64,000 bases of DNA, taken from the NCBI RefSeq assembly GCF_013003965.1, contig NZ_CP053069.1:186001-250000 (forward strand), in the 5' to 3' direction. Positions 1 through 64,000 of this stretch are shown here, piece by piece (position 1 is the stretch's first letter; each line of letters begins with the position of its first letter). The notes beneath the pieces are model-generated. The model saw only the letters and a program-made list of their open reading frames with translations, was not told the DNA's origin and ran no database searches. The position numbers and the translations under genes were made by a program. This DNA is from Usitatibacter rugosus. Lineage in GTDB: Bacteria; Pseudomonadota; Gammaproteobacteria; Burkholderiales; Usitatibacteraceae.

Positions 1-1313
1 TACTTCTTCTCGATTCCCATCACGACGTCGGGGAGCCACGTCACGGTCGCGGGGAAGATCGTGATGATGGCGATGGTGACGACGAGCATCGCGAAGAACG
101 GGAGCGACGCCTTCGCGATGTAGTTCGAGTCGTGCCCGGTCATGTTCTGCAGCACGAAGAGGTTGAAGCCCACCGGCGGCGTGACCTCCGCGATCTCCAC
201 CATCAGCACGATGAAGATGCCGAACCACACGAGGTCGAAGCCGGCCTTCTGGATCATCGGCAGCACGACGGCCGAGGTGAGGACGATCATCGAGATGCCG
301 TCCAGCGCGGTGCCCAGCACGATGTAGAGGATGGCGAGCACGCCGATCAGCATGTACGGGCTCAGGTTCATCGCGGCCACCCACTCGGCGAGCGCGCGCG
401 GAATGCCGGTGAAGCCCATCGCGAGCGAGAGGTACGAGGCGCCGGCGAGGATGATCATGATCATGCACGACACGCGCGTGGCGGACATGAGGCTCTCGAA
501 GAAATTGCGCACGGTGAGCGAGCCGCTCCACCACGCGATGGCGAGCGACCCCAGCACGCCGTAGGCCGCGCATTCCGTGGCGCTCGCGATACCGGTCACC
601 AGCACCCACACGATGAACACGATCAGGAGCGTCACCGGGATCAGGTTTCCCGAGGCCTTGATCTTCTGCATGAACGTCATCGACGGGCCCGGCGGCGGCG
701 TCTTCTCGGGGTTCATGAGCGCCCACACGATGATGTAGCCCGAGAAGAGCGCCATCAGGATGAACCCGGGGATGAAGCCCGCGAGAAAGATGCGGATGAT
801 CGATGCGTCCGCCGCAACCGCGTACACCACCATCGTGATCGACGGCGGGATGAGGATGCCCAGCGTCCCGGCCGTGGCGAGCGAGCCCAACGCCACCTTC
901 TCGTCGTAGCCGCGCTTCATCAACTCGGGCAGTGCCACTTTCGACACCGTGGCGCACGTAGCCGCGGAGGAGCCCGACACGGAGCCGAAGATCCCACAGC
1001 CGAGGATGTTCACGTGCATGAGCCGGCCCGGAAGCTTGTTGAGCCACGGGGCGAGCCCATCGAACATCTCCTGCGAGAGCTTGGTGCGGAAGAGGATCTC
1101 GCCCATCCACACGAACATCGGCAGTGCGGCGAGCGTCCACGAGGACGACGAGCTCCAGAACGCCGTGAAGAGGTTCTTGCCGGGCGGCGTGCCGGTGAAG
1201 AACGAGAAGCAGACGAAGCCCACGATCGCGAGCGTGAGCGCGATCCACACGCCGCCGGCCAGCAGCGCGAACATGAACACGAGGAGCAGGCCCGCGATCT
1301 CGATCAACTCCAT
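1..1313 (-). CDS. dctM: TRAP transporter large permease (DctM), 3' end at window edge
   Basis: This is the large membrane subunit of a tripartite ATP-independent periplasmic (TRAP) transporter, which drives solute uptake with an ion gradient. Read on the minus strand it starts MELIEIAGLLLVFMFALLAG and stays hydrophobic with Gly-rich loops throughout, as expected of DctM. About 437 codons are present, the normal family length. The last sense codons are KK followed by TA at the first two bases of the window, so only the final base of the stop codon is missing. The ATG directly abuts the TAG of dctQ, with no spacing. Operon context with dctQ and dctP supports the call. The substrate is not shown by the sequence; the neighbouring 5-oxoprolinase hints at an oxoproline- or hydantoin-like acid (inference). 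Confidence 0.93.
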   Translation of the reverse strand, partial: MELIEIAGLLLVFMFALLAGGVWIALTLAIVGFVCFSFFTGTPPGKNLFTAFWSSSSSWTLAALPMFVWMGEILFRTKLSQEMFDGLAPWLNKLPGRLMHVNILGCGIFGSVSGSSAATCATVSKVALPELMKRGYDEKVALGSLATAGTLGILIPPSITMVVYAVAADASIIRIFLAGFIPGFILMALFSGYIIVWALMNPEKTPPPGPSMTFMQKIKASGNLIPVTLLIVFIVWVLVTGIASATECAAYGVLGSLAIAWWSGSLTVRNFFESLMSATRVSCMIMIILAGASYLSLAMGFTGIPRALAEWVAAMNLSPYMLIGVLAILYIVLGTALDGISMIVLTSAVVLPMIQKAGFDLVWFGIFIVLMVEIAEVTPPVGFNLFVLQNMTGHDSNYIAKASLPFFAMLVVTIAIITIFPATVTWLPDVVMGIEKK

Positions 1314-1847
1314 CTACATGTCCTCGCTGTAGTCGCCGCGGGCGTGGCGCTCTTCCATCTTCACGACGTAGATGGGCTTCCCGCCGCGCAGCACCACGAT
1401 CAACTGGTCGAGGACGGCCACGAAGAGCAGCGTGGCGCCGACGACGAACGACATCTGCGGGATCCACATCGGCACGACCAGGAGCCCCGTGGACATCTCG
1501 TGGTACTTCCAGCTCTCGTAGACGTACTTCACCGCCCAGAACGCGAGGTAGCCCGTGAAGGCCGAGGCGATCGCGAGCGAGGCGACCTCCTGCCAGTGGC
1601 GGGCGCGCGCCGGCAGCTTGTCGATGCCGAGCGTCACGCGCACGAAATCTCCATAGCGGAAGGTGTGCGCGAACGCGAGGAAGGCCGAAGCCGCGCAGAA
1701 CCACGCCACGAGGTCATCCATGCCGCCCGATTTCATGCCCGTCTCGCGCAGCACCGTCTGCGCGATCATGAGGACGAAGATCCCCAGAACGAAAAACGCC
1801 GCGAGGTAGCCCGCGGCGTCGTAGAGGAAGTCGAGCGCCTTGCGCAC
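1314..1847 (-). CDS. dctQ: TRAP transporter small permease (DctQ)
   Basis: This is the small four-helix membrane subunit that pairs with DctM. The 177-residue protein begins with a short amphipathic segment (RKALDFLYDAAGYLAAFF) and has four hydrophobic segments, roughly at residues 13-33, 47-62, 87-108 and 128-150, matching the family layout. The start is GTG. It lies 3 bp after the dctP stop, and its own stop abuts the dctM ATG, so the three genes form one operon in the order dctP-dctQ-dctM, as is common for TRAP systems. Confidence 0.93.
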   Translation of the reverse strand: MRKALDFLYDAAGYLAAFFVLGIFVLMIAQTVLRETGMKSGGMDDLVAWFCAASAFLAFAHTFRYGDFVRVTLGIDKLPARARHWQEVASLAIASAFTGYLAFWAVKYVYESWKYHEMSTGLLVVPMWIPQMSFVVGATLLFVAVLDQLIVVLRGGKPIYVVKMEERHARGDYSEDM

Positions 1848-1850
1848 GAC

Positions 1851-2819
1851 CTACTTCTTGAACGCGTCGACGACCGCCTGCCCGTCGGGCCCCGCGGCCT
1901 TGACCCAGTCCGCGGTCATGGTGTCGCCGATCTTCTTCAGGTCCGCGCGCAGCTGCGGCGAAGGGGGTGCCACCGTCATGCCGTTCTTGGCGAGCGTCTC
2001 CAGGTAGCCCTTGGCTTTTTCCTCGCTGTCCTTCCAGCCGCGAGCCTCCGCATCCGCCGCCGCCTTCAGCACGGCGGCCTGCGTGGGCTTGTCGAGCTTG
2101 TCGAACGCTTCCTGGCTCACGAACACGATGTTCTTCGGGAGCCACGCCTGCGTGTCGTAGTAGTACTTCACGCTCTCCCAGGCCTTCGTGTCGACACCGG
2201 TGGCGCCGGACGTGATGTTGGCGTTCACCACACCCGTGGTCATGGCCTGCGCGAGCTCGGCTGCTTGAACGGTGACCGGCTGCGCACCGACCAGCTCGGC
2301 GATCTTCGCCGTGGCCGGGTTGTAGGCGCGCATCTTGAGGCCCTTCATGTCGGCCACCGAGGCGATCGGCTTGTTGGTGTAGATGCCCTGCGGCGGCCAG
2401 GCCACCGAGTAGAGGATCTTCAGGCCCTGCTTGGCGAAGCGGTCCTCGGTCACCTTGCGCGAGACCTGCCAGAGCTTCATCGCGTCCGCATAGCTGGTGG
2501 CGAGGAAGGGGACGGAATCGAGGCCGAAGATCGGGTCCTCGTTGGAGTAGCCGGAGATGAGGATCTCGCCGATCTGCGCCTGGCCGCTCTGCACGGCGCG
2601 CTTGATCTCGTTGGCCTTGAAGAGCGAGGCGTTGGCGTGCACCGTGATCTTCAGCTTGCCGGCCGTGGCCTTGTCGATGTCGGCCGCGAACTGGTTGATG
2701 TTGACGGTATGAAGGTTCGCCGGGCCGTACGGCGTGGGCATGTCCCATTTGGTCTGTGCGGCGGCGGGCAGGGCGGCCGCGATCGCAAAGGCGGCGGCGA
2801 GGGCGTGCAGGCGCTTCAT
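1851..2819 (-). CDS. dctP: TRAP transporter substrate-binding protein (DctP)
   Basis: This is the periplasmic solute receptor of the TRAP system, 322 residues, normal for the family. The start was chosen at MKRLHALAAAFAIAAALPAAA because it gives a clean Sec signal peptide ending AAAQ and follows a GGGAGAA ribosome site; the reading frame runs on upstream but without signal character. Family features visible are KWDMPTPY after the signal, the central GLKMRAYNP segment (the DctP signature with its carboxylate-binding Arg) and the TNKPI region. It is the first gene of the operon, behind a good sigma-70-like promoter. The ligand is unknown. Confidence 0.94.
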   Translation of the reverse strand: MKRLHALAAAFAIAAALPAAAQTKWDMPTPYGPANLHTVNINQFAADIDKATAGKLKITVHANASLFKANEIKRAVQSGQAQIGEILISGYSNEDPIFGLDSVPFLATSYADAMKLWQVSRKVTEDRFAKQGLKILYSVAWPPQGIYTNKPIASVADMKGLKMRAYNPATAKIAELVGAQPVTVQAAELAQAMTTGVVNANITSGATGVDTKAWESVKYYYDTQAWLPKNIVFVSQEAFDKLDKPTQAAVLKAAADAEARGWKDSEEKAKGYLETLAKNGMTVAPPSPQLRADLKKIGDTMTADWVKAAGPDGQAVVDAFKK

Positions 2820-2901
2820 GATGGTGTTCTCCCGTTGGTGATCGTCATTCCCGCGGAGCCTGCCCCCGAATGAATCTATCGGGGGGCGGGGATCCACGGT
2901 C

Positions 2902-2931
2902 TTTCTAGCATCGCCGACTTGCGCATGTCAA
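2902..2931 (-). promoter_or_regulatory. Predicted sigma-70 promoter of the TRAP operon
   Basis: On the minus strand there is a consensus TTGACA (-35, at 2931-2926), then 18 bp, then TAGAAA (-10, at 2907-2902). It lies about 85 bp upstream of the dctP start. It overlaps the predicted promoter of the divergent regulator, which suggests that the regulator acts on this region (inference). Confidence 0.6.
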
Positions 2932-2946
2932 CGAAATACTGATAAT
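2919..2946 (+). promoter_or_regulatory. Predicted promoter of the winged-helix regulator
   Basis: TTGCGC (2919-2924), 16 bp, then GATAAT (2941-2946), followed by the ATG of the regulator 17 bp later. The -35 is weak and the -10 is good. It interleaves with the TRAP promoter on the other strand, so a bound regulator could control both. Confidence 0.45.
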
Positions 2947-2962
2947 TTGTCGGCAAAGTGCC

Positions 2963-3484
2963 ATGAAAACGAAACCGATCGTCCCGCCGCGCATCGTCTC
3001 CTCCGCCCACCTCGCCGTGGGGCGCGGGGCCGAGGTCTCGGAATTCGAGTACGGGATGATCATGTGCGGCCACGCGTTCCATCGCTGGATCGTGCGCTGC
3101 ATGGCCGCCGCGGGCATGAAGGACATGACGCCCATGGACGTCCTGGTCCTCCATCACGTGAACCACCGCGCCCGCAACAAGAAGCTCGCCGACATCTGCT
3201 TCGTGCTGAACGTCGAGGATACCCACGTCGTCAGCTACTCGCTGAAGAAGCTCGCCGCGGCCGGCTTCGTGAAGAGCGAGCGGAACGGCAAGGAGGTCCT
3301 CTTCGCCACCACGGCTCGCGGGCAGGCGCTGATCGACAAGTATCGGGAAGTGCGGGAGGCGTGCCTGGTGGCGAGCCTGAACCCCGACGGCTCGGACAAC
3401 GACAAGCTGGCGGACGTTGCTTCCTTCCTGCGTTTCATGTCGGGACTGTATGACCAAGCCGCTCGCGCTGCGTCTTCTCTTTAA
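2963..3484 (+). CDS. MarR-like winged-helix DNA-binding regulator
   Basis: A 173-residue protein with a winged helix-turn-helix at about residues 50-125. MTPMDVLVLHHV begins the DNA-binding domain, LADICFVLNVEDTHVVSYSLKKL fits the recognition region, and VLFATTARG fits the wing. This matches the winged-helix proteins annotated near MarR regulators. It is transcribed away from the TRAP operon and toward the 5-oxoprolinase gene, so it most likely controls one or both (inference). Its ligand is unknown. The ATG follows the cut between the two predicted divergent promoters. Confidence 0.75.
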   Translation: MKTKPIVPPRIVSSAHLAVGRGAEVSEFEYGMIMCGHAFHRWIVRCMAAAGMKDMTPMDVLVLHHVNHRARNKKLADICFVLNVEDTHVVSYSLKKLAAAGFVKSERNGKEVLFATTARGQALIDKYREVREACLVASLNPDGSDNDKLADVASFLRFMSGLYDQAARAASSL

Positions 3485-3503
3485 CGACTAAAGAAAAGCA
3501 TAT

Positions 3504-3636
3504 GAACCACGGAGAACACGGAGAACACGGAGGAAAAGCCAAAGCAGGATGATTCGTGGCGGCGACATTGGGCCCTTCGCGATCCATTCAGATTGCCTTT
3601 GCTTTTCCTCCGTGTTCTCCGTGTTCTCCGTGGTTC
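3504..3636. repeat. Inverted repeat, CCACGGAG family, 36-bp arms
   Basis: Perfect 36-bp arms at 3504-3539 and 3601-3636, separated by 61 bp. The arms contain the phased units CCACGGAG, AACACGGAG, AACACGGAG and GAAAAGC. It fills the space between the regulator and the 5-oxoprolinase and ends only 10 bp before the latter's ATG, so the leader of that gene is made of this repeat. A related inverted repeat lies at 14844-15028. Confidence 0.85.
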
Positions 3637-3646
3637 AATCCGGGTT

Positions 3647-6600
3647 ATGAGCGAAGCGACCAAATGGCAGTTCTGGATCGACCGTGGCGGCACCTTCACG
3701 GACGTCGTCGGCCGCAAGCCCGACGGCTCCCTCGTCACCCACAAGCTCCTCTCCGAGAACCCCGAGCAGTACCGTGACGCGGCCGTCGCCGCCATCCGCC
3801 ACCTGCTCGGCGTGAAGCCGGGCGATCCGGTGCCGGTCGAGAAGATCGAGGCGGTGAAGATGGGCACCACCGTCGCCACCAACGCGCTCCTCGAGCGCAA
3901 GGGCGAGCCGACGGTGCTCTTCATCACGAAGGGCTTCCGCGACCAGTTGCGTATCGCTTACCAGAACCGGCCGAAGATCTTCGAGCGCCACATCCGGCTG
4001 CCGGAGCTGCTCTACAAGAAAGTCGTCGAGGTGCCCGAGCGCATGAGCGCGCAGGGCGACAGGGTGGAGGCGCTGGACGAGGGCGAGGCCTGGCGCGAGC
4101 TGAAGGCCGCGCACGCCGAAGGCTTCCGCTCCATCGCCATCGTCTTCATGCACGGCTACCGCTATCCGAAGCACGAGGCGCGCGTAGCGGAGCTGGCGTG
4201 GGAGGCGGGCTTCCGCCAGGTGTCGGTGTCGCACCAGGTGAGTCCGCTCATGAAGATCGTCTCGCGCGGGGACACGACGGTGGTCGACGCGTACCTCTCG
4301 CCGATCCTGCGGCGCTACGTGGACCAGGTCTCGGGCGACCTTCCGGGTGCCCGCGTGATGTTCATGCAGTCCAACGGCGGCCTCACCGACGCGCATCGCT
4401 TCCAGGGGAAGGATTCCATCCTCTCCGGACCCGCGGGCGGGATCGTCGGCATGGTGCGCACGTCGGAGCTCGCGGGCTTCGGCAAGGTCATCGGCTTCGA
4501 CATGGGCGGCACGTCCACGGACGTCTCGCACTACGCCGGAGCGCTCGAGCGCGAGTTCGAGACGCTGGTCGCGGGCGTGCGCATGCGGGCGCCGATGATG
4601 TCGATCCACACCATCGCGGCCGGCGGCGGATCGATCCTGCATTTCGACGGCCAGCGCCAGCGCGTGGGCCCGGATTCCGCGGGCGCCAACCCCGGCCCCG
4701 CTTGCTACCGGCGCGGCGGCCCGCTCGCCGTCACCGACTGCAACGTGATGCTGGGCAAGATCCAGCCGGCGTACTTCCCGAAGGTATTCGGGCCGAAGGC
4801 GAACGAAGCGCTCGATGCGGACGTGGTGCGGGAGAAGTTCACCGCGATCGCCGCCGAGATCGAGAAGGCGACCGGAAAGAAGCAGACCCCCGAGCAGCTC
4901 GCCGAGGGCTACATCGCGATCGCCGTGGCGAACATGGCCAACGCGATCAAGTTCATCTCCGTGCAGCGCGGCCACGACGTCACCGAGTACACGCTCGCCT
5001 GCTTCGGCGGCGCGGGCGGGCAGCATGCGTGCCTGGTGGCCGACGAGCTCGGCATGAAGCGCGTCTTCATCCATCCGCTCGCGGGCGTCCTCTCCGCGTA
5101 CGGCATGGGGCTGGCCCAGGTGCGCGCGCTTCGCGAAGAGGCCGTCGAAGGCAAGCTCGGCGACGAAGCGCTCACGACCGTGGAATTCCTCGGCGCCAAG
5201 CTCGCGATGCAGTGCACCGAGGAGCTGGCCGCGCAGGGTGCGGCCGTGGGCGAGATCCACAAGCGCGTCCACCTCAAGTACGACGGCACGGATACGGCGC
5301 TCCCGGTGCCGCTCGGCCCGCCGGCGCAGATGCGCGCGGAATTCGAGAAGCAATACGGCGCGCGCTTCAGCTTCCTCATGCCGGACCGCTCGCTGGTGAT
5401 CGAGGCGGTCTCGGTCGAGGCGGTGGGCCAGGCCGATGCGCCCGAGGAGCAGACCGCCGCCGGGCTCGCCGCCCGCCCGCTCGCCCAACCCCTGGGCCAC
5501 GCCGAGATGACCACGCAGGCGGCCTCGCACCGCACGCCGATCTACGACCGCGACCAGCTCGCCGTCGGCCAGAAGATCGCCGGGCCCGCGATCATCGCCG
5601 AGAAGAACGCCACCACGATCGTCGAGCCGGGCTGGGAGGCGCGCGTGACGCCGCTCGACCACATGGTGCTGGAGCGCGTGGTGCCGCGGCAGGCGCGCTA
5701 CGCCGCCGGAACGCAGGCCGACCCGGTGATGCTGGAGGTGTTCAACAACCTCTTCATGTCGATCGCGGAGCAGATGGGCGTGCGTCTCGCGCAGACGGCC
5801 TATTCCGTCAACATCAAGGAGCGCCTCGATTTCTCCTGCGCGCTCTTCGACGCCGAGGGCAACCTGATCGCCAACGCTCCGCACATGCCGGTGCACCTGG
5901 GCTCGATGGGTGAATCGATCAAGACCGTGATCCGCAAGAACGCGGGAACGATGAAGCCCGGCGACGTGTACGTGCTGAACGACCCGTACAACGGCGGCAC
6001 GCACCTGCCCGACGTCACGGTGATCACGCCCGTGTTCGACGACAAGAACGCCGGGATCCTTTTCTACGTCGGGTCTCGCGGCCACCACGCCGACATCGGC
6101 GGCATCACGCCGGGCTCCATGCCGCCGTTCTCGCACACGGTCGAGGAGGAAGGCGTGCTCCTCGACAACGTGAAGCTGGTCGAGGGCGGGCGCATGCTCG
6201 AGAAGGCGATGCGCGAGCGCCTGAAGGCGGCGACGTATCCCGCGCGCAATCCCGACCAGAACATCGCGGACCTTCGAGCGCAGATCGCCGCCAACGAGAA
6301 GGGCGTGCAGGAGCTGCGCCGGATGGTCGGCCACTTCGGCCTGGAGGTCGTGAAGGCGTACATGAAGCACGTGCAGGACAACGCCGAGGAGAGCGTTCGC
6401 CGCGTGATCGGCGTGCTGAAGGACGGATCGTACGAGTACGAGATGGACAACGGCGCGATGATCCGCGTGAAGATCTCCATCGGCACCGACCGCCGCAGCG
6501 CCACGATCGACTTCACCGGCACCAGCGCCCAGCTCGAGAGCAACTTCAACGCGCCGGCCGCGGTGGTGTACGCCGCCGTGCTCTACGTCTTCCGCACGCT

Positions 6601-7246
6601 CGTGGACGACGAGATTCCGCTGAATGCCGGGTGCCTGAAGCCGCTGAAGGTGATCATCCCCGAGGGCTCGATGTTGAACCCGAGCCCGCCCGCGGCCACG
6701 GTCGCCGGCAACGTCGAGACCTCGCAGTGCATCACCGACACGCTCTACGGGGCGCTCGGCGCGATGGGCGCCTCCTGCGGGACGATGAACAACTTCACGT
6801 TCGGCAACGACCGCTACCAGTACTACGAGACCGTCTCGGGCGGAACGGGCGCGGGGCCCGGGTTCAACGGAACCGACACCGTGCAGACGCACATGACCAA
6901 CTCACGCCTCACCGATCCCGAGGTGCTGGAGTGGCGCTTCCCGGTGCGGATCGACGAGCACACCATCCGCCAGGGCAGCGGCGGCGGCGGGAAATGGCAT
7001 GGGGGCAATGGCGCTACGCGGCGCGTGCGCTTCCTCGAGAAGATGACGGCGGCGATCCTGGCCGGCCACCGGCGGATTCCTCCCTACGGCATGGCGGGTG
7101 GCAAGCCCGGCGCGGTCGGCGCCAATTGGGTCGAGCGCTCCGACGGATCGCGCACCGAGCTTTCCTTCGCCGACGAGACCGAGATGGAGATCGGCGACAT
7201 CTTCGTCATCGAAACGCCCGGCGGCGGAGGCTACGGCACGCCGTAG
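3647..7246 (+). CDS. 5-oxoprolinase / hydantoinase A-B fusion
   Basis: A 1199-residue protein with the size and domain order of ATP-dependent 5-oxoprolinases. The HyuA half has the actin-like nucleotide-binding start [11 protein letters not shown] (residues 11-21) and the later [11 protein letters not shown]. The HyuB half begins near residue 690 ([20 protein letters not shown]) and includes [17 protein letters not shown]. The expected reaction is ATP-driven ring opening of 5-oxo-L-proline to glutamate; related fused enzymes act on hydantoins or similar lactams. The start was set at [10 protein letters not shown], because upstream residues are encoded by the CCACGGAG repeat. The ribosome site there is weak. 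Neighbouring transport genes suggest a catabolic unit. Confidence 0.9.
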
Positions 7247-7249
7247 CCG

Positions 7250-8407
7250 CTAGAAGCCGCCAAAGAATCCGGTCTTCCAGTACTCGAACTTCTTGTTGCG
7301 ATAGATGTGCGTGAAGACGTCCTTGTCGGCGTCGTAGCCGTTGCTGCCGTTGCGCACGAACTTCATCTTGCCCGTGGCACCCTCGTAGCTCACCTTCGCC
7401 AGCGCGTCGCGGAAGGCCGTGCGGTCGGCGGCGACGTTGCCGGTGAGGCTCGTCTTCTTCAGCCCCTCGGCCACGATGAAGAGCGCGTCGTAGGCGAGCG
7501 CGGCGAAGTGGTTGGGCTTCACCTTGTACTTCGCCTCGTAGGCCGCGATGAAGGCGAGGTTCCTGGGCGAGTCGAAGTCCAGCGACCACGGGATCGTGAA
7601 CACGACGTTGTTCGCCGCGTCCTTCGCCGTGTCGTAGATCGTCTGGGAGACGAAGTTGTTGTTGCCGATGATGGGGATGTCCAGCCCCTGCTTCTTCGCC
7701 TCGATCATGATCGCCGCGGCGTCGTTGGCGCGGGTCGAGACGTAGAGGACGTCGGGCGTCTTGGCCTTGATGCGCGTGATGCGGGCGGGGAAATCCTTCG
7801 TCCCCGCGAGGAAGGGCTCGCGGGCCACCAGCGTGGCCTTGCTCTTCAGGATCTCCGGACCGGCGGCGAAGAAGGCGTTCTGGGCGAAGTTGTCGTCGTC
7901 CTGGAAGATCGCGGCGACGCGCTTCACGCCCAGCTTGGCCGCCGCGGCGCGGATCGACTGCGGCGTCATGATGTCCTCGGTCACGGCGTTGCGGAACGTG
8001 TAGGTGCCGATCTTCGTGAGGTGCGAGGACGTGAGGCTGGTCCCGAAGGCGACGACCTTGGCCCCGTCCGAGAACACCCAGGCCTGCTCGGCCTGCGGCG
8101 TGAGGGTCGGCCCGAAGATCATCAGGACGTTGGCCTTGATGAGCTGGTCGAACACGGCCTGCGCATCCGCCGGCGTTCCCTTGTCGTCCTTCACGTCGAG
8201 GGCGACGGGCTTGCCGTCCACGCCACCGGCGGCGTTCAGGTGCTCGAGCGCGAGGTTGAGCCCGTTCACCGTGCTCACGCCGTTGACGGCGTTGGGTCCG
8301 GTCAGGGTGGCGGAAACACCGAGTCGTATCGGTGCCTGGGCGCCCGCCGCGGTGGCGAACATGCAGGCAGCGGCGATCGATGCGATACGTAGTCGCAGTC
8401 GGATCAT
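7250..8407 (-). CDS. ABC transporter substrate-binding protein (LivK/type I periplasmic)
   Basis: A 385-residue periplasmic binding protein of the branched-chain amino acid/amide type. It starts MIRLRLRIASIAAACMFATAAGAQ, a clear signal peptide, after a perfect GGAGGA ribosome site. IRLGVSATLTGPNAVNG opens the first lobe, and the typical GPTLTPQAEQ and FRNAVTEDIMTPQS segments follow. No permease or ATPase gene accompanies it, so it is an orphan receptor that must share a transporter, perhaps the liv system at 24199-28492 (inference). It is convergent with the 5-oxoprolinase, 3 bp apart, with no room for a separate terminator. Confidence 0.9.
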   Translation of the reverse strand: MIRLRLRIASIAAACMFATAAGAQAPIRLGVSATLTGPNAVNGVSTVNGLNLALEHLNAAGGVDGKPVALDVKDDKGTPADAQAVFDQLIKANVLMIFGPTLTPQAEQAWVFSDGAKVVAFGTSLTSSHLTKIGTYTFRNAVTEDIMTPQSIRAAAAKLGVKRVAAIFQDDDNFAQNAFFAAGPEILKSKATLVAREPFLAGTKDFPARITRIKAKTPDVLYVSTRANDAAAIMIEAKKQGLDIPIIGNNNFVSQTIYDTAKDAANNVVFTIPWSLDFDSPRNLAFIAAYEAKYKVKPNHFAALAYDALFIVAEGLKKTSLTGNVAADRTAFRDALAKVSYEGATGKMKFVRNGSNGYDADKDVFTHIYRNKKFEYWKTGFFGGF

Positions 8408-8519
8408 CTTTGGCTCCTCCGGGAGTCCTGTTTGTACGACCACTATAGGCGAGGGCGCCCTCGGTTGACATTTTTCATTTGCAAGCGGAAGCGTCAACGG
8501 CCGTGTGCGAAAAATCACT

Positions 8520-8547
8520 TTGTCGCACCCCCCGCTGCGTATAAAAT
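8520..8547 (+). promoter_or_regulatory. Possible promoter for dusB-fis
   Basis: TTGTCG (8520-8525), 16 bp, then TAAAAT (8542-8547), in an AT-rich patch 52 bp before the dusB start. The -10 is reasonable and the -35 is weak. It would drive the dusB-fis transcription unit, which in many proteobacteria is growth-phase controlled. Confidence 0.35.
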
Positions 8548-8599
8548 AGGCACCCCTTCCGCGCGATGCACGGCGTGGAAAACACACAGCGTCGTTCCC

Positions 8600-9613
8600 G
8601 TGAAAATCGGCCCCCACCAGCTCAAGAACAATCTCATCGTCGCGCCCATGGCCGGCGTGACCGACAGGCCTTTCCGCCAGCTTTGCAAGAAGCTCGGCGC
8701 GGGCATGGCCGTGTCCGAGATGGTGGCGTCGAACTCCCTGCTGTGGGGCTCGGAGAAGACCATCCGCCGCGGCAACCACGACGGCGAGGTGGAGCCGAAG
8801 GTGATCCAGATCGCCGGCAGCGATCCGGAGATGATGGCCGAGGCCGCCCGGTACAACGTGGACAAGGGCGCCCACATCATCGACATCAACATGGGCTGCC
8901 CGGCCAAGAAGATCTGCAACGTGGCCGCGGGCTCCGCGCTCCTGAAGGACGAGCCGCTGGTCGCGCGCATCGTGGATGCGGTGGTGAGAGCCGTCAACGT
9001 CCCCGTCACCCTCAAGATCCGCACCGGCTGGAGCAAGGACAACCGCAACGCGCTCATCATCGCGCGCATCGCGGAGGAGCACGGCATCCAGTCGCTCGCC
9101 ATGCACGGCCGCACGCGCGCCTGCATGTACACCGGCGACGCGGAGTACGACACCATCCGCGCCGTGAAGCAGTCGGTGAAGATCCCCGTGGTCGCCAACG
9201 GCGACATCACCACGCCGGAGAAGGCGAAGTTCGTGCTGGAGTACACCGGAGCGGATGCCGTGATGATCGGCCGCGCCGCCCAGGGCCGTCCGTGGATCTT
9301 CCGCGAGATCGAGCATTACCTGAAGACGGGCGAGAAGCTGGCACCTCCCGAGGTGACCGAGATCCGCGACGTCTGTCTCGAGCACATTCATGATCTCTAC
9401 GAGTTCTACGGGATCGAACGCGGCTCCCGCGTGGCCCGCAAGCACATCGCGTGGTACACGAAGGGCCTGCGGAACTCCGCGGTCTTCCGCTCGAGCATGA
9501 ACACGATGGAGTCCGCGGAGGAGCAGATCGCCGCGATCAAGCAATTCTTCGGCGAGCAGCTGGAAGCCTCGCCGCGCCTGGAATACGAAGACGAGGTCGC
9601 CCTTGCAGCCTAG
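8600..9613 (+). CDS. dusB: tRNA-dihydrouridine synthase B
   Basis: A flavin enzyme that reduces uridine to dihydrouridine in the tRNA D-loop. The 337-residue protein has the Dus start LIVAPMAGVTDRPFRQL (residues 13-29) and the active-site motif MGCPAKKICN with the catalytic Cys at about residue 100. Later features are LKIRTGW, MHGRTRACMY and the FMN-phosphate region VVANGDI/VMIGRAAQGRPWI. The start is GTG, chosen because VKIGPHQLKNNLIVAP matches DusB N-termini. Its 3' end overlaps fis by 11 bp, the conserved dusB-fis arrangement. Confidence 0.96.
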   Translation: MKIGPHQLKNNLIVAPMAGVTDRPFRQLCKKLGAGMAVSEMVASNSLLWGSEKTIRRGNHDGEVEPKVIQIAGSDPEMMAEAARYNVDKGAHIIDINMGCPAKKICNVAAGSALLKDEPLVARIVDAVVRAVNVPVTLKIRTGWSKDNRNALIIARIAEEHGIQSLAMHGRTRACMYTGDAEYDTIRAVKQSVKIPVVANGDITTPEKAKFVLEYTGADAVMIGRAAQGRPWIFREIEHYLKTGEKLAPPEVTEIRDVCLEHIHDLYEFYGIERGSRVARKHIAWYTKGLRNSAVFRSSMNTMESAEEQIAAIKQFFGEQLEASPRLEYEDEVALAA

Positions 9614-9890
9614 AACCCACCAAAACAAGCGCTCCGACGCCCGGGCCGATTCATCCGGCCGCGAGAACGAGCTTTCCTCCACCGTGCGCAAGGTCATGAA
9701 GCAGTACTTCAAGGACCTGGACGGCGAGAAGACGGTCGACGTGTACGCGATGGTGCTGGCGTGCGTGGAGAAGCCCATGCTGGAGGTGGTGATGAACCAC
9801 GCGCAGGGCAACCAGACGAAAGCCGCCGAGCTCCTCGGCATCAACCGCAACACGCTGCGCAAGAAGCTCCAGGAACACGGGATCGAATGA
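9603..9890 (+). CDS. fis: DNA-binding protein Fis
   Basis: A small nucleoid protein and transcription factor. It has 95 residues from a TTG start inside the end of dusB. The C-terminal helix-turn-helix is diagnostic: [23 protein letters not shown]. The middle part [26 protein letters not shown] matches the Fis dimer core. The N-terminus is uncertain; a shorter start inside the first 30 residues is possible, since betaproteobacterial Fis proteins are often 75-80 residues. The purH ATG follows 1 bp after the stop, so dusB-fis-purH are probably co-transcribed. Confidence 0.93.
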
Positions 9891-9891
9891 C

Positions 9892-11454
9892 ATGTCCGCT
9901 GTGAAGATCCGGCGGGCACTGCTCAGCGTTTCGGACAAGTCGGGCATCGTCGAGCTCGCGAAGACCCTCCTCACCCACGGCGTGCAGATCCTCTCCACCG
10001 GCGGCACCGCGAAGCTCCTGCAGCTGAACGGCGTCGTGGTGACCGAGGTCGGCGACTACACCGGCTTCCCCGAGATGATGGACGGCCGCGTGAAGACGCT
10101 GCACCCCAAGGTGCACGGCGGCATCCTCGCGCGGCGCGATCTCCCGGAACACACGGACGCGATGTCGAAGCACGACATCCCGCCCATCGACCTCGTCGTC
10201 GTGAACCTCTATCCCTTCGCGCAGACCGTCGCGAAGAAGGGCGTCTCGATGGAAGACGCCATCGAGAACATCGACATCGGCGGCCCGGCGATGGTGCGCG
10301 CGGCGGCGAAGAACCATGCGTTCGTCACGGTGGTGACCGATCCCGCCGACTACGCGGGGATCATCAAGTCGATGAAGGCGAATGGCGGCGCGCTGGAGAT
10401 GGCCGACCGCTACGCGTTCGCGGCCAAGGCCTTCAGCCATACCGCCGAGTACGACGGGATGATCAGCAACTGGCTCACGGCGCGCGATGACAAGGGTACG
10501 GCCCGCGACTTCCCGGACCGCTTCAACGTCTCGATGAAGCTCGCGCAGGAGCTGCGCTACGGCGAGAACCCGCACCAGAAGGCGGCGTTCTACGTCGAAC
10601 GCGATCCGCCCAAGGGCACGCTGGCTTCTTTCAAGCAGCTGCAGGGCAAGGAGCTCTCGTACAACAACATCGCGGACTCGGATGCTGCGTGGGAATGTGT
10701 CCGCACGTTCGACGTGCCTGCGTGCGTGATCGTGAAGCACGCGAACCCCTGCGGCGTCGCGGTCGCGGAATCCTCGGCGCAGGCCTACCAGCGCGCCTTC
10801 CTCACCGACCCGACATCGGCGTTCGGCGGCATCATCGCGTTCAACCGCGAAGTCGACGGCACCACGGCCGAAGCCATCTCGAAGCAATTCGCCGAAGTGG
10901 TGCTCGCGCCGTCCTACGATGCGGCCGCGCTGGAAGTGTTCGCGGCCAAGAAGAACGTTCGCGTGCTTTCGATCGAGGTCGCCAAGAACCTGAACAAGGT
11001 CGAGATGAAGCGCGTGGGCGGCGGCTTGCTCGTCCAGACCGCGGATGACTTCGACGTCTCCGAGCTCCGCATCGTCTCCAAGCGCGACCCGTCGAAGCAG
11101 GAGATGAACGACCTCATCTTCGCCTTCCGCGTCGCCAAGTTCGTGAAGTCCAACGCGATCGTCTTCTGCTCCGGCGGCATGACGCTGGGCGTGGGCGCCG
11201 GGCAGATGAGCCGCGTCGACTCCACGCGCATCGCTTCCATCAAGGCGAAGAACAACGGGCTTTCGCTGAAGGGCTCGGTCGCCGCGTCGGACGCGTTCTT
11301 CCCGTTCCGCGACGGCCTCGACGTCATCGCCGCCGCGGGTGCGAAGGCCGTGATCCAGCCGGGCGGAAGCATGCGCGACAAGGAAGTGATCGCCGCGGCC
11401 GACGAGCACGGCATGGCGATGGTGATCACGGGGATGCGTCACTTCCGTCACTAG
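9892..11454 (+). CDS. purH: Bifunctional AICAR formyltransferase / IMP cyclohydrolase
   Basis: Catalyses the last two steps of IMP synthesis. The 520 residues are full length. The N-terminal IMP cyclohydrolase domain is visible in [18 protein letters not shown] and STGGTAKLL. The C-terminal formyltransferase domain shows [13 protein letters not shown] and the catalytic Lys-His pair in [13 protein letters not shown]. It ends with the conserved [15 protein letters not shown]. It follows fis by 1 bp and precedes purD, grouping two late purine genes, with a 101-bp palindrome between them. Confidence 0.97.
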
Positions 11455-11467
11455 ATCCGTCATTCCC

Positions 11468-11568
11468 GCGAAAATAAATGGGGTCAGACTCCAATTAAGT
11501 TAATTCCTCCGATGCGGTGTTCCGCATCCGAATTAACTTAATTGGAGTCTGACCCCATTTATTTTCGC
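11468..11568. repeat. GGGTCAGAC-family palindrome, 38-bp perfect arms
   Basis: Arms at 11468-11505 and 11531-11568 are perfect inverted copies that start GCGAAAATAAATGGGGTC and continue through CAGACTCC and an AT-rich tail. The 25-bp centre holds a second hairpin (GATGCGG-TGTT-CCGCATC). It begins 13 bp after the purH stop and ends 34 bp before purD. The folded RNA could end or separate the purH and purD messages. It is the longest member of the family in this window. Confidence 0.9.
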
Positions 11569-11602
11569 GCGGGGGAGACGAAATGGGGAGCGTCGGGAAG
11601 CA

Positions 11603-12874
11603 ATGAAGCTACTGGTCATCGGGTCCGGCGGTCGGGAACACGCAATGGCGTGGCGCTTGGCGCAATCCCCCAAGGTCTCGCGCGTCTACCTGGCGCCCGG
11701 CAACGCCGGCACCGCGCGCGAGGACGGCCTCTTCAACGTCGACATCACCGGCATTCCCGAGCTCGTGGCCTTCGCGAAGAAGGAAGGCATCGAGACCACG
11801 GTCGTCGGCCCCGAGGGACCGCTCGCCGCGGGTGTCGTCGATGCTTTCCGCGAAGCGGGCCTGCGCATCTTCGGCCCCACGAAGGCGGGCGCGCAGCTGG
11901 AGTCGTCCAAGGACTTCGCCAAGCGCTTCATGGCGCGCCACAAGATCCCGACCTCGAAGTACGAGACCTTCACCGATGCCAAGGCGGCGCACGCGTACAT
12001 CGACGCGAACGGCGCGCCGATCGTGATCAAGGCCGACGGCCTCGCCGCGGGCAAGGGCGTCGTCGTCGCGATGGACCTCAAGGAAGCGCACGACGCCATC
12101 GACATGATGCTGGCCGGCAACAAGCTCGGTGACGCCGGCCATCGCGTCGTCGTCGAGGAATTCATGGACGGCGAGGAGGCGAGCTTCATCGTCATGGTGG
12201 ACGGCAAGAACGTGCTGCCCTTCGCCTCGAGCCAGGACCACAAGCGCATCTTCGACGGCGACAAGGGCCCGAACACCGGCGGCATGGGCGCGTACTCGCC
12301 CGCGCCGGTCGTCACGCCCGAAGTCCACAACCGCACGATGCGCGAGATCATCATGCCCACCGTGAAGGGCATGGCCGCCGATGGCATTCCGTACACGGGC
12401 TTCCTCTACGCGGGCCTCATGGTCGGCAAGGACGGAGCGCCGCGCGTGGTGGAATTCAACTGCCGCATGGGCGACCCCGAGACGCAACCCATCTTCATGC
12501 GCCTGAAGAGCGACTTCCTCGAGATCGTCGACCACGCGATCGACGGAACGCTGGGTGACGTCGAGGCGGAATGGGATCGCCGCGCCGCGCTCGGCGTGGT
12601 CCTCGCCGCGGCGGGGTACCCCGAAGCGCCGAAGAAGGGCGACGAGATCACCGGCCTGCCGAAGGACGAGGAGGACTTCCACGTCTTCCATGCGGGGACG
12701 GCCGTGAAGAATGGAAAAGTCGTCACCCACGGCGGTCGCGTGCTCTGCGTCACCGCGCTGGGCGACAAGGTGAAGATCGCCGCCGATCGCGCCTACCAGG
12801 TCGCCGAGAAGATCCGCTTCGACGGCCAGCAGATGCGCCGCGATATCGGCCACCGCGCGTTCAACCGGCGCTAG
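11603..12874 (+). CDS. purD: Phosphoribosylamine-glycine ligase (GARS)
   Basis: Second step of purine synthesis, joining glycine to phosphoribosylamine with ATP. The 423-residue length is usual for PurD. KLLVIGSGGREHAMAWRL marks the N-terminal domain, PIVIKADGLAAGKGVVVA the ATP-grasp nucleotide site, and DHKRIFDGDKGPNTGGMGAYSP the family signature. FNCRMGDPETQPIFMRL carries metal ligands. It starts at ATG after a palindrome, not directly coupled to purH. The next gene begins 3 bp after its stop. Confidence 0.97.
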   Translation: MKLLVIGSGGREHAMAWRLAQSPKVSRVYLAPGNAGTAREDGLFNVDITGIPELVAFAKKEGIETTVVGPEGPLAAGVVDAFREAGLRIFGPTKAGAQLESSKDFAKRFMARHKIPTSKYETFTDAKAAHAYIDANGAPIVIKADGLAAGKGVVVAMDLKEAHDAIDMMLAGNKLGDAGHRVVVEEFMDGEEASFIVMVDGKNVLPFASSQDHKRIFDGDKGPNTGGMGAYSPAPVVTPEVHNRTMREIIMPTVKGMAADGIPYTGFLYAGLMVGKDGAPRVVEFNCRMGDPETQPIFMRLKSDFLEIVDHAIDGTLGDVEAEWDRRAALGVVLAAAGYPEAPKKGDEITGLPKDEEDFHVFHAGTAVKNGKVVTHGGRVLCVTALGDKVKIAADRAYQVAEKIRFDGQQMRRDIGHRAFNRR

Positions 12875-12877
12875 GCC

Positions 12878-13237
12878 ATGAACGAACCGATCGACATCGA
12901 TTACGTCCACCGGTTTCCGCACCGGTACTGGTTCTCGACCTGGACCACGGACGAGGAGAACCCCGAGGGCGTGCGCTACAAGCTGCTGTCGGCGCGACCG
13001 GAGTCTTCCGGGCCCATCGAGCTCGTCGTCCTTGCGGAAAACAAGGCCGCGAAGCTGACCGTGGTCGATCGCACGTCGGTCTCGGCGTCGAATTTCGAGA
13101 AGACCGTCGCGGTGTACGTCGACGGCCTCTCCGATTCGCTGGGTGTCAGTTTCTTCGCGATCGACCTCTCCCGCCAGCGCACGCCGGCCGACGCGATGCG
13201 CATCCTCGTCGACGCGGGGTGGTACACGCTGCGATGA
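12878..13237 (+). CDS. Hypothetical protein in the purD-hemF run
   Basis: A 119-residue soluble protein that I do not recognise. It has no signal peptide, membrane segment or cysteine. It contains an aromatic N-terminal stretch (YVHRFPHRYWFSTW) and a mixed alpha/beta pattern after it. Its place, 3 bp after purD and overlapping the next start by ATGA, and codon use like the neighbours show that it is a real gene, translationally coupled to the HAD phosphatase. A role connected with the phosphatase is possible but unsupported. Confidence 0.7.
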   Translation: MNEPIDIDYVHRFPHRYWFSTWTTDEENPEGVRYKLLSARPESSGPIELVVLAENKAAKLTVVDRTSVSASNFEKTVAVYVDGLSDSLGVSFFAIDLSRQRTPADAMRILVDAGWYTLR

Positions 13238-13944
13238 GCGCACCGGCGATCCGCGGTGTCATCTTCGATCTCTTCCATACGCTGACCGCGCGCGAGTCGC
13301 AGTGGTCCGCATGCCCGGCCACGTACGACATGCTGGGCGTGGACCGCGTCGCATGGGACCGCGTGCTCCTGGAGTCGTCGCGCTGGCGCCTGGTGGGCGA
13401 GGAGCGCGATCCGTACACCATCTTCAGCCGCCTGGTGACCGAGGTCGATCCGACGATTCCCGATGCCAAGGTGCGTGACGTGCTCGCGCGCCGCACGGTG
13501 CGCTTCGCCGACTGCTTCCGGAACATTCCCGCCGAGAACGTGGCGATGCTCCGGTCGTTGCGCGGCCTGGGGTACAAGGTCGCACTGCTCAGCAATGCCG
13601 ACGCCTTCGACATCGCGGACTACGGCAGCAGCGCGCTTCGCGGGTGCTTCGACGTCGAGATCTTCTCGTGCGACGTGGGCTGCGTGAAGCCCGAGCCGGA
13701 GATCTTCCACAAGTGCCTCGAGGCATTGGGCCTTCCCGCGAGCGAGTGCGTGTTCGTGGGCGACGGTGGCTCCGACGAGCTCGCGGGTGCCAGGGCCGTG
13801 GGGCTTCGCACCGTGTTCGTGTCGGGCGTCATGGCCGAGCTCTGGCCAGGGCAGATCGCGTCGCGCCGCGCGGCGGCCGACCACCACGTCGAATGGGCGC
13901 ACGAGGTCGAGGCGCTTTTCAAGGGCGAGCCCGCCACGGCTTGA
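13234..13944 (+). CDS. HAD-superfamily hydrolase
   Basis: A 236-residue haloacid dehalogenase-fold hydrolase. Motif I is FDLFHTLT (nucleophile Asp at about residue 11), motif II LLSNAD, motif III Lys in CVKPEPEIF and motif [18 protein letters not shown]. The second Asp usual in phosphatase motif I (DxD) is Phe here, as in some dehalogenase-like and YjjG-like members, so the exact reaction is open. The ATG overlaps the previous stop (ATGA). hemF begins 13 bp later. The substrate is unknown. Confidence 0.85.
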
Positions 13945-13957
13945 TAGACTGCGCGCC

Positions 13958-14839
13958 ATGGACGTGAACGCGGTCAAGGACTACCTGCTGGGCCTGCAGC
14001 AATCGATCGTCGCCGAGATGTCGCAACGCGACGGCGGTGCTTTCGCACGCGACGAATGGCAGCGGCCCGAAGGCGGCGGCGGCCTCACCTGCATCCTCGA
14101 GGGCGGCGACGTACTCGAGCGCGCGGGGGTCGGCTTCTCGCATGTGAAGGGCGCCAGCCTTCCACCATCGGCCTCAGTGCACCGGCCCGAGATCGCCGGC
14201 CGTCCCTGGGAGGCGCTCGGCGTCTCGCTCGTGTTCCACCCACGCAATCCCTACGCGCCGACGGTGCACATGAACGTGCGCTGCTTCGTCGCCGGCGACG
14301 TGTGGTGGTTCGGCGGCGGCATGGACCTCACGCCCTACTACGGCTTCGAGGAAGACTGCGTCCACTTCCACGCCACGTTGCGCGACGCGTTGAACCCCCA
14401 CGATCCGGCGCTCTACCCGCGCTTCAAGAAGGCGTGCGACGCGTACTTCTTCCTCAAGCATCGCCGCGAGCCGCGCGGCATCGGCGGCACGTTCTTCGAC
14501 GACTTCACGCTCGGCGGCTTCGATCACGCCTTCGACGTGATGCGCGCGACGGGCAACGCATTCCTTCCCGCCTACGGCCCGATCCTCGCCAGGCGCGTCG
14601 CCACGCCCTACGGCGAACGCGAGCGCGCCTTCCAGGCCTATCGCCGCGGCCGCTACGTGGAGTTCAACCTGGTGTGGGACCGCGGCACGCTCTTCGGCCT
14701 GCAGTCGGGCGGGCGCACCGAGTCGATCCTGATGTCGATGCCGCCCAACGTCTCGTGGCGCTACAACTGGGTGCCGGAGCCCGGCTCACCCGAGGCTCGT
14801 CTCTACTCGGACTTCCTGGTCGGAAGGGATTGGGTTTAG
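13958..14839 (+). CDS. hemF: Oxygen-dependent coproporphyrinogen III oxidase
   Basis: Converts coproporphyrinogen III to protoporphyrinogen IX in aerobic haem synthesis. The 293 residues cover the whole family length. Clear signatures are [54 protein letters not shown] and [32 protein letters not shown]. It lies in the purine run behind the HAD gene. A 53-bp-arm inverted repeat follows its stop directly and probably serves as the end of the transcript. Confidence 0.97.
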
Positions 14840-14843
14840 AGAC

Positions 14844-15028
14844 AACCCTTCGGAACCCCTTGAACCACGGAGGCACGGAGACACGGAGGGCCACGGGAAA
14901 ATCTTGTAGGGAAATCGATTCAAGCGATCGCGACTCACCTCCGCTCGCATCCCTCACGATCGCACAAGCATTCCTCCGTGGCCCTCCGTGTCTCCGTGCC
15001 TCCGTGGTTCAAGGGGTTCCGAAGGGTT
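14844..15028. repeat. Inverted repeat, CCACGGAG family, 53-bp perfect arms
   Basis: Arms at 14844-14896 and 14976-15028 are perfect inverted copies. They begin AACCCTTCGGAACCCCTTG and continue with CCACGGAGG, CACGGAGA and CACGGAGGG units; 79 bp lie between. The element fits exactly between the convergent stops of hemF (14839) and the DUF1330 gene (15029). It could act as a terminator in both directions. It shares its CCACGGAG core with the repeat at 3504-3636. Confidence 0.9.
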
Positions 15029-15319
15029 CTAAACGCCTTCCAAGAGGAGCAGCCGGCCATTGGAATTGGCCTGGCGAAGCGCGAGCGGCTTCTCATACTC
15101 CGGCGAGTTGTACCACTCGAGCGCGCGCTCCTTCGAGGGGAACTCGAGGATCACGCGCCGGCGTTGCGGCCAATCGCCTTCCAGCACATGCACCCCGCCG
15201 CCGCGGTGGAGGAACTTGCCGCCGTATTGCGCGATGGTGGCGGGCACGACCGCGGTGTAATCCTTGTAGCCCTCGGCGTTGGTGATCTCGATCTCGGCGA
15301 GCACGTAAGCAGCAGCCAT
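15029..15319 (-). CDS. DUF1330 family protein
   Basis: A 96-residue protein of the dimeric alpha/beta-barrel type. It contains the DUF1330 pattern AYVLAEIEITNAEGYKDY, YGGKFLHRGG, LEGDWPQRRRVILEFPS and ALEWYNSPEYEKPLALRQ. Members are small cytoplasmic proteins without a settled activity. It is 14 bp downstream of the EcsC-family gene on the same strand. The stop lies at the edge of the large inverted repeat. Confidence 0.85.
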   Translation of the reverse strand: MAAAYVLAEIEITNAEGYKDYTAVVPATIAQYGGKFLHRGGGVHVLEGDWPQRRRVILEFPSKERALEWYNSPEYEKPLALRQANSNGRLLLLEGV

Positions 15320-15333
15320 TGCGGTTTCTCTCC

Positions 15334-16116
15334 CTAGAGTTTGTTGTAGGCGATGCGCACCGGCTCCGCGCCGTGGATCTTCTCCAGGCGGCGGACGATG
15401 AAATGGCCGCGCGCCATGTCCTGGTAGTGGCCGATGAAGATGGTGTTGATCATCGCTCCGCCCGCGGCGCCGAGAATCGGAATGGCCTGCGCGGCCGCCT
15501 TCTCGGACACCACGATCCCGAAGCGCGAGCTGATCAGCGCTACCAACCGGATCAGCGCAGGCGCGCCGGATTTCGACAGCCCCTTCTGCGCCAGGTACTT
15601 GGTGGCTTCGGACACCGCCGTGGCGAGCGCACTCCGTGCCGCGAAGTAGCCCGACTCGGCCGCGTCGTCACGCCTGTCCTTGGTGCTGCCCAGGGCGAAG
15701 ACCTCGATACAGGCGACCTTCGTCTCGATGTGGTGCGGATTCTCGCCCTCGGAGGCGGCGATCGCGGCGATCGAACGGAGCATCACGGTGGTGGAAATAG
15801 GCAGCTCGATGGCGAGGGCGCTGATGCCGAACGCCCCACCCACCGCTCCCGACGCAGCCGCGGCCAGCGTGTGCATGCGATCGCGGGCGGGTCCATGCGT
15901 CTGGCTTCCCATGGACCTCACGGCCGTATCGAGGGCCTTGTTCAGTGCCGCCGTCGTGGCCTTGTGCACCGCTTTCTGCATCGAGGAGGGCAGCAGCTTC
16001 ATGCCCTTTTCCAGCGGCGCGCCCAGCATGCCCGTGAGCTTCGCGGCGAGGCCGGGATTCTCCAGCAGCCCCTTGGCGCGCTGCAGGTCTTCGAGGTCGG
16101 TTTTCGAGAGCGGCAT
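15334..16116 (-). CDS. EcsC family protein
   Basis: A 260-residue protein matching the EcsC family, named after a Bacillus protein associated with an ABC transporter; its function is not established in proteobacteria. Visible features are LPSSMQKAVHKATTAALNKAL, a Gly/Ala-rich hydrophobic segment (AASGAVGGAFGISALAIELP), STTVMLRSIAAIAASEGE and IPILGAAGGAMINTIFIGHYQDMARGHF. The start MPLSKTDLEDLQRAKG was chosen over a longer Arg-rich frame that is a shadow of the porin gene. It is 2 bp downstream of the porin gene, so the two are probably one operon. Confidence 0.85.
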   Translation of the reverse strand: MPLSKTDLEDLQRAKGLLENPGLAAKLTGMLGAPLEKGMKLLPSSMQKAVHKATTAALNKALDTAVRSMGSQTHGPARDRMHTLAAAASGAVGGAFGISALAIELPISTTVMLRSIAAIAASEGENPHHIETKVACIEVFALGSTKDRRDDAAESGYFAARSALATAVSEATKYLAQKGLSKSGAPALIRLVALISSRFGIVVSEKAAAQAIPILGAAGGAMINTIFIGHYQDMARGHFIVRRLEKIHGAEPVRIAYNKL

Positions 16117-16118
16117 CG

Positions 16119-17339
16119 TCAGTAAGTGTACGTGAGGGTGGCCCAGGTCTTGGTGATTCGAGGCTGCGGCGGCTGCGCAGTTCCCGGCCGGTAGCGCGCG
16201 TGCTGCAGCCGAAGCGCCAGCCCGTCCATCGCCTGCCACGTGAGGCCCACGTCGTCTTCCTTGCCGTAGTCGAGCGAGCCGAAGTCGGACTTGAAGCGGT
16301 GCGTCTCGCCGTAGAGCGTGAAGGCCCCGGCCCGGAAGCGGCCCGTGAGCCACTGGTCGCGCAGGCCCCGCGGCGGCGTGTTGAAGAAATGCAGCGTCCA
16401 GCCGTTGAAGCCGTAGAAGTCGGTGAGCGGCATCTGCAATCCGTACACGCCGTCGTTGCTGCCCTTTACTTCGTAGTCGTAGCGGATCGTCCAGGCGTCC
16501 GCGCTCGCCCCGCCGCCGAGGCGCCAGTAGTTCGCGTCGATGCGCGAGTCGCCGCCGGAGTAGGGGCGTTGTGCGGCCGCTTCGGCGGTGTACACGACGT
16601 CGAAGGGCACGACGCCGCGGAACGCGCCTTCCGCGCGAACGCCTGTCACGCGGTACGAGTTGTCGGCGAAGCCGGTGAAGGCACCATTCACGGCCTGGTC
16701 ATGGAAGTAGGCGTAGGCCCCGAGGGCGTGCTCCGGCGCGGGATTCCACGCCGCGTGCAGCAGCGTGAGGTTCAGCGGCGCGGACGTGCCGTTGGTGGTG
16801 CGCTGCCGCCAGTAATAACTCGCGTGCAGCTCGACGTTGGCGATCGAGGTGTTGGTCCCCGCCACGCCGTCGAAGAGCTGTGGCGTGTTGCGGAAGTCGT
16901 TGTCGCTCACCCAGCGCTGGTTGTCCATGCGCACGAGCTGGCGGCCCGCCCGCAGGCGCGTCGATGCGATGCCGGTGTAGTCGATGAAGGCGCGGTTCAC
17001 GTCGGTCGAATCGGGATCCGGCAGCAGGGGATAAGGCGACGTGCGGATCAGGGCGCCGTCGTCGTTGTACTTCTTGGGTCCGATGTGCCCGGTGTTGATG
17101 AGCTCGGCGGTGAGGCGAAGGTCCTGCCAGGGAGCGCTCGCCCATCCGAAAATGGCCCGGTAGGTGAAGCCCTCGCTGGTGAGCGGCTTGTCGCTTTCCT
17201 CGATGCGGTTGTAGCGGGGCCGCAGCTCCACGATGGCGCGGCCGCCCTGGAGCGCGTCCATGGGGCCGGGCGCGGGCTCCTCGGCCAGGCCGGAGACCGA
17301 TGCGAAGGCAACGAGAAGCTCTAGAATAGGTGCGCCCAT
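16119..17339 (-). CDS. Outer-membrane porin-like protein (alginate-export type)
   Basis: A 406-residue protein with a short signal-like N-terminus (MGAPILELLVAFASVSGLA) and a body of alternating hydrophobic and polar residues rich in Tyr, Trp, Asn and Gly, ending TWATLTYTY. A terminal aromatic residue is typical of outer-membrane beta-barrels. AIVELRPRYNRIEESDK and RLRAGRQLVRMDNQRWVSDNDFR resemble alginate-export-type porins. The cargo is unknown. Its start codon overlaps, on the opposite strand, the start codon of the cupredoxin gene, which is unusual for divergent genes. Confidence 0.75.
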   Translation of the reverse strand: MGAPILELLVAFASVSGLAEEPAPGPMDALQGGRAIVELRPRYNRIEESDKPLTSEGFTYRAIFGWASAPWQDLRLTAELINTGHIGPKKYNDDGALIRTSPYPLLPDPDSTDVNRAFIDYTGIASTRLRAGRQLVRMDNQRWVSDNDFRNTPQLFDGVAGTNTSIANVELHASYYWRQRTTNGTSAPLNLTLLHAAWNPAPEHALGAYAYFHDQAVNGAFTGFADNSYRVTGVRAEGAFRGVVPFDVVYTAEAAAQRPYSGGDSRIDANYWRLGGGASADAWTIRYDYEVKGSNDGVYGLQMPLTDFYGFNGWTLHFFNTPPRGLRDQWLTGRFRAGAFTLYGETHRFKSDFGSLDYGKEDDVGLTWQAMDGLALRLQHARYRPGTAQPPQPRITKTWATLTYTY

Positions 17340-17991
17340 GGGATCCAGACCTGCGGTCCTCCTCCCTGCTTGCGCGGCGCTCGCGCTGCTCACGGCGCTT
17401 TCCGTGGAAGCTGCCGCCATCGAGGCGCTGGTCCGGGATGCGTCCGGCAAGCCCCTGGCCGATGCGGTGGTCTATGCCACGCCTGCAAGCGGCCCCGTCG
17501 AAGCGCGCGCCGCGAAAACGGTCGACGTGCAGCAGGTCGATCGCGAATTCGTGCCGTATGTTAGCGTGATCCAGACGGGCACGCAGGTCGCCTTCCCCAA
17601 CCGCGATCCCATCCAGCACCACGTCTATTCGTTCTCGCCCGCCAAGCCGTTCGAGATCAAGCTCTACACGGGTCGTCCGCCCGGCGAGGTGCGCTTCGAC
17701 CGGCCCGGCCTCGTCACCCTCGGCTGCAACATCCACGACTGGATGATCGCCTACATCCTGGTGGTCTCGACGCCGCACTTCGCGCGCACCGACGAGCACG
17801 GGGCGGCACGGCTGCGCGAGCTTCCCGCGGGGGCCTACGAGCTTCGCGTGTGGCACCCGGGGCAGCGTGCGGCCGTGGAGCCCGCCACCGTGACCCTCGA
17901 TGCGCAGGGCCGCCACGAAGCCGCGTATGTGATCGACGTGGTACCCCGCAAGCCGCGCTTCAAGCCTCCGCTCGATCGCCTCAAGTACTGA
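17338..17991 (+). CDS. Cupredoxin-like periplasmic protein ('methylamine utilization protein' type)
   Basis: A 217-residue secreted protein with signal peptide VLLPACAALALLTALSVEAAA. The next part (IEALVRDASGKPLADAVVYA) resembles a carboxypeptidase-regulatory-like fold. It then shows cupredoxin-type copper ligands: His in NRDPIQHHVYSF, and Cys, His and Met in LGCNIHDWM. Such proteins are often labelled methylamine utilization protein, but no methylamine genes are here, so the name should not be taken as function. It overlaps the GGDEF/EAL gene by one base (TGATG), which implies co-translation and perhaps a copper or redox input to that sensor (inference). Confidence 0.78.
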   Translation: MGSRPAVLLPACAALALLTALSVEAAAIEALVRDASGKPLADAVVYATPASGPVEARAAKTVDVQQVDREFVPYVSVIQTGTQVAFPNRDPIQHHVYSFSPAKPFEIKLYTGRPPGEVRFDRPGLVTLGCNIHDWMIAYILVVSTPHFARTDEHGAARLRELPAGAYELRVWHPGQRAAVEPATVTLDAQGRHEAAYVIDVVPRKPRFKPPLDRLKY

Positions 17992-20327
17992 TGGCCGTCC
18001 GCAGCCTTCGCGCGCGCATCGCCATCCTCTTCCTGGTCCTGCTGGTCCTGGTGCAGGGAATCGCCGCGGTGCTGGTGACGCGCGCCAATGGGCAGGTCGC
18101 ACGCGAGACGATCGACGCCGCGCTCCTGCAGGGCGAGCGCGTGTTCCAGCGGCTGCTGGCGCAGAACCAGGCACGCCTCGAGCAGGGTGCCGCCATCCTC
18201 TCGGCGGACTTCGCGTTCCGGCAGGCCATCGCGACGGGCGACGCGGACACCGTGACTTCGGTGCTGCGCAACCACGGGGCGCGCCTGGGCGCGAGCGCGA
18301 TGATGCTGATCTCGCTCGACCGTGTCGTGCGCGCGGATACGCAGGATCGTGCGCGCACCGGCAGACCGTTCCCGTTCGGAAGCCTCATCGAAGAGGCCGT
18401 GAACGAAGGCAAGGCCACGGCGATCGTGGTGCAGGGCGAGCGTCCCTACCAGCTCGTCGTCGTACCGGTGCTGGCGCCGGATGCCATCGCGTGGGTCGGC
18501 CTGGCGTTCGAAGTAAACGACGAGTTCGCGCGCGAGATGAAGGGTCTCACGGGCCTGGAGGTCTCGTTCGTCGGGCGGACGGCGCATCAGGCGCCATGGC
18601 GGTTGTATGCCTCGACGCTCGGGACTGAAGCGCGCGCTGCGCTCGCCGCGGCGCTGCCCGCCGAAGGCTTCGCCGGGCTCACGCGCGAGCTCGAGGTCGC
18701 GGGTGTGCCCTACGAGACGCGCGAGAGCGACCTTCGCACCGCGACGGGCGTGCCGATCGTGGCGGTGCTCCAGCGCCCGCTCGCCGAGGGGCTGCTGCCT
18801 TTCCGGCGCATCGACAACATCTTCGTCGGCCTCGCCATCGCGTCGCTCGTCACGCTGGCCCTCGGCAGCCTCGTGATCGCGCGCGGCATCACCGGGCCCA
18901 TGCAGCGCCTGGCCGACGGGGCCAAGCGCATCCAGCAGGGCGACTACTCCCGTCCCGTGGAGGTCGAGCACAAGGACGAGATCGGCGAGCTCGCGGTGGG
19001 CTTCAACCACATGCTGGACGGCATCAAGAGCCGGGAGCGCGAGATCCTGCGCCTGGCCTACGAGGATGGCCTCACGGCGCTGCCCAACCGCGCGATGTTC
19101 AACGTGCAGCTCGAGCAGGCGGTGCTGACCGCCAAGCGCATCGAGGAGCCGCTCACCGTGATGCTGCTCGACCTCGACCGCTTCAAGGCGATCAACGACA
19201 CGCTGGGACATCCCGTGGGCGACCAGGTGCTGCGCGAAGTGGGGCTGCGCGTGCGCGCGGCGTTGCGCGAGTCGGACGTGGTCTCGCGCCTGGGCGGCGA
19301 TGAGTTCGCGGTGCTGCTCGCCACGGGCGACGCCGAGAGAGCGCCGCAGGTCGCGATCAAGATCCTCAAGGCGCTCGAGCAGCGCCTCGTCGTGGACGGC
19401 CAATCGATGGACCTGGGTGCGAGCATCGGCATCGCGACGTTCCCGCAGCATGGCTCGGACCCTGCGGCACTGCTGCGAGCCGCCGACGTCGCCATGTACG
19501 TCGCCAAGCGCAACAAGGGCGGGTATGCGATCTACGATCCGGGCCACGACGAGCGCCGCCGCGAGCACCTCACGCTGCTGGGGGAGCTTCGCCACGCCGT
19601 CGAGCACGACGAGCTGGTCCTCCACTACCAGCCGAAGATGACGCTCGCGACGATGAAGGTCGGCGCGGTCGAGGCCCTGGTGCGGTGGGACCATCCGGTG
19701 CGCGGCTTCATCCCGCCCGGCGAGTTCGTGCCCTTCGCCGAGCAGACGGGATCCATCGGCGCCATCACGCATTGGGTGCTGCGCCGAGCCGTCCACCAGT
19801 GCGCGGTGTGGCACCGGCAGGGGCTGCAGCTTCGCGTGTCGGCGAATGTCTCCGCGCGCGACCTTCGTACCGGAGAGTCATTGGTGGAAACGCTGGCGAA
19901 CGCACTGCGCGTCGAGGAAGTGCCCGCATCGCTGATGTGCCTCGAGATCACGGAGAGCGGCCTCATGGAGGATCCTTCGAGCGCGCAGGCGACGCTGCGG
20001 CGCATCCGCGACCTGGGCGTGGCGACCTCGATCGACGACTACGGCACCGGCTACTCGTCGCTCGCCTACATCAAGCAGCTGCCGGTGAACGAGCTCAAGA
20101 TCGACCGCGCATTCGTGGCGGGGATGGAGGTCGACGACCGCAACGCCGCCATCGTGCGCTCCACGATCGAGCTGGGCCACAACCTCGGCTTGGTGGTCGT
20201 CGCGGAAGGCGTCGAGACCGACCACGAGCTGGCGAACCTCCAGCGCTTCGGCTGCGACATGGCCCAGGGATACCGCTTCGCCCGGCCCATGCCCGCGGCC
20301 GACCTCGAAGCCTGGCTGAAGAAATAA
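17991..20327 (+). CDS. Membrane GGDEF/EAL cyclic-di-GMP protein with HAMP
   Basis: A 778-residue inner-membrane signalling protein. Transmembrane helix 1 is at about residues 9-28, a periplasmic Cache-like sensor follows to about 280, then transmembrane helix 2 (FVGLAIASLVTLALGSLVIA) and a HAMP domain (GPMQRLADGAKRIQQGDYS). The diguanylate cyclase domain has an intact GGDEF motif (SRLGGDEFAVLL). The phosphodiesterase domain has VEALVRW, CLEITESGLMED, SIDDYGTGYSSLAYI and LKIDRAFV, so both activities are possible by motif. It is coupled to the cupredoxin gene. Its last codons and stop lie in a GGGTCAGACC palindrome. Confidence 0.93.
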   Translation: MAVRSLRARIAILFLVLLVLVQGIAAVLVTRANGQVARETIDAALLQGERVFQRLLAQNQARLEQGAAILSADFAFRQAIATGDADTVTSVLRNHGARLGASAMMLISLDRVVRADTQDRARTGRPFPFGSLIEEAVNEGKATAIVVQGERPYQLVVVPVLAPDAIAWVGLAFEVNDEFAREMKGLTGLEVSFVGRTAHQAPWRLYASTLGTEARAALAAALPAEGFAGLTRELEVAGVPYETRESDLRTATGVPIVAVLQRPLAEGLLPFRRIDNIFVGLAIASLVTLALGSLVIARGITGPMQRLADGAKRIQQGDYSRPVEVEHKDEIGELAVGFNHMLDGIKSREREILRLAYEDGLTALPNRAMFNVQLEQAVLTAKRIEEPLTVMLLDLDRFKAINDTLGHPVGDQVLREVGLRVRAALRESDVVSRLGGDEFAVLLATGDAERAPQVAIKILKALEQRLVVDGQSMDLGASIGIATFPQHGSDPAALLRAADVAMYVAKRNKGGYAIYDPGHDERRREHLTLLGELRHAVEHDELVLHYQPKMTLATMKVGAVEALVRWDHPVRGFIPPGEFVPFAEQTGSIGAITHWVLRRAVHQCAVWHRQGLQLRVSANVSARDLRTGESLVETLANALRVEEVPASLMCLEITESGLMEDPSSAQATLRRIRDLGVATSIDDYGTGYSSLAYIKQLPVNELKIDRAFVAGMEVDDRNAAIVRSTIELGHNLGLVVVAEGVETDHELANLQRFGCDMAQGYRFARPMPAADLEAWLKK

Positions 20328-20405
20328 TTAGGGTCAGACCCTTTTTTCCGTCGTCGGCCTCGAGGCCGACGCTGGCGGAATAAAGGGTCTGACCCTAATT
20401 ATTTC
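20321..20405. repeat. GGGTCAGACC-family palindrome at convergent gene ends
   Basis: 24-bp perfect arms (20321-20344 and 20382-20405) starting GAAATAATTAGGGTCAGACC, with an inner hairpin (GTCGGCC-TCGA-GGCCGAC). The last two sense codons and the TAA of the GGDEF/EAL gene lie inside the left arm. The right arm ends 17 bp from the stop of the opposite Ser/Thr kinase gene. It is a likely two-way terminator. Confidence 0.88.
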
Positions 20406-20421
20406 TCCTTTATTCCCCTGC

Positions 20422-22319
<1,898 letters not shown>

Positions 22320-22323
<4 letters not shown>

Positions 22324-24131
22324 GCGCCGGCCTTCTCGTCGTTCGCGGCCTTCTCGAGATCGGCGGGAGGCACGAGCGGCAGCGTGACGCAGAACGTGCT
22401 GCCGGAGCCCACTTCGCTGCGCACGTCGATGTGGCCGCCGTGCTGCTGCACGATCTTGTAGGCGATCGAAAGCCCGAGGCCCGTGCCCTTGCCGACCTCC
22501 TTCGTGGTGAAGAAGGGATCGAAGATCTTCGGCAGGATCGCGGGGTCGATGCCGCGGCCGTTGTCCTCGACGTCGATGGCGATGGCGCCCGCATCGACGC
22601 GGCGCGTGGACACCGTGATGCGCCCGCCGGGCTTGTCCAGCGCCTGCGCCGCGTTGGTGACGAGGTTCAGCAGCACCTGGTTCACCTGCGAGGGCGAGCA
22701 GGTGATCGAGGGAATCTCCCCCAGGCGCTTGTCGATGGTGACGTTGCGAAGCTGCGCGCGCGCGATCAGCAGCGTGGCCTGCACGCCCTCGTTCACGTTG
22801 AAGCTCGCGACCCGGCTGCGGTCGACGCGCGAGAAATTCTTGAGGTTGGTGACGAGCTCCGAGATCTGCTCGATGCCGTGCACGCCGTCCTTGGTGAGCG
22901 AATCCAGGTCCTCCATCACGTGGTGCGCCTTCAGCTGGCCGAGGCGCACGGTGAGGGCGGAGAAGGTCTCCTCGAGGTCCTTCGCATCCGGCGACTCGCT
23001 CTGCAGGATGACCTTGAGGCGTTCGGCATGGGCGAGCGCGTCGCGAAGGTCGGGCATGCGGCTCCTCACCGACCAGAGGCTGTTCTTCACGTAGGCGAGC
23101 GGCGTGTTGATCTCGTGCGCGACGCCCGCGACCATCTGCCCCAGCGAGGACATCTTCTCGGACTGCACGAGCTGCGCCTCGGATTCCTTCAGGCGCACGA
23201 GCGCGGTGGAGAGCTCGCTGGTGCGCTCGCCGACGCGTTTCTCGAGCCCTTCGTTGGCCGAGCGCAGCAGCGCCTGGCCGGCGACCACGCGCGTTCCGAG
23301 GTAGCCCACGATCACGAGGAGCGCGGCCGCGTAGAAGAAGAGGTAGGTGCGCCAGCGCTGCTGGTCGTCCAGCTGCATGTCCACCGTGCGCGAGAGCTGG
23401 TTCGCGGTGAGCTCGATGCGCGAGCCGATCGAATGGAAGAGGACCTTGCGGGAGGCATCGGCTTCGCGAGCGAGGGCCGCGACGAAGGAGCGCGCCGCGG
23501 CATCGGCACCTGCACCGGCCGACACGACGCTGGCATCCGGAAGCGCGGTGGCGGCACGCAGCTTGAGCAACACGGGGTCGAGGGTGCGTGCGTCTTCGGA
23601 GTGCGTGTCGACGCCGGCATCCCTCAAGCGAAAGCGAAGTGCCTCGGCTTGCGCCTCGATCGCGAACGAGGCCTGCGCCAGCGACGGATTCTTGCGCCGG
23701 GCCGTCGCCGCTTCGGTGCTGAGGCGGGAGATCGCTTCCTCCGCGACCTGCAGGGCCGCCACGGAGTTGCCGTGCTCGGTGCGCAGGGCCCGCAGCGCGG
23801 CGAGCTTCTGGTCCATGCCCTCGCGCAGCCCCGGTACCTTCTGGGAGAGCTCGGGACCGGCGCGCTGCTCCAGCTCGCGCAGCACGCGTGCGATCACCGC
23901 ACTGCGGTCGATGGCGGGGGGCTGCGCGGCGGAATAGTCGTTGGTGAGGCGACCCGCATCGCCGTCGAGGCGGAGGTCGAGCGCGCGGAGCTCGCGCAGG
24001 AGGTTGGCGCTATCCGAATCGCGGCGGGCATCGAAGCCGGCCGTGCGCACGAAAAGAAAAACCAATGTGCCCAGCAGCGCGATCGCAATGCCTCCCAGCA
24101 AGGCGGATCGCCGGCTGCCAGTGAGGGTCAT
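22320..24131 (-). CDS. Membrane sensor histidine kinase
   Basis: A 603-residue kinase. Transmembrane helix 1 is at about 11-29. A long all-helical periplasmic region (about 35-260), reminiscent of DAHL-type sensor domains, precedes transmembrane helix 2 ([17 protein letters not shown]). A coiled coil follows ([19 protein letters not shown]), then the H-box [24 protein letters not shown] with phospho-acceptor His339. The ATPase domain has [10 protein letters not shown] (N box), [10 protein letters not shown] (G1), [17 protein letters not shown] (F/G2). The last codons overlap the kinase-receiver gene (GTGA), so the pair is translationally coupled. The signal is unknown. Confidence 0.92.
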
Positions 24132-24198
24132 TCGTTATTGTTGTCCTGTACGGGCGCAGCTCGTGTGAGCCGTATCACTCGTGGGGTTACAGCTGCAA

Positions 24199-24909
<711 letters not shown>

Positions 24910-24927
24910 GACAGTGATGGGAAAAAG

Positions 24928-25062
24928 GCTTTGCAACCGCCGATCCCCGCCGATCGTTCGCCAATATCCGCCGATGAAGGGATGGGTCGCGTCTCGATGA
25001 CGCCATTCTCCAAGCTCCTATCGGCGGCCATCGGCGAACGATCGGCGGGGATCGGCGGTTCC
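24928..25062. repeat. Gene-less copy of the GxxExxY-associated inverted repeat
   Basis: 41-bp inverted arms at 24935-24975 and 25020-25060 with four mismatches. Each arm begins AACCGCCGATCCCCGCCGAT and ends GCCGAT. The left arm is preceded by GCTTTGC, as at the complete element at 27015-27487. The 44-bp centre has no gene. It sits between livG and livF, 18 bp from the livF start. A frame starting ATGA at the livG stop (25082) stays open through the whole insert to livF and encodes a PPIPADRSP-type peptide. Confidence 0.88.
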
Positions 25063-25078
25063 GGGGTGATTCTCAGAA

Positions 25079-25882
25079 TCATTCACCACCGCCCGCGGCT
25101 TGCGAGGGATGGGGAGTGCCGAGGTAGGCCTCGATGACCTTGGGATCCTTCTGCACGTCCTTCGGCGAGCCCTCGGCGATCTTGCGGCCGTAGTCGAGCA
25201 CGAGGACGCGGTCGCAGAGCCCCATCACGAGCTTCACGTCGTGCTCGATCAGCAGGATGGTGATGCCGTCGCCGCGGATCCGCTCGATGAGCTTCCTCAG
25301 CTCCAGCTTCTCCGTGGCGTTCATGCCCGCGGCCGGTTCGTCGAGCGCGAGGAGCTTCGGGTCGGTGGCCAGCGCCCGCGCGATCTCCAGCCGGCGCTGG
25401 TCGCCGTACGAGAGGTGCTTGGCCAGCGAGTTCGCGCGATCGGCCACGCCGACGTACTCCAGCAGCTCGATCGCGCGCTTGTGGATCGCGCTCTCTTCGT
25501 CGCGCGTGGCCTTGTTGCGCACGATGGCGCCGAAGACGCCCGCGCGCGTACGCACATGGCGGCCGATCATCACGTTCTCGAGGGCGGAGAGGTTGGCGAA
25601 GAGCCGGATGTTCTGGAACGTGCGCGCGATGCCGAGCGCGGCGATGCGGTCGGGCGGAGCGTCGGCGAGCGACTCGCCGTTGAACTTGAGCGTGCCTTCC
25701 TCGTTCTTGTACAGGCGCGTGATCACGTTGAAGAGCGTGGTCTTGCCGGCGCCATTCGGACCGATCAGGCCGTAGACCACGCCCTGGAAGATCGTGAACG
25801 TGACGTCGGAGAGCGCCGTCAGGCCGCCGAAGCGCTTGGTGACGCCCTCGACCTGGAGCAGTGCGACGGGAGGCTGGCTCAC
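25079..25882 (-). CDS. livG: Branched-chain amino acid ABC transporter ATPase LivG
   Basis: Second ATPase of the importer, 267 residues. Walker A is GPNGAGKTT, the signature is LSYGDQRRLEIARALA and Walker B is LLALDEPAAGMN, with the NIRLFANLSALENVMIG and ATRDEESAIHKRAIELLEYVGV segments typical of LivG. The GTG start overlaps the livM stop (GTGA), so the two are coupled. The C-terminus has a Ser/Gly-rich tail (THPSQAAGGGE by frame) and the stop abuts the repeat insert. Confidence 0.95.
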   Translation of the reverse strand: MSQPPVALLQVEGVTKRFGGLTALSDVTFTIFQGVVYGLIGPNGAGKTTLFNVITRLYKNEEGTLKFNGESLADAPPDRIAALGIARTFQNIRLFANLSALENVMIGRHVRTRAGVFGAIVRNKATRDEESAIHKRAIELLEYVGVADRANSLAKHLSYGDQRRLEIARALATDPKLLALDEPAAGMNATEKLELRKLIERIRGDGITILLIEHDVKLVMGLCDRVLVLDYGRKIAEGSPKDVQKDPKVIEAYLGTPHPSQAAGGGE

Positions 25883-27003
25883 GGCGTGGGCGCGGGGGTG
25901 GGCACCGGCACGTCTTCGTCTTCGCGCGCGAGCTCACGCTTGCGCACGGCCGAGGGCCAGAGGCCGGCCGGCCGCACCAGCATCACGACCACCATCGCCA
26001 GGCCGAAGAGCAGCATGCGGAAGACTTCGGGGTCGATGATCGAGCGGCCGAAGATCATGCGCTGCGCCGGATCGACCGTGTAGCGCAGGATCTCGGGCAC
26101 GAAGGACAGGAGGATCGCGCCGAGAATCACGCCCCAGATGTTGCCCATGCCGCCCAGAACGACCATCGCGAGCACCATCACGCTCTCGTTCAGCACGAAG
26201 CTCTCGGGGCTGATGAAGCCCTGGATCGCGGAGAAGATGCCGCCGGCCACGCCGCCGAACGAAGCGCCCATCGCGAAGGCGAGCAGCTTCATGCGCGTGG
26301 TGTTGATGCCCATCGCACGCGCCGCGATCTCGTCCTCGCGGATCGCTTCCCACGCTCGGCCGATGCGCGAATCCTGCAGGCGCAGGTTCACGACGATCAC
26401 CAGCATCAGCACGGCGAGCAGGAAGTAGTAGTACTTCGTCGCCTCGTTGAACTGCAGCGGTCCGAACGTGGTGATGTTGCCGAAGCTGACGCCGAACGAC
26501 TCCGTGGGGAAATGGATCGGGTCGATGCTGCTGATGCCTTTCGGGCCGTTGGTGAGGTTGAACGGCTCCGACAGGTTGTTCATGAAGATGCGGATGATCT
26601 CGCCGAAGCCCAGCGTCACGATGGCGAGGTAGTCGCCGCGCAGCTTCAGCGTGGGCGTGCCGAGGACCACTCCGAAGAAGCACGCGATCGCGGCGCCGAT
26701 CGGAAGGATCATCCACCACTGCAGGTGGAGGTTGAAGTGCGGCGAGGCGAGGAGCGCGTAGACGTACGCCCCTACCGCGTAGAAGGCGATGTAGCCGAGA
26801 TCGAGCAGGCCCGCGAAGCCCACCACGATGTTCAGGCCGAGCGAGAGCAGCACGAAGAGGAGGGCGAGGTTGGTGATGCGCACCCACGCCGTGCCTGCCT
26901 GGATCAGCACGAAAGGGAGGGCCAGCAGCGCCACGGCGATCAGCGCCATGCCGATCCAGCGGGCCTGGGGATGCTTCCGAATAATGTCGACGATTGTGCC
27001 CAT
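25879..27003 (-). CDS. livM: Branched-chain amino acid ABC transporter permease LivM
   Basis: Membrane subunit of the importer, 374 residues with 9-10 hydrophobic helices. LALLFVLLSLGLNIVVGFAGLLDLGYIAFYAVGAY is the classic LivM start of the conserved domain, and EDEIAARAMGINTTRMKLLAFAMGASFGGVAGG is the EAA-like loop that contacts the ATPases. The start was set at MGTIVDIIRKHPQ because the longer frame is encoded by the repeat element upstream. It is normally directly behind livH; here 514 bp holding the GxxExxY element intervene. Confidence 0.95.
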   Translation of the reverse strand: MGTIVDIIRKHPQARWIGMALIAVALLALPFVLIQAGTAWVRITNLALLFVLLSLGLNIVVGFAGLLDLGYIAFYAVGAYVYALLASPHFNLHLQWWMILPIGAAIACFFGVVLGTPTLKLRGDYLAIVTLGFGEIIRIFMNNLSEPFNLTNGPKGISSIDPIHFPTESFGVSFGNITTFGPLQFNEATKYYYFLLAVLMLVIVVNLRLQDSRIGRAWEAIREDEIAARAMGINTTRMKLLAFAMGASFGGVAGGIFSAIQGFISPESFVLNESVMVLAMVVLGGMGNIWGVILGAILLSFVPEILRYTVDPAQRMIFGRSIIDPEVFRMLLFGLAMVVVMLVRPAGLWPSAVRKRELAREDEDVPVPTPAPTP

Positions 27004-27014
27004 GGTCACGAAAG

Positions 27015-27487
27015 GCTTTGGAACCGCCGATCCCCGCCGATCGATCGCCGATGGCCGCCGATCAAAAGCGGTGAACGAGACGGCGAACCTCCAGGCGCCT
27101 TTGCCCGAAGTTGAGAAGAAGACAGACGCGATAGCCCGTGGCGCGAAGATAGTTGATGCACTGCGCACGATCCACTCGGGTCAGGAAGTCCGAGACCTTG
27201 AGCTCGACGATGATCTCGTTGTCCACGACCAAGTCCGGAATGTACTCCCCCACCACCGTTCCCTCGTACTCGACCAGCACGGAGCGCTGTTGCTCGACCG
27301 GCACTGCCGACCTCGCGAGCTCGACGCACAGCGCATTTTCGTAGACCTTCTCCAGGAACCCGCAACCCAGCTTCGTGCTGACCTTCTGGGCGGCCCCGAT
27401 GATCTTCCGCGACATCGCATCGAGTCGCTCTCGATCCATATCGGCGGGAATTGGCGGCAGATCGGCGGGGATCGGCGGTTCCAAAGC
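27015..27487. mobile_element. 473-bp inverted-repeat element carrying a GxxExxY gene
   Basis: 41-bp terminal inverted repeats lie at 27022-27062 and 27440-27480, both starting AACCGCCGATCCCCGCCGAT; with GCTTTGG outside each, the ends extend to 27015 and 27487. The interior is filled by one gene on the minus strand. The element separates livH from livM, which are otherwise adjacent in such operons, so it looks inserted. A gene-less relative with the same arms sits between livG and livF. No transposase is encoded; whether the GxxExxY protein moves the element is untested. A duplicated target site was not evident by eye. Confidence 0.75.
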
Positions 27488-27496
27488 ACTTTCCAT
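27062..27496 (-). CDS. GxxExxY family protein (PD-(D/E)XK nuclease-like)
   Basis: A 144-residue protein of the GxxExxY family. The name motif is GFLEKVY in KLGCGFLEKVYENALCVEL. Nuclease-fold residues fit VGEYIPDLVVDNEIIVELKVSDFL (Asp, then Glu-x-Lys) and CINYLRATGYRVCLLLNFG. Known members average about 130 residues and have no proven role. The first 19 residues (with PPIPADLPPIPAD) are encoded by the terminal repeat; a shorter start at position 27439 (MDRERLDAM) matches usual family N-termini but lacks a ribosome site. It is transcribed with the liv operon. Confidence 0.85.
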   Translation of the reverse strand: MESALEPPIPADLPPIPADMDRERLDAMSRKIIGAAQKVSTKLGCGFLEKVYENALCVELARSAVPVEQQRSVLVEYEGTVVGEYIPDLVVDNEIIVELKVSDFLTRVDRAQCINYLRATGYRVCLLLNFGQRRLEVRRLVHRF

Positions 27497-27517
27497 GTGT
27501 CACTCGATAACGCATGG

Positions 27518-28492
27518 TCATGCCCGATCGCCTACACGTTCGCCAAGGAGCCCCGACGGCCTGAACACGAGGACGAGGATCAGGACGATGAACGCGTACA
27601 CATCCTTGTAGTTCGATCCGAACAGGCTCGACTCCGGACTTGCCGCGCACACGTCCGCGAAGCCCGGCAGGAAGTGGTTGAGGAAGCAGACGTTGGTCGC
27701 ATCCCCCACGTAGCCCGCGCCCAGCGATTCGATGAGCCCCATCAGGATTCCACCGAGCACCGCGCCCGCGAGGTTGCCGATGCCGCCCAGCACCGCGGCG
27801 CTGAAGGCTTTCAGGCCGAGGAGAAATCCCATCTGGTAGTGCGCGATGCCGTAGTACGAGCCGACCATCACGCCGGCCGTGGCGCCGAGCGCCGCGCCGA
27901 TCACGAACGTGAACGAGATCACGTTGTTGATGTTGATGCCCATCAGCCCGGCGACCTGAGGATTCTGCGAGGTCGCGCGCATCGCGATGCCGATCTTCGT
28001 CTTGTAGACCAGCGCGAGGAGGCCGGCCATCATTGCGACCGACGTGAGGATGATCGCGATCTGCACGTTGCTGATCGCCGCGCTGTTTTCCGAAGTACCG
28101 AGGTGGAAGAGCTTCAGCTCGATGATCTGCGGGAAGGCGATGACGTTGCGGCTCCACACCAGGAGTGCGAGGTGCTGGAGGATGATCGAGACGCCGATGG
28201 CGGTAATGAGCGGCGCCAGGCGTGGCGCATTGCGCAACGGCCTGTAGGCCACGCGCTCGACGACATAGCCTACGGCCATGCACACGGGCACGGCGGCGAG
28301 GATGCCCAGGCCCACGATCACGAGCGGCGGCATGCTACTGCCCGCCAGCGCAACGATCACGGAGAAGGCGGTCATGCAGCCGATCATCACGACTTCGCCG
28401 TGCGCGAAGTTGATCAGCTGGATGATGCCGTAGACCATCGTGTAGCCGAGTGCCACGACCGCGTACACGCAGCCGAGCGTCAAGCCGTTCAC
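27518..28492 (-). CDS. livH: Branched-chain amino acid ABC transporter permease LivH
   Basis: Membrane subunit of the importer, 324 residues from the GTG given here, with about eight hydrophobic helices. NGLTLGCVYAVVALGYTMVYGIIQLINFAHGEVVMIG is the conserved LivH beginning, and GIAMRATSQNPQVAGLMGININNVI is the ATPase-contact loop. Family members usually start with MDIFLQQ; those residues (DIFLQQV) occur in frame just upstream after a CTG at 28516 that follows a GGGGG stretch, so CTG may be the true start. It follows the first LivK-type gene after a strong hairpin. Confidence 0.93.
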   Translation of the reverse strand: MNGLTLGCVYAVVALGYTMVYGIIQLINFAHGEVVMIGCMTAFSVIVALAGSSMPPLVIVGLGILAAVPVCMAVGYVVERVAYRPLRNAPRLAPLITAIGVSIILQHLALLVWSRNVIAFPQIIELKLFHLGTSENSAAISNVQIAIILTSVAMMAGLLALVYKTKIGIAMRATSQNPQVAGLMGININNVISFTFVIGAALGATAGVMVGSYYGIAHYQMGFLLGLKAFSAAVLGGIGNLAGAVLGGILMGLIESLGAGYVGDATNVCFLNHFLPGFADVCAASPESSLFGSNYKDVYAFIVLILVLVFRPSGLLGERVGDRA

Positions 28493-28535
28493 GACCTGCT
28501 GAAGGAAAATATCCAGTCGAGTGCCCCCGGCTCAA

Positions 28536-28568
28536 ATGGAAACGGCACCGTTTCCGGTGCCGTTCCAT
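28536..28568 (-). promoter_or_regulatory. Intercistronic hairpin between livK-type gene and livH
   Basis: A near-perfect stem of 14-15 bp with a GAAA tetraloop on the minus strand (arms 28555-28568 and 28536-28550). No run of U follows. It lies between the binding-protein gene and the permease genes, the usual place for a stem that stabilises the highly expressed binding-protein message or reduces read-through. That role is inferred from position. Confidence 0.6.
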
Positions 28569-28585
28569 TGTGCCTTATTGCCGGC

Positions 28586-29929
28586 TTATTTCTTCTTCTC
28601 TTCGACCTTGCCGGGTGCTGCCGGAACCTGCGACTTGCCCGCGTCGGCGGGAGCCGTACCGGGAGCGCCAGCGGCCGAGGCCGGGGCAGCGGCAGCCGGA
28701 GCGGCAGCAGCCGGAGCCGGGGCGGCAGCGGCGACGAACGGAGCCGAGACGCCGTTCTTCACGATCGCCACGGGGGCGATCTTGCCGTCCTTGCCCATGC
28801 GGAAGATGGTCATTTCCGCGTCCTTGCGGTCGCCCTTGGCGTCGAACTCGACTTTGCCGGTGGAGCCCGTGAAGCTCACCTGGTTGATCATCGGGACGAA
28901 CTTGGCGGGATCCGCGGAATCCGCCTTCTTCATCGCCTCGATCATCGCCATGGCGCCGTCGTAGAAGTACGGGGCGTACTGCTTGATCTCGCCGTACTTG
29001 GCCGTGAACTGGTCCTTGAATTCCTTGCTCGCGGCTTCCGCGGGCAGGCCGGCTTGCGAGCAGGCCATGCCTTCCGACGCGGGGCCGGCCAGCTTGGACA
29101 TCTCGTTGGTGCATGCACCATCGCCGAACGCGAACACGGCCTTGATGCCCAGTTCCCGTGCCTGCTTCAGCATCGGGCCGCCGGTGGCGTCCATGCCGCC
29201 GTGGAAGACGACGTCCGGGCTCTTGCCCTTGATCTTGGTGAGAATCGATTTGAAATCGGTTTCTTTGTCCGTCGTACGCTCGCGCGCCACGATGTTGACC
29301 TTGGCGGCCTTCAGCGTCTTCTCGACTTCGTTGGCGATGCCTTCGCCGTACGCGGTCTTGTCGTCGATGATGGCGACTTTCTTGCCCTTCAGCTCGCCGG
29401 CGATGTAGGCGGCGATGGCCGGGCCCTGCTGGTCGTCACGGCCGACCGTGCGGAACACGTTCTTCAGGCCGCGCTCGGTCAGCGTCGGGTTGGTGGCGGA
29501 GCCGGAGATCACCGGGATGCCGGCCTTGGCGTAGATGTCGGAGGCCGGGATGGTGACGCCGGAGTTCAGGTGGCCCACGACGGCGGCGACCTTCGCGTCC
29601 ACGAGCTTCTGCGCGACCGTGGTGCCGACTTTCGGGTCGGCCTGGTCGTCCTCGCTCACCATCTTGAACGTCACGGGCTGGCCGCCGAGCTTGATGCCGG
29701 CCTTGTTGGCGTTCTCGACGGCGAGGGCGACGCCGTTCTCGTCGTCCTTGCCCAGGTGGGCGATGGAGCCGGTGAGCGGGCCCGCGTGGGCGATCGTCAC
29801 CGTCAGCCCGGCGGGGGCGGCCGGCTTGGCGTCAGCGGCCTTCGGGGCCGGAGCTTCTTCTTTCTTGCCGCACGATGCGACCGCAATGGCGGCGGCAACG
29901 GCGAGGGCCAGCTTGAACGACGAATTCAT
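28586..29929 (-). CDS. LivK-type substrate-binding lipoprotein, copy 1
   Basis: A 447-residue periplasmic binding protein for the liv transporter. The lipobox VASC ends the signal (Cys20 in AVASCGKKEEAPAPK), so it is probably lipid-anchored. TVTIAHAGPLTGSIAHLGKDDENG begins lobe 1, and ISGSATNPTLTERGLKNVFRTVGRDDQQG and FKSILTKIKGKSPDVVFHGGMDATGG are typical of LivJ/K. The last 60 residues are an Ala/Pro-rich tail ending KVEEKKK that copy 2 lacks. It is followed by copy-2-like neighbours in the same direction. Ligands are probably branched-chain or related amino acids. Confidence 0.93.
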   Translation of the reverse strand: MNSSFKLALAVAAAIAVASCGKKEEAPAPKAADAKPAAPAGLTVTIAHAGPLTGSIAHLGKDDENGVALAVENANKAGIKLGGQPVTFKMVSEDDQADPKVGTTVAQKLVDAKVAAVVGHLNSGVTIPASDIYAKAGIPVISGSATNPTLTERGLKNVFRTVGRDDQQGPAIAAYIAGELKGKKVAIIDDKTAYGEGIANEVEKTLKAAKVNIVARERTTDKETDFKSILTKIKGKSPDVVFHGGMDATGGPMLKQARELGIKAVFAFGDGACTNEMSKLAGPASEGMACSQAGLPAEAASKEFKDQFTAKYGEIKQYAPYFYDGAMAMIEAMKKADSADPAKFVPMINQVSFTGSTGKVEFDAKGDRKDAEMTIFRMGKDGKIAPVAIVKNGVSAPFVAAAAPAPAAAAPAAAAPASAAGAPGTAPADAGKSQVPAAPGKVEEKKK

Positions 29930-30012
29930 GGACTTCTCCTGATTTGGACTATTGGAATGGGGGTGCGGCGGGGGTCGGTGAGGCCAAGAAAACCAAGGGC
30001 AAAATTATAGCC

Positions 30013-31260
30013 CTACTTGGTAAAAGGTGTTGCTACTCCACCTTTGACCACCGCGACCGGAACGATCTTGCCGCCCTGCATGCGGAAGATGGTCATCTCG
30101 GCGTCCTTGCGGTCGCCTTTCGCGTCGAACTCGAGCTTGCCCGTGGCGCCCGCGAGCGAGACGTTGTACATCTCCGGCGTGAATTTCGCGGGATCGACGG
30201 AGTCGGCCCTGCGCATCGCTTCGATCACGACGTTGGTGGCATCGTAGAAGAACGGCGCGTAGAGCTTGGTGGGGCCGTACTTCTTCGTGAAGGCGTCGAG
30301 GAATTCCTTGCTGGCAGCCTCCGCGGGCAGCCCGGCCTGCGAGCACGCGAGGCCTTCGCCGGCCGGTCCGGCGAGCTGCGCCATCTCTTCCGTGCATGCG
30401 CCGTCGCCGAACGCGAACACCGACTTCATTCCCAGCTCGCGCGCCTGCTTCAGCATCAGGCCGCCCGTGGCATCCATGCCGCCGTGGAAGATCACGTCGG
30501 GATTGCGGCTCTTGATGCGCGTGAGGATCGACTTGAAGTCGGTTTCCTTGTCCGTGGTGCGCTCGCGGCCGACCATCGTGACGCCGGCCTTGCGCAGCGA
30601 CTTGTCGACTTCGGTCGCGAGGCCTTCGCCGTACGCCGTCTTGTCGTCGACGATGGCCACGCTCTTCGCCTTCAGCTCGCCGGCGATGTAGGCCGCGATC
30701 GCGGGGCCCTGCTGGTCGTCGCGGCCGACGGTGCGGAACACACCCTTCAGCTTTCGCTCGGTGAGGTCCGGATTCGTGGCCGAGCCGGAGATCACGGGGA
30801 TGCCGGCCTTGGCGTAGATCTCGGAGGCCGGGATGGTGACGCCGCTGTTCAAGTGCCCGATGACGGCGGCCACCTTCGCGTCGACGAATTTCTGTGCGAC
30901 CAGCGTGCCGAGCTTGGGATCGCCCTGGTCGTCTTCGGAGAGAATCTTGAAGGTGACGGTCTTGCCGCCGATCTTCAGCTTCTTCGCGTTGGCCTGGTCG
31001 AGCGCGAGGTTCACGCCGTTCTCGTCATCCTTGCCCTGGTGCGCGATGGATCCCGTGAGCGGACCGGCGTGGGCAATGGTGACGGTGATCGTGTCGGACG
31101 CGGGAGGTGCAGGTGCCTCAGTCTTGCCGCATGCCGCGAGCGAGAAGAGGATCAGGGCCAGGAGTGGCGAGGGGGTTGTCGAAACCTTCCGGAACCAGCC
31201 GGTGTCCGGACATCGTTTCGCCAACCCCCTCGCCACTCCTGGCCCGGCACCGTGGTCCAC
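30013..31260 (-). CDS. LivK-type substrate-binding lipoprotein, copy 2
   Basis: A tandem paralogue of the 28586-29929 protein, sharing TVTIAHAGPLTGSIAH, GKDDENG, GRDDQQGPAIAAYIAGELK and HGGMDATGG. The h-region LLALILFSLAAC with a lipobox Cys shows a lipoprotein. The N-terminus is odd: no ATG lies near the signal. In-frame starts are GTG at 31260 (415 residues, used here), or TTG at 31224. The sequence between is a 31-bp-arm inverted repeat, so the original 5' end may have been altered by an insertion. It begins 1 bp after the cytochrome c stop. Confidence 0.88.
   Translation of the reverse strand: MDHGAGPGVARGLAKRCPDTGWFRKVSTTPSPLLALILFSLAACGKTEAPAPPASDTITVTIAHAGPLTGSIAHQGKDDENGVNLALDQANAKKLKIGGKTVTFKILSEDDQGDPKLGTLVAQKFVDAKVAAVIGHLNSGVTIPASEIYAKAGIPVISGSATNPDLTERKLKGVFRTVGRDDQQGPAIAAYIAGELKAKSVAIVDDKTAYGEGLATEVDKSLRKAGVTMVGRERTTDKETDFKSILTRIKSRNPDVIFHGGMDATGGLMLKQARELGMKSVFAFGDGACTEEMAQLAGPAGEGLACSQAGLPAEAASKEFLDAFTKKYGPTKLYAPFFYDATNVVIEAMRRADSVDPAKFTPEMYNVSLAGATGKLEFDAKGDRKDAEMTIFRMQGGKIVPVAVVKGGVATPFTK
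31156..31243. repeat. 31-bp inverted repeat at the 5' end of the second livK-type gene
   Basis: Arms at 31156-31186 and 31213-31243 (GGGCCAGGAGTGGCGAGGG and its inverted copy) with a single mismatch and 26 bp between. The repeat encodes residues just before and within the signal peptide of the binding protein. It is unlike the other repeat families here. Confidence 0.8.
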
Positions 31261-31261
31261 G

Positions 31262-31570
31262 CTATTTCAGCGCCAGGATCCACTTCACGAGGGTCTTCAC
31301 GTCCTCGTCCTTCACGGTGGCGTTGGGCGGCATCGGGACCTGGCCCCACACACCCACGCCGCCCTTCTTCACTTTGTCCACGAGCTTGGCTTCGGCGGTG
31401 GCATCGCCGGCGTATTTCTTGGCGACTTCCTTGTACGCGGGGCCGACCAGCTTCTTGTCGATGGCGTGGCAGGCGGTGCAGGCGTTCTTCTTGGCGAGCT
31501 CCTCGTTGGCGAGAGCGGGGGCCGCGAGGACGGCGAGGCCCGTGGCGAGGAGGATGGCTGGGGTCTTCAT
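31262..31570 (-). CDS. Small periplasmic c-type cytochrome (c-551/c-552 type)
   Basis: A 102-residue class I cytochrome c. A signal peptide (MKTPAILLATGLAVLAAPALA) is followed by the haem site CTACH (Cys31, Cys34, His35) and the axial Met80 in VPMPPN, the arrangement of c-551/c-552 electron carriers. LVGPAYKEVAKKY and DVKTLVKWILALK are also typical. The start was chosen at the signal peptide; the longer frame has no signal character. It precedes the second LivK-type gene by 1 bp, a fortuitous-looking neighbour. Confidence 0.94.
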   Translation of the reverse strand: MKTPAILLATGLAVLAAPALANEELAKKNACTACHAIDKKLVGPAYKEVAKKYAGDATAEAKLVDKVKKGGVGVWGQVPMPPNATVKDEDVKTLVKWILALK

Positions 31571-31602
31571 GAGGGGGAGCTCCCGGGTGGAATGTCGCGG
31601 AT

Positions 31603-33582
31603 CTACGAAGACGCGATTGTCGGGATTTTCAGCGTTTCCCGCAATGCGGCCTCGCTCGTGATGGGCGGCAGGCAGGTAACGCCCTCGCACACCAAAGCGT
31701 TGACGCTCGAGGCTCCGGGTTGTGACACGACCATCGTCGCGGGCATGTAGACGGCGTCGAGCATCGCTTTCCAGGGCGCGATGGCGTCCTCGGGACCGGA
31801 GAGCTTCACCAGGCGCGGCGGCACGAGCATCTCCTCCAGCGTGGCGATGAGGCTGCCGAAGCCGGCGGGGTGGCGCGCGATCTGCGGCGCGTAAAGCGCC
31901 AGCGTTCTCTCGGCGGCATCACGGAATCGCATCTCGCCCGTGAGGTAGGCGAGTCGGTTCAGGGCCAGCGCCGCGACTCCGTTGCCCGAAGGCGTGGCGT
32001 TGTCGTGGCCGGGCTTCGGGCGGTGGATCAGCGTCTCGTGGTCGTGGGCGGTAAAGAAGAAGCCGCCGTCCTGCGCATCCTGGAAATGCTCGAGGAGCAC
32101 GTCGCCCAGTTGCGTGGCCCACTCGAGATCGCCGGGCTCATGCGAAGCCTGCATCGCCTCCAGGAGAGCGGCGAGCAGGAAGGCGTAGTCGTCGAGGTAG
32201 GCATCGAGGTGCGCGCGGCCGTCTTTGTAAGTAGCGAGGAGGCGGCCGTCCTTCCACATCTGCTGGCGAATGAACGCGAGCGATCGACGTGCCGAGGCGA
32301 GCCACTCGGGCTTGCCGAACGCACGGGCCGCACGTGCCATGCCCGCGATCATCAGCGCGTTCCACGACACCAGCACCTTGTCGTCGCGTCCGGGCCGGAT
32401 GCGTTTCTCGCGCGCGACGAAGAGCTTCTTCCGCGCGGACTCCAGCAGAGCGGAATCCGTAACCGGCCCCGTCACGATGAAGTTCCATGCGACGTTCTCG
32501 AAGTTGGGCGCACCGTCGAGTCCGTAGTGCGGCGCCACGACCGCGTATTCCTCCGGCTTGAGGAGGGCCTTCACTTCGTCGGGCGTCCAAACGTAGTACT
32601 TGCCCTCGTGGCCCTCGGAATCCGCGTCGAGCGAGGAGTAGTAGCCGCCTTCGGACGATTGCATCTCGCGCATGACCCACGCCGCGGTCTCTTCGGCAGT
32701 GCGCTCGAAGAGCGGTTCGCGCGTCGCGAGCCACGCATCGGCATAGAGGCGCAGCAGCCAGCCGTTGTCGTAGAGCATCTTCTCGAAGTGCGGGATGGCC
32801 CACTCGTCGTCCACGCTGTAGCGCGCGAAGCCGCCGCCAAGTTGGTCGAAGATCCCGCCCTCGGCCATCTTCGCGAGCGTGAAGGCGGCCATCGAGAGCG
32901 CGTCGCGGTCGCCGTCGGCGGCGTAGCGGCGGAGCAGCGTCTCGATCGATTCGGGATGCGGAAACTTCGGAGCGCCTCCGAAGCCGCCGTTCTCGCCGTC
33001 GAACGATTGCTTCAGGAATTCGAACGCGGCATCGATCGCGCCGCGATCGGGCATCGCCACCGCACCGCTTGCCTTGGGACCGGTGCGGGCGAGCGCGGCC
33101 AGGAGCTGCGCGTTCTGCTCGCGGATCTCGCCGCCGGCTTCGTCGTGGTACGCCCGCACGCGCTTCAGGAGATCGGGAAAGCCCGGCAGCCCGTAGCGCG
33201 CCGTCTTCGGAAAATACGTGCCGCCGAAGAACGGAACCTGCTCCGCGGTGAGGAACATCGTGAGCGGCCAGCCGCCATTGCGCTGCGTGAGCATCGCCTG
33301 CGCGGTCTGGTAGATCTGATCGATGTCGGGGCGCTCTTCACGGTCCACCTTGATGTTCACGAAGAGTTCGTTCATCACCTTTGCGACGTCCGCGTCCTCG
33401 AACGACTCATGCGCCATCACGTGGCACCAGTGGCACGCGGAGTAGCCGATCGACAGCAGGATGGGCTTGCCGCTGCGCTTCGATTCCGCGAGCGCCTCCG
33501 GCCCCCACGCGTACCAGTCGACCGGGTTGTCCGCGTGCTGCTGGAGGTAGGGGCTGGTTTCCTGCGCGAGGCGATTGGGCAT
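31603..33582 (-). CDS. Thioredoxin-domain protein YyaL/DUF255 family
   Basis: A 659-residue protein of the YyaL (SSP411/spermatogenesis-associated 20) family. The N-terminal thioredoxin-like domain has the start [20 protein letters not shown] and the CHWC pair (Cys50, Cys53) in [16 protein letters not shown]. The rest is an alpha/alpha-barrel resembling N-acylglucosamine epimerases, with [24 protein letters not shown] and LISWNALM-like segments. The biological role is unsettled. It lies between the cytochrome c and an S41 protease on the same strand, 3 bp from the latter. Confidence 0.93.
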
Positions 33583-33585
33583 GGT

Positions 33586-34938
33586 TCAGCGAGGCTCGAG
33601 GCTGCGGGCCAGGGCGTGGACGGCTTCCACGTGGCCCTGCAGCGGGTTATCCGGATAGAACACGGCGAGCGGCACCGCCGGTTCGATGCCCCGCCCTTCC
33701 CACACGATGCCACGCGGGTCGGTGTAGATCTCGTTGGAGAGCGAAAGCTCCCATCCGTTCGGCAGGTACTTCGTGAGCACCGTCGAAAAGGCGCCGCGCG
33801 TGCGCTCGCCCGCATGTGTCACGTTGGGCAGTGCGCGCATCGCGAGCGTGAGGACTTCGCAGGCGCTCACGGTGCCGTCGGAGGTGAGCAGGTACACGGG
33901 ACCGGTGAAGCGCGGGCCACCCGAGGGCACGACGTCGATGGGGAAATCGCGCGCGGTGGGATCGTCGCCCGCACGCCGGCCGTAGGCGAAAGTGCGCCGC
34001 TCGGCGAAACGCCCCGCGATCGCGAGGCCGATGAAGTCGTAGCCGCCGGTGTTGAAGCTCACGTCCACGATCATCGCGCGTGCGCCGCCTGCGTCGAGGT
34101 GCGCGATCGCCTCGTCCATCGCCGCTTCGAGCGTGGGCAGCTCCTTGCGGATCGAAGCCAGCTCGCCGTCGACGAAGCCGCCCATGCTCGCGAACGCGAG
34201 GTAGCCGACACCCGGCGCCACGAAACCGTATTGGATGCGCCGGTTGGCGACCATCCGGCCCTTGCCGCCGAGCAGGTCGCGCTGGATGTCGTCGAGCCAA
34301 TACGCGCGCGGGTTGATCTTCGTACGTCCGCGGTCACCCTCGTGGACCGCGGCCTTGCCATCGATCTTCGCCTCGATCTTCACGTGCGAATCACGGAGCG
34401 GCGCGACCGCTTCACGCATGCGCTCGAAGAGCTCGCGGTCGGTCGTGGCACCGGTGACGCCCTTGCGCATCGCGGCCGAACGCTCGGCCCAGTTCACGCC
34501 GTAGAGATCGAAGTACGCGTAGTGACGCGCGTAATAGTCGGAGAAGGCCTGCAGGTTCGCAGCCGGCGTGCTCGGCATCGGTGCGTCGCAGGGCTCGGGC
34601 AAGCGCTCGGCGCGACGGAAGCGGACCTCGTAGGGATCGAGCGTGCTCGACAGCAGCAGCGTTCGCCCGCCATCGGCCGCGCGGTACCGGTCGTAGAACG
34701 CGACGATCGAATCGTCGCCCTCGGTTTTGTCTTCCACGCAGGTTTCGCCGGCGACGTGGAACAGGCGCACGCCACGGCGCGAATCGAGCGCATAGCCGTA
34801 GCCGTCGGAGAGCCACACACCGGCGTGTTCGGTCGCCTTGAACGGCAGCGCGGCCTCCTGCGCGGGAGGCGCGATCGAGGCACAGCTGGAGAGGCCCAAC
34901 GCGATCAGCAGTACGAGGAGGGAGGTGCGGGAAGACAT
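33586..34938 (-). CDS. S41 family peptidase, lipoprotein
   Basis: A 450-residue C-terminal-processing-type serine protease. A lipoprotein signal ends LGLSSC (Cys19), so it is probably anchored in the periplasm. The catalytic Ser is Ser358 in LLTSDGTVSACEVL. GVGYLAFASMGGFVDGEL and MIVDVSFNTGGYDFIGLAIAGRFA match the S41 core. No PDZ domain is evident. The N-terminal 120 residues are a separate region with one Cys pair. Its substrate is unknown. Divergence from classical Prc length and lack of PDZ suggest the tricorn/retinoid-binding-like branch. Confidence 0.88.
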   Translation of the reverse strand: MSSRTSLLVLLIALGLSSCASIAPPAQEAALPFKATEHAGVWLSDGYGYALDSRRGVRLFHVAGETCVEDKTEGDDSIVAFYDRYRAADGGRTLLLSSTLDPYEVRFRRAERLPEPCDAPMPSTPAANLQAFSDYYARHYAYFDLYGVNWAERSAAMRKGVTGATTDRELFERMREAVAPLRDSHVKIEAKIDGKAAVHEGDRGRTKINPRAYWLDDIQRDLLGGKGRMVANRRIQYGFVAPGVGYLAFASMGGFVDGELASIRKELPTLEAAMDEAIAHLDAGGARAMIVDVSFNTGGYDFIGLAIAGRFAERRTFAYGRRAGDDPTARDFPIDVVPSGGPRFTGPVYLLTSDGTVSACEVLTLAMRALPNVTHAGERTRGAFSTVLTKYLPNGWELSLSNEIYTDPRGIVWEGRGIEPAVPLAVFYPDNPLQGHVEAVHALARSLEPR

Positions 34939-34948
34939 CGCTCCAACG

Positions 34949-35842
34949 TTACCCCGCGGCTCGCGCCCAAGGCAATCGAACGAGGCCCAGGATCAGCGAG
35001 CAGCCGGCGAGGATGATCACGCAACCGGCGATGCGTCCCGGCGTGATGGGCTCGCCGAGGAACAGCACGCCCCAGATCATCCCGAAGATCGGCACCAGCA
35101 GCGTGACGGTGATCGCCTTCACGGGGCCCACGTCGGCGATCAACCGGTAGTACAGGATGAACGCGAAGGCCGTCGAGAAGACCGCGAGGCCGGCGACGGA
35201 CATCCACGCGATGGCGGGGATCTCCGCAAGTGGATGCGCGGGCGGAGCGACGAGCAGGAAGGGCGCGAGCACGATCGCGGCCATGAGCAGCGTGCCCGCC
35301 GAGGTGCCGATGGGGCTCGCGGTCTTCAGCTTCACCTTGGTGAAGACGATCGTGTAGCCGTAGATCACCGTCGCGAGGACGGAGAACGACGCCGCGAGCA
35401 GCTCGCGCCCGCTCATTGGCTTCGGCGTCCAGCCCACCAGCACCGCGGTACCGGCGACGCAGAGCGCGATGCCGGCGAGCTTCACGGGCGTGAGGCGCTC
35501 CTTGATCCAGATCGCGGCCACTACGGAAGCGAAGAGCGGCGAGAGCGCGTTGAGGATCGCGGCCGTCGAAGCATCGATGGCCGTGAGCGCCTCGGCGATC
35601 AGCACGAACGGCGTGGCGAGGCCGATCGCACCCACGAAGAGGTATGCCGGCCAGTGCTGGCGGAAACCGACCGTGTCGCGCGTGGCCATCACGTACGCGA
35701 GCAGCAGCAAGCCGCCGAAGATCACGCGCAGCTCGATCATCGGCACGGGGCCGAAGTACGGCACCGCGTGGCGCATGAAGAGATACGACGCGCCCCACAT
35801 CGCCGCCAGCGTGACGAGGCGGGCGAGATCGGCTGGCCTCAA
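34949..35842 (-). CDS. DMT-superfamily (EamA) transporter
   Basis: A 297-residue protein with ten predicted membrane helices made of two EamA repeats: ADLARLVTLAAMWGASYLFMRHAVPYFGP begins the first and LATVIYGYTIVFTKVKLK the second. Drug/metabolite transporters of this type export amino acids or metabolites. The start is TTG, overlapping the stop of the methyltransferase gene (TTGA); it matches the usual beginning of the family. It is the last gene of the overlapping Ada-AlkA/MGMT set. Confidence 0.9.
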   Translation of the reverse strand: MRPADLARLVTLAAMWGASYLFMRHAVPYFGPVPMIELRVIFGGLLLLAYVMATRDTVGFRQHWPAYLFVGAIGLATPFVLIAEALTAIDASTAAILNALSPLFASVVAAIWIKERLTPVKLAGIALCVAGTAVLVGWTPKPMSGRELLAASFSVLATVIYGYTIVFTKVKLKTASPIGTSAGTLLMAAIVLAPFLLVAPPAHPLAEIPAIAWMSVAGLAVFSTAFAFILYYRLIADVGPVKAITVTLLVPIFGMIWGVLFLGEPITPGRIAGCVIILAGCSLILGLVRLPWARAAG

Positions 35843-36336
35843 ACGAGCGAGCCCTGCAACACGCCTTCCAACTCGAGGAGCCTCGTCTTCCGCGGCAACC
35901 CGCCCGCGTAACCCGTGAGGCTGCCGTCCGCGCCGACGATGCGGTGGCAGGGAATCGCCACGGCGATCGGGTTGCGGCCGGTCGCGGCACCGGCGGCACG
36001 CGCGGAGCCGGGAGCGCCCGCGCGGCGCGCCAGCTCCGAATACGTGATGGTCTTGCCGAAGGGCACGCGCGCAATCTCGCGCCACACGCTTTCCTGGAAC
36101 TCGGTGCCGTGCGGGGCGACAGGAAGATCGAACGTGTCGCGCTTGCCGGCGAAATACTCGGCCATCTGCTTCGCGCATCTGGCGAGCACCGGATCCTTGG
36201 CGTCTTCGACAGCGTCGTCGGAGAGCTTCGCGACGTACTTGGCGTCGGTGAAATCCAGGCGCGTGATCTCGCCATCGGTGGCCACGGCGAACATCGTGCC
36301 GAGCGGGGTTTCGAATCGGGCGTACTTGGTCGTCAT
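35839..36336 (-). CDS. ogt: Methylated-DNA--protein-cysteine S-methyltransferase
   Basis: Repairs O6-methylguanine by irreversible transfer of the methyl group to its own cysteine. 165 residues, with the active site IPCHRI (Cys130), the helix-turn-helix segment FGKTITYSELARRAG and GYAGGLPRKTRLLELE after it. It overlaps the Ada-AlkA stop (ATGA) at its start and the transporter start at its end, so all three are translationally coupled. Ogt is the closest named type because no Ada domain is fused to it. Confidence 0.94.
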   Translation of the reverse strand: MTTKYARFETPLGTMFAVATDGEITRLDFTDAKYVAKLSDDAVEDAKDPVLARCAKQMAEYFAGKRDTFDLPVAPHGTEFQESVWREIARVPFGKTITYSELARRAGAPGSARAAGAATGRNPIAVAIPCHRIVGADGSLTGYAGGLPRKTRLLELEGVLQGSLV

Positions 36337-37763
36337 GTCGATTTCTCCAGGGACTTCCACAGGTGGAGCACGGCGTAGGCTCGCCACGGGCGCCAGGCCT
36401 CGGCGTTCGCGAGCGCGTCGCGCGGTTTGTCGTGGCGCATGGCCTTCAGCACCGCGACGTCGGGATGGGGGAAAGCGTCGGGCCACGCGAGAGCCCGCAT
36501 GGCGATGTATTGCGCGGTCCAGGGGCCGACGCCGGGAATCGTCTCCAGCGCGGCGACGGTCGCATCGATCTCGGCGGTGGGCTCGAGCGAAAGATCGCCG
36601 CTCTCGAGCGCCTGGGCGAGCGCGATGATGGCGCGTGCGCGGGCGCCGATGATGCCGTGCTTCGCCACGTCGTCCTGCGTGAGGGTCGCGATCGCCTCCG
36701 GTTTCGGGAAGAGGCGGTCGAGGCCTTCGAAGGGAGTTTCGCATTCGTCTCCGAAGGCCTTCACGAAGCGGCCCGCGATCGTGATCGCGGCTTTCACCGT
36801 GACCTGCTGGCCGAGGATGGCGCGCACCGCGATCTCGAAGCCATCGACGGCGCCGGGAAGACGCAGGCCGGGGTTTGCCTTCGCGAGTGGACCCAGGGCG
36901 TCGGCGATCTCAGTCGGATTGCACGCGAGATCGAAGAGCGCCTTCACGCGCGAGAGGACCGACGGCAAGGCGAGTGCGAGCGAGGCGCTCACCGTGACGC
37001 GAAGAGCGGCGCGCTTGGGTGCCGGCACGACCTCGATCCATCCCGAGAGCTTCCCGGCGCGCATGGTCCTCCGGTAGCGCTTGTCGTCCACGACCTCCAC
37101 GCCGGTGATCGCGCGCTTCGCAAGGAAGGCGAGCGTGGCGGGCCAGTCGTACGGCGGGCGATAGGCGAGATCGAAAACCAGGCGATCGGTCGGCGACTTG
37201 GCGCCCCGCGACTTGCGGAGCTCGCCCGGCGTCATGCGATAGCGCTTCTTGAAGAGGTCGTTGAAGCGGCGAAGGCTCGCGAAGCCGCTGGCGAGCGCGA
37301 CATCCAGCACCGTCATGTCCGTGTCCGTGAGCAGGCGCTTGGCGAGGAGCAGGCGCTGCGTCTGCGCGTACTCGACGGGCGAGACGCCGAACTCCTGCTG
37401 GAAGACGCGGCGCAGGTGCCGGTCCGTGACCGAGAGCTGCGTGGCCAGGTCCTCGAGGCTCGCTTCCTGCAGCCGCCCATCATCGATGAGGCGCGCGGCC
37501 GATTGCGCGAGGCGGCGATTGGCATCGACCGTGGCGAACCCCGGGGCCAGCTCCGGCCGGCAGCGCAGGCAGGGGCGGAATCCCTCGATCTCCGCGGCCG
37601 CCGCGCTCGGGAAGTAGCGGCAATTCTTCGCGAGCGGCGGCTTCACCGTGCAGACCGGGCGGCAGTAGATCCGTGTCGTGCGCACGCCCACGAAGAACCG
37701 GCCGTCGAAACGGGCGTCGTGGGAAAGGAGCGCGCGGTAGCACTGGGTGTCGTCGAGCATCAT
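36333..37763 (-). CDS. Ada methyl-sensor / AraC regulator fused to AlkA DNA glycosylase
   Basis: A 476-residue fusion of an alkylation sensor and a repair enzyme. Residues 1-75 are the Ada zinc domain: Cys34, 38, 65 and 68 have the same spacing as E. coli Ada 38/42/69/72, with Cys34 the expected methyl acceptor. Residues 85-185 are an AraC helix-turn-helix pair (SLEDLATQLSVTDRHLRRVFQQEFGVSP). The AlkA part ends with IPGVGPWTAQYIAMRAL and the catalytic Asp in FPHPDVAVLK. It probably controls its own operon after methylation damage (known for Ada). The start MMLDDTQCYRALL is ATG-ATG. Confidence 0.94.
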   Translation of the reverse strand: MMLDDTQCYRALLSHDARFDGRFFVGVRTTRIYCRPVCTVKPPLAKNCRYFPSAAAAEIEGFRPCLRCRPELAPGFATVDANRRLAQSAARLIDDGRLQEASLEDLATQLSVTDRHLRRVFQQEFGVSPVEYAQTQRLLLAKRLLTDTDMTVLDVALASGFASLRRFNDLFKKRYRMTPGELRKSRGAKSPTDRLVFDLAYRPPYDWPATLAFLAKRAITGVEVVDDKRYRRTMRAGKLSGWIEVVPAPKRAALRVTVSASLALALPSVLSRVKALFDLACNPTEIADALGPLAKANPGLRLPGAVDGFEIAVRAILGQQVTVKAAITIAGRFVKAFGDECETPFEGLDRLFPKPEAIATLTQDDVAKHGIIGARARAIIALAQALESGDLSLEPTAEIDATVAALETIPGVGPWTAQYIAMRALAWPDAFPHPDVAVLKAMRHDKPRDALANAEAWRPWRAYAVLHLWKSLEKST

Positions 37764-37836
37764 GATCGTATTATCTGCCGACGGAAGCCTTTCGGCTCGC
37801 CGTTTTCGGACATCGAAATCGAGCCTGGATTTCCGC

Positions 37837-38316
37837 CTACGCGGGAATGACGTGCCGGTCGATCCGGGCAGCGAAGCAGCCGCGCCGGGCGAAGTGGGCG
37901 TGGATATAGGACACGTCATCGAGGGCGAAAAAGCGTTCGATGAGCGGCTCCACGTCGCGGCCTTCGGTGATGTCCGCATCGACGATGTGGCCCTGCGCGT
38001 CGAAGGCACGCACCGAGAGCAGGCGCGAGCGCAGCGCCGGGGGGATCACGTCGACCCCGTCGAACGGCTCGTTCGCCGCCTGGCGCACATAGATAGCGTG
38101 GCTCGAACGGTACGGCGAGTCGACGGGCAGGTGCTCGTAGTTGAGCAACAGCACTGCCTCGCCGGGCTGCGCGTCCTCGAGGCTCACGCGGCAGGGAAAG
38201 CCCGGGTTCGCGTCGCAGATGCGGCGAACGGCACGGTGGCGGGCGAGCGCCTCGTCGGTGAGCGGGGCGAGATGCGTGAACTCGCGCGGGTCCAGTCCGG
38301 TGATCCTGAAAGCCAT
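37837..38316 (-). CDS. DUF1203 family protein
   Basis: A 159-residue cytoplasmic protein matching DUF1203 (MAFRITGLDPREFTHLAPLTDEAL, then CDANPGFPCRVSLEDAQPGEAVLLLNYEHL and SYIHAHFARRGCFA). A strong AGGAGG ribosome site precedes the ATG. The function is unknown. It lies beside but divergent from TfoX. Confidence 0.85.
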   Translation of the reverse strand: MAFRITGLDPREFTHLAPLTDEALARHRAVRRICDANPGFPCRVSLEDAQPGEAVLLLNYEHLPVDSPYRSSHAIYVRQAANEPFDGVDVIPPALRSRLLSVRAFDAQGHIVDADITEGRDVEPLIERFFALDDVSYIHAHFARRGCFAARIDRHVIPA

Positions 38317-38394
38317 GTAACCTCCTCGGTGATTGAGGTGGCCATGATGGCCTTGCATGAGCGCGCTATCTCGCCGTTTCCGGACATCGAATTC

Positions 38395-38751
38395 ATGCCG
38401 AAACAGACCGGGTTCGTCCAACACGTCGTGGAGACGATGCGCGACTTCGGCGCCGTGCGCACGAAGGCGATGTTCGGCGGCTGGGGCATCTGGCGCGACG
38501 AGGTTTTCTTCGCGCTCATCGTCGACGACACGCTCTTCCTCAAGACCGACGCCGAGACCTTGCCCGTCTTCCAGGCCCGCGGCCTGGAGCCCTTCGTGTT
38601 CGAGAAGACCCAGACCGGCGAGAAGGTCACCACGTCGTACGTGCAGGCACCCGAGGAAGCGCTCGACAGTCCGGCGGAGATGCTGGAGTGGGCGCGGCTC
38701 GCCTACGCGGCGGCGCTCAGGTCCGGCGCCAAGAAGAAGAAAAAGAAATAG
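38395..38751 (+). CDS. TfoX/Sxy N-terminal domain protein
   Basis: A 118-residue protein with the TfoX N-terminal domain: GAVRTKAMFGGWGIWRDEVFFALIVDDTLFLKTD is the family core. TfoX/Sxy controls competence in Gammaproteobacteria; stand-alone N-terminal domain proteins like this have no proven role. The start MPKQTGFVQHVVETM was chosen by family alignment, since an earlier ATG has a weak ribosome site. The C-terminus is a run of lysines and its TAG is part of a GGGTCTGACC palindrome shared with the convergent YbaK gene. Confidence 0.85.
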   Translation: MPKQTGFVQHVVETMRDFGAVRTKAMFGGWGIWRDEVFFALIVDDTLFLKTDAETLPVFQARGLEPFVFEKTQTGEKVTTSYVQAPEEALDSPAEMLEWARLAYAAALRSGAKKKKKK

Positions 38752-38763
38752 GGTCTGACCCTA
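38749..38763. repeat. GGGTCAGACC-family palindrome containing two stop codons
   Basis: The 15-bp palindrome TAGGGTCTGACCCTA supplies the TAG of the TfoX gene on one strand and the TAG of the YbaK gene on the other. It is the minimal member of the family, without the long arms seen at the other sites. Confidence 0.8.
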
Positions 38764-39258
38764 ATTCTTGACGTCGGCGGCGTGGCCGCCGCAGACGCGG
38801 AGCAGGTCGGCGGGTTGGATGGGGAAGAGCGCGTTGGGCGTACCGCCCGCGGCGTAGACGACGTCGAACGCGAGCAAGTCTTCATCGACGAACGTCCGGA
38901 TGACGCGAGCATGGCCGACGGGCGGAATGCCGCCGATGGCGTAGCCGGTGACTTCCCGCACGAACTCCGGCTTGGCGCGACCGATCGCTTCACCCAGGAG
39001 CGCGCCGATCTTGCCTTCGTCGACGCGGTTGGATCCGCTCGCGACGACCAGCACCGGATCGCCGCTCACCGTGGCGCGGAAGATCAGCGACTTCGCGATC
39101 TGCCCGACGGCGCAACCCAGGAGGTGGGCCGCTTCCTGCGACGTGCGCGCGGAGGCGGCGTGCTCGGTGATGCGGCAGTCCAGCCCGAGGTCGGCCAACG
39201 CTTGCTGCACTCGTGCGGCGCTCGCGGAGAGCGGCGCGCCGGACAACCCTTCCGTCAT
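38761..39258 (-). CDS. YbaK/EbsC-family aminoacyl-tRNA deacylase
   Basis: A 165-residue trans-editing deacylase that clears mischarged tRNA, of the YbaK/ProX type. ARVQQALADLGLDCRITEHAASARTSQEAAHLLGC and GQIAKSLIFRA include the conserved Lys; GEAIGRAKPEFVREVTGYAIGGIPPVGH is the family loop. It ends in Lys-Asn within the repeat. The start ATGA overlaps the OsmC stop. The exact tRNA (Cys or Pro) cannot be told from the sequence. Confidence 0.9.
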   Translation of the reverse strand: MTEGLSGAPLSASAARVQQALADLGLDCRITEHAASARTSQEAAHLLGCAVGQIAKSLIFRATVSGDPVLVVASGSNRVDEGKIGALLGEAIGRAKPEFVREVTGYAIGGIPPVGHARVIRTFVDEDLLAFDVVYAAGGTPNALFPIQPADLLRVCGGHAADVKN

Positions 39259-39719
39259 CGTTCGTTCAGCCCCGGCTCGTGGATCACGGGGAAGTTCACG
39301 GAGTTGGCCATGAAGCAGAGCGAGTGCGCGCGCTTGTGGAGCGAATCGGCGGCGTCCCGGTCCGTGCCCTTGGCCACCGTCACCTGCGGCCGCAGCACGA
39401 CCTCCATCATCTGCATCTTGCCCTCGGCGTTCTTGCCGAGCTTGCCGATGGCGCGGTCCTCGTAGTGCAGGACGGAGAGCTTGTTCTTGGCGGCGAGCGC
39501 GAGGAACGTGAGCATGTGGCACTGCGAGAGCGAGAGGATCAGCAGCACCTCGGGGTTGTAGCCCTTTGGATCGCCGCCGAAGGCCGGGGGCGAGGAGCCG
39601 AACACTTCCGGCTTGCCGGGAGCGGAGAGCCAGCTGTCGCGGGAGTACACCGTGTCGGGCGGACGCTTCGCCGTCTCGTCGGCCGGCCAGGCGACGTGGA
39701 CCTCGAATTCCTCGCTCAT
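39255..39719 (-). CDS. OsmC family peroxiredoxin-like protein
   Basis: A 154-residue OsmC/Ohr-type protein. The two reactive cysteines are Cys67 (SLSQCHMLTFLALAA) and Cys135 (HSLCFMANSV), as in thiol peroxidases that reduce organic hydroperoxides. A GAGGAG ribosome site lies before the ATG. It is coupled to YbaK (4-bp overlap) and is 13 bp downstream of an MFS gene. Confidence 0.9.
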   Translation of the reverse strand: MSEEFEVHVAWPADETAKRPPDTVYSRDSWLSAPGKPEVFGSSPPAFGGDPKGYNPEVLLILSLSQCHMLTFLALAAKNKLSVLHYEDRAIGKLGKNAEGKMQMMEVVLRPQVTVAKGTDRDAADSLHKRAHSLCFMANSVNFPVIHEPGLNER

Positions 39720-39732
39720 CGCATGCTTCTCC

Positions 39733-40914
39733 TCAGGTGAGGGCCGCGGCGGCACGGCGCCGGTACGCGAGCCAGGCGGCGGAGCTGCCGGCCAGGACCA
39801 GCAGCGGCACCGCAAGATAGTTGAGTGTGGCCCATCCGGCGGCGTTCACCAAGACGCCCGAGGTCAAGGCTCCGAGCGCCTGCACCCCGAAAGTGATCAT
39901 CTCGTTCAGGCCCTGCACCTTCGCCTTCTCGTTGGGGCGGTGCGACTCGATCAGCAGCGTGGAACCGCCCACGTAGGTGAAATTCCAGCCCAGGCCCAGC
40001 AGCACGAGCGCCCACCAGAAGTTCATCACCTCCTGGCCGGAGAGCGCCACGCCGACGCACGCGAGCTCCAGGCAAAGGCCGGTCACGATCACCGGCAGCA
40101 CGCCCACGCGCTGGATGATCGAGCCCGTCACGAACGACGGCGCGAACATCGCCACGACGTGCGCCGCGATCACGCCGGCGGAGGCCGAGTAGGGGTAGCC
40201 GCAGAAGCTCATCGCGAGCGGCGTCGCGGTCATGAGCAGCGTCATCACCCCGTAGCCGATGGCCGAGCATCCGGCCGCGACCATGAACGTGGGTTGCATC
40301 GCGATCACGCGCAGCGGACGTGGCGCTTCCGGCTTTCCCTCCGGTTTGGCGTCGGGAATGGCGAGGAACGAGACGATCGCCATCGCGAGCAGGCAGAAGA
40401 AAAAGAGCGAAGCGTAGGTCGCGACGAAACGCGTGGACAGCAGGTCGATCGTGACCTTGCTGAGGCTGGGGCCCACGATGCCGCCCACGAGACCGCCCGC
40501 CAGCACGAGGGAGATCGCCTTCGCCTTGAAGTCGGGCGGCGCCATGTCCGCCGCGGCGAAGCGGTAGTACTGGCCGAAGGCGTTGTAGATGCCGAGCACG
40601 AAGGTTCCGGCGCACAGCAGCGGGAATGACGCCGTGGCGATCGCGATCGAGGCGATGACCGAGCCGATGAGGCCGAACACGCCGCCCGTGAGGAATCCAT
40701 TGCGCCGGCCAACGCGCTTCATCCACAGCGAGGCGGGCATGGTCGAGAGCCAGGCGCCGAAGACGTACGTGGCCGAAGGCAGCGTCGCGAAGAGCTTGTT
40801 GTCGACCAGCGAGTAGCCCGCGAGCGCGGTCACCGAGATCAGCGTGACGGCATTCGTGAGCAGCAGGGCCTGGCAGGCAGCCAGGAGAAGGATGTTACGG
40901 CGGGCGCGATCCAC
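39733..40914 (-). CDS. MFS transporter
   Basis: A 393-residue inner-membrane protein with twelve hydrophobic segments. WMKRVGRRNGFLTGGVFGLIG is the MFS loop 2-3 motif, followed by GTFVLGIYNAFGQYYRFAAADM. The substrate is not evident. The start is GTG at MDRARRNILLLAACQALLL; the ATG nearby is out of frame. It stands upstream of OsmC and YbaK. Confidence 0.88.
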   Translation of the reverse strand: MDRARRNILLLAACQALLLTNAVTLISVTALAGYSLVDNKLFATLPSATYVFGAWLSTMPASLWMKRVGRRNGFLTGGVFGLIGSVIASIAIATASFPLLCAGTFVLGIYNAFGQYYRFAAADMAPPDFKAKAISLVLAGGLVGGIVGPSLSKVTIDLLSTRFVATYASLFFFCLLAMAIVSFLAIPDAKPEGKPEAPRPLRVIAMQPTFMVAAGCSAIGYGVMTLLMTATPLAMSFCGYPYSASAGVIAAHVVAMFAPSFVTGSIIQRVGVLPVIVTGLCLELACVGVALSGQEVMNFWWALVLLGLGWNFTYVGGSTLLIESHRPNEKAKVQGLNEMITFGVQALGALTSGVLVNAAGWATLNYLAVPLLVLAGSSAAWLAYRRRAAAALT

Positions 40915-40939
40915 CCATGGATTCTACTTAACTACGCGG

Positions 40940-41392
40940 TCACTTCCGTTCGAACCGCCACTCCTCGCCCAGTTCCTTGCCGCCCTTGGTGCCTTCGATG
41001 CGGGCCACGAGCGCCTCGCCATCGCGCCAATACATCACACGCTGCGGGAAATCGTGCTGCGGGTTCTCGAACACGACCTTGCGATCTCCGAGCATCTTCA
41101 TCTTGAACTCCGTCTGCGGCTTGCCGCCTGGCATCGCGTAGTACGAGAACCCGTCGGCCGTGTCCGCGATGCGCAGGAACTCGAAGAACTTGCGGCCCGA
41201 CTTCCACGTCGCGAGGTTCGCCGAGACCATGAGGCCGTTGCCGGGGCCGAGCCACGTCTCCGTCGTCGTGCCCTCGGGCGTGGTGTTGACCCAGGTGCCG
41301 GTCATCCAGTCGAGCTGGGCCACGCGCGCCGTCTGTGCGAACGCGGCCGTGGCGAAGAGAAGTGCTGCAAGGGCGAGGACGGCGCGTTTCAT
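40940..41392 (-). CDS. DUF6265 family secreted protein, copy 1
   Basis: A 150-residue protein with a signal peptide (MKRAVLALAALLFATAAFA). QLDWMTGTWVNTTPEGTTTETWLGP, GNGLMVSANLATWKSG and VVFENPQHDFPQRVMYWRDGEALVARIEG match DUF6265, a family of small secreted proteins with a lipocalin-like pattern. A relative lies at 42319-42855, on the other side of the AraC regulator. Function unknown. Confidence 0.83.
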   Translation of the reverse strand: MKRAVLALAALLFATAAFAQTARVAQLDWMTGTWVNTTPEGTTTETWLGPGNGLMVSANLATWKSGRKFFEFLRIADTADGFSYYAMPGGKPQTEFKMKMLGDRKVVFENPQHDFPQRVMYWRDGEALVARIEGTKGGKELGEEWRFERK

Positions 41393-41461
41393 CGGGACTC
41401 CCGGATGTGTGGATGCGGAAGTCTAGTCGGAGGTTCGGGGCGGGGCTTGTACGTTTGCGAC

Positions 41462-41494
41462 ATCAAGAATCAGGGTCTGACCCTAATTCTTGAT
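41462..41494. repeat. GGGTCAGACC-family palindrome, 33 bp
   Basis: ATCAAGAATCAGGGTCTGAC followed by its inverted copy, with one mismatch over 33 bp. It contains the last two sense codons (Lys-Asn) and stop of the AraC-type gene, so that gene and YbaK end in the same two residues from the same repeat. Confidence 0.85.
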
Positions 41495-42316
41495 CTCGAA
41501 GATGGCGGATGCGAGGGCGGGACGGGTGGCGAGGAACTCGGTGGCGGTGAGGCCGGCGTAGCGACGGAACTCGCGAGCGAAATGACTCTGGTCGTAGTAG
41601 CCGGCGGCGAGCGCGGCGTCGACGAGCGGTGCGCCGGCGTGGTCGAGGAGATCGAAGAAGCGGCGCAGGCGAAGGATGCCGCCCAGGGCACGAGGCGAGA
41701 CGCCGATGCGCTCGGCGAAGCGGCGCTCCAATTGGCGGCGCCCGACTTCCAGGTCGCGGGCCAGCGTGTCGATCGAGAGCGCTGCATCGTCACCCTCGGG
41801 GCCGGCGCGGGCCGCATCGAGCCTTGCCACGCATTGCGCCAGGAGCGGGTCCTCGCCGGGATCGTCGTGCGCGAGCCGGCGAACCGTGAAGGACTCCACG
41901 GCCGAAACGCGCGCGGCATCGTCGGAGCACGCGGTCACTGCTTCGATGAGCGCCCCGGAGCCCTCGATCAACGTGTCGAGGGCCACGCGCCGATCGGTGA
42001 GCTCGTTGAGCGGCCGGCGCACGACGCGATGCGCGGACCACGGATGGAAGCGGACGCCCAGCACGCCCACGGGACCCGAAGGCCGCAACCACAAGGGGCG
42101 CGTGAGCTGTCCCGCGACGAACGCGCGCGGCTGGAGATGTTCACGGCCCTCCTCGTCGCGCTCGAACATCGGCGAGCCGAAGTGCACCAGCAGCTCCGGG
42201 CATCCATCGCCCACGACGGGCTGCGGCGACGGGTCGGGCGACGCGTCCACGCCGATCCAGATGCAGCGAACCACGCTCGCGAGCTCCGCGCGCGGCGCGT
42301 GTTCGGCGTACTGCAT
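41483..42316 (-). CDS. AraC family transcriptional regulator
   Basis: A 277-residue regulator. The N-terminal part (MQYAEHAPRAELASVVRCIWIGV... GDGCPELLVHFGSP, LRPSGPVGVLGVRFHPW) is a DUF6597-like sensor domain. The C-terminal helix-turn-helix pair is SIDTLARDLEVGRRQLERRFAERIGVSPRALG and AALAAGYYDQSHFAREFRRYAGLTATEF. It sits between the two DUF6265 genes, which may be its targets (inference). The stop lies in a GGGTCTGACC palindrome. Confidence 0.9.
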   Translation of the reverse strand: MQYAEHAPRAELASVVRCIWIGVDASPDPSPQPVVGDGCPELLVHFGSPMFERDEEGREHLQPRAFVAGQLTRPLWLRPSGPVGVLGVRFHPWSAHRVVRRPLNELTDRRVALDTLIEGSGALIEAVTACSDDAARVSAVESFTVRRLAHDDPGEDPLLAQCVARLDAARAGPEGDDAALSIDTLARDLEVGRRQLERRFAERIGVSPRALGGILRLRRFFDLLDHAGAPLVDAALAAGYYDQSHFAREFRRYAGLTATEFLATRPALASAIFEIKN

Positions 42317-42318
42317 CG

Positions 42319-42855
42319 CTACAGCGGCTTCTTGCGGAAGGTGATCGTCTCGACCTTGGGCGGGCCTTCCTTCTGCCGCATCGTCAGGCGGAAGACGAAT
42401 GTGTCGGGCGCCGTGCGCTGGAACGCGAGCGCGCCGAAGACCATCTCGTCCGTGGTGAGCTTGGTGAGGCGGAACTTGTACGACACGTCCTTCTCTTCCC
42501 AGCCGACCCAGTCGATATTGAAGTGCTTCACGACGATGCGCAGCGACCCCTCGAACTCCTCGATGCCGAGCAATTCGTAGAATTCCTTCGAGCCGTCGGA
42601 CTTCGTCAGGCGGAACGTGCCCAGCATCACGCCCTTGCTGGGCGGCATCCAGTTGTCCTCGCCGACGCCCCCCATGCCTTCCCCGACCCAATAGCCCTGC
42701 AGCCACGCGGCGTCGTTGATCGTCGCGGCGACCTTCGGCGGTTGAAGCTGCGGGCCGGGCGGCGGCGTGGCGAGCGGCGGGGTGGTGATCGTCGTCGGTG
42801 ACTGTGCGAACGCGTTGGCCGCGATCACGAGGAAAACGGTAGCGAGATATCTCAT
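42319..42855 (-). CDS. DUF6265 family secreted protein, copy 2
   Basis: A 178-residue protein with a signal peptide ([17 protein letters not shown]), a Pro-rich linker ([16 protein letters not shown]), and the DUF6265-like part [33 protein letters not shown]. The spacing is similar to copy 1 but identity is low. It ends 2 bp before the AraC start, so it is probably co-transcribed with it. It diverges from the aldo/keto reductase gene. Confidence 0.75.
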
Positions 42856-42878
42856 GCGATCCCCCTGGTTCAGCCCAC

Positions 42879-42884
42879 TATAAT
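42879..42884 (+). promoter_or_regulatory. Consensus -10 (TATAAT) immediately before an ATG
   Basis: TATAAT at 42879-42884 is followed after 6 bp by the ATG of the aldo/keto reductase. Initiation at the usual distance would begin at or next to that A, giving a leaderless or nearly leaderless message. A -35 is not clear. Confidence 0.5.
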
Positions 42885-42890
42885 CGCTGC

Positions 42891-43865
42891 ATGGACTATC
42901 GACGACTCGGCCGTTCCGGCCTCAAGGTAAGCGAGCTCTCGTTCGGCTCGTGGGTGACATACGGTAACCAGATGGACACGAAGGCCGCACGCGAGTGCAT
43001 GGCCGCCGCCTGGGACGCCGGCGTCAATTTCTTCGACAACGCCGAGATCTACGCGAACGGCAAGAGCGAGGAGATCATGGGCGCGGCGCTGAAGGAGCTC
43101 GCGTGGCCGCGCGTGAAGTACGTGGTCTCGACCAAGTTCTTCTGGGGCATCACCGAGGGGCCCAACACGAAGAACACGCTGAACCGCAAATACCTGATGG
43201 ACGCCATCGACGGCTCGCTGAAGCGCCTGCAGATGGACTACGTCGACCTCGTGTATTGCCACCGCCCGGATCCCAACACGCCGGTCGACGAAACGGTGTG
43301 GGCGATGCACGACATGATCGAGCGAGGCAAGGCGCTCTACTGGGGCACCTCCGAATGGGACGCGAAGAGCATCCGCGCCGCGTACGAATTCGCGGAGAAG
43401 TACCGCCTTCGCGCTCCGGTGATGGAGCAGCCCGAGTACAACCTCCTCCACCGGAAGCGCGTGGAGCAGGAATACGCGCCGCTCTACAAGGACTTCGGCC
43501 TGGGCCTCACGACGTGGAGCCCGCTCGCCTCGGGGCTGCTCACCGGCAAGTACCGCAACGGCGTTCCTGCCGGAAGCCGCGGCGCGCTCGAGCGCATGAA
43601 GTTTCTCCTGCCGCAATTGACCGATAAGGCGGCCAACGAGGCCGTGGGCAAGCTGGAAGCTGTTGCAAAAGACCTCGGCGGATCGGTGGCCCAGCTCGCA
43701 ATCGCGTGGTGCGCAAGGAACTCGCAAGTCTCTACGGTGATCACAGGAGCATCCCGCCCCGAACAGGTCACCGAGAACATGAAAGCTGCAGCCCTGATCC
43801 CCAAGCTCGATGCCGCGGCCATGAAGCGGATCGAGGACATCACCCGCCCGGTCTCGGCGGCCTGA
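42891..43865 (+). CDS. Aldo/keto reductase
   Basis: A 324-residue NADPH-dependent oxidoreductase similar to the potassium-channel beta-subunit branch. The catalytic set Asp49 (FFDNAEIY), Tyr54, Lys82 (VVSTKFFW) and His124 (VYCHRPD) is complete. [19 protein letters not shown] and [16 protein letters not shown] and the NADP site [16 protein letters not shown] are typical. The natural substrate is unknown. The NHL lipoprotein gene begins 2 bp after its stop. Confidence 0.94.
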
Positions 43866-43867
43866 CC

Positions 43868-45961
43868 ATGATTCGCCTGGTGCTGGGCGCCGCGATCGCG
43901 GCGCTGGTCGCGGCGTGCGGGGGTGGCGGCGGCGGCAGCGAGTTGCAGCCTCCCCCTGCGCCGCCTCCGAACGCAAGGCTGGAGCTCGTGGCCGGTGCCA
44001 GCGGCGGCTCCGGCAGCGCGGATGGGGCGTACGCCAACGCCCGGTTGTCCGGGCCGGTCGGGATCACGACCGATGGCGCGGGAACGATCTATGTCACGGA
44101 GCCGCTGAGCAACCGGATCCGGCGCGCGGTGGGCGGGGTGGTCTCGAAGTTTCCCACCTCGCAAACGGGCGCACCGGGCTTCGTCGACGGGCTCAACGCG
44201 CTCTTCTACCAGCCGAGCGCGATCGCCGCCAGCTCGGGCGGCACCGCGTACGTGGCCGATACCTACAACCACGCCATCCGCCAGATCGACGCGGCGGGCA
44301 ACACGACCACGCTCGCGGGCAGTGCCGAGCGCGGCTATGCGGATGGAACGGGTGCCGCAGCCAGGTTCCTCTTCCCGCAGGGCATCGTGCGCGACGCCAC
44401 CGGCAACCTCTTCGTCCTCGACACCGGCAACGCCGCCATCCGCCGAGTAACTCCGGCGGGTGTGGTCACGACGTTCGCCGGCAATCCGAACCTGCATGCC
44501 ACCATCGACGGCCAGGGCACGGCCGCGTCGTTCTTCATTCCGACGGCGATCGCGATCGACGCGACCGGCAATCTCTACGTCGCGGACAACGGGACGATCC
44601 GGTTCGTGACGTCCTTCGGCCTGGTCACGACCCTCGCGGGAGCGTCAGGGCAACTCCAGGTCGTCGACGGTCCTTCCGGGACCGCCCGCTTCGGAGACAT
44701 TGGCGGCATCGCGGTCGCCAACGACGCGACGGTTTTCGTGACCGAGAACGTCCACAACGTCATCCGGCAACGCGCCCCTTCGGGCCTGGTGACGACCGTC
44801 GCCGGAACGCTCGATGCCACGGGTTCCGCGGACGGCGCCGGTGCGGCCGCACGCTTCAATCATCCGGCGGGAATCACGGTCGACGCGGGGACGGGCAACC
44901 TGCTCATTGCCGATACGGACAATCACACGATCCGCCTGCTGACCCGTGCCGGATCCGTCCTCACGCTGATCGGTGCTGCGCCACCCCGGGGTGCCACGGA
45001 TGGCGCCGGCGCGGCCGCGCGCTTCGGCTTTGTCACGGATCTCGCGCTCGACGTCGCGGGCAACGTCCTTGTTGCGGACTGGGGCAACTTTGCGATCCGC
45101 CGCCTCGATGCGACGAACAACGTCCAGACCATCGCCGGCGTTTTGGGATCGAACGGCACGCAGGACGGACCGGCGGGTACGGGGCGCTTCATGGGGCCGG
45201 GTGCCGTCGCAAGCGATGGCGCGGGCAACCTCTACGTCGTCGACACGCAGACCTTCTTCTGCCACACGCCCCTCTTCTGCGAGAGCAACAGCTCCGCCAT
45301 CCGACGCGTGGATCCCGCCGGCACCATCACGACCCTCGCGGGCGACCTCGCGCTGGCCGGCGATGCCGACGGCACCGGAACGGCCGCGCGTTTCCGAGCG
45401 GCGGTGGATATCGCGATCGACAGCGCCGGCAACCTGTACGTGAGCGACTTCAGCTCCGCGACGATCCGCCGCGTCACGCCCGCCGGCGTGGTGACGACGA
45501 TCGCCGGCAGCCCGCGCCTTCGATCCCACACGGACGGCACGGGCTCGCAGGCGCGCTTCCTCGGCCCGCGCGGCCTCGTGATCGATCGGGACGGCAACCT
45601 GTTCGTCGCCGACGGAGGCTCGATGATCCGCAAGGTGACGCCCGCGGGTGTCGTCACCACGATCGCGGGTACAGCGACACCGGCCGATGGGACCGATGGC
45701 AACGGCGCGGCGGCCCGCTTTGCGAGCGTCAACCGGCTTGCGATCGACAGCGACGGCAATCTCTACGCGACGGACGCGTCCACGATCCGCAAGATCACGC
45801 CTACCGGCGTGGTGACGACCGTCGCGGGCACCAAGGGCCAGGACGGATTCACGCCGGGTCGGCTGCCGGGCGTCGTCACGCCGCGGTCGCTGGTGGTGAA
45901 AGGCACGGACCTCTACATCGGGATCGACAGCGGCATCGCGGTGCTTCGCAACCGGCCGTAG
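43868..45961 (+). CDS. NHL-repeat lipoprotein
   Basis: A 697-residue exported protein. The signal ends LVAAC, a lipobox, followed by a glycine run. The body is made of repeats of the form GAAARFxxPxGIxxDxxGNLYVADxxNxxIRxVTPAGxVTTxAG, about nine of them, which fold as beta-propellers in known NHL proteins. Such proteins bind ligands or proteins outside the cell. The last part lacks the full repeat. It follows the aldo/keto reductase by 2 bp. Confidence 0.85.
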   Translation: MIRLVLGAAIAALVAACGGGGGGSELQPPPAPPPNARLELVAGASGGSGSADGAYANARLSGPVGITTDGAGTIYVTEPLSNRIRRAVGGVVSKFPTSQTGAPGFVDGLNALFYQPSAIAASSGGTAYVADTYNHAIRQIDAAGNTTTLAGSAERGYADGTGAAARFLFPQGIVRDATGNLFVLDTGNAAIRRVTPAGVVTTFAGNPNLHATIDGQGTAASFFIPTAIAIDATGNLYVADNGTIRFVTSFGLVTTLAGASGQLQVVDGPSGTARFGDIGGIAVANDATVFVTENVHNVIRQRAPSGLVTTVAGTLDATGSADGAGAAARFNHPAGITVDAGTGNLLIADTDNHTIRLLTRAGSVLTLIGAAPPRGATDGAGAAARFGFVTDLALDVAGNVLVADWGNFAIRRLDATNNVQTIAGVLGSNGTQDGPAGTGRFMGPGAVASDGAGNLYVVDTQTFFCHTPLFCESNSSAIRRVDPAGTITTLAGDLALAGDADGTGTAARFRAAVDIAIDSAGNLYVSDFSSATIRRVTPAGVVTTIAGSPRLRSHTDGTGSQARFLGPRGLVIDRDGNLFVADGGSMIRKVTPAGVVTTIAGTATPADGTDGNGAAARFASVNRLAIDSDGNLYATDASTIRKITPTGVVTTVAGTKGQDGFTPGRLPGVVTPRSLVVKGTDLYIGIDSGIAVLRNRP

Positions 45962-45982
45962 GTTTCGCGGCACAATCGCCGG

Positions 45983-47323
45983 ATGGAGACCCTCCATCTC
46001 GGCTGTGCCGCGGGCTTCTCGGGCGACCGCACCGATGCCGCGGCGCCCGTCGTGGAGACGCTGGCCGCTCGCGGCGGCCGCTCATTCCTTCTCTTCGAAA
46101 CGCTGGCCGAGCGCACGTTGGCCCTTGCGCAGCTCGCGCGTCGTTCGAACCCGGATGCAGGCTACGAACCGCTCCTCGACGAGCTGCTGCGGCCCGTGCT
46201 CGTACGCTGCCTCGTAAGCGGCATCGGTATCGTGAGCAACTTCGGCGCGGCGAATCCACCGGGAGCTGCGCGTCGCATTCGGGCGCTCGCGCGAGAGCTC
46301 GGCTTGCGTGAGCCGCGCATCGCCGTCGTCCACGGAGACGATCTCTCCGGCGAAGTGCATCGTCCGCTGTTGCGTTCGGCGCTCGGGTCCGCGCTCGACG
46401 GCATCGATGTCGTGAGCGCCAATGCGTACCTCGGCGCCGAGGCCATCGCGGCGGCGATCCAGGGCGGCGCGGAGATCGTCGTTTGCGGACGCGTGGCCGA
46501 TCCGTCGCTGGCGGTCGGCCCCGCGCTCGCGCATTTCGGCTGGAGGCAGGACGACTGGGAGCGCCTCGGCCGCGCGACCATGTGCGGCCACCTGCTCGAG
46601 TGCGGCGCGCAGGTGACGGGTGGCTACTTCGCCGATCCCGGCATGAAAGACGTGCCCGATCTGCACAACGTGGGCTTCCCCATCGCGGAGATGGACGCGG
46701 AAGGCCGCTGCACGATCGGCAAGGCCGAACGCACGGGCGGCTTCGTCACGGAAGCGACCCTGAAGGAGCAGCTCCTCTACGAGGTGCACGATCCCGCGGC
46801 CTATCTCACGCCGGACGTGACGGCCGATATCTCGCAGGCGGAAGTTCGCACCGTGGGCCGCGATTGCGTAGCGCTCGAGGGCGTGCGCGGCCATGCACGC
46901 CCCGCCACGCTGAAGGTCAACGTTTGCTACGAGGGCGGATGGCTCGCGGAGGGCGAGATTTCCTATGCGGGACCGGGCGCGGAGGCGCGGGCGCGGCTTG
47001 CAGGCGAAGTCCTGCGCAAACGCTTGCCGGGGCTGGATGTCCGCGTGGATCTCATCGGCATCGTGAGTGTCTTCGGCGACGACTCGGGGCGATTGCTCGA
47101 GCGCACGGCGGCGGGCCACGCGAGTGAGGTGCGGCTGCGCGTCGCGGCGAAGCACGTCGACCGTTCGAGTGCGGAACGGCTCACGCGAGAGGTGACCGCG
47201 CTCTACACGTGCGGGCCGGCGGGCGGTGGCGGCGTGCGCACGAGCCTGCGTCCGCGACTCGACACGCTTTCGGGCTTCGTGCCGCGCGAAGCAGTGCCCG
47301 CGAGCTGGGAGATGCTTTCGTGA
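45983..47323 (+). CDS. AtuA-like protein (DUF1446)
   Basis: A 446-residue protein of the acyclic terpene utilisation AtuA family. HLGCAAGFSGDRTDAAAPVVETL, LVSGIGIVSNFGAANPPGAARRIRALARELGL, VSANAYLGAEAIAAAIQGGAEIVVCGRVADPSLAVGPALAHFGW and the CGHLLECGAQVTGGYFADPG region are conserved. AtuA is required for citronellol use in Pseudomonas but its reaction is unknown; members occur in many other contexts. It is coupled to the next gene by a GTGA overlap. Confidence 0.88.
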   Translation: METLHLGCAAGFSGDRTDAAAPVVETLAARGGRSFLLFETLAERTLALAQLARRSNPDAGYEPLLDELLRPVLVRCLVSGIGIVSNFGAANPPGAARRIRALARELGLREPRIAVVHGDDLSGEVHRPLLRSALGSALDGIDVVSANAYLGAEAIAAAIQGGAEIVVCGRVADPSLAVGPALAHFGWRQDDWERLGRATMCGHLLECGAQVTGGYFADPGMKDVPDLHNVGFPIAEMDAEGRCTIGKAERTGGFVTEATLKEQLLYEVHDPAAYLTPDVTADISQAEVRTVGRDCVALEGVRGHARPATLKVNVCYEGGWLAEGEISYAGPGAEARARLAGEVLRKRLPGLDVRVDLIGIVSVFGDDSGRLLERTAAGHASEVRLRVAAKHVDRSSAERLTREVTALYTCGPAGGGGVRTSLRPRLDTLSGFVPREAVPASWEMLS

Positions 47324-47688
47324 AAGTCGCCCTGCACCGCATCGCCCACGGACGTACGGGCGACAAGGGCGATCGCTCCAACGTCAGCTTGATCGCGTAT
47401 CGTCCGGAGCTGTGGGATGTATTGGTGGCGCAGGTGACGGAGGCGCGCGTGGCGGAGCTGTTCGCGCATCGCAAGCCCACGGCGGTGAAGCGCTACCTCC
47501 TGCCGAAGCTGGGGGCGATGAATTTCGTGCTGGATGGCGTGCTCGATGGCGGCGTGAACGGATCGCTCAACCTCGACACGCACGGCAAGACGCTGGCTTT
47601 CCTGTTGCTGGAGCTTCCGGTGGAGATTCCGGCGGCGCTCGAGAAGTACGTATCGCATCGCGTCGACGATGCCACGACAACGAAATGA
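47320..47688 (+). CDS. AtuA C-terminal-like domain protein
   Basis: A 122-residue protein corresponding to the small C-terminal domain that is fused to AtuA in other bacteria. VKVALHRIAHGRTGDKGDRSNVSLIAYRPELWDVL and FVLDGVLDGGVNGSLNLDTHGKTLAFLLLELPVEIP are the conserved parts. The GTG start overlaps the stop of the large subunit. Here the two domains are separate genes, so they presumably form a complex. Confidence 0.85.
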   Translation: MKVALHRIAHGRTGDKGDRSNVSLIAYRPELWDVLVAQVTEARVAELFAHRKPTAVKRYLLPKLGAMNFVLDGVLDGGVNGSLNLDTHGKTLAFLLLELPVEIPAALEKYVSHRVDDATTTK

Positions 47689-47698
47689 GGAGAACAAG

Positions 47699-48661
47699 AT
47701 GAAGACCCCCCTTCGAGCCATTGCCCTGGCCGCGGCCGTGCTCGGCGCCGCATCCGTTTCCGCACAGACCTATCCCGCGAAGTCGATCTCGTTCGTGGTG
47801 CCCTTCGCCGCGGGCAGCGCCACCGACCAGATCGCGCGAGCGCTGGGGCAATCGGTCGCGGAGCAAGGCAAGCAGTCCGTGGTCGTGGAGAACAAGCCGG
47901 GCGCGAGCGGGTTCATCGCCGCGCAGGCCGTGGCGACGGCGCCCGCCGATGGCTACACCGTGCTCATCACCACCAACACGACGCACGCGGCCAACGAGCA
48001 TCTCTACAAGACGCTGCCGTACGACCCGGTGAAGGACTTCGCGCCGGTCGCGCTGCTCGGCAAGGGCGGCCAGATCATGATCGTGAACCCGAAGGTGCCC
48101 GGCAACACGCTGTGGGAGTTCATCAATCTCGCGAAGCGGCAGCCGGGCAAGTTCACGTTCGGCAGCGGGTCATCCTCGTCACGCATCGCCGGCGAGCTGC
48201 TGCAGCAGATGGCGGGCATCGAGCTCCTGCACGTGCCGTACAAGAGCAACCCCCTCGCGATCACGGACCTGCTGGGCGGCCAGATCGACATGATGATCAC
48301 CGACACGGCCACGGGCCTGCCGCAGGTGAAGGCCGGCAAGGTGCGCGCGCTCGGCGTGACGAGCTGGAGCCGCTCGCCGCTGGCGCCGGAAGTGCCGACG
48401 TTCCACGAGTCGGGCGTCCGCGGCTACGAGATGGGCTACTGGTTCGCGGCCTACGTGCCCGCGAAGACGCCGCCGGACGTCGTGGCGAAGCTGAACGAGC
48501 TGCTCGGAGCGGCGATGAAGAGCGAGAGCGCGAAGAAGTTCTACGAGTCGACCGGCACCACGCCCGCGTTCTCGTCGCCCGTGGAGCTCGCGAAATTCCA
48601 GGGGCTCGAGTCGGCGAAGTGGGGAAAGATCGTGAAGTCCGCGAAGATCGAGGCGGAATGA
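47699..48661 (+). CDS. Bug/TctC family tripartite tricarboxylate binding protein
   Basis: A 320-residue periplasmic receptor of the Bug family, which is greatly expanded in Betaproteobacteria. It has a signal peptide (LRAIALAAAVLGAASVSA), then YPAKSISFVVPFAAGSATDQIARALG, NKPGASGFIAAQAVA, DGYTVLITTNTTHA and KTLPYDPVKDFAPV. No TctA/B membrane genes are adjacent. It is 10 bp downstream of the AtuA-like pair, so its ligand may be the acid those proteins process (inference). The start follows a strong GAGGAG site. Confidence 0.93.
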   Translation: MKTPLRAIALAAAVLGAASVSAQTYPAKSISFVVPFAAGSATDQIARALGQSVAEQGKQSVVVENKPGASGFIAAQAVATAPADGYTVLITTNTTHAANEHLYKTLPYDPVKDFAPVALLGKGGQIMIVNPKVPGNTLWEFINLAKRQPGKFTFGSGSSSSRIAGELLQQMAGIELLHVPYKSNPLAITDLLGGQIDMMITDTATGLPQVKAGKVRALGVTSWSRSPLAPEVPTFHESGVRGYEMGYWFAAYVPAKTPPDVVAKLNELLGAAMKSESAKKFYESTGTTPAFSSPVELAKFQGLESAKWGKIVKSAKIEAE

Positions 48662-48716
48662 ATGGGGTCAGACTCCATTTGGCAAAGATCGGGCGCCGTG
48701 AATGGGGTCAGACTCC
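48661..48716. repeat. Direct repeat of the GGGGTCAGACTCC unit
   Basis: Two copies of AATGGGGTCAGACTCC at 48661-48676 and 48701-48716, in the same orientation. The first copy begins with the last base of the Bug protein stop codon. They belong to the same family as the palindromes elsewhere but here are not inverted. Confidence 0.8.
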
Positions 48717-48725
48717 TTTCATCCT

Positions 48726-48762
48726 TGTAGGACAGGGCCTATTCAACGGGGTCTGTAGGACC
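48726..48762 (+). promoter_or_regulatory. Two TGTAGGAC motifs upstream of a small lipoprotein gene
   Basis: TGTAGGACA at 48726-48734 and TGTAGGACC at 48754-48762, start to start 28 bp, the second 41 bp before the ATG at 48804. The same motif occurs upstream of the NarL-type regulator at 58212 and between 57462 and 57692. A shared operator is proposed in the findings. Confidence 0.4.
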
Positions 48763-48803
48763 GGTAACTTGTTCTCTCCTCAACCGAACAAAGGGAGCAC
48801 AAG

Positions 48804-48986
48804 ATGAAGATCACCAAGCCCCTCGCCCTGCTTGCCGTCGTCGCGTTCGCCGCGTCGCTTGCCGCTTGCGAGAAGAAGGAAGGCCCGATGGAGCGCGCGG
48901 GCAAGAAAGTCGACAACGCCGTCGAGAAGGCCGGCCAGAAGATCGAGGCCGCCGGCGACAAGGTGCAGGACGCCACCAAGAAGTAG
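48804..48986 (+). CDS. Small entericidin-like lipoprotein
   Basis: A 60-residue protein with a lipobox (SLAAC, Cys22) and a charged amphipathic helix with repeats of the type KxxDNAVEKAGQKIEAAGDKVQDATKK. This is the pattern of entericidin-like and other small stress-induced lipoproteins. Similar helices occur in the BON lipoprotein at 62943-63332. An AGGGAG ribosome site precedes the ATG. Confidence 0.75.
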   Translation: MKITKPLALLAVVAFAASLAACEKKEGPMERAGKKVDNAVEKAGQKIEAAGDKVQDATKK

Positions 48987-49013
48987 GTCCCGCAACTCGG
49001 ACGCGAAATTCAT

Positions 49014-49076
49014 GGGGTCAGACTCCCATTCGCAGTCCCATGATTCGGACAGAAACGCGAATGGGAGTCTGACCCC
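49014..49076. repeat. GGGGTCAGACTCC-family palindrome, 20-bp arms
   Basis: Perfect arms at 49014-49033 and 49057-49076 (GGGGTCAGACTCCCATTCGC and its inverse), 23 bp between. The right arm shares its last base with the stop codon of the VOC gene, giving TAGGGGTCAGAC on that strand. It lies between the convergent ends of the lipoprotein and VOC genes. Confidence 0.88.
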
Positions 49077-49459
49077 TAGCGGTCCATCTGCGCGAATGTG
49101 ACGAGGTGCCCGCCGGGCTCCTCGTAGGTGATCTCGTCGGCGCCATAGAAGGTCTTGTGGCGCTCGGCGAGGACCTTGGTGCCCTTCATGGCGGCAATCA
49201 CCGACTCGACGTCGTCGACCTCGATGAAGACGACGGCGTTGCGCGCTTCCTTCGTCTTTGCCTGCACACCGGCGGACTCGTTCTTGTTGCCGCGCGTCTC
49301 GACCATCACCTGGACGCCGTTGTTCTGCAGCCCGGCGAAGCCCAGGTGGTCGCCCTCGGGGACGTCGAACATCACCGTGAAGCCCGCTTTCAGGAACCAG
49401 TCGCGCGTGGGCTCGACGCGGTCGACGAAGAGGACGGGCGTGGCGGAGAGGGCTTTCAT
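49076..49459 (-). CDS. VOC family (glyoxalase-fold) protein
   Basis: A 127-residue vicinal-oxygen-chelate-fold protein. KALSATPVLFVDRVEPTRDWFLKAGF and the C-terminal DEITYEEPGGHLVTFAQ with the metal-ligand-like Glu are visible, and NAVVFIEVDDVESVIAAMKG is the linker between the two halves. The function could be isomerase, lyase or resistance; the sequence does not decide. The stop is part of a palindrome. Confidence 0.85.
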   Translation of the reverse strand: MKALSATPVLFVDRVEPTRDWFLKAGFTVMFDVPEGDHLGFAGLQNNGVQVMVETRGNKNESAGVQAKTKEARNAVVFIEVDDVESVIAAMKGTKVLAERHKTFYGADEITYEEPGGHLVTFAQMDR

Positions 49460-49477
49460 GATCGTTCTCTTGGCTGG

Positions 49478-49497
49478 ATTCCCGCCTTCGCGGGAAT
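49478..49497. repeat. dRS3-like palindrome ATTCCC-N8-GGGAAT
   Basis: ATTCCCGCCTTCGCGGGAAT, a perfect 20-bp palindrome of the form known as dRS3 in Neisseria, between the VOC and ilvD genes. Near-copies are at 37829-37848 and 52471-52490, and a variant at 52497-52516. Confidence 0.8.
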
Positions 49498-49502
49498 GAC
49501 GC

Positions 49503-51176
49503 TTAGTCGGTGACGGCGCCTTTGCTCGCGGTGCCGACGAGCTTCGCGTACTTGCCGAGCACGCCGGTCTTGTACTTGGCCTCGGGCTGCTTCCAGGCCG
49601 CGCGGCGCTTCGCGATCTCCGCTTCGTCCACGTTGAGCTGGATGAGGCGCTTGCGCGAATCGATGGTGATGGAGTCGCCTTCCTTCACGAGCGCGATGGT
49701 GCCGCCTTCGAAGGCTTCGGGCGTGACGTGCCCGACCACCATGCCCCACGTGCCGCCGGAGAAGCGTCCGTCGGTCACGAGGCCCACGGATTCACCAAGA
49801 CCCTTGCCGATCAGCGCCGCGGAAGGCGCGAGCATCTCGCGCATGCCGGGACCGCCCTTCGGTCCCTCGTAGCGGATGATCACGACGTCGCCGGCCTTGA
49901 TGCTGTCCGAGAGGATCGCATCCATGGCGAGCGGCTCGGAATCGAACACGCGCGCCGGGCCGGTGATCGCGGGGCTCTTCAGGCCCGTGATCTTCGCGAC
50001 GCAGCCGTCCACCGCCAGGTTGCCGCGCAGGATCGCGAGGTGGCCTTCCTTGTACATCGGGTTCGACCAGGGACGGATCACGTCCTGGTCCGCACGCGGT
50101 TCGTTCGGCACGTTGGCGAGATTCTCGGCGACCGTCTTGCCGGTGATGGTCATGCAATCGCCGTGCAGCGCGCCGTTCACGAGCAGCATCTTCATCACCT
50201 GCGGGATGCCGCCGGCCTTGTGGAGATCGACGGCGACGTACTTGCCCGAGGGCTTCAGGTCGCAGAGCACCGGCACTTTCTGGCGCACGCGCTCGAAATC
50301 GTCCAGCGTCCACGGCACGCCGGCCGCATGCGCGATCGCGAGCCAGTGGAGCACGCCGTTGGTGGATCCGCCCGTGGCCATGATCACGGCGATCGCGTTC
50401 TCGATCGACTTCTTCGTGATGATGTCCGAGGGCTTGAGGTCTTTCCTCACGGCGTCCACGAGTACGCGCATGCTCTCGGCGGCGCTTTCGCGCTTCTCGT
50501 CATCCTCCGCGGCCATCGTCGAGGAGAAGGGCAGCGACATGCCGACCGCTTCCACCGAAGAGGACATCGTGTTGGCGGTGTACATGCCGCCGCACGCGCC
50601 CACGCCCGGGAGCGCCTTGCGCTCGATGCATTCGAAGTCTTCCTTCGACATCTTGCCGGCGGTGAACGAGCCCACGGACTCGAACACGGAGACGATCTGG
50701 AGATCCTGCCCCTTGTGTTTACCCGGCTTGATGGTGCCGCCGTAAACGCAGATCGCGGGGACGTTCATGCGGCAGATGCCGATCATCGCGCCGGGAAGGT
50801 TCTTGTCGCAGCCGCCGATGGCAAGCACGCCGTCCATGAACTGGCTTTGCGTCGCGGTCTCGATCGCATCGGCGATCACCTCGCGCGAGACGAGCGAGTA
50901 CTTCATGCCCTCGGTGCCCATCGAGATGCCGTCGGTGACGGTGATCGTGCCGAACATCTGCGGCATCGCTCCGGCTTCGCGCGCGGCCTTGTCCGCGGCA
51001 TCCGCGAGCGGCTGGATGCCGGCGTTGCACGGATTCATCGTCGAGTGGCCGTTCGCGATGCCGACGATCGGCTTTTCGAAGTCCGCGTCCTGGTAGCCGA
51101 TGGCTCGGAGCATGGAACGGTTCGGCGAGCGCGGAACGCCGTGCGTGATCGTGAACGAGCGGAATTTATCGGCCAT
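49503..51176 (-). CDS. ilvD: Dihydroxy-acid dehydratase
   Basis: Converts dihydroxy acids to 2-keto acids for valine, isoleucine and leucine synthesis. The 557 residues have the three iron-sulfur-ligand cysteines Cys50 ([11 protein letters not shown]), Cys123 ([10 protein letters not shown]) and Cys195 ([12 protein letters not shown]). Three ligands and this length fit the oxygen-tolerant [2Fe-2S] class better than the [4Fe-4S] enterobacterial class (inference). [13 protein letters not shown] is the usual C-terminal signature. It is a single gene with its own upstream region. Confidence 0.95.
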
Positions 51177-51325
51177 GGGAATTCGAGAGCGGAATCGAGC
51201 CTTTCATTGTATCGAATTGCTTCGTCGAGGAACGGCGTGCCGCGGTGGACCCTCGCAGGGATACGGGGCGTCGATCATCGCGCCGCGATAAGCACAGGTC
51301 ATTCATCTACCCGAAAGGAAACACC

Positions 51326-51640
51326 ATGAAACGCATCCTCGCCACTTGTGGCATTGCCGCCGCGGCCCTTGCCACGCATTCCACCGTCTTCGCGCAGGAG
51401 CTCGGCCCGGCCGTGCTCGAGAGCCCTTCCGACGTCCGCGTGCAGGAAGACATCAACAACCGCCTCGTGGTCGACCATCGCATGGACGGCGCGATGTTCA
51501 CCGTCTCCGTGCACGACGGGCACGTGAGCGTCACCGGCACGCTGAAGGACCAGGCGCAGGAAGCGGAGATCTATCGCGTCGCCCGGCATGTCGACGGCGT
51601 TCGCGACGTGTTCGTCTTCGCGGAGGAGGACTCGCAGTAG
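51326..51640 (+). CDS. BON-domain secreted protein
   Basis: A 104-residue protein with signal peptide MKRILATCGIAAAALATHSTVFA and a single BON domain (INNRLVVDHRMDGAMFTVSVHDGHVSVTGTLKDQAQEAEIYRVARHVDGVRDV). BON domains associate with membranes and occur in OsmY-like stress proteins. An AAAGGAAA ribosome site lies before the ATG. It is divergent from ilvD. Confidence 0.85.
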   Translation: MKRILATCGIAAAALATHSTVFAQELGPAVLESPSDVRVQEDINNRLVVDHRMDGAMFTVSVHDGHVSVTGTLKDQAQEAEIYRVARHVDGVRDVFVFAEEDSQ

Positions 51641-51679
51641 CGGCACGTTAGAATGGGCGCGGTTTCCCGAGCCGCGCCC

Positions 51680-52462
51680 ATGCTGACCCATCCCCAGTTC
51701 GACCCCATCCTCTTTTCGCTCGGCCCGATCGCGGTTCGCTGGTACGGGCTGATGTATGTCGTCGCGTTCGTCACATTCCTGATGCTCACCAAGCTGCGCG
51801 TGAAGCGCGGCTTCGGCGGCGACATGACGGTGAACGACGTCGACGACCTCCTGCTCTACGGCGTGCTCGGGGTGATCCTCGGCGGCCGCCTCGGCTACAT
51901 CCTCTTCTACAAGGCCGGCTTCTATTTCTCGCACCCCATGGAGATCTTCAAGGTGTGGGAAGGCGGCATGAGCTTCCACGGCGGCTTCCTCGGCGTGCTG
52001 CTCGCGGTGGCGTTCTTCTGCTGGCGGCGGAAGAAGCGCTGGATCGAGGTGATGGATCTCATCGCGCCTTCGGTGCCGGTGGGCCTCGCGGCCGGCCGCA
52101 TGGGCAACTTCATCAACGGCGAGCTGCCGGGGCGTCCTACCGACGTGCCGTGGGGCATGTGGTTCCCGCAGGTGGATCGCGAACCGCTCGCTCGCCATCC
52201 CTCGCAGCTCTACCAGTTCGCGCTCGAGGGTCTGCTGCTCTTCGTGCTGCTGTGGTGGTTCGCCTCGAAGAAGCGGCCTGCGGGTGCCGTCTCCGCGGCG
52301 TTCCTCATCGGCTACGGCGTCTTCCGCTTCATCGCGGAGTTCGGCCGGCAGCCCGACGACTTCCTCGGCCTGCTGGCGATGGGGCTCTCGATGGGCCAAT
52401 GGCTCTCGTTGCCGATGATCGTGATCGGTGCCGCGATGATGGCTTGGGCCTACCGAAAGTGA
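51680..52462 (+). CDS. lgt: Prolipoprotein diacylglyceryl transferase
   Basis: Attaches diacylglycerol to lipoprotein cysteines in the inner membrane. The 260 residues have seven hydrophobic segments and the Lgt signature [27 protein letters not shown], with the catalytic Arg in [22 protein letters not shown] is the other conserved block. The start [26 protein letters not shown] matches the family. It serves the many lipoproteins encoded in this window. Confidence 0.96.
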
Positions 52463-52470
52463 AAATCGTC

Positions 52471-52516
52471 ACTCCCGCGAAGGCGGGAATCCATGGGTCC
52501 CCGCCTTCGCGGGGAC
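52471..52516. repeat. Tandem dRS3-like palindromes between lgt and panE
   Basis: ACTCCCGCGAAGGCGGGAAT (52471-52490, one mismatch from perfect) and GTCCCCGCCTTCGCGGGGAC (52497-52516, perfect). They fill the 61 bp between the two genes and end 7 bp before the next start. Confidence 0.75.
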
Positions 52517-52523
52517 GACGAAC

Positions 52524-53543
52524 GTGAGAATCGCCGTCGTCGGGGTGGGAGCCATCGGAGGCATCGTGGCGGCGCGGCTCGCGCTGGCGGGCAAGGACGT
52601 CACGGTGTTCGCGCGCGGCGAGAACCATGCGGCGATCGCGCGAGGCGGGTTGGCGATCACGCAGATGGACGGGCGGCGCGAGGTGGCGCGGGTGCATGCG
52701 TCCGAGCGGTTCGAAGACGCGAAGGGCTTCGATGTCGTGATCGTGGCGGTCAAGTCGCACCAGCTCCCGGCGGTGGGGAGCGGCGTGGCGGCGATCTGCA
52801 ATGACGACACGGCCGTCGTCCCGATGCAGAACGGCCTGCCCTTCTGGTATTTCCACGAGCACGGCGGAGCGCTTGCCGGCAGCACGGTGGAAAGCGTGGA
52901 TCCCGGCGGCAAATGCCTGGGTGCGATTCCCGCGCGGCGCGTGCTCGGCGTGGTGACCTTCATGGCGGGCGAGCGCCCCGGTCCCGGCGAGGTGAAGCAC
53001 ACCGGTGGAGAAGGCCTGCGCCTGGGAGAGCTGGACGGCCGCTCCACGCAGCGCCTCGAGAGCGTGGCCACCGAGCTTCGCAACGCCGGCTTCAAGTGCC
53101 CAGCGCTCGAGGACATCCGCAACGAGGTGTGGCTCAAGCTCTGGGGCAACGCGGTCTTCAATCCGATCTCCGCGCTCACGCACTCCACGCTCGCGGACAT
53201 CTGCAACGACCCGGACGCGCGAAAGCTGGTGACGCAGGGGATGATGGAGATCAGCGCCGTCGCGGCGAAGCTCGGCGTCACCTTCCCGATGACCATCGAA
53301 AATCGCATCGACGTCGCGGGGCGCATCGGCCATCACAAGACCTCGATGCTTCAGGACGTGGAAGCGGGCAACGCGCTGGAGATCGACGCGCTCACGGGCG
53401 CGGTCGTGGAGCTCGGGGCGAAGGTGGGCGTGCCCACCCCCGCGCTCGAGGCGCTCTACCGTGCGGTGAAGCTGCTCGACCGCACGGTGCGCTCGGGAAA
53501 CCTCAGTGTCCGGGCGGAGCGGCGCGGCGGCCTTCCGGGATAG
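52524..53543 (+). CDS. Ketopantoate reductase family protein
   Basis: A 339-residue NADP-dependent reductase of the ApbA/PanE family. The Rossmann loop VVGVGAIGGIVAARLALAG is at the start. IVAVKSHQLPAV, NGLPFWYFHEH and LWGNAVFNPISALTHSTLADIC match PanE. Whether it reduces ketopantoate or a related oxo acid is unclear, since multiple paralogues occur in Betaproteobacteria. The start is GTG. The 3' end overlaps the convergent glycine-zipper gene by 41 bp. Confidence 0.86.
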   Translation: MRIAVVGVGAIGGIVAARLALAGKDVTVFARGENHAAIARGGLAITQMDGRREVARVHASERFEDAKGFDVVIVAVKSHQLPAVGSGVAAICNDDTAVVPMQNGLPFWYFHEHGGALAGSTVESVDPGGKCLGAIPARRVLGVVTFMAGERPGPGEVKHTGGEGLRLGELDGRSTQRLESVATELRNAGFKCPALEDIRNEVWLKLWGNAVFNPISALTHSTLADICNDPDARKLVTQGMMEISAVAAKLGVTFPMTIENRIDVAGRIGHHKTSMLQDVEAGNALEIDALTGAVVELGAKVGVPTPALEALYRAVKLLDRTVRSGNLSVRAERRGGLPG

Positions 53544-54096
53544 GCGGGGGCATGTCCACGCGCTGCGGAATGCTCAGCGGATCGAAGTCCGACCAGACGC
53601 CGTAGTTCCAGGAGCCGTCGGCGCGCTCCACTTCCTCGGCGCCGCACTCCATCATCACGCGCGCAATGGTCGCGGTGTTCACGTCGCTGCTCGAGGCGTT
53701 GACGGCGATCATCGTGCCCGCGGTGCGCAGGACCTCGTGCTCGCGCTTCGGGTTTTCGTCGGTCCCGTTCAGGGCACCCAGGAGCGAGCCCGTGTACGCG
53801 CCCACGCCGGCGGCAAGGGGAATGGCGATCGGACCCACGGCGATCGCGGCGGCTGCACCGGCAGCGATGCCCACGGCACCGCCCACCACGGCACCGGTCG
53901 CGGCGGAGCCATCGGCACCCCGCGCGCCCGGGGATTCATTCCGGTCGCCGCCGATCGGGTACTGGTCGTGCTGGCCCGGCGGGTTCACGACGAACTCGCA
54001 CATGTCGGTTTCCTGCACACCCGCCTGGCGCAGGCGCTCCTTGGCGTCGGCAGCGCGCGGGCCCGTGTCGAACAATCCGGCGATGATGGTGCTCAT
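53503..54096 (-). CDS. Glycine-zipper-containing stress protein
   Basis: A 197-residue protein. The N-terminal domain (STIIAGLFDTGPRAADAKERLRQAGV) resembles the general stress protein 17M-like fold, the middle (ATGAVVGGAVGIAAGAAAAIAVGPIAIPLAAGVGAYTGSLLGAL) is a long glycine zipper that may insert in a membrane, and a small C-terminal domain follows. It overlaps the zinc-ribbon gene (ATGA) and runs 41 bp into the convergent reductase gene. Role unknown. Confidence 0.8.
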   Translation of the reverse strand: MSTIIAGLFDTGPRAADAKERLRQAGVQETDMCEFVVNPPGQHDQYPIGGDRNESPGARGADGSAATGAVVGGAVGIAAGAAAAIAVGPIAIPLAAGVGAYTGSLLGALNGTDENPKREHEVLRTAGTMIAVNASSSDVNTATIARVMMECGAEEVERADGSWNYGVWSDFDPLSIPQRVDMPPPIPEGRRAAPPGH

Positions 54097-54365
54097 GACA
54101 GTCTCCTTTGCGCCTCGTAGGTGGGGCGCGTGGCTGTGTTGTCGACGATCGTGTCGATGCCCGAGAGCCGGGCGCAGTTGGCGCAGCAATACATGCGGCT
54201 TTCCGATTCCGATCCGTGCCCCACGATGCGGCAGCCGCAGTGGGCGCAGAGCGGCGCCAGCCGGTGGATGGCGCATTCGAAGCTGTCGAACGTGAACGTG
54301 CGGCCGTCCTTGTGGACCTCGAAGGAGCGGTGGTACTCGTTGCCGCAAACGTCGCATTTCGCCAT
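54093..54365 (-). CDS. Small zinc-ribbon protein
   Basis: A 90-residue protein with cysteine clusters CDVCG (Cys4, Cys7), CAHCGC and CCANC that would bind zinc. The sequence FEVHKDGRTFTFDSFECAIHRLAP is characteristic of small bacterial metal-binding proteins. It starts ATG after an AAGGA site and ends in a stop that overlaps the glycine-zipper gene (ATGA), so both are made from the same message. No enzyme motif. Confidence 0.72.
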   Translation of the reverse strand: MAKCDVCGNEYHRSFEVHKDGRTFTFDSFECAIHRLAPLCAHCGCRIVGHGSESESRMYCCANCARLSGIDTIVDNTATRPTYEAQRRLS

Positions 54366-54367
54366 GG

Positions 54368-54637
54368 TCATTCCTTCGTATCGCGTCCGGCATTGCCGCC
54401 GTCGCACGAGCCGCCGCGCTGTGCGGGCGGCTGCGAACGGCAGTCGGTATCCTCGCGCCCCGCGGCCAGGTCCTTCTCCGCCTGCTGCATCTCGGGGTGC
54501 GGCTCGCCAGCCCGCGAACGATCCGCTGTCTCGTCCCGTTCGTGCGGCAGCAACATGCGCGTGAAATTTCGGGGCGTACGCCGCGCCCGGCGGAGGTATT
54601 GGCGATGAGGCATTTGAAAGATGGTCGCAAGCCCCAA
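54368..54637 (-). CDS. Possible small hydrophilic protein, uncertain
   Basis: An 89-residue open frame whose stop overlaps ATGACCATGG just before the zinc-ribbon gene. It is very rich in Arg, Asp and Glu in its second half (EMQQAEKDLAAGREDTD). No family is recognised and its composition is partly that of a GC-rich chance frame. It could instead be the leader of the next two genes. Confidence 0.3.
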   Translation of the reverse strand: MGLATIFQMPHRQYLRRARRTPRNFTRMLLPHERDETADRSRAGEPHPEMQQAEKDLAAGREDTDCRSQPPAQRGGSCDGGNAGRDTKE

Positions 54638-54715
54638 GGGCCGCGACTGCCGGAGGGATTCCCATAGCCGCGTAGTCGGATTCCCACGCGCCGGGAGGAC
54701 CGGCCGTTCGCCGTT

Positions 54716-55837
54716 CTAGCGGAAGTTCCAGGCCCCCAGCCCGTTCACGTGCACGCCCATGCTGAGGTTGGCCTTGTCGCCTTGCGGAAACACCTCGTGC
54801 AGCACGCCGAAATCGGTGATCAAGTAGTCCGTCACCGCCGTGCTGTAAGCCGGTGCGCCGGGCGCGGAAGCCGAGCAGTAACGCATTCCCGGGTTGGCCG
54901 CGCAGTACGCATTGACGTCACCGAGCATTCGCCGGAAGTTGTCTTGCGTGATGTGCGCGCGAAAGAAGCGCAAGCCGGACCAGGTCGTGCCGGTGAAGGT
55001 CCCCGAGTAGGGCGAGACCGTCGCGTACTTCGACGTCGCGACCATCGGCGTGGACACGAACGGTGTCGCCACATCGTGAGCGATGAAGCCCGTACCCGTC
55101 GGGTCGGACGGCCTGTAGCGATTGTCGAAGACGCCCAGCAGCAACGCGAAGGTCTTGCCGGACCGGCGGTCGAGGAAGTATGCGAAGAAGTTGACCTGTC
55201 CCACGGGCACGATCCCGGCGGGCGCGTCCGGATCCAGCACCGATTGGAACCAGGGGATCTCGATGCCTGCTTGCAGCACGAAGTCCGTGCCGGGGCTGGC
55301 GTCGTAGATCGACGGCAGCTGCGTCGGATAGAAGCTGTAGCCGTAGATCGAATGCGCGCCGCCCCCCGTGATCGGCAGGCGCGGGAACGTCCAGGTGTTG
55401 ATGAAAGAACCGGCGTCGTAGCAGTGCAGCTGGAAGCCGGATGAATTGTCCGGGTTCGCCTCGGGAAAGCTTGCGCGCTGGTACGAGGCCGCCGGTTCGG
55501 GAACGGTCAGTCCCGTGAGCGGCACGCCGCGGAACGGCGGCCACGGATAGGACTGCGAGATGTGCCCGTAGTCGATCGACACCGGCGCCGAGACCGAGTC
55601 GCCGAGGTAGCGAACGATCTGGTAGTAGTGCCCGATGGGAAGCGTCGGATGCGGCGGCTCCGCCGGCGTGACGTTCTCGGAGAAGAAGAGCGACGAGGGG
55701 TCGCCGATGCACTCGGGAGCCTGGATCGGCGTGGGGATGCCGTTGGCGGGATCCGCTGCACGAACCGGCAGCGCGCTCGACGACAAGACAGCGAGGCCCA
55801 GGGCCGCGAAATGCGCTATGCGATGGTGACGAGCCAC
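54716..55837 (-). CDS. Secreted protein of unknown function next to a tRNA
   Basis: A 373-residue protein with a signal peptide (IAHFAALGLAVLSSSALPVRA) and no recognised domain. It is rich in Tyr, Phe, Pro and Ser and has a few cysteines, like an extracellular protein. The start is GTG at 55837, immediately downstream of the tRNA-Ala 3' end; the longer frame is coded by the tRNA gene itself. The lack of relatives by eye and the site suggest acquired sequence (inference). Confidence 0.65.
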   Translation of the reverse strand: MARHHRIAHFAALGLAVLSSSALPVRAADPANGIPTPIQAPECIGDPSSLFFSENVTPAEPPHPTLPIGHYYQIVRYLGDSVSAPVSIDYGHISQSYPWPPFRGVPLTGLTVPEPAASYQRASFPEANPDNSSGFQLHCYDAGSFINTWTFPRLPITGGGAHSIYGYSFYPTQLPSIYDASPGTDFVLQAGIEIPWFQSVLDPDAPAGIVPVGQVNFFAYFLDRRSGKTFALLLGVFDNRYRPSDPTGTGFIAHDVATPFVSTPMVATSKYATVSPYSGTFTGTTWSGLRFFRAHITQDNFRRMLGDVNAYCAANPGMRYCSASAPGAPAYSTAVTDYLITDFGVLHEVFPQGDKANLSMGVHVNGLGAWNFR

Positions 55838-55852
55838 GCGGAGCAGGAAATT

Positions 55853-55928
<76 letters not shown>

Positions 55929-55976
55929 ACGGTGAGCCGCGAATTATAGCGGAAAGAGGGCTTTTTCGGCCAGTTC

Positions 55977-57143
55977 CTAGAGCGGGGCGCAGAAGGCGGG
56001 GCCCTCGGAGTTCCACGACGTATTCGTCATCGCATCACGCACGCCCTGGCTCACCGCGAAGCGGTGGTTCGCGCCGTTTTCGCCGCTGTAGAACCGCGCG
56101 ACCGGCGTGGTGCCCGCGCCGCAATCGCCGTTCACCGGGGCGAGCGCATAGAAGGCCGTGCCCTGGGATGCCCAGCCCGTGAAGGCCTTGCCACCCTGGC
56201 GCTCGTTCGCCTCCATCGACTTCAGCATCTCGCAGTCGCCGTTGCTCACCGAATAGAAGTGCGAGTTCGAAGACGCGAGGTAGTAGTGGCAGGCAGGCAC
56301 GGCGTTGGCGGGCGCGACGTTCGCGTTCATCCATACGCTGAAGCCTTCGCCGGTGCGGCGCCAGCCGGAGCCCGGCGTTTCGAGGCGATTCACTTCGGCG
56401 GGATCGGCGGTGAGGTAATAGTGGCCGCTGGCTTCCTCATAGAACTCGGCCGTGCGCGCTTCGCGACGCACTTCGATCGTCTTCGCGTACTGGAGCGTCA
56501 CGCCATTGGCGCCGCGCGGCGTTCCGTTGAACTGCAGCGTGTAGATGCCGGGGGCGAGGCCTTGGACGGGAACCGAGGCATAGGGCGTCGTGCCTGCCGG
56601 GCCGGGGCCACCCGAGCTCGTCGGGTAGGCGGGCTCGTATTCGAACGCGACGCGGACCACGGAACCTTCGACCGTCGCGCGCAGGCTCATCGGATACACG
56701 TAGTACGCGCTCGAGAGCACGGCGTTCCAGTTGGCGTAGGAAAACGGCTGCGCGGGCGCGGCGTACGCGTCCGGCTGGTAGGGCGCGGCGACCACGAAGT
56801 AGCTCGTCGCGTACTTCGGCGGCGCGTCGTCATGGCCCAGCGTGCGCATGCGCATGTTCGCGGTGTAGGTGCCCGGGGGCAGGCCGCCCACGTCGATCGG
56901 CGACGCGCCGAACGCGCCGCTGTAGTAGAAGCCGTCGGAGAGGTCGAGCTCGAAGTTGAGCATGTTGCCCTGGCGCGTGTAGCTCGCGGTCGGGATGTAC
57001 GGGGGCCAGCTCGTGCCGTTGGGCTTGAGCGAGATCACCTCGCCGGCGGTCGGATACGGCGACGTCGGGTCCATCGAAGCGGCGTGGGCGGCCGTCGCGC
57101 AGAGGCAGGCGGCGGCAAGCGTGGAGAGCAGGGTGGATTTCAT
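55977..57143 (-). CDS. Secreted protein with a C-terminal DUF5648-like domain
   Basis: A 388-residue exported protein (signal STLLSTLAAACLCATAAHAA). The first two thirds are beta-rich with repeats of the kind PGxYTxxMRMRTL and PGIYTLQFNG. The last third, with AEFYEEASGHYYLTADPAEVNRLETPGSGWRRTGEGFSVW, CHYYLASSNSHFYSVSNGDCEML and ARFYSGENGANHRFAVS, matches DUF5648, a domain that ends many betaproteobacterial secreted proteins. Function unknown. It precedes the tRNA and its stop is about 50 bp away. Confidence 0.8.
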   Translation of the reverse strand: MKSTLLSTLAAACLCATAAHAASMDPTSPYPTAGEVISLKPNGTSWPPYIPTASYTRQGNMLNFELDLSDGFYYSGAFGASPIDVGGLPPGTYTANMRMRTLGHDDAPPKYATSYFVVAAPYQPDAYAAPAQPFSYANWNAVLSSAYYVYPMSLRATVEGSVVRVAFEYEPAYPTSSGGPGPAGTTPYASVPVQGLAPGIYTLQFNGTPRGANGVTLQYAKTIEVRREARTAEFYEEASGHYYLTADPAEVNRLETPGSGWRRTGEGFSVWMNANVAPANAVPACHYYLASSNSHFYSVSNGDCEMLKSMEANERQGGKAFTGWASQGTAFYALAPVNGDCGAGTTPVARFYSGENGANHRFAVSQGVRDAMTNTSWNSEGPAFCAPL

Positions 57144-57153
57144 GGTCGTTGTC

Positions 57154-57462
57154 TTATCGGGGCATGGGGTTGTCGCCCGCGAGGTAGCCGCGTGCGAGCT
57201 GCATGTCGGAGTCGTACTGGGCGCGCGCCTGGGCTTCGCAGGCACGGCGATCGGTGGCGGACTTGCGGCACTCGTCGCGGGCTTCCTTCAGCGCGGCACC
57301 GGCTTCCTTCTTGAGGGTCTCGAACTTCTTCTGCGGCGTGTCGGCCGGCTGGTACCAGCGCGCCGGGTCGCCCGCTTGCACCGCGGGGTCCTGCGCCTTG
57401 GCCGAAAGGCCGTAGCAGCCGATGGCGACGGCGGCGGCGAGGAAGAGGGTGTTTCGGTCCAT
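57154..57462 (-). CDS. Small secreted protein, unknown function
   Basis: A 102-residue protein with a signal peptide (LFLAAAVAIGCYGLSAKA) and a helical body rich in Lys, Ala and Gln (KKFETLKKEAGAALKEARDECRKSATDRRACEAQARAQY). It has two cysteines spaced like a hairpin pair (Cys-x10-Cys), similar to the repeats at 63487-64000. It is 10 bp upstream of the DUF5648 gene. Confidence 0.65.
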   Translation of the reverse strand: MDRNTLFLAAAVAIGCYGLSAKAQDPAVQAGDPARWYQPADTPQKKFETLKKEAGAALKEARDECRKSATDRRACEAQARAQYDSDMQLARGYLAGDNPMPR

Positions 57463-57581
57463 CGTTTTTCTCCGGTTTCTTCGCGCCCAAAGTCGGCGCT
57501 ACCGGACTCCACGATAGGCAGGCGGGCTTCGGCGGGGCATCCGACCGGTGCTGATGCGCAGGTCGGCCCACGCCGACCCCG

Positions 57582-57613
57582 TGTAGGACAACTCCCCGGA
57601 ATGCTGTCCTACA
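57582..57613. promoter_or_regulatory. TGTAGGACA / TGTCCTACA dyad in a divergent gap
   Basis: Perfect 9-bp inverted repeat (57582-57590, 57605-57613) with 14 bp between, in the 229-bp space between the divergent genes at 57462 and 57692. The core is the same TGTAGGAC seen at 48726-48762 and 58108-58165. Nothing else is evident in this gap. Confidence 0.45.
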
Positions 57614-57691
57614 AGCCTTTGCGCCGGTGCGGACATTGGGTCGCGCGGCCCTCCGGCATATGTAGAAGGTATGGAAGGCGACGATGGCGGC

Positions 57692-58084
57692 ATGAAAAGA
57701 GCCCTGAAGGTTCTCGCCGTACTCGCAGCCGTGTCGCCCCTGGGGGCGGCCGCGGACGACGCCGCGCCCGCTTCGCTGGGCAAGTCGCTCCAGCTGCGCC
57801 CGAAAGCCATCCTCACGCCCAGCCCCTCCGCCATCCAGCAGGCGCCGTTCCTGATCCAGCCGGGCGAGCCCAACCTCGATTTCCAGCCCCACAACACGGA
57901 CGAGCGCCTGAAGGAGATCCGGGCGTCGTGCGAGAACGGGGGGCGCTCGCTTTGCTACGACACGGACTCGGGGAAAGTCGTCTACAAGAAGACCGCCGAG
58001 TACATGCCCAGCATCCCGGGCATGAGGGCGGAGCACATCTCGGTCAAGCGCGACCGCGTCACCTTCAAATACAGCTTCAGGTAG
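57692..58084 (+). CDS. Small secreted protein upstream of the NarL regulator
   Basis: A 130-residue exported protein (signal ALKVLAVLAAVSPLGAAA), with no recognised family. It contains the segment RASCENGGRSLCYDTDSGKVVYKKTAEYMPSIPGM with two cysteines. An ATG 7 codons earlier (57671) is possible; the one used gives the better signal peptide. A TGTAGGAC dyad lies 80-110 bp upstream. Confidence 0.65.
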   Translation: MKRALKVLAVLAAVSPLGAAADDAAPASLGKSLQLRPKAILTPSPSAIQQAPFLIQPGEPNLDFQPHNTDERLKEIRASCENGGRSLCYDTDSGKVVYKKTAEYMPSIPGMRAEHISVKRDRVTFKYSFR

Positions 58085-58107
58085 GCCCGGAAAGGCTCAT
58101 GACGGGG

Positions 58108-58165
58108 TGTAGGATTTGTCCTACGAGACAATCCGCCCCGGACTACGGGGCCCACCTGTAGGACC
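58108..58165 (+). promoter_or_regulatory. TGTAGGAC motifs upstream of the NarL-type regulator
   Basis: TGTAGGAT...TCCTACG at 58108-58126 (a 6-bp dyad, GTAGGA-TTTG-TCCTAC) and TGTAGGACC at 58157-58165. The last is 46 bp before the ATG at 58212, close to the 41 bp for the equivalent site at 48754-48762, which suggests a fixed distance to the promoter. Confidence 0.42.
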
Positions 58166-58211
58166 GTGATGTAATCCTTGCTGACATCCAACCGCAACCG
58201 GAAGAAAACCA

Positions 58212-58847
58212 ATGATCAGGCTGCTCATCGTCGACGACCATGACGTAGTTCGCATGGGCCTCAAGCAGGTCTTCGACAGCCGCGTGGACATGGAAATCGC
58301 GGCCGAAGCGCGCACCGGTGACGAAGCGATCACGTTGATCCGCAAGGAACCGTTCGACGTGGCGCTGGTGGATCTGTCGCTGTCCGACATGTCGGGCGTG
58401 GACGTCCTCACGCGCGCCAAGGCGATCCGACCGGAAATGGCCGTGCTCATCGTGAGCGGCTATCCGGAAGACCAATACGCCATCAACATCCTCAAGGCCG
58501 GCGCATCGGGATTCGTCCCGAAGGACGCGCCGCCCGAGAGCCTGGTGAGCGCGGTGCTCGCTGCCACGCAGGGCCGCCGGTACGTGAGCCCGCGTGTCGC
58601 CGATCGCCTCGCGCAGGGCCTCTCGGGGCACGCGGCCGACCAGCCGTCGCACGCCGCGCTCTCCGAGCGCGAGTTCCAGATCTTCTGCAAGCTGGCCGGC
58701 GGACAGAGCGTGTCCGACATCGCCAAGGAGCTTTTCCTCAGCGTGAAGACCGTCAGCACCTACCGTTCGCGCATCCTCGAAAAAATGAATTTCAAATCCA
58801 ACGCGGACATCACTTATTACGCGGTGAAAAACCAACTGATTGCGTGA
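58212..58847 (+). CDS. NarL/FixJ-family response regulator
   Basis: A 211-residue regulator. The receiver domain has acidic pair Asp8-Asp9, acceptor Asp54 (VALVDLSLSDMSG) and Lys104 (GFVPKDAP). The LuxR helix-turn-helix is LSEREFQIFCKLAGGQSVSDIAKELFLSVKTVSTYRSRILEKM. It is coupled to a stand-alone receiver gene by a GTGA overlap. A CHASE3 kinase is convergent. TGTAGGAC sites in its own upstream region may be its binding sites (inference). Confidence 0.93.
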   Translation: MIRLLIVDDHDVVRMGLKQVFDSRVDMEIAAEARTGDEAITLIRKEPFDVALVDLSLSDMSGVDVLTRAKAIRPEMAVLIVSGYPEDQYAINILKAGASGFVPKDAPPESLVSAVLAATQGRRYVSPRVADRLAQGLSGHAADQPSHAALSEREFQIFCKLAGGQSVSDIAKELFLSVKTVSTYRSRILEKMNFKSNADITYYAVKNQLIA

Positions 58848-59374
58848 TCCCGATGATCCATAGCCAAACCCTCAATGTTCCCCGCAGGCCCTGGCTCGCG
58901 ACGCTGTTCGGCGCCGCCGTGCAGGTGAATACCGAGCCCGGAAGGGACTTCATGAAGCTTTCCCCCCAGATGAGCGACGATTCGGAGCTGTCCCAAAAGC
59001 CCTTGCAGGCGCTGGTGGTCGAGGACTCGCCCGCCATCGCCGAGCGACTCGTGGAGATGCTGAACATCCCGGGCCGCGTCGAAGTGGTTGCCACCGCAAC
59101 GACGGAAGCCGAAGCGGTCGCCGCTTGCGCAGGGCGCGTCTTCGACATCGCGGTCGTGGATCTCCAGCTCGCGCAGGGCACCGGGTTTGGCGTCATCCGC
59201 CGCCTTCGTGCCGATGCGGGCCGCCACACCACGATCGTCGTGCTCACGAACCATGCGGTGCCGGCGCTGAAGGTCGCCTCCTTCGAGGCGGGAGCCGATC
59301 ACTTCCTGGACAAGAGCAAGGACTTCCCCGCCGTTCCGCGGGTCGTCGAAGAGCTCCTCTCCGAACGCCAGTAA
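58844..59374 (+). CDS. Stand-alone receiver protein
   Basis: A 176-residue response regulator with only a receiver domain (LQALVVEDSPAIAERLVEML; acceptor Asp106 in FDIAVVDLQLA; Lys157 in FLDKSKD). The first 50 residues are extra, and later starts at 58853 or 58952 (MKLSPQM) are possible. The GTG used overlaps the previous stop. It may act as a phosphate sink or a protein-binding switch for the kinase nearby. Confidence 0.88.
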   Translation: MIPMIHSQTLNVPRRPWLATLFGAAVQVNTEPGRDFMKLSPQMSDDSELSQKPLQALVVEDSPAIAERLVEMLNIPGRVEVVATATTEAEAVAACAGRVFDIAVVDLQLAQGTGFGVIRRLRADAGRHTTIVVLTNHAVPALKVASFEAGADHFLDKSKDFPAVPRVVEELLSERQ

Positions 59375-59379
59375 ACAGC

Positions 59380-59476
59380 AACGAATAAAGGGGTCAGACC
59401 ACTTCATTCGTCTCGGTTCAACCCGGCGAGGGCCGGGCAACGAGGCGAATGAAGTGGTCTGACCCCTTTATTCGTT
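59380..59476. repeat. GGGTCAGACC-family palindrome, 36-bp arms
   Basis: Arms at 59380-59415 and 59441-59476 with one mismatch (AACGAATAAAGGGGTCAGAC, continuing CACTTCATTCG), 25 bp between. It separates the convergent receiver and histidine-kinase genes. The stop codon of the kinase gene (TAA at 59468-59470) lies inside the right arm. Confidence 0.9.
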
Positions 59477-60889
59477 CTGGCGGGTGAGGGTGGCGTCGAG
59501 GGCTTCGGAGAGGCGCTGGGGGACGAAGGCGCGCACGGCGGTGCCGGAGCCGGGACGCGAATCGATGTCCATCCGGCCGCCGACGGCGCGAAGGCGCTGG
59601 CGCATTCCCTCGATACCGTACGAGTCGCGAGCCGCGACCTTCACGTCAGCCATCCCCACCCCGTCGTCACGCACAGTGACGCCGATGCCATCCGTCATGC
59701 GCTCCAGCAGGATGTCCACGCGGCCGGCGCGGGCGTGGCGGACGATGTTGGCCATCGACTCCTGCACGACGCGATAGAGGGCGATCTCGACGTCCGGTGA
59801 GAGGCGCTCCACGTTGCCCTGCACGTCCAGGTTGCAGCGCAGGTTGGCGGCCTTGCACGCCTCCTCGACGTGCCAGCGCACCGCGGGCACCAGGCCCAGG
59901 TGGTCGAGCAACGAGGGGCGCAGGTTCTCGATGATGCGGCGCTTCACGTCGATGCCGGAGTCGAGAAGCTCGGTCAGGCGCGTGAGCCGGCGGGTGACCT
60001 CGCCATCGTCGTCGCACTTGCCCGCGAGCCAGTTCACGTCCATCTGCGCGGGCGTGAGGAAGCGCGAGAGCTCGTCGTGCAGCTCTCCGGCGAGCTTGGC
60101 CTTCTCCGACTCCGACTGCACCTGCAGGAATTCCGAAAGCGCGGAGAGCTGCGCCGTGCGCTCGTCCACTTCGCGCTTCATGCGCTCGGCGAAGGAGGCC
60201 TGGATCTGGGCGTTCTCGCGCGCACGGCGCGTGTCCCGGATGAGCACCAGGGCGAGCAAGGCGATGAGCGCCGCGTTGAGCCCCACGACCGCGAGGATGC
60301 CGCTGCGGCTGGCGTCCAGCGAATCCTCCCAGCGCGCGGCACGGTCGGCCAGCGCCGCGGTGTTGCGCTGGGCCATGGATTCGAAGGCGGCGGTGGTGCG
60401 CGCATCGAGCGCCCGGGAGTCGGTGGAATCGAGGAGGGCGAGGGCGCCTTCGAAATCGCCGGTGTCCGCGCGCTCGAGGCTCGAACGCATCGTCGCCATC
60501 TTCAACGCGATGAGCTCGGTGAGCGCGGCGAGCATGTCGCGTCCCGGCTTGTCCTCCGCCGCGAGATCGCGCGCCTGCGTGGCGATCGAGGGCAGCGCCG
60601 TCACCGCCTGGTCGTACGGCGATCGGTATTCGGGTTTGTGCGTGAGGAGGAATCCGCGCTGCCCGGCCTCGGCCTGCGCGAGGTTCTTCTGCAGCTCGAG
60701 CAGCTTCGACTGCAGGCCCATGGACTGGCCCAGGTCGTTGCGGGTGCGGTTGAACGAGCGGGAGGAGAACTCGGAGACAGCGAGGATCGCGCCGGTGACG
60801 ATCAGCGCGACAAGAAGCGGAAACCAGTACTTCGTCGGAAGTACTGGTTTCGCCGGCTGCTGCAGGTTGCCTTCAGGTTCGCGGACCAA
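59468..60889 (-). CDS. CHASE3-domain sensor histidine kinase (HisKA_3)
   Basis: A 473-residue kinase of the type that pairs with NarL regulators. Transmembrane helix 1 (WFPLLVALIVTGAILAV), a CHASE3 sensor (LLELQKNLAQAEAGQRGFLLTHKPEYRSPY), transmembrane helix 2 (ILAVVGLNAALIALLALVLI), coiled coil, then the dimerisation/phospho-acceptor box LAGELHDELSRFLTPAQMDV and the ATPase motifs VVQESMANIVRHARA, VRDDGVGM and GIEGMRQRLRAVGG. The start is TTG at 60889, since the earlier frame overlaps the lipoprotein gene. A perfect 30-bp hairpin lies near the 5' end of the coding region. Confidence 0.9.
   Translation of the reverse strand: MVREPEGNLQQPAKPVLPTKYWFPLLVALIVTGAILAVSEFSSRSFNRTRNDLGQSMGLQSKLLELQKNLAQAEAGQRGFLLTHKPEYRSPYDQAVTALPSIATQARDLAAEDKPGRDMLAALTELIALKMATMRSSLERADTGDFEGALALLDSTDSRALDARTTAAFESMAQRNTAALADRAARWEDSLDASRSGILAVVGLNAALIALLALVLIRDTRRARENAQIQASFAERMKREVDERTAQLSALSEFLQVQSESEKAKLAGELHDELSRFLTPAQMDVNWLAGKCDDDGEVTRRLTRLTELLDSGIDVKRRIIENLRPSLLDHLGLVPAVRWHVEEACKAANLRCNLDVQGNVERLSPDVEIALYRVVQESMANIVRHARAGRVDILLERMTDGIGVTVRDDGVGMADVKVAARDSYGIEGMRQRLRAVGGRMDIDSRPGSGTAVRAFVPQRLSEALDATLTRQNE
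60821..60850 (-). promoter_or_regulatory. Perfect hairpin inside the 5' end of the kinase gene
   Basis: 13-bp perfect arms (60821-60833, 60838-60850; AAACCAGTACTTC) with a 4-nt loop, located 39 bases after the TTG start and encoding the cytoplasmic leader before transmembrane helix 1. A hairpin of this strength in a start region can affect translation. Confidence 0.55.
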
Positions 60890-60899
60890 AATTTCGCGG

Positions 60900-61358
60900 T
60901 CAGTAGCGCGCGATCCGGCCGTCGGCGATGCGCACGCGGTCGCCCACGCGCAGGTCACCCACGTAGTCCATCATCTCGCTGCGCGTGCCGCCGTTGTCCA
61001 TGCGCACGTCGACGCGATAGCCGACTTCCTCGCCCGTGTTGCGGCGCTTCTCGACTTCGTTGCCCACCACCGCGCCCGCGACCGCGCCACCGACCGTCGC
61101 CGCCGTGTTGCCGCGGCCGCTGCCGACCTGGTGGCCGAGGACGCCGCCCACCACGCCGCCGATCACCGCGCCGGCGCCGGAGGCCTTGCCGTCATTGGAG
61201 ATGACCGTCTCGATGTTCGTGACGCGGCCATACTCGGTGTACGAGTTGCTGGCGACGGTGCTGCCGTAGTACGGGCTGTCGCTGTACGTCGGGCTGCTGC
61301 CGCAACCGGCAAGGCCCATCGCGCAGAGCGCCGCGGCGCCCAGGATCTTCAGTTTCAT
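60900..61358 (-). CDS. Glycine-zipper outer-membrane lipoprotein
   Basis: A 152-residue lipoprotein (lipobox LAGC) with a Tyr/Ser-rich linker, a glycine zipper (GAGAVIGGVVGGVLGHQVGSGRGNTAATVGGAVAGAVVGNEVEKR) and a small beta domain (GYRVDVRMDNGGTRSEMMDY... GDRVRIADGRIARY). This is the SlyB/Rcp-like 17 kDa surface antigen type. A GGAG site precedes the ATG. It lies 10 bp upstream of the kinase start, so they may be co-transcribed. Confidence 0.88.
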   Translation of the reverse strand: MKLKILGAAALCAMGLAGCGSSPTYSDSPYYGSTVASNSYTEYGRVTNIETVISNDGKASGAGAVIGGVVGGVLGHQVGSGRGNTAATVGGAVAGAVVGNEVEKRRNTGEEVGYRVDVRMDNGGTRSEMMDYVGDLRVGDRVRIADGRIARY

Positions 61359-61393
61359 GTCGAACTCCTCAGTTGAGTTGAATGGAATGGGCC

Positions 61394-61624
61394 TTAACGC
61401 CGCCGCCACTTGCGAAAGAGCATGAGGGCGGTGGCGAAGGCGATGCGGCGAACCGCGGGTTTGGCGCCGATCGCGGCGAGCGTTCCGAGGAGCGCTCCAC
61501 CGGGACGGGCCTGGATGGCATCCAGCCGCCGCGAGAGCGTGGCGCGCTGGAGCTCGCACGAGAGCTCCACCAGTTGCCTGCGCTGCTCGAGGATCGCGAG
61601 ATCGTCGACGCGAAGGTCAATCAT
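61394..61624 (-). CDS. YqjK-like protein
   Basis: A 76-residue protein with an Arg-rich N-terminal helix (DLAILEQRRQLVELSCELQRATLSRRLDAI) and a C-terminal basic tail (LMLFRKWRRR), like YqjK. The ATG overlaps the stop of the YqjE gene. A GTG two codons earlier is also possible. It is the third gene of the YqjD-YqjE-YqjK set. Confidence 0.7.
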   Translation of the reverse strand: MIDLRVDDLAILEQRRQLVELSCELQRATLSRRLDAIQARPGGALLGTLAAIGAKPAVRRIAFATALMLFRKWRRR

Positions 61625-61988
61625 CGCCACCCTTCAGCGCCGCCTCGTCGCGCGCGAGCGTCCCGAGCGTGGAAGCGAAGGGGATGCGGGTGCGCTTGCG
61701 CGAGAGCGAGAACCAGCAACCGCCCGCCCCCGCCAGGAATAGGAGGCAGAGCACGCCGAGCGCGCTCTGCCGGTACTCCTCGGGAAGGGCCAGCACCAGC
61801 CAGACCAGTGCCAGCATCACCCCGAAGACTGCGAAGAACAGCGCGGCCGATGCGACGAGCATTTGCCGGACGATCCGCTCCTTCTCCTCCTGGAACTCGA
61901 TGGAGAGAAGCTCGAGCCGCGTACGGACGATGCGTAACGCATCCGCCGCGACTCCCCTCACGTCCGCCACAATGCCTCCCCGCGCCAT
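61617..61988 (-). CDS. YqjE/phage-holin-family membrane protein
   Basis: A 123-residue protein with two central hydrophobic helices (MLVASAALFFAVFGVMLALVWLVLA and SALGVLCLLFLAGAGGCWFSL) after an amphipathic N-terminal helix (RTRLELLSIEFQEEKERI). It matches the holin superfamily III/YqjE group found in the inner membrane with ribosome-associated YqjD. It overlaps the next gene. Confidence 0.82.
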   Translation of the reverse strand: MARGGIVADVRGVAADALRIVRTRLELLSIEFQEEKERIVRQMLVASAALFFAVFGVMLALVWLVLALPEEYRQSALGVLCLLFLAGAGGCWFSLSRKRTRIPFASTLGTLARDEAALKGGDD

Positions 61989-62001
61989 GGCCGCGCCCCG
62001 A

Positions 62002-62316
62002 TCAGCGACGTGCGATCAGGAAACCGAGCACCGCACCGGCTAGAGCACCCACGCCAACCGCTTGCCACGGGTTCGCGCGAACGTACTCATCGGTGGTGGT
62101 CGCGGCCACCTTGGCACGCTCGGTCACTTGCGTGCCGACGTCGGACAGCTTGACGCGGGCCGAGTCGATCGACTCCTGCACACGGCTGCGAACTTCGTTG
62201 ATCTTCCCTTCGCCCTCGGTTTGCACGGTCTTCAGCAGCTCGTGGGCATCATCGACCACGTTCTGGAAGTCGCGCGCGATGGGGGTCTGGGAATTCGTCG
62301 GGCGGGCAGTTTGCAT
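62002..62316 (-). CDS. YqjD/ElaB-type DUF883 protein
   Basis: A 104-residue protein with a long charged helix and a C-terminal membrane helix (YVRANPWQAVGVGALAGAVLGFLIARR), the signature of YqjD, ElaB and YgaM, which anchor ribosomes to the inner membrane in stationary phase in E. coli. It is the first gene of the three-gene set, 13 bp before YqjE. Confidence 0.9.
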   Translation of the reverse strand: MQTARPTNSQTPIARDFQNVVDDAHELLKTVQTEGEGKINEVRSRVQESIDSARVKLSDVGTQVTERAKVAATTTDEYVRANPWQAVGVGALAGAVLGFLIARR

Positions 62317-62344
62317 TTCGGCTCCTTGGATCGAGAACAGTTGC

Positions 62345-62668
62345 TTAGCGGGTCGTCTGCTTCAGCGTGATGTTGTTGCGGACCGACTTCACGCCCTGCG
62401 TGCTGGAAGCGAGCGCGACGGCGCGATCGATTTCGGCCTGGCTGTCGGCGTAGCCGGCGAGCTGGACCGTGCCCTTGAACGTCTCGACCTGGATGTCGCG
62501 GGCTTTGGTCATCGGGTCATCGATCAGCTTGGACTTCACTTTCGTCGCGATCCAGGCGTCATCGACGACGTCGCCCGTGCTCTTGGTGGTGGACGTACCC
62601 GCGCAGGCGGCGAGCGTGAGGCCGACGAAGGCGGCGGCGGCAAAGCTGGAAAGTTTACGGACGTTCAT
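62345..62668 (-). CDS. BON-domain lipoprotein
   Basis: A 107-residue lipoprotein (lipobox LAAC) with one BON domain (DDAWIATKVKSKLIDDPMTKARDIQVETFKGTVQLAGYADSQAEIDRAVALASSTQGVKSVRNNITL). It fits the periplasmic OsmY/DolP-like group. A GGAG site precedes the ATG. It is upstream of the YqjD set on the same strand. Confidence 0.88.
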   Translation of the reverse strand: MNVRKLSSFAAAAFVGLTLAACAGTSTTKSTGDVVDDAWIATKVKSKLIDDPMTKARDIQVETFKGTVQLAGYADSQAEIDRAVALASSTQGVKSVRNNITLKQTTR

Positions 62669-62942
62669 GGCGTTCTCCTGTTGATCAAAGAAAGGTGGAT
62701 GGAATCCTTGGGGGCGCGAGATCACGCCACACCCCGACAGCGTAGGTCCCGACCCGTCCCGCCAATGTCGGCGCCGGTGCATGGGCCGGGGTACAAGCTC
62801 CGATTCCCGCGTGGGATTCCACTGACAGATCGCAGGAGCCTGCGGATTCCGACAGGCATTTCCGAATCTGGCCGACGGCTGGGGCGGCGTGATTGGGGTC
62901 AAATCGTGCGATCCACCCTTATTCAATCACCAGGAGATCCGC

Positions 62943-63332
62943 ATGAACCGCAAGCCCGCAGTTGCAGCGGTCGCCATCGCGTTGGGCGTTTTCGCGCTCG
63001 CCGCTTGCGATCGCAATGAGATGAATGCCCGAACCGATCGCGCCGCCGCCAAGACCCAGGCCGCCGTGGACAAGGCCGGCGACAAGCTCGCCCAGGCCGG
63101 CAACGCGATCGAGAAGACCGCCGAGGAAGCCGCGATCACCGCCGCGATCAAGACCGAGCTGGTGCGCGACCCCGAGCTCTCCGCGCTGAAGATCGACGTC
63201 GATACCGTCGGCTCCACGGTGACGCTCACCGGCACCGCGCCCACCCCGGCCGCCGCCGAACGCGCGCAGCGCATCGCGATCGCGCAGAACGGCGTCACGG
63301 AAGTCCACAACAACCTGTCCTTGGGTGGCTGA
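62943..63332 (+). CDS. BON-domain lipoprotein with helical linker
   Basis: A 129-residue lipoprotein (lipobox LAAC, Cys21) with an amphipathic repeat helix (AAAKTQAAVDKAGDKLAQAGNAIEKTAEEA) like that of the lipoprotein at 48804-48986, followed by a BON domain (AIKTELVRDPELSALKIDVDTVGSTVTLTGTAPTPAAAERAQRIAIAQNGVTEVHNNLSL). It is divergent from the 62668 gene across a 274-bp gap that holds no gene. Confidence 0.87.
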   Translation: MNRKPAVAAVAIALGVFALAACDRNEMNARTDRAAAKTQAAVDKAGDKLAQAGNAIEKTAEEAAITAAIKTELVRDPELSALKIDVDTVGSTVTLTGTAPTPAAAERAQRIAIAQNGVTEVHNNLSLGG

Positions 63333-63339
63333 TGTGATT

Positions 63340-63364
63340 CGATGACGAGGCAAGCTCGTCATCG
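63340..63364 (+). terminator. Hairpin after the BON lipoprotein gene
   Basis: CGATGACGAG-GCAAG-CTCGTCATCG, 10-bp perfect stem, beginning 8 bp after the stop. No U-run follows, so it may be a weak or assisted terminator. Confidence 0.45.
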
Positions 63365-63395
63365 AACCCCGCAGCCCGCGGGAGCGAGAGCAGCA

Positions 63396-63433
63396 AAGAA
63401 AGAGGGCCTGTCCTAGGACAGGCCCTCTTTCTT
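63396..63433. terminator. Bidirectional intrinsic terminator
   Basis: A 38-bp perfect palindrome, arms 63396-63414 and 63415-63433 (AAGAAAGAGGGCCTGTCCT), with A-rich and T-rich ends that provide the U-tract in both directions. It separates the BON lipoprotein from the convergent Cys-repeat gene. Confidence 0.85.
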
Positions 63434-63486
63434 GGTAGCTGCGGACGGGCCGCCCTCCGATAGAGAGCGGACCCTCCGATCACCGG

Positions 63487-64000
63487 TTACTTGCCGTACT
63501 TCAGCTTCGCCTGGGCGACGCAGTTGTCCTTCGGCTGGCCGGACAGGGCATCGCACTTCTCCTTCGCGACTTTGTACTCGGCGTCCTTCTTGTCATCCAC
63601 GGCTTCGCGCTTCGCGTCGGCGATCTTCTCCGGCGCCTTCGACTCCTTGTTCACGAGCGTGGTCGACGGGTTCGCCGTCTGCGTGGCGACGGTCTTGGAG
63701 ACCTTCGCGTCGGCCTTGGCCTTGGTGAACGCGGCCTTGGCTTCCTTGTTGCAGACGTCCTTGTCGTTGCCCTTCAGGTCGTCGCACTTTTCCTTGGCGA
63801 CCTTGTAGGTGGCATCGGCCTTGGCGACACGGAGGTCGTACTGGTTCTTCTCCGTGGGCTTGTAATCGGCCTGGAGCTGCTTCTCGGCGATCTCGTGCTC
63901 ACCCTTCACTTCCGCCTGGCAGATGTCCTTGGCGTTGCCCGACATGCCCTTGCAACGGTCCTTCATCGCCTTGTAGTCGGCGGCGACTTTGTCCTTCTGG
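63487..64000 (-). CDS. Cys-pair repeat protein, 5' end beyond window
   Basis: At least 170 residues are present; the start is outside. The body is a charged helical protein with repeats of the form YKxAKxKCDxLxGxxKDxC, giving pairs of cysteines 11 apart (KDRCKGMSGNAKDIC, KEKCDDLKGNDKDVC, KEKCDALSGQPKDNC), and linkers rich in Lys, Ala and Asp. Each pair could form a disulfide-linked helical hairpin, which implies export. I do not recognise a family. Similar proteins appear in Betaproteobacteria as hypothetical or TolA-like proteins (by resemblance only). Confidence 0.72.
   Translation of the reverse strand, partial: QKDKVAADYKAMKDRCKGMSGNAKDICQAEVKGEHEIAEKQLQADYKPTEKNQYDLRVAKADATYKVAKEKCDDLKGNDKDVCNKEAKAAFTKAKADAKVSKTVATQTANPSTTLVNKESKAPEKIADAKREAVDDKKDAEYKVAKEKCDALSGQPKDNCVAQAKLKYGK

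Follow-up and report, generated by a model that had tools for sequence, protein, structure and literature searches.

The DNA studied here (the window) is a 64,000-nucleotide stretch of the Usitatibacter rugosus genome (G000, one contig of 4.56 Mb; window G000:C1:186001-250000). It carries a GxxExxY gene whose neighbours are two genes for PF02653 permeases, livH and livM, one on each side, and the reported splitting of this pair by the gene was confirmed. The gene is bounded by inverted arms, as stated in the preliminary description. They measure 48 nt each and are 88% complementary, with a perfect outer stem of 28 bp, and each arm is a row of CGCCGAT heptads spaced by 10-11 bp (Table 1). The element holds no transposase, in line with the first account.

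Table 1. Heptad arms, palindromes and GxxExxY gene of the window (positions in the window)
Feature	Position	Strand	Remarks
Gene-less palindrome	3503-3637		CACGGAG heptads spaced by 9 bp; 37-bp perfect arms
Gene-less type B palindrome	14844-15028		CACGGAG heptads; 53-bp perfect arms; locus-specific outer stem
Gene-less palindrome	24925-25066		Same CGCCGAT arms as the gene-bearing element; livF-livG gap
Left arm of gene-bearing element	27015-27062		Inverted repeat; outer stem GGCTTTGG and four tandem CGCCGAT-type heptads
GxxExxY gene	27062-27496	-	PD-(D/E)XK nuclease fold; 144 aa (longest ORF); TIGR04256, PF13366, structure model
Right arm of gene-bearing element	27440-27487		Inverted copy of the left arm; perfect outer 28-bp stem shared with it

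The window protein matches TIGR04256 with 131.8 bits (cut-off 35), covering profile positions 2-116 of 116, and PF13366 with 130 bits (cut-off 22), which upholds its original assignment to the PD-(D/E)XK-like GxxExxY proteins. PF13366 was the sole family in a Pfam scan of the protein at E 0.01, which thus gave no tyrosine (HUH) transposase. The structure model (pLDDT 89.1) has a restriction-endonuclease-like fold with PD-(D/E)XK enzymes as top structural matches. No Rpn- or TnsA-type match was present among the structure-search matches listed, and no significant sequence relative was found among solved structures (best E 0.14). Residues E49, D88, E98 and Q112 are invariant in 111 GxxExxY proteins and K100 is found in at least 90% of them. 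The PD-(D/E)XK active site of the window protein is intact and nuclease activity is predicted. The gene is under purifying selection, with dN/dS values of 0.04 to 0.27 in the 9 informative pairs out of 10, dS being high in most of them.

The right arm is read in frame (PPIPADLPPIPAD) if the longest ORF is used; an ATG at 27439, directly inside this arm, is a candidate alternative start and could be the true one. The earlier observation that the arm is translated into the amino terminus of the protein is thus correct for the longest ORF. It was rejected as a general trait, since the reading frame stays open over the full length of the upstream arm in 50 of 101 arm-bearing loci. A role in defence was also discarded: PADLOC models gave 0 families at E 0.1 for the two GxxExxY proteins tested, and PHROGs matches were weak (E 0.028 and 0.068). 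GxxExxY relatives comprise 4 in viral contigs and 7 plasmid records, and none was found in phages; GxxExxY is therefore not a typical phage gene, and the hypothesis of phage or plasmid cargo was abandoned.

The preliminary description overlooked the gene-less CGCCGAT palindrome located 2 kb from the gene-bearing element, as well as the two palindromes of the window built from other heptads (Table 1). Membership of a known RNA family was rejected for these structures, Rfam at gathering score giving nothing but tRNA in the window. Hairpins of the GGGGTCAGACTCC/GGGTCAGACCC kind are found in the window at 11467-11569, 20320-20406, 49014-49076 and 59380-59476. They resemble the GGGGWSAS terminal inverted repeat (TIR) motif reported for tyrosine transposases, and a related palindrome lies at the B1 junction in G023, a genome of the same genus.

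The core of the window arm (type A) has 26 matches with at most three mismatches in the 4.56-Mb genome, and the reversed pattern has 0, so the copies are not due to chance. A search for further arm copies, proposed at the outset, was thus fruitful. The matches compose 11 inverted pairs, one of which is the window element and 10 of which are gene-less and enclose 100-233 bp. The genome of U. rugosus codes four GxxExxY genes, each between inverted arms and each with a different arm sequence; three of these four gene-linked types (A, B and C) were searched genome-wide. Type B (CACGGAG) yielded 39 matches and 19 pairs by pattern, one of them with a gene (L027), and two more pairs by BLAST, for a total of 21 pairs of which 20 lack the gene. 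Type C (CGCAGAT) yielded 61 matches distributed over 28 short pairs, one with a gene (L030) and 27 without, one pair spaced by 2.2 kb and 3 single arms. The reversed controls of types B and C gave 0. In the congener G024 the start of its own arm type has 46 forward and 47 reverse matches (0 and 1 in the control), forming 45 pairs; 44 of these measure 81-164 bp, and the remaining one, of 632 bp, contains the gene L092. Each arm type searched features one gene copy and many gene-less palindromes. Since most arm copies have no gene, the multiplying unit is the palindrome. The initial proposal of a nuclease-bearing mobile element stands for the existence of further copies and of an empty site in a relative; it does not hold for most copies, which lack the gene and multiply as palindromes. 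No transposase was found inside the listed arm pairs of G000 and G024.

Two type A and C loci have an unusual organization. The type C arms 2.2 kb apart (L354 1850-4112; G000:C1:3228349-3230612) enclose a 681-aa ORF, the sole other cargo seen, whose product resembles by eye a secreted beta-propeller protein; a terminator-like GGGCGCCCGAAGGCGCCC hairpin is present inside each end of this pair. At L008 (G000:C1:2408061-2408293) a second palindrome, made of CACAGAT heptads, is nested in the loop of a type A palindrome.

The liv operon allows comparison of the same junctions in relatives. The gene and its arms are found between livH and livM in nine genomes of the GTDB family (G000, G024, G005, G001, G008, G004, G006, G002 and G012), and therefore this copy was often inherited in place. 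An empty livH-livM site, whose search in relatives had been suggested, exists in G023, where the junction measures 8 bp. The arm thus has further copies and the gene is not a constant occupant of this gap devoid of repeats. Seven genomes of the family carry a gene-less palindrome between livF and livG; the gap is 33 bp in G023, 18 bp in G004 and 42 bp in G012. The heptads vary from one species to another. The two liv gaps agree in arm type in G000, G001, G005 and G006 (CGCCGAT) and in G008 and G002 (CACGGAT); the arm types of the two gaps differ in G024.

Other junctions show the same variability. G000 and G024 share a 14-kb syntenic stretch of 82% identity with a C site that is occupied in both genomes; the site is empty in G023. 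At the B2 site, which is occupied in G000, the gap measures 265 bp in that genome and 44 bp in G024. The A site at a fabZ/lpxA-like junction has CGCCGAT arms in G000 and, positioned at the identical base, CACAGAT arms in G024. In G023 the fabZ/lpxA-like junction (L362 3376-3631) harbours a different palindrome with GTCATCCTGAGGG... arms. Only 1 of the 21 type B sites of G000 coincides with any of the 45 pairs of G024, which are of B' type, and a BLAST search for type B copies in five congeners gave none among the best 40 first-look candidates per genome. The palindrome type at a given junction can change from one species to the next, and junctions thus gain and lose palindromes. This pattern fits preferred insertion sites as well as in-place replacement.

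The association between GxxExxY genes and arms extends far beyond the genus. Arms were scored against a threshold of 14.5, the 99% point of a null distribution built around pseudo-genes and measured in 80 all-phyla loci, which 6 of 721 null places exceeded. Arms above this null flank 133 of 162 distinct GxxExxY loci from many phyla, and 29 loci are without them. The gene is present in 12 of the 28 genomes of the GTDB family, with 21 genes in all, 19 of which have arms above 14.5; the two others are L093 (14.0) and L107 (10.0). L107 (G024:C1:2927041-2927367) is a GxxExxY relative without arms in whose sequence, read by eye, the active-site D and K are gone; its upstream context is like that of L029 and it may be a decaying ortholog. 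The order sample gave 56 of 63 loci above 14.5, all outside the GTDB family and with the weak matches G054, G066 and G203:C3 left out. The all-phyla scan gave 59 of 79, or 54 of the 70 with both flanks of at least 200 bp. These all-phyla loci are the best 80 of 564 confirmed, ranked by likeness to the window protein and therefore mostly of T type (defined below), less L108, which is the same locus as L103. They include records from Planctomycetes, Acidobacteria, Desulfobacterota-like bacteria, Chloroflexi, Ignavibacteria and Methanosarcinales. Several of the genomes compared are incomplete drafts. A cross-locus control, in which the left flank of one locus was paired with the right flank of another, placed 976 of 6320 pairs above 14.5; it underestimates the signal because heptads are common to the arms of different loci. 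On the 21 family loci this control is inflated by orthologous flanks and the pseudo-gene null was used instead.

Arm heptads fit the consensus CRCNRAK and fall in two types. T type heptads (ending in AT) have a 10-bp spacing in 189 of 223 gaps; for G type heptads (ending in AG) the spacing is 8 or 9 bp in 78 of 105. When the T/G label is placed on a tree of 125 proteins, 86 of them labelled, it requires 1 change, compared to a mean of 20.4 for shuffled labels (0 of 500 as low). A larger tree (159 rows, 112 labelled) requires 2 changes against 35.3 (again 0 of 500 as low); it includes L415-L419, translated across frameshifts, and the second change may stem from those rows. Within the T type, heptad and protein distances are correlated (Mantel r 0.374, reached in 0 of 5000 permutations; 0.365 with GC removed). 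The correlation is weaker within the G type (r 0.25, 23 of 5000 permutations). CACGAAT arms accompany one protein group drawn from several phyla, and one genome contains both T and G types (L027 and L028), showing that the relation is not only a species effect. On these trees and distances the spelling of the arms varies with the GxxExxY protein. The early suggestion that end and gene evolved together is supported by this joint variation, seen both with the tree label and in the Mantel tests.

The presence of gene and dispersed arms was then compared over 300 genomes of the order, each at least 90% complete. The GxxExxY gene was detected in 46 of them at E 0.001, 44 of which are over the cut-off. 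An exact three-heptad T pattern occurs in 33 genomes, its reversed control giving 0 in all 300, and a three-heptad pattern of both types preceded by AACC occurs in 54 genomes (1386 matches versus 5 in the control). The gene is present in 26 of the 33 genomes with at least 10 heptad-arm matches in either scan and in 20 of the 267 others (Fisher p 7e-19). Heptad arms and the GxxExxY gene co-occur across genomes, with exceptions on both sides: seven of the 300 genomes have at least 10 arm matches and no gene detected (G023, G040, G087, G121, G150, G184 and G290), and 8 of the 46 gene-bearing genomes have zero matches to either pattern. G023, assembled in one contig, has 46 T-type heptad-arm matches and no GxxExxY gene was found in it; this genome is a candidate for palindrome decay following enzyme loss.

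Dispersed arms resemble those of the genome's own gene more (0.61) than those of genes from other genomes (0.38; 0 of 20000 permutations, 19 genomes). The own genes provide the best match in 9 of the 19 genomes and not the best in 10, and in six (G135, G094, G313, G266, G113 and G149) they match below the mean of the others. This comparison used 1-3 hand-chosen listed strings per genome, excluding strings at gene loci (all those of G142 and one of G061).

Traces of the mechanism of spread were sought in the copies themselves. Fifteen type B copies have arms 98.6-99.3% identical, and their loops are 66% identical versus 57% after shuffling; loops of types A and C are barely above shuffled identity. 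The outer stems of type B are site-specific (score 7.7 for a copy's own flanks and 3.5 for mismatched ones, 0 of 20000 permutations), with pairing up to 27/27 bp, an excess that is absent from types A and C. Such stems are compatible with an element that enters at the tip of a hairpin already present, and also with one flank having been copied from the other. Beyond the family consensus, the paired arms of a copy showed hardly any compensatory change, a weak signal at most (permutations as good out of 10000: B 10000, A 3367, C 374). The target-site duplication that the preliminary description proposed to look for gave no clear signal: types A and C gave no signal and type B gave 0.56, compared to 0.55 for the 95% point of permutations, with element ends that are approximate. 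Together these features suggest a palindrome- or single-strand-based process rather than DDE cut-and-paste.

GxxExxY genes and heptad palindromes very likely form one genetic unit in many lineages. The reading preferred for the locus, to which we attribute a probability of roughly two in three, is that it represents the copy that carries the gene in a family of mobile palindromic repeats, within a system that resembles REPIN/RAYT and is run by an unrelated nuclease. The GxxExxY nuclease itself probably recognises and disseminates the heptad palindromes. According to this model the protein would recognise tandem heptads in the arm type that belongs to it, probably while the palindrome is in extruded or single-stranded form, and would cut there as a PD-(D/E)XK nuclease. 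Cutting would allow short palindromes bounded by arms of this kind to be copied into further intergenic positions. The gene-less palindromes would multiply in this way and one copy per arm type would retain the gene, as for RAYT genes and REPINs. Binding to the arms, their cutting and the driving of spread by the gene are steps that we infer from the features described above.

A different division of labour would make the gene a passenger or a homing gene: another enzyme acting in trans, for example a RAYT or TIRYT tyrosine transposase, would move the palindromes, and GxxExxY would have settled inside them and would target their arms. The hairpins of the GGGGTCAGAC type, which are similar to the GGGGWSAS motif as given in the available text of PMC3733652, would be in keeping with such an enzyme, being found in the window and at the orthologous junction of G023, and so would the 7 of 300 genomes with many arms and no gene. 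A homing gene should, however, convert gene-less copies, yet there is one gene per type (three types in G000 and one in G024). The listed arm pairs of these two genomes lack a transposase, the 681-aa ORF being their sole other cargo, and arm spelling follows the tree of the GxxExxY protein itself. The passenger hypothesis is accordingly considered unlikely.

Two other explanations dispense with most of the mobility. The palindromes could be selected chromosomal sites, such as mRNA hairpins, terminators or domain marks, serviced by GxxExxY as a processing or repair nuclease of the host. Conserved arms with drifting loops, the occupation of identical operon junctions by such palindromes in several species and purifying selection on the gene are all compatible with this role. 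It is made improbable by the single B site out of 21 in G000 common to the 45 B'-type sites of G024, by B2 and C sites that are empty in a relative and by the restriction of the gene to just 46 of 300 genomes of the order. In a concerted evolution in place, elements would rarely move; the nuclease would cut them and repair from other copies would homogenise their arms to the specificity of the gene. The exchange of CGCCGAT (G000) for CACAGAT (G024) at the same base of the fabZ/lpxA-like junction is what such a process would produce, as is the concordance of both liv gaps in G008 and G002 (CACGGAT) and in G001, G005 and G006 (CGCCGAT). Against it, the two liv gaps of G024 differ in type, and the sharing of 1 out of 21 B sites implies that most B copies arose separately, leaving concerted evolution very little credit. 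Dissemination of the palindromes by the GxxExxY nuclease is thus retained as the preferred explanation.

A broader proposal, towards which the evidence leans somewhat, is that a widespread class of palindromic mobile DNA in bacteria and archaea has GxxExxY proteins as its dedicated mobility enzymes. These proteins would be stand-alone PD-(D/E)XK nucleases reading CRCNRAK tandem heptads with no known transposase chemistry, parallel and unrelated to RAYT/REPIN, and with a readable protein-to-heptad code. If so, a family that is named (TIGR04256/PF13366) and functionally blank would acquire a role, a large number of genomic palindromes that are now unexplained could be assigned to an enzyme, and nucleases of a class whose usual task is to cut or trim DNA would turn out to drive a transposase-free mobile element. 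The way in which heptad types divide along the protein tree is a natural data set for DNA recognition by a nuclease core of 115 residues. How gene-less palindromes spread in genomes, an old question, becomes directly testable, and the joint change of nuclease and repeats across distant microbes suggests that a kind of mobile DNA has so far gone unrecognised.

PD-(D/E)XK enzymes that process DNA include Cas4, lambda exonuclease, Hjc and TnsA of Tn7, and we know of none that is the sole gene of a mobile palindrome. Cas4, lambda exonuclease and Hjc have no significant sequence relationship to GxxExxY (best E 0.14 among solved structures). The MITEs of DDE insertion sequences are short non-coding copies with TIRs, which depend for their movement on an enzyme encoded by a longer copy and supplied in trans. 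The gene-less palindromes share with them their short non-coding nature and terminal inverted repeats. They differ in that no DDE transposase lies between the arms of the pairs listed in G000 and G024, no clear target-site duplication was found, and the arms are near-identical and the loops drifted.

The open-access literature, in the portions available, has passing mentions of GxxExxY (PDDEXK_3, PF13366/TIGR04256) and does not link it to repeats or mobility. TIRtrons, as presented in the accessible part of PMC3733652, are served by a tyrosine transposase (TIRYT) and have a shared TIR motif, GGGGWSAS. Long terminal inverted repeats flanking the gene and some moderately abundant families are features in common with the system described here. 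The GGGGWSAS motif is unlike the CRCNRAK heptads, and the TIRtron enzyme is a tyrosine transposase (PMC3733652, same part). Neither the enzyme class nor the design of the arms appears to match a palindrome mobility system that is known or was found in the open literature.

The closest parallel is with REPINs and RAYTs. In the available text of PMC2817692, every RAYT gene is reported to lie between two REPs in inverted orientation and to co-evolve with them, the presence of RAYT genes correlating with REP abundance. As far as the accessible parts of PMC2817692 and PMC3116915 go, the resemblance has several aspects: the gene lies between inverted palindromes and the genome holds many gene-less inverted doublets; repeats and gene co-vary and presence of the gene tracks repeat abundance; and orthologous genes are found in one place with flanks that have changed and are nonetheless palindromic. 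The differences are in the enzyme, here a PD-(D/E)XK nuclease in which Pfam detects no tyrosine transposase, and in the arms, here tandem heptads near one helical turn apart instead of single REPs. A GTAG tag was not seen at element ends by reading of the loci inspected. The GxxExxY system works like a REPtron but is not one, its enzyme being unrelated.
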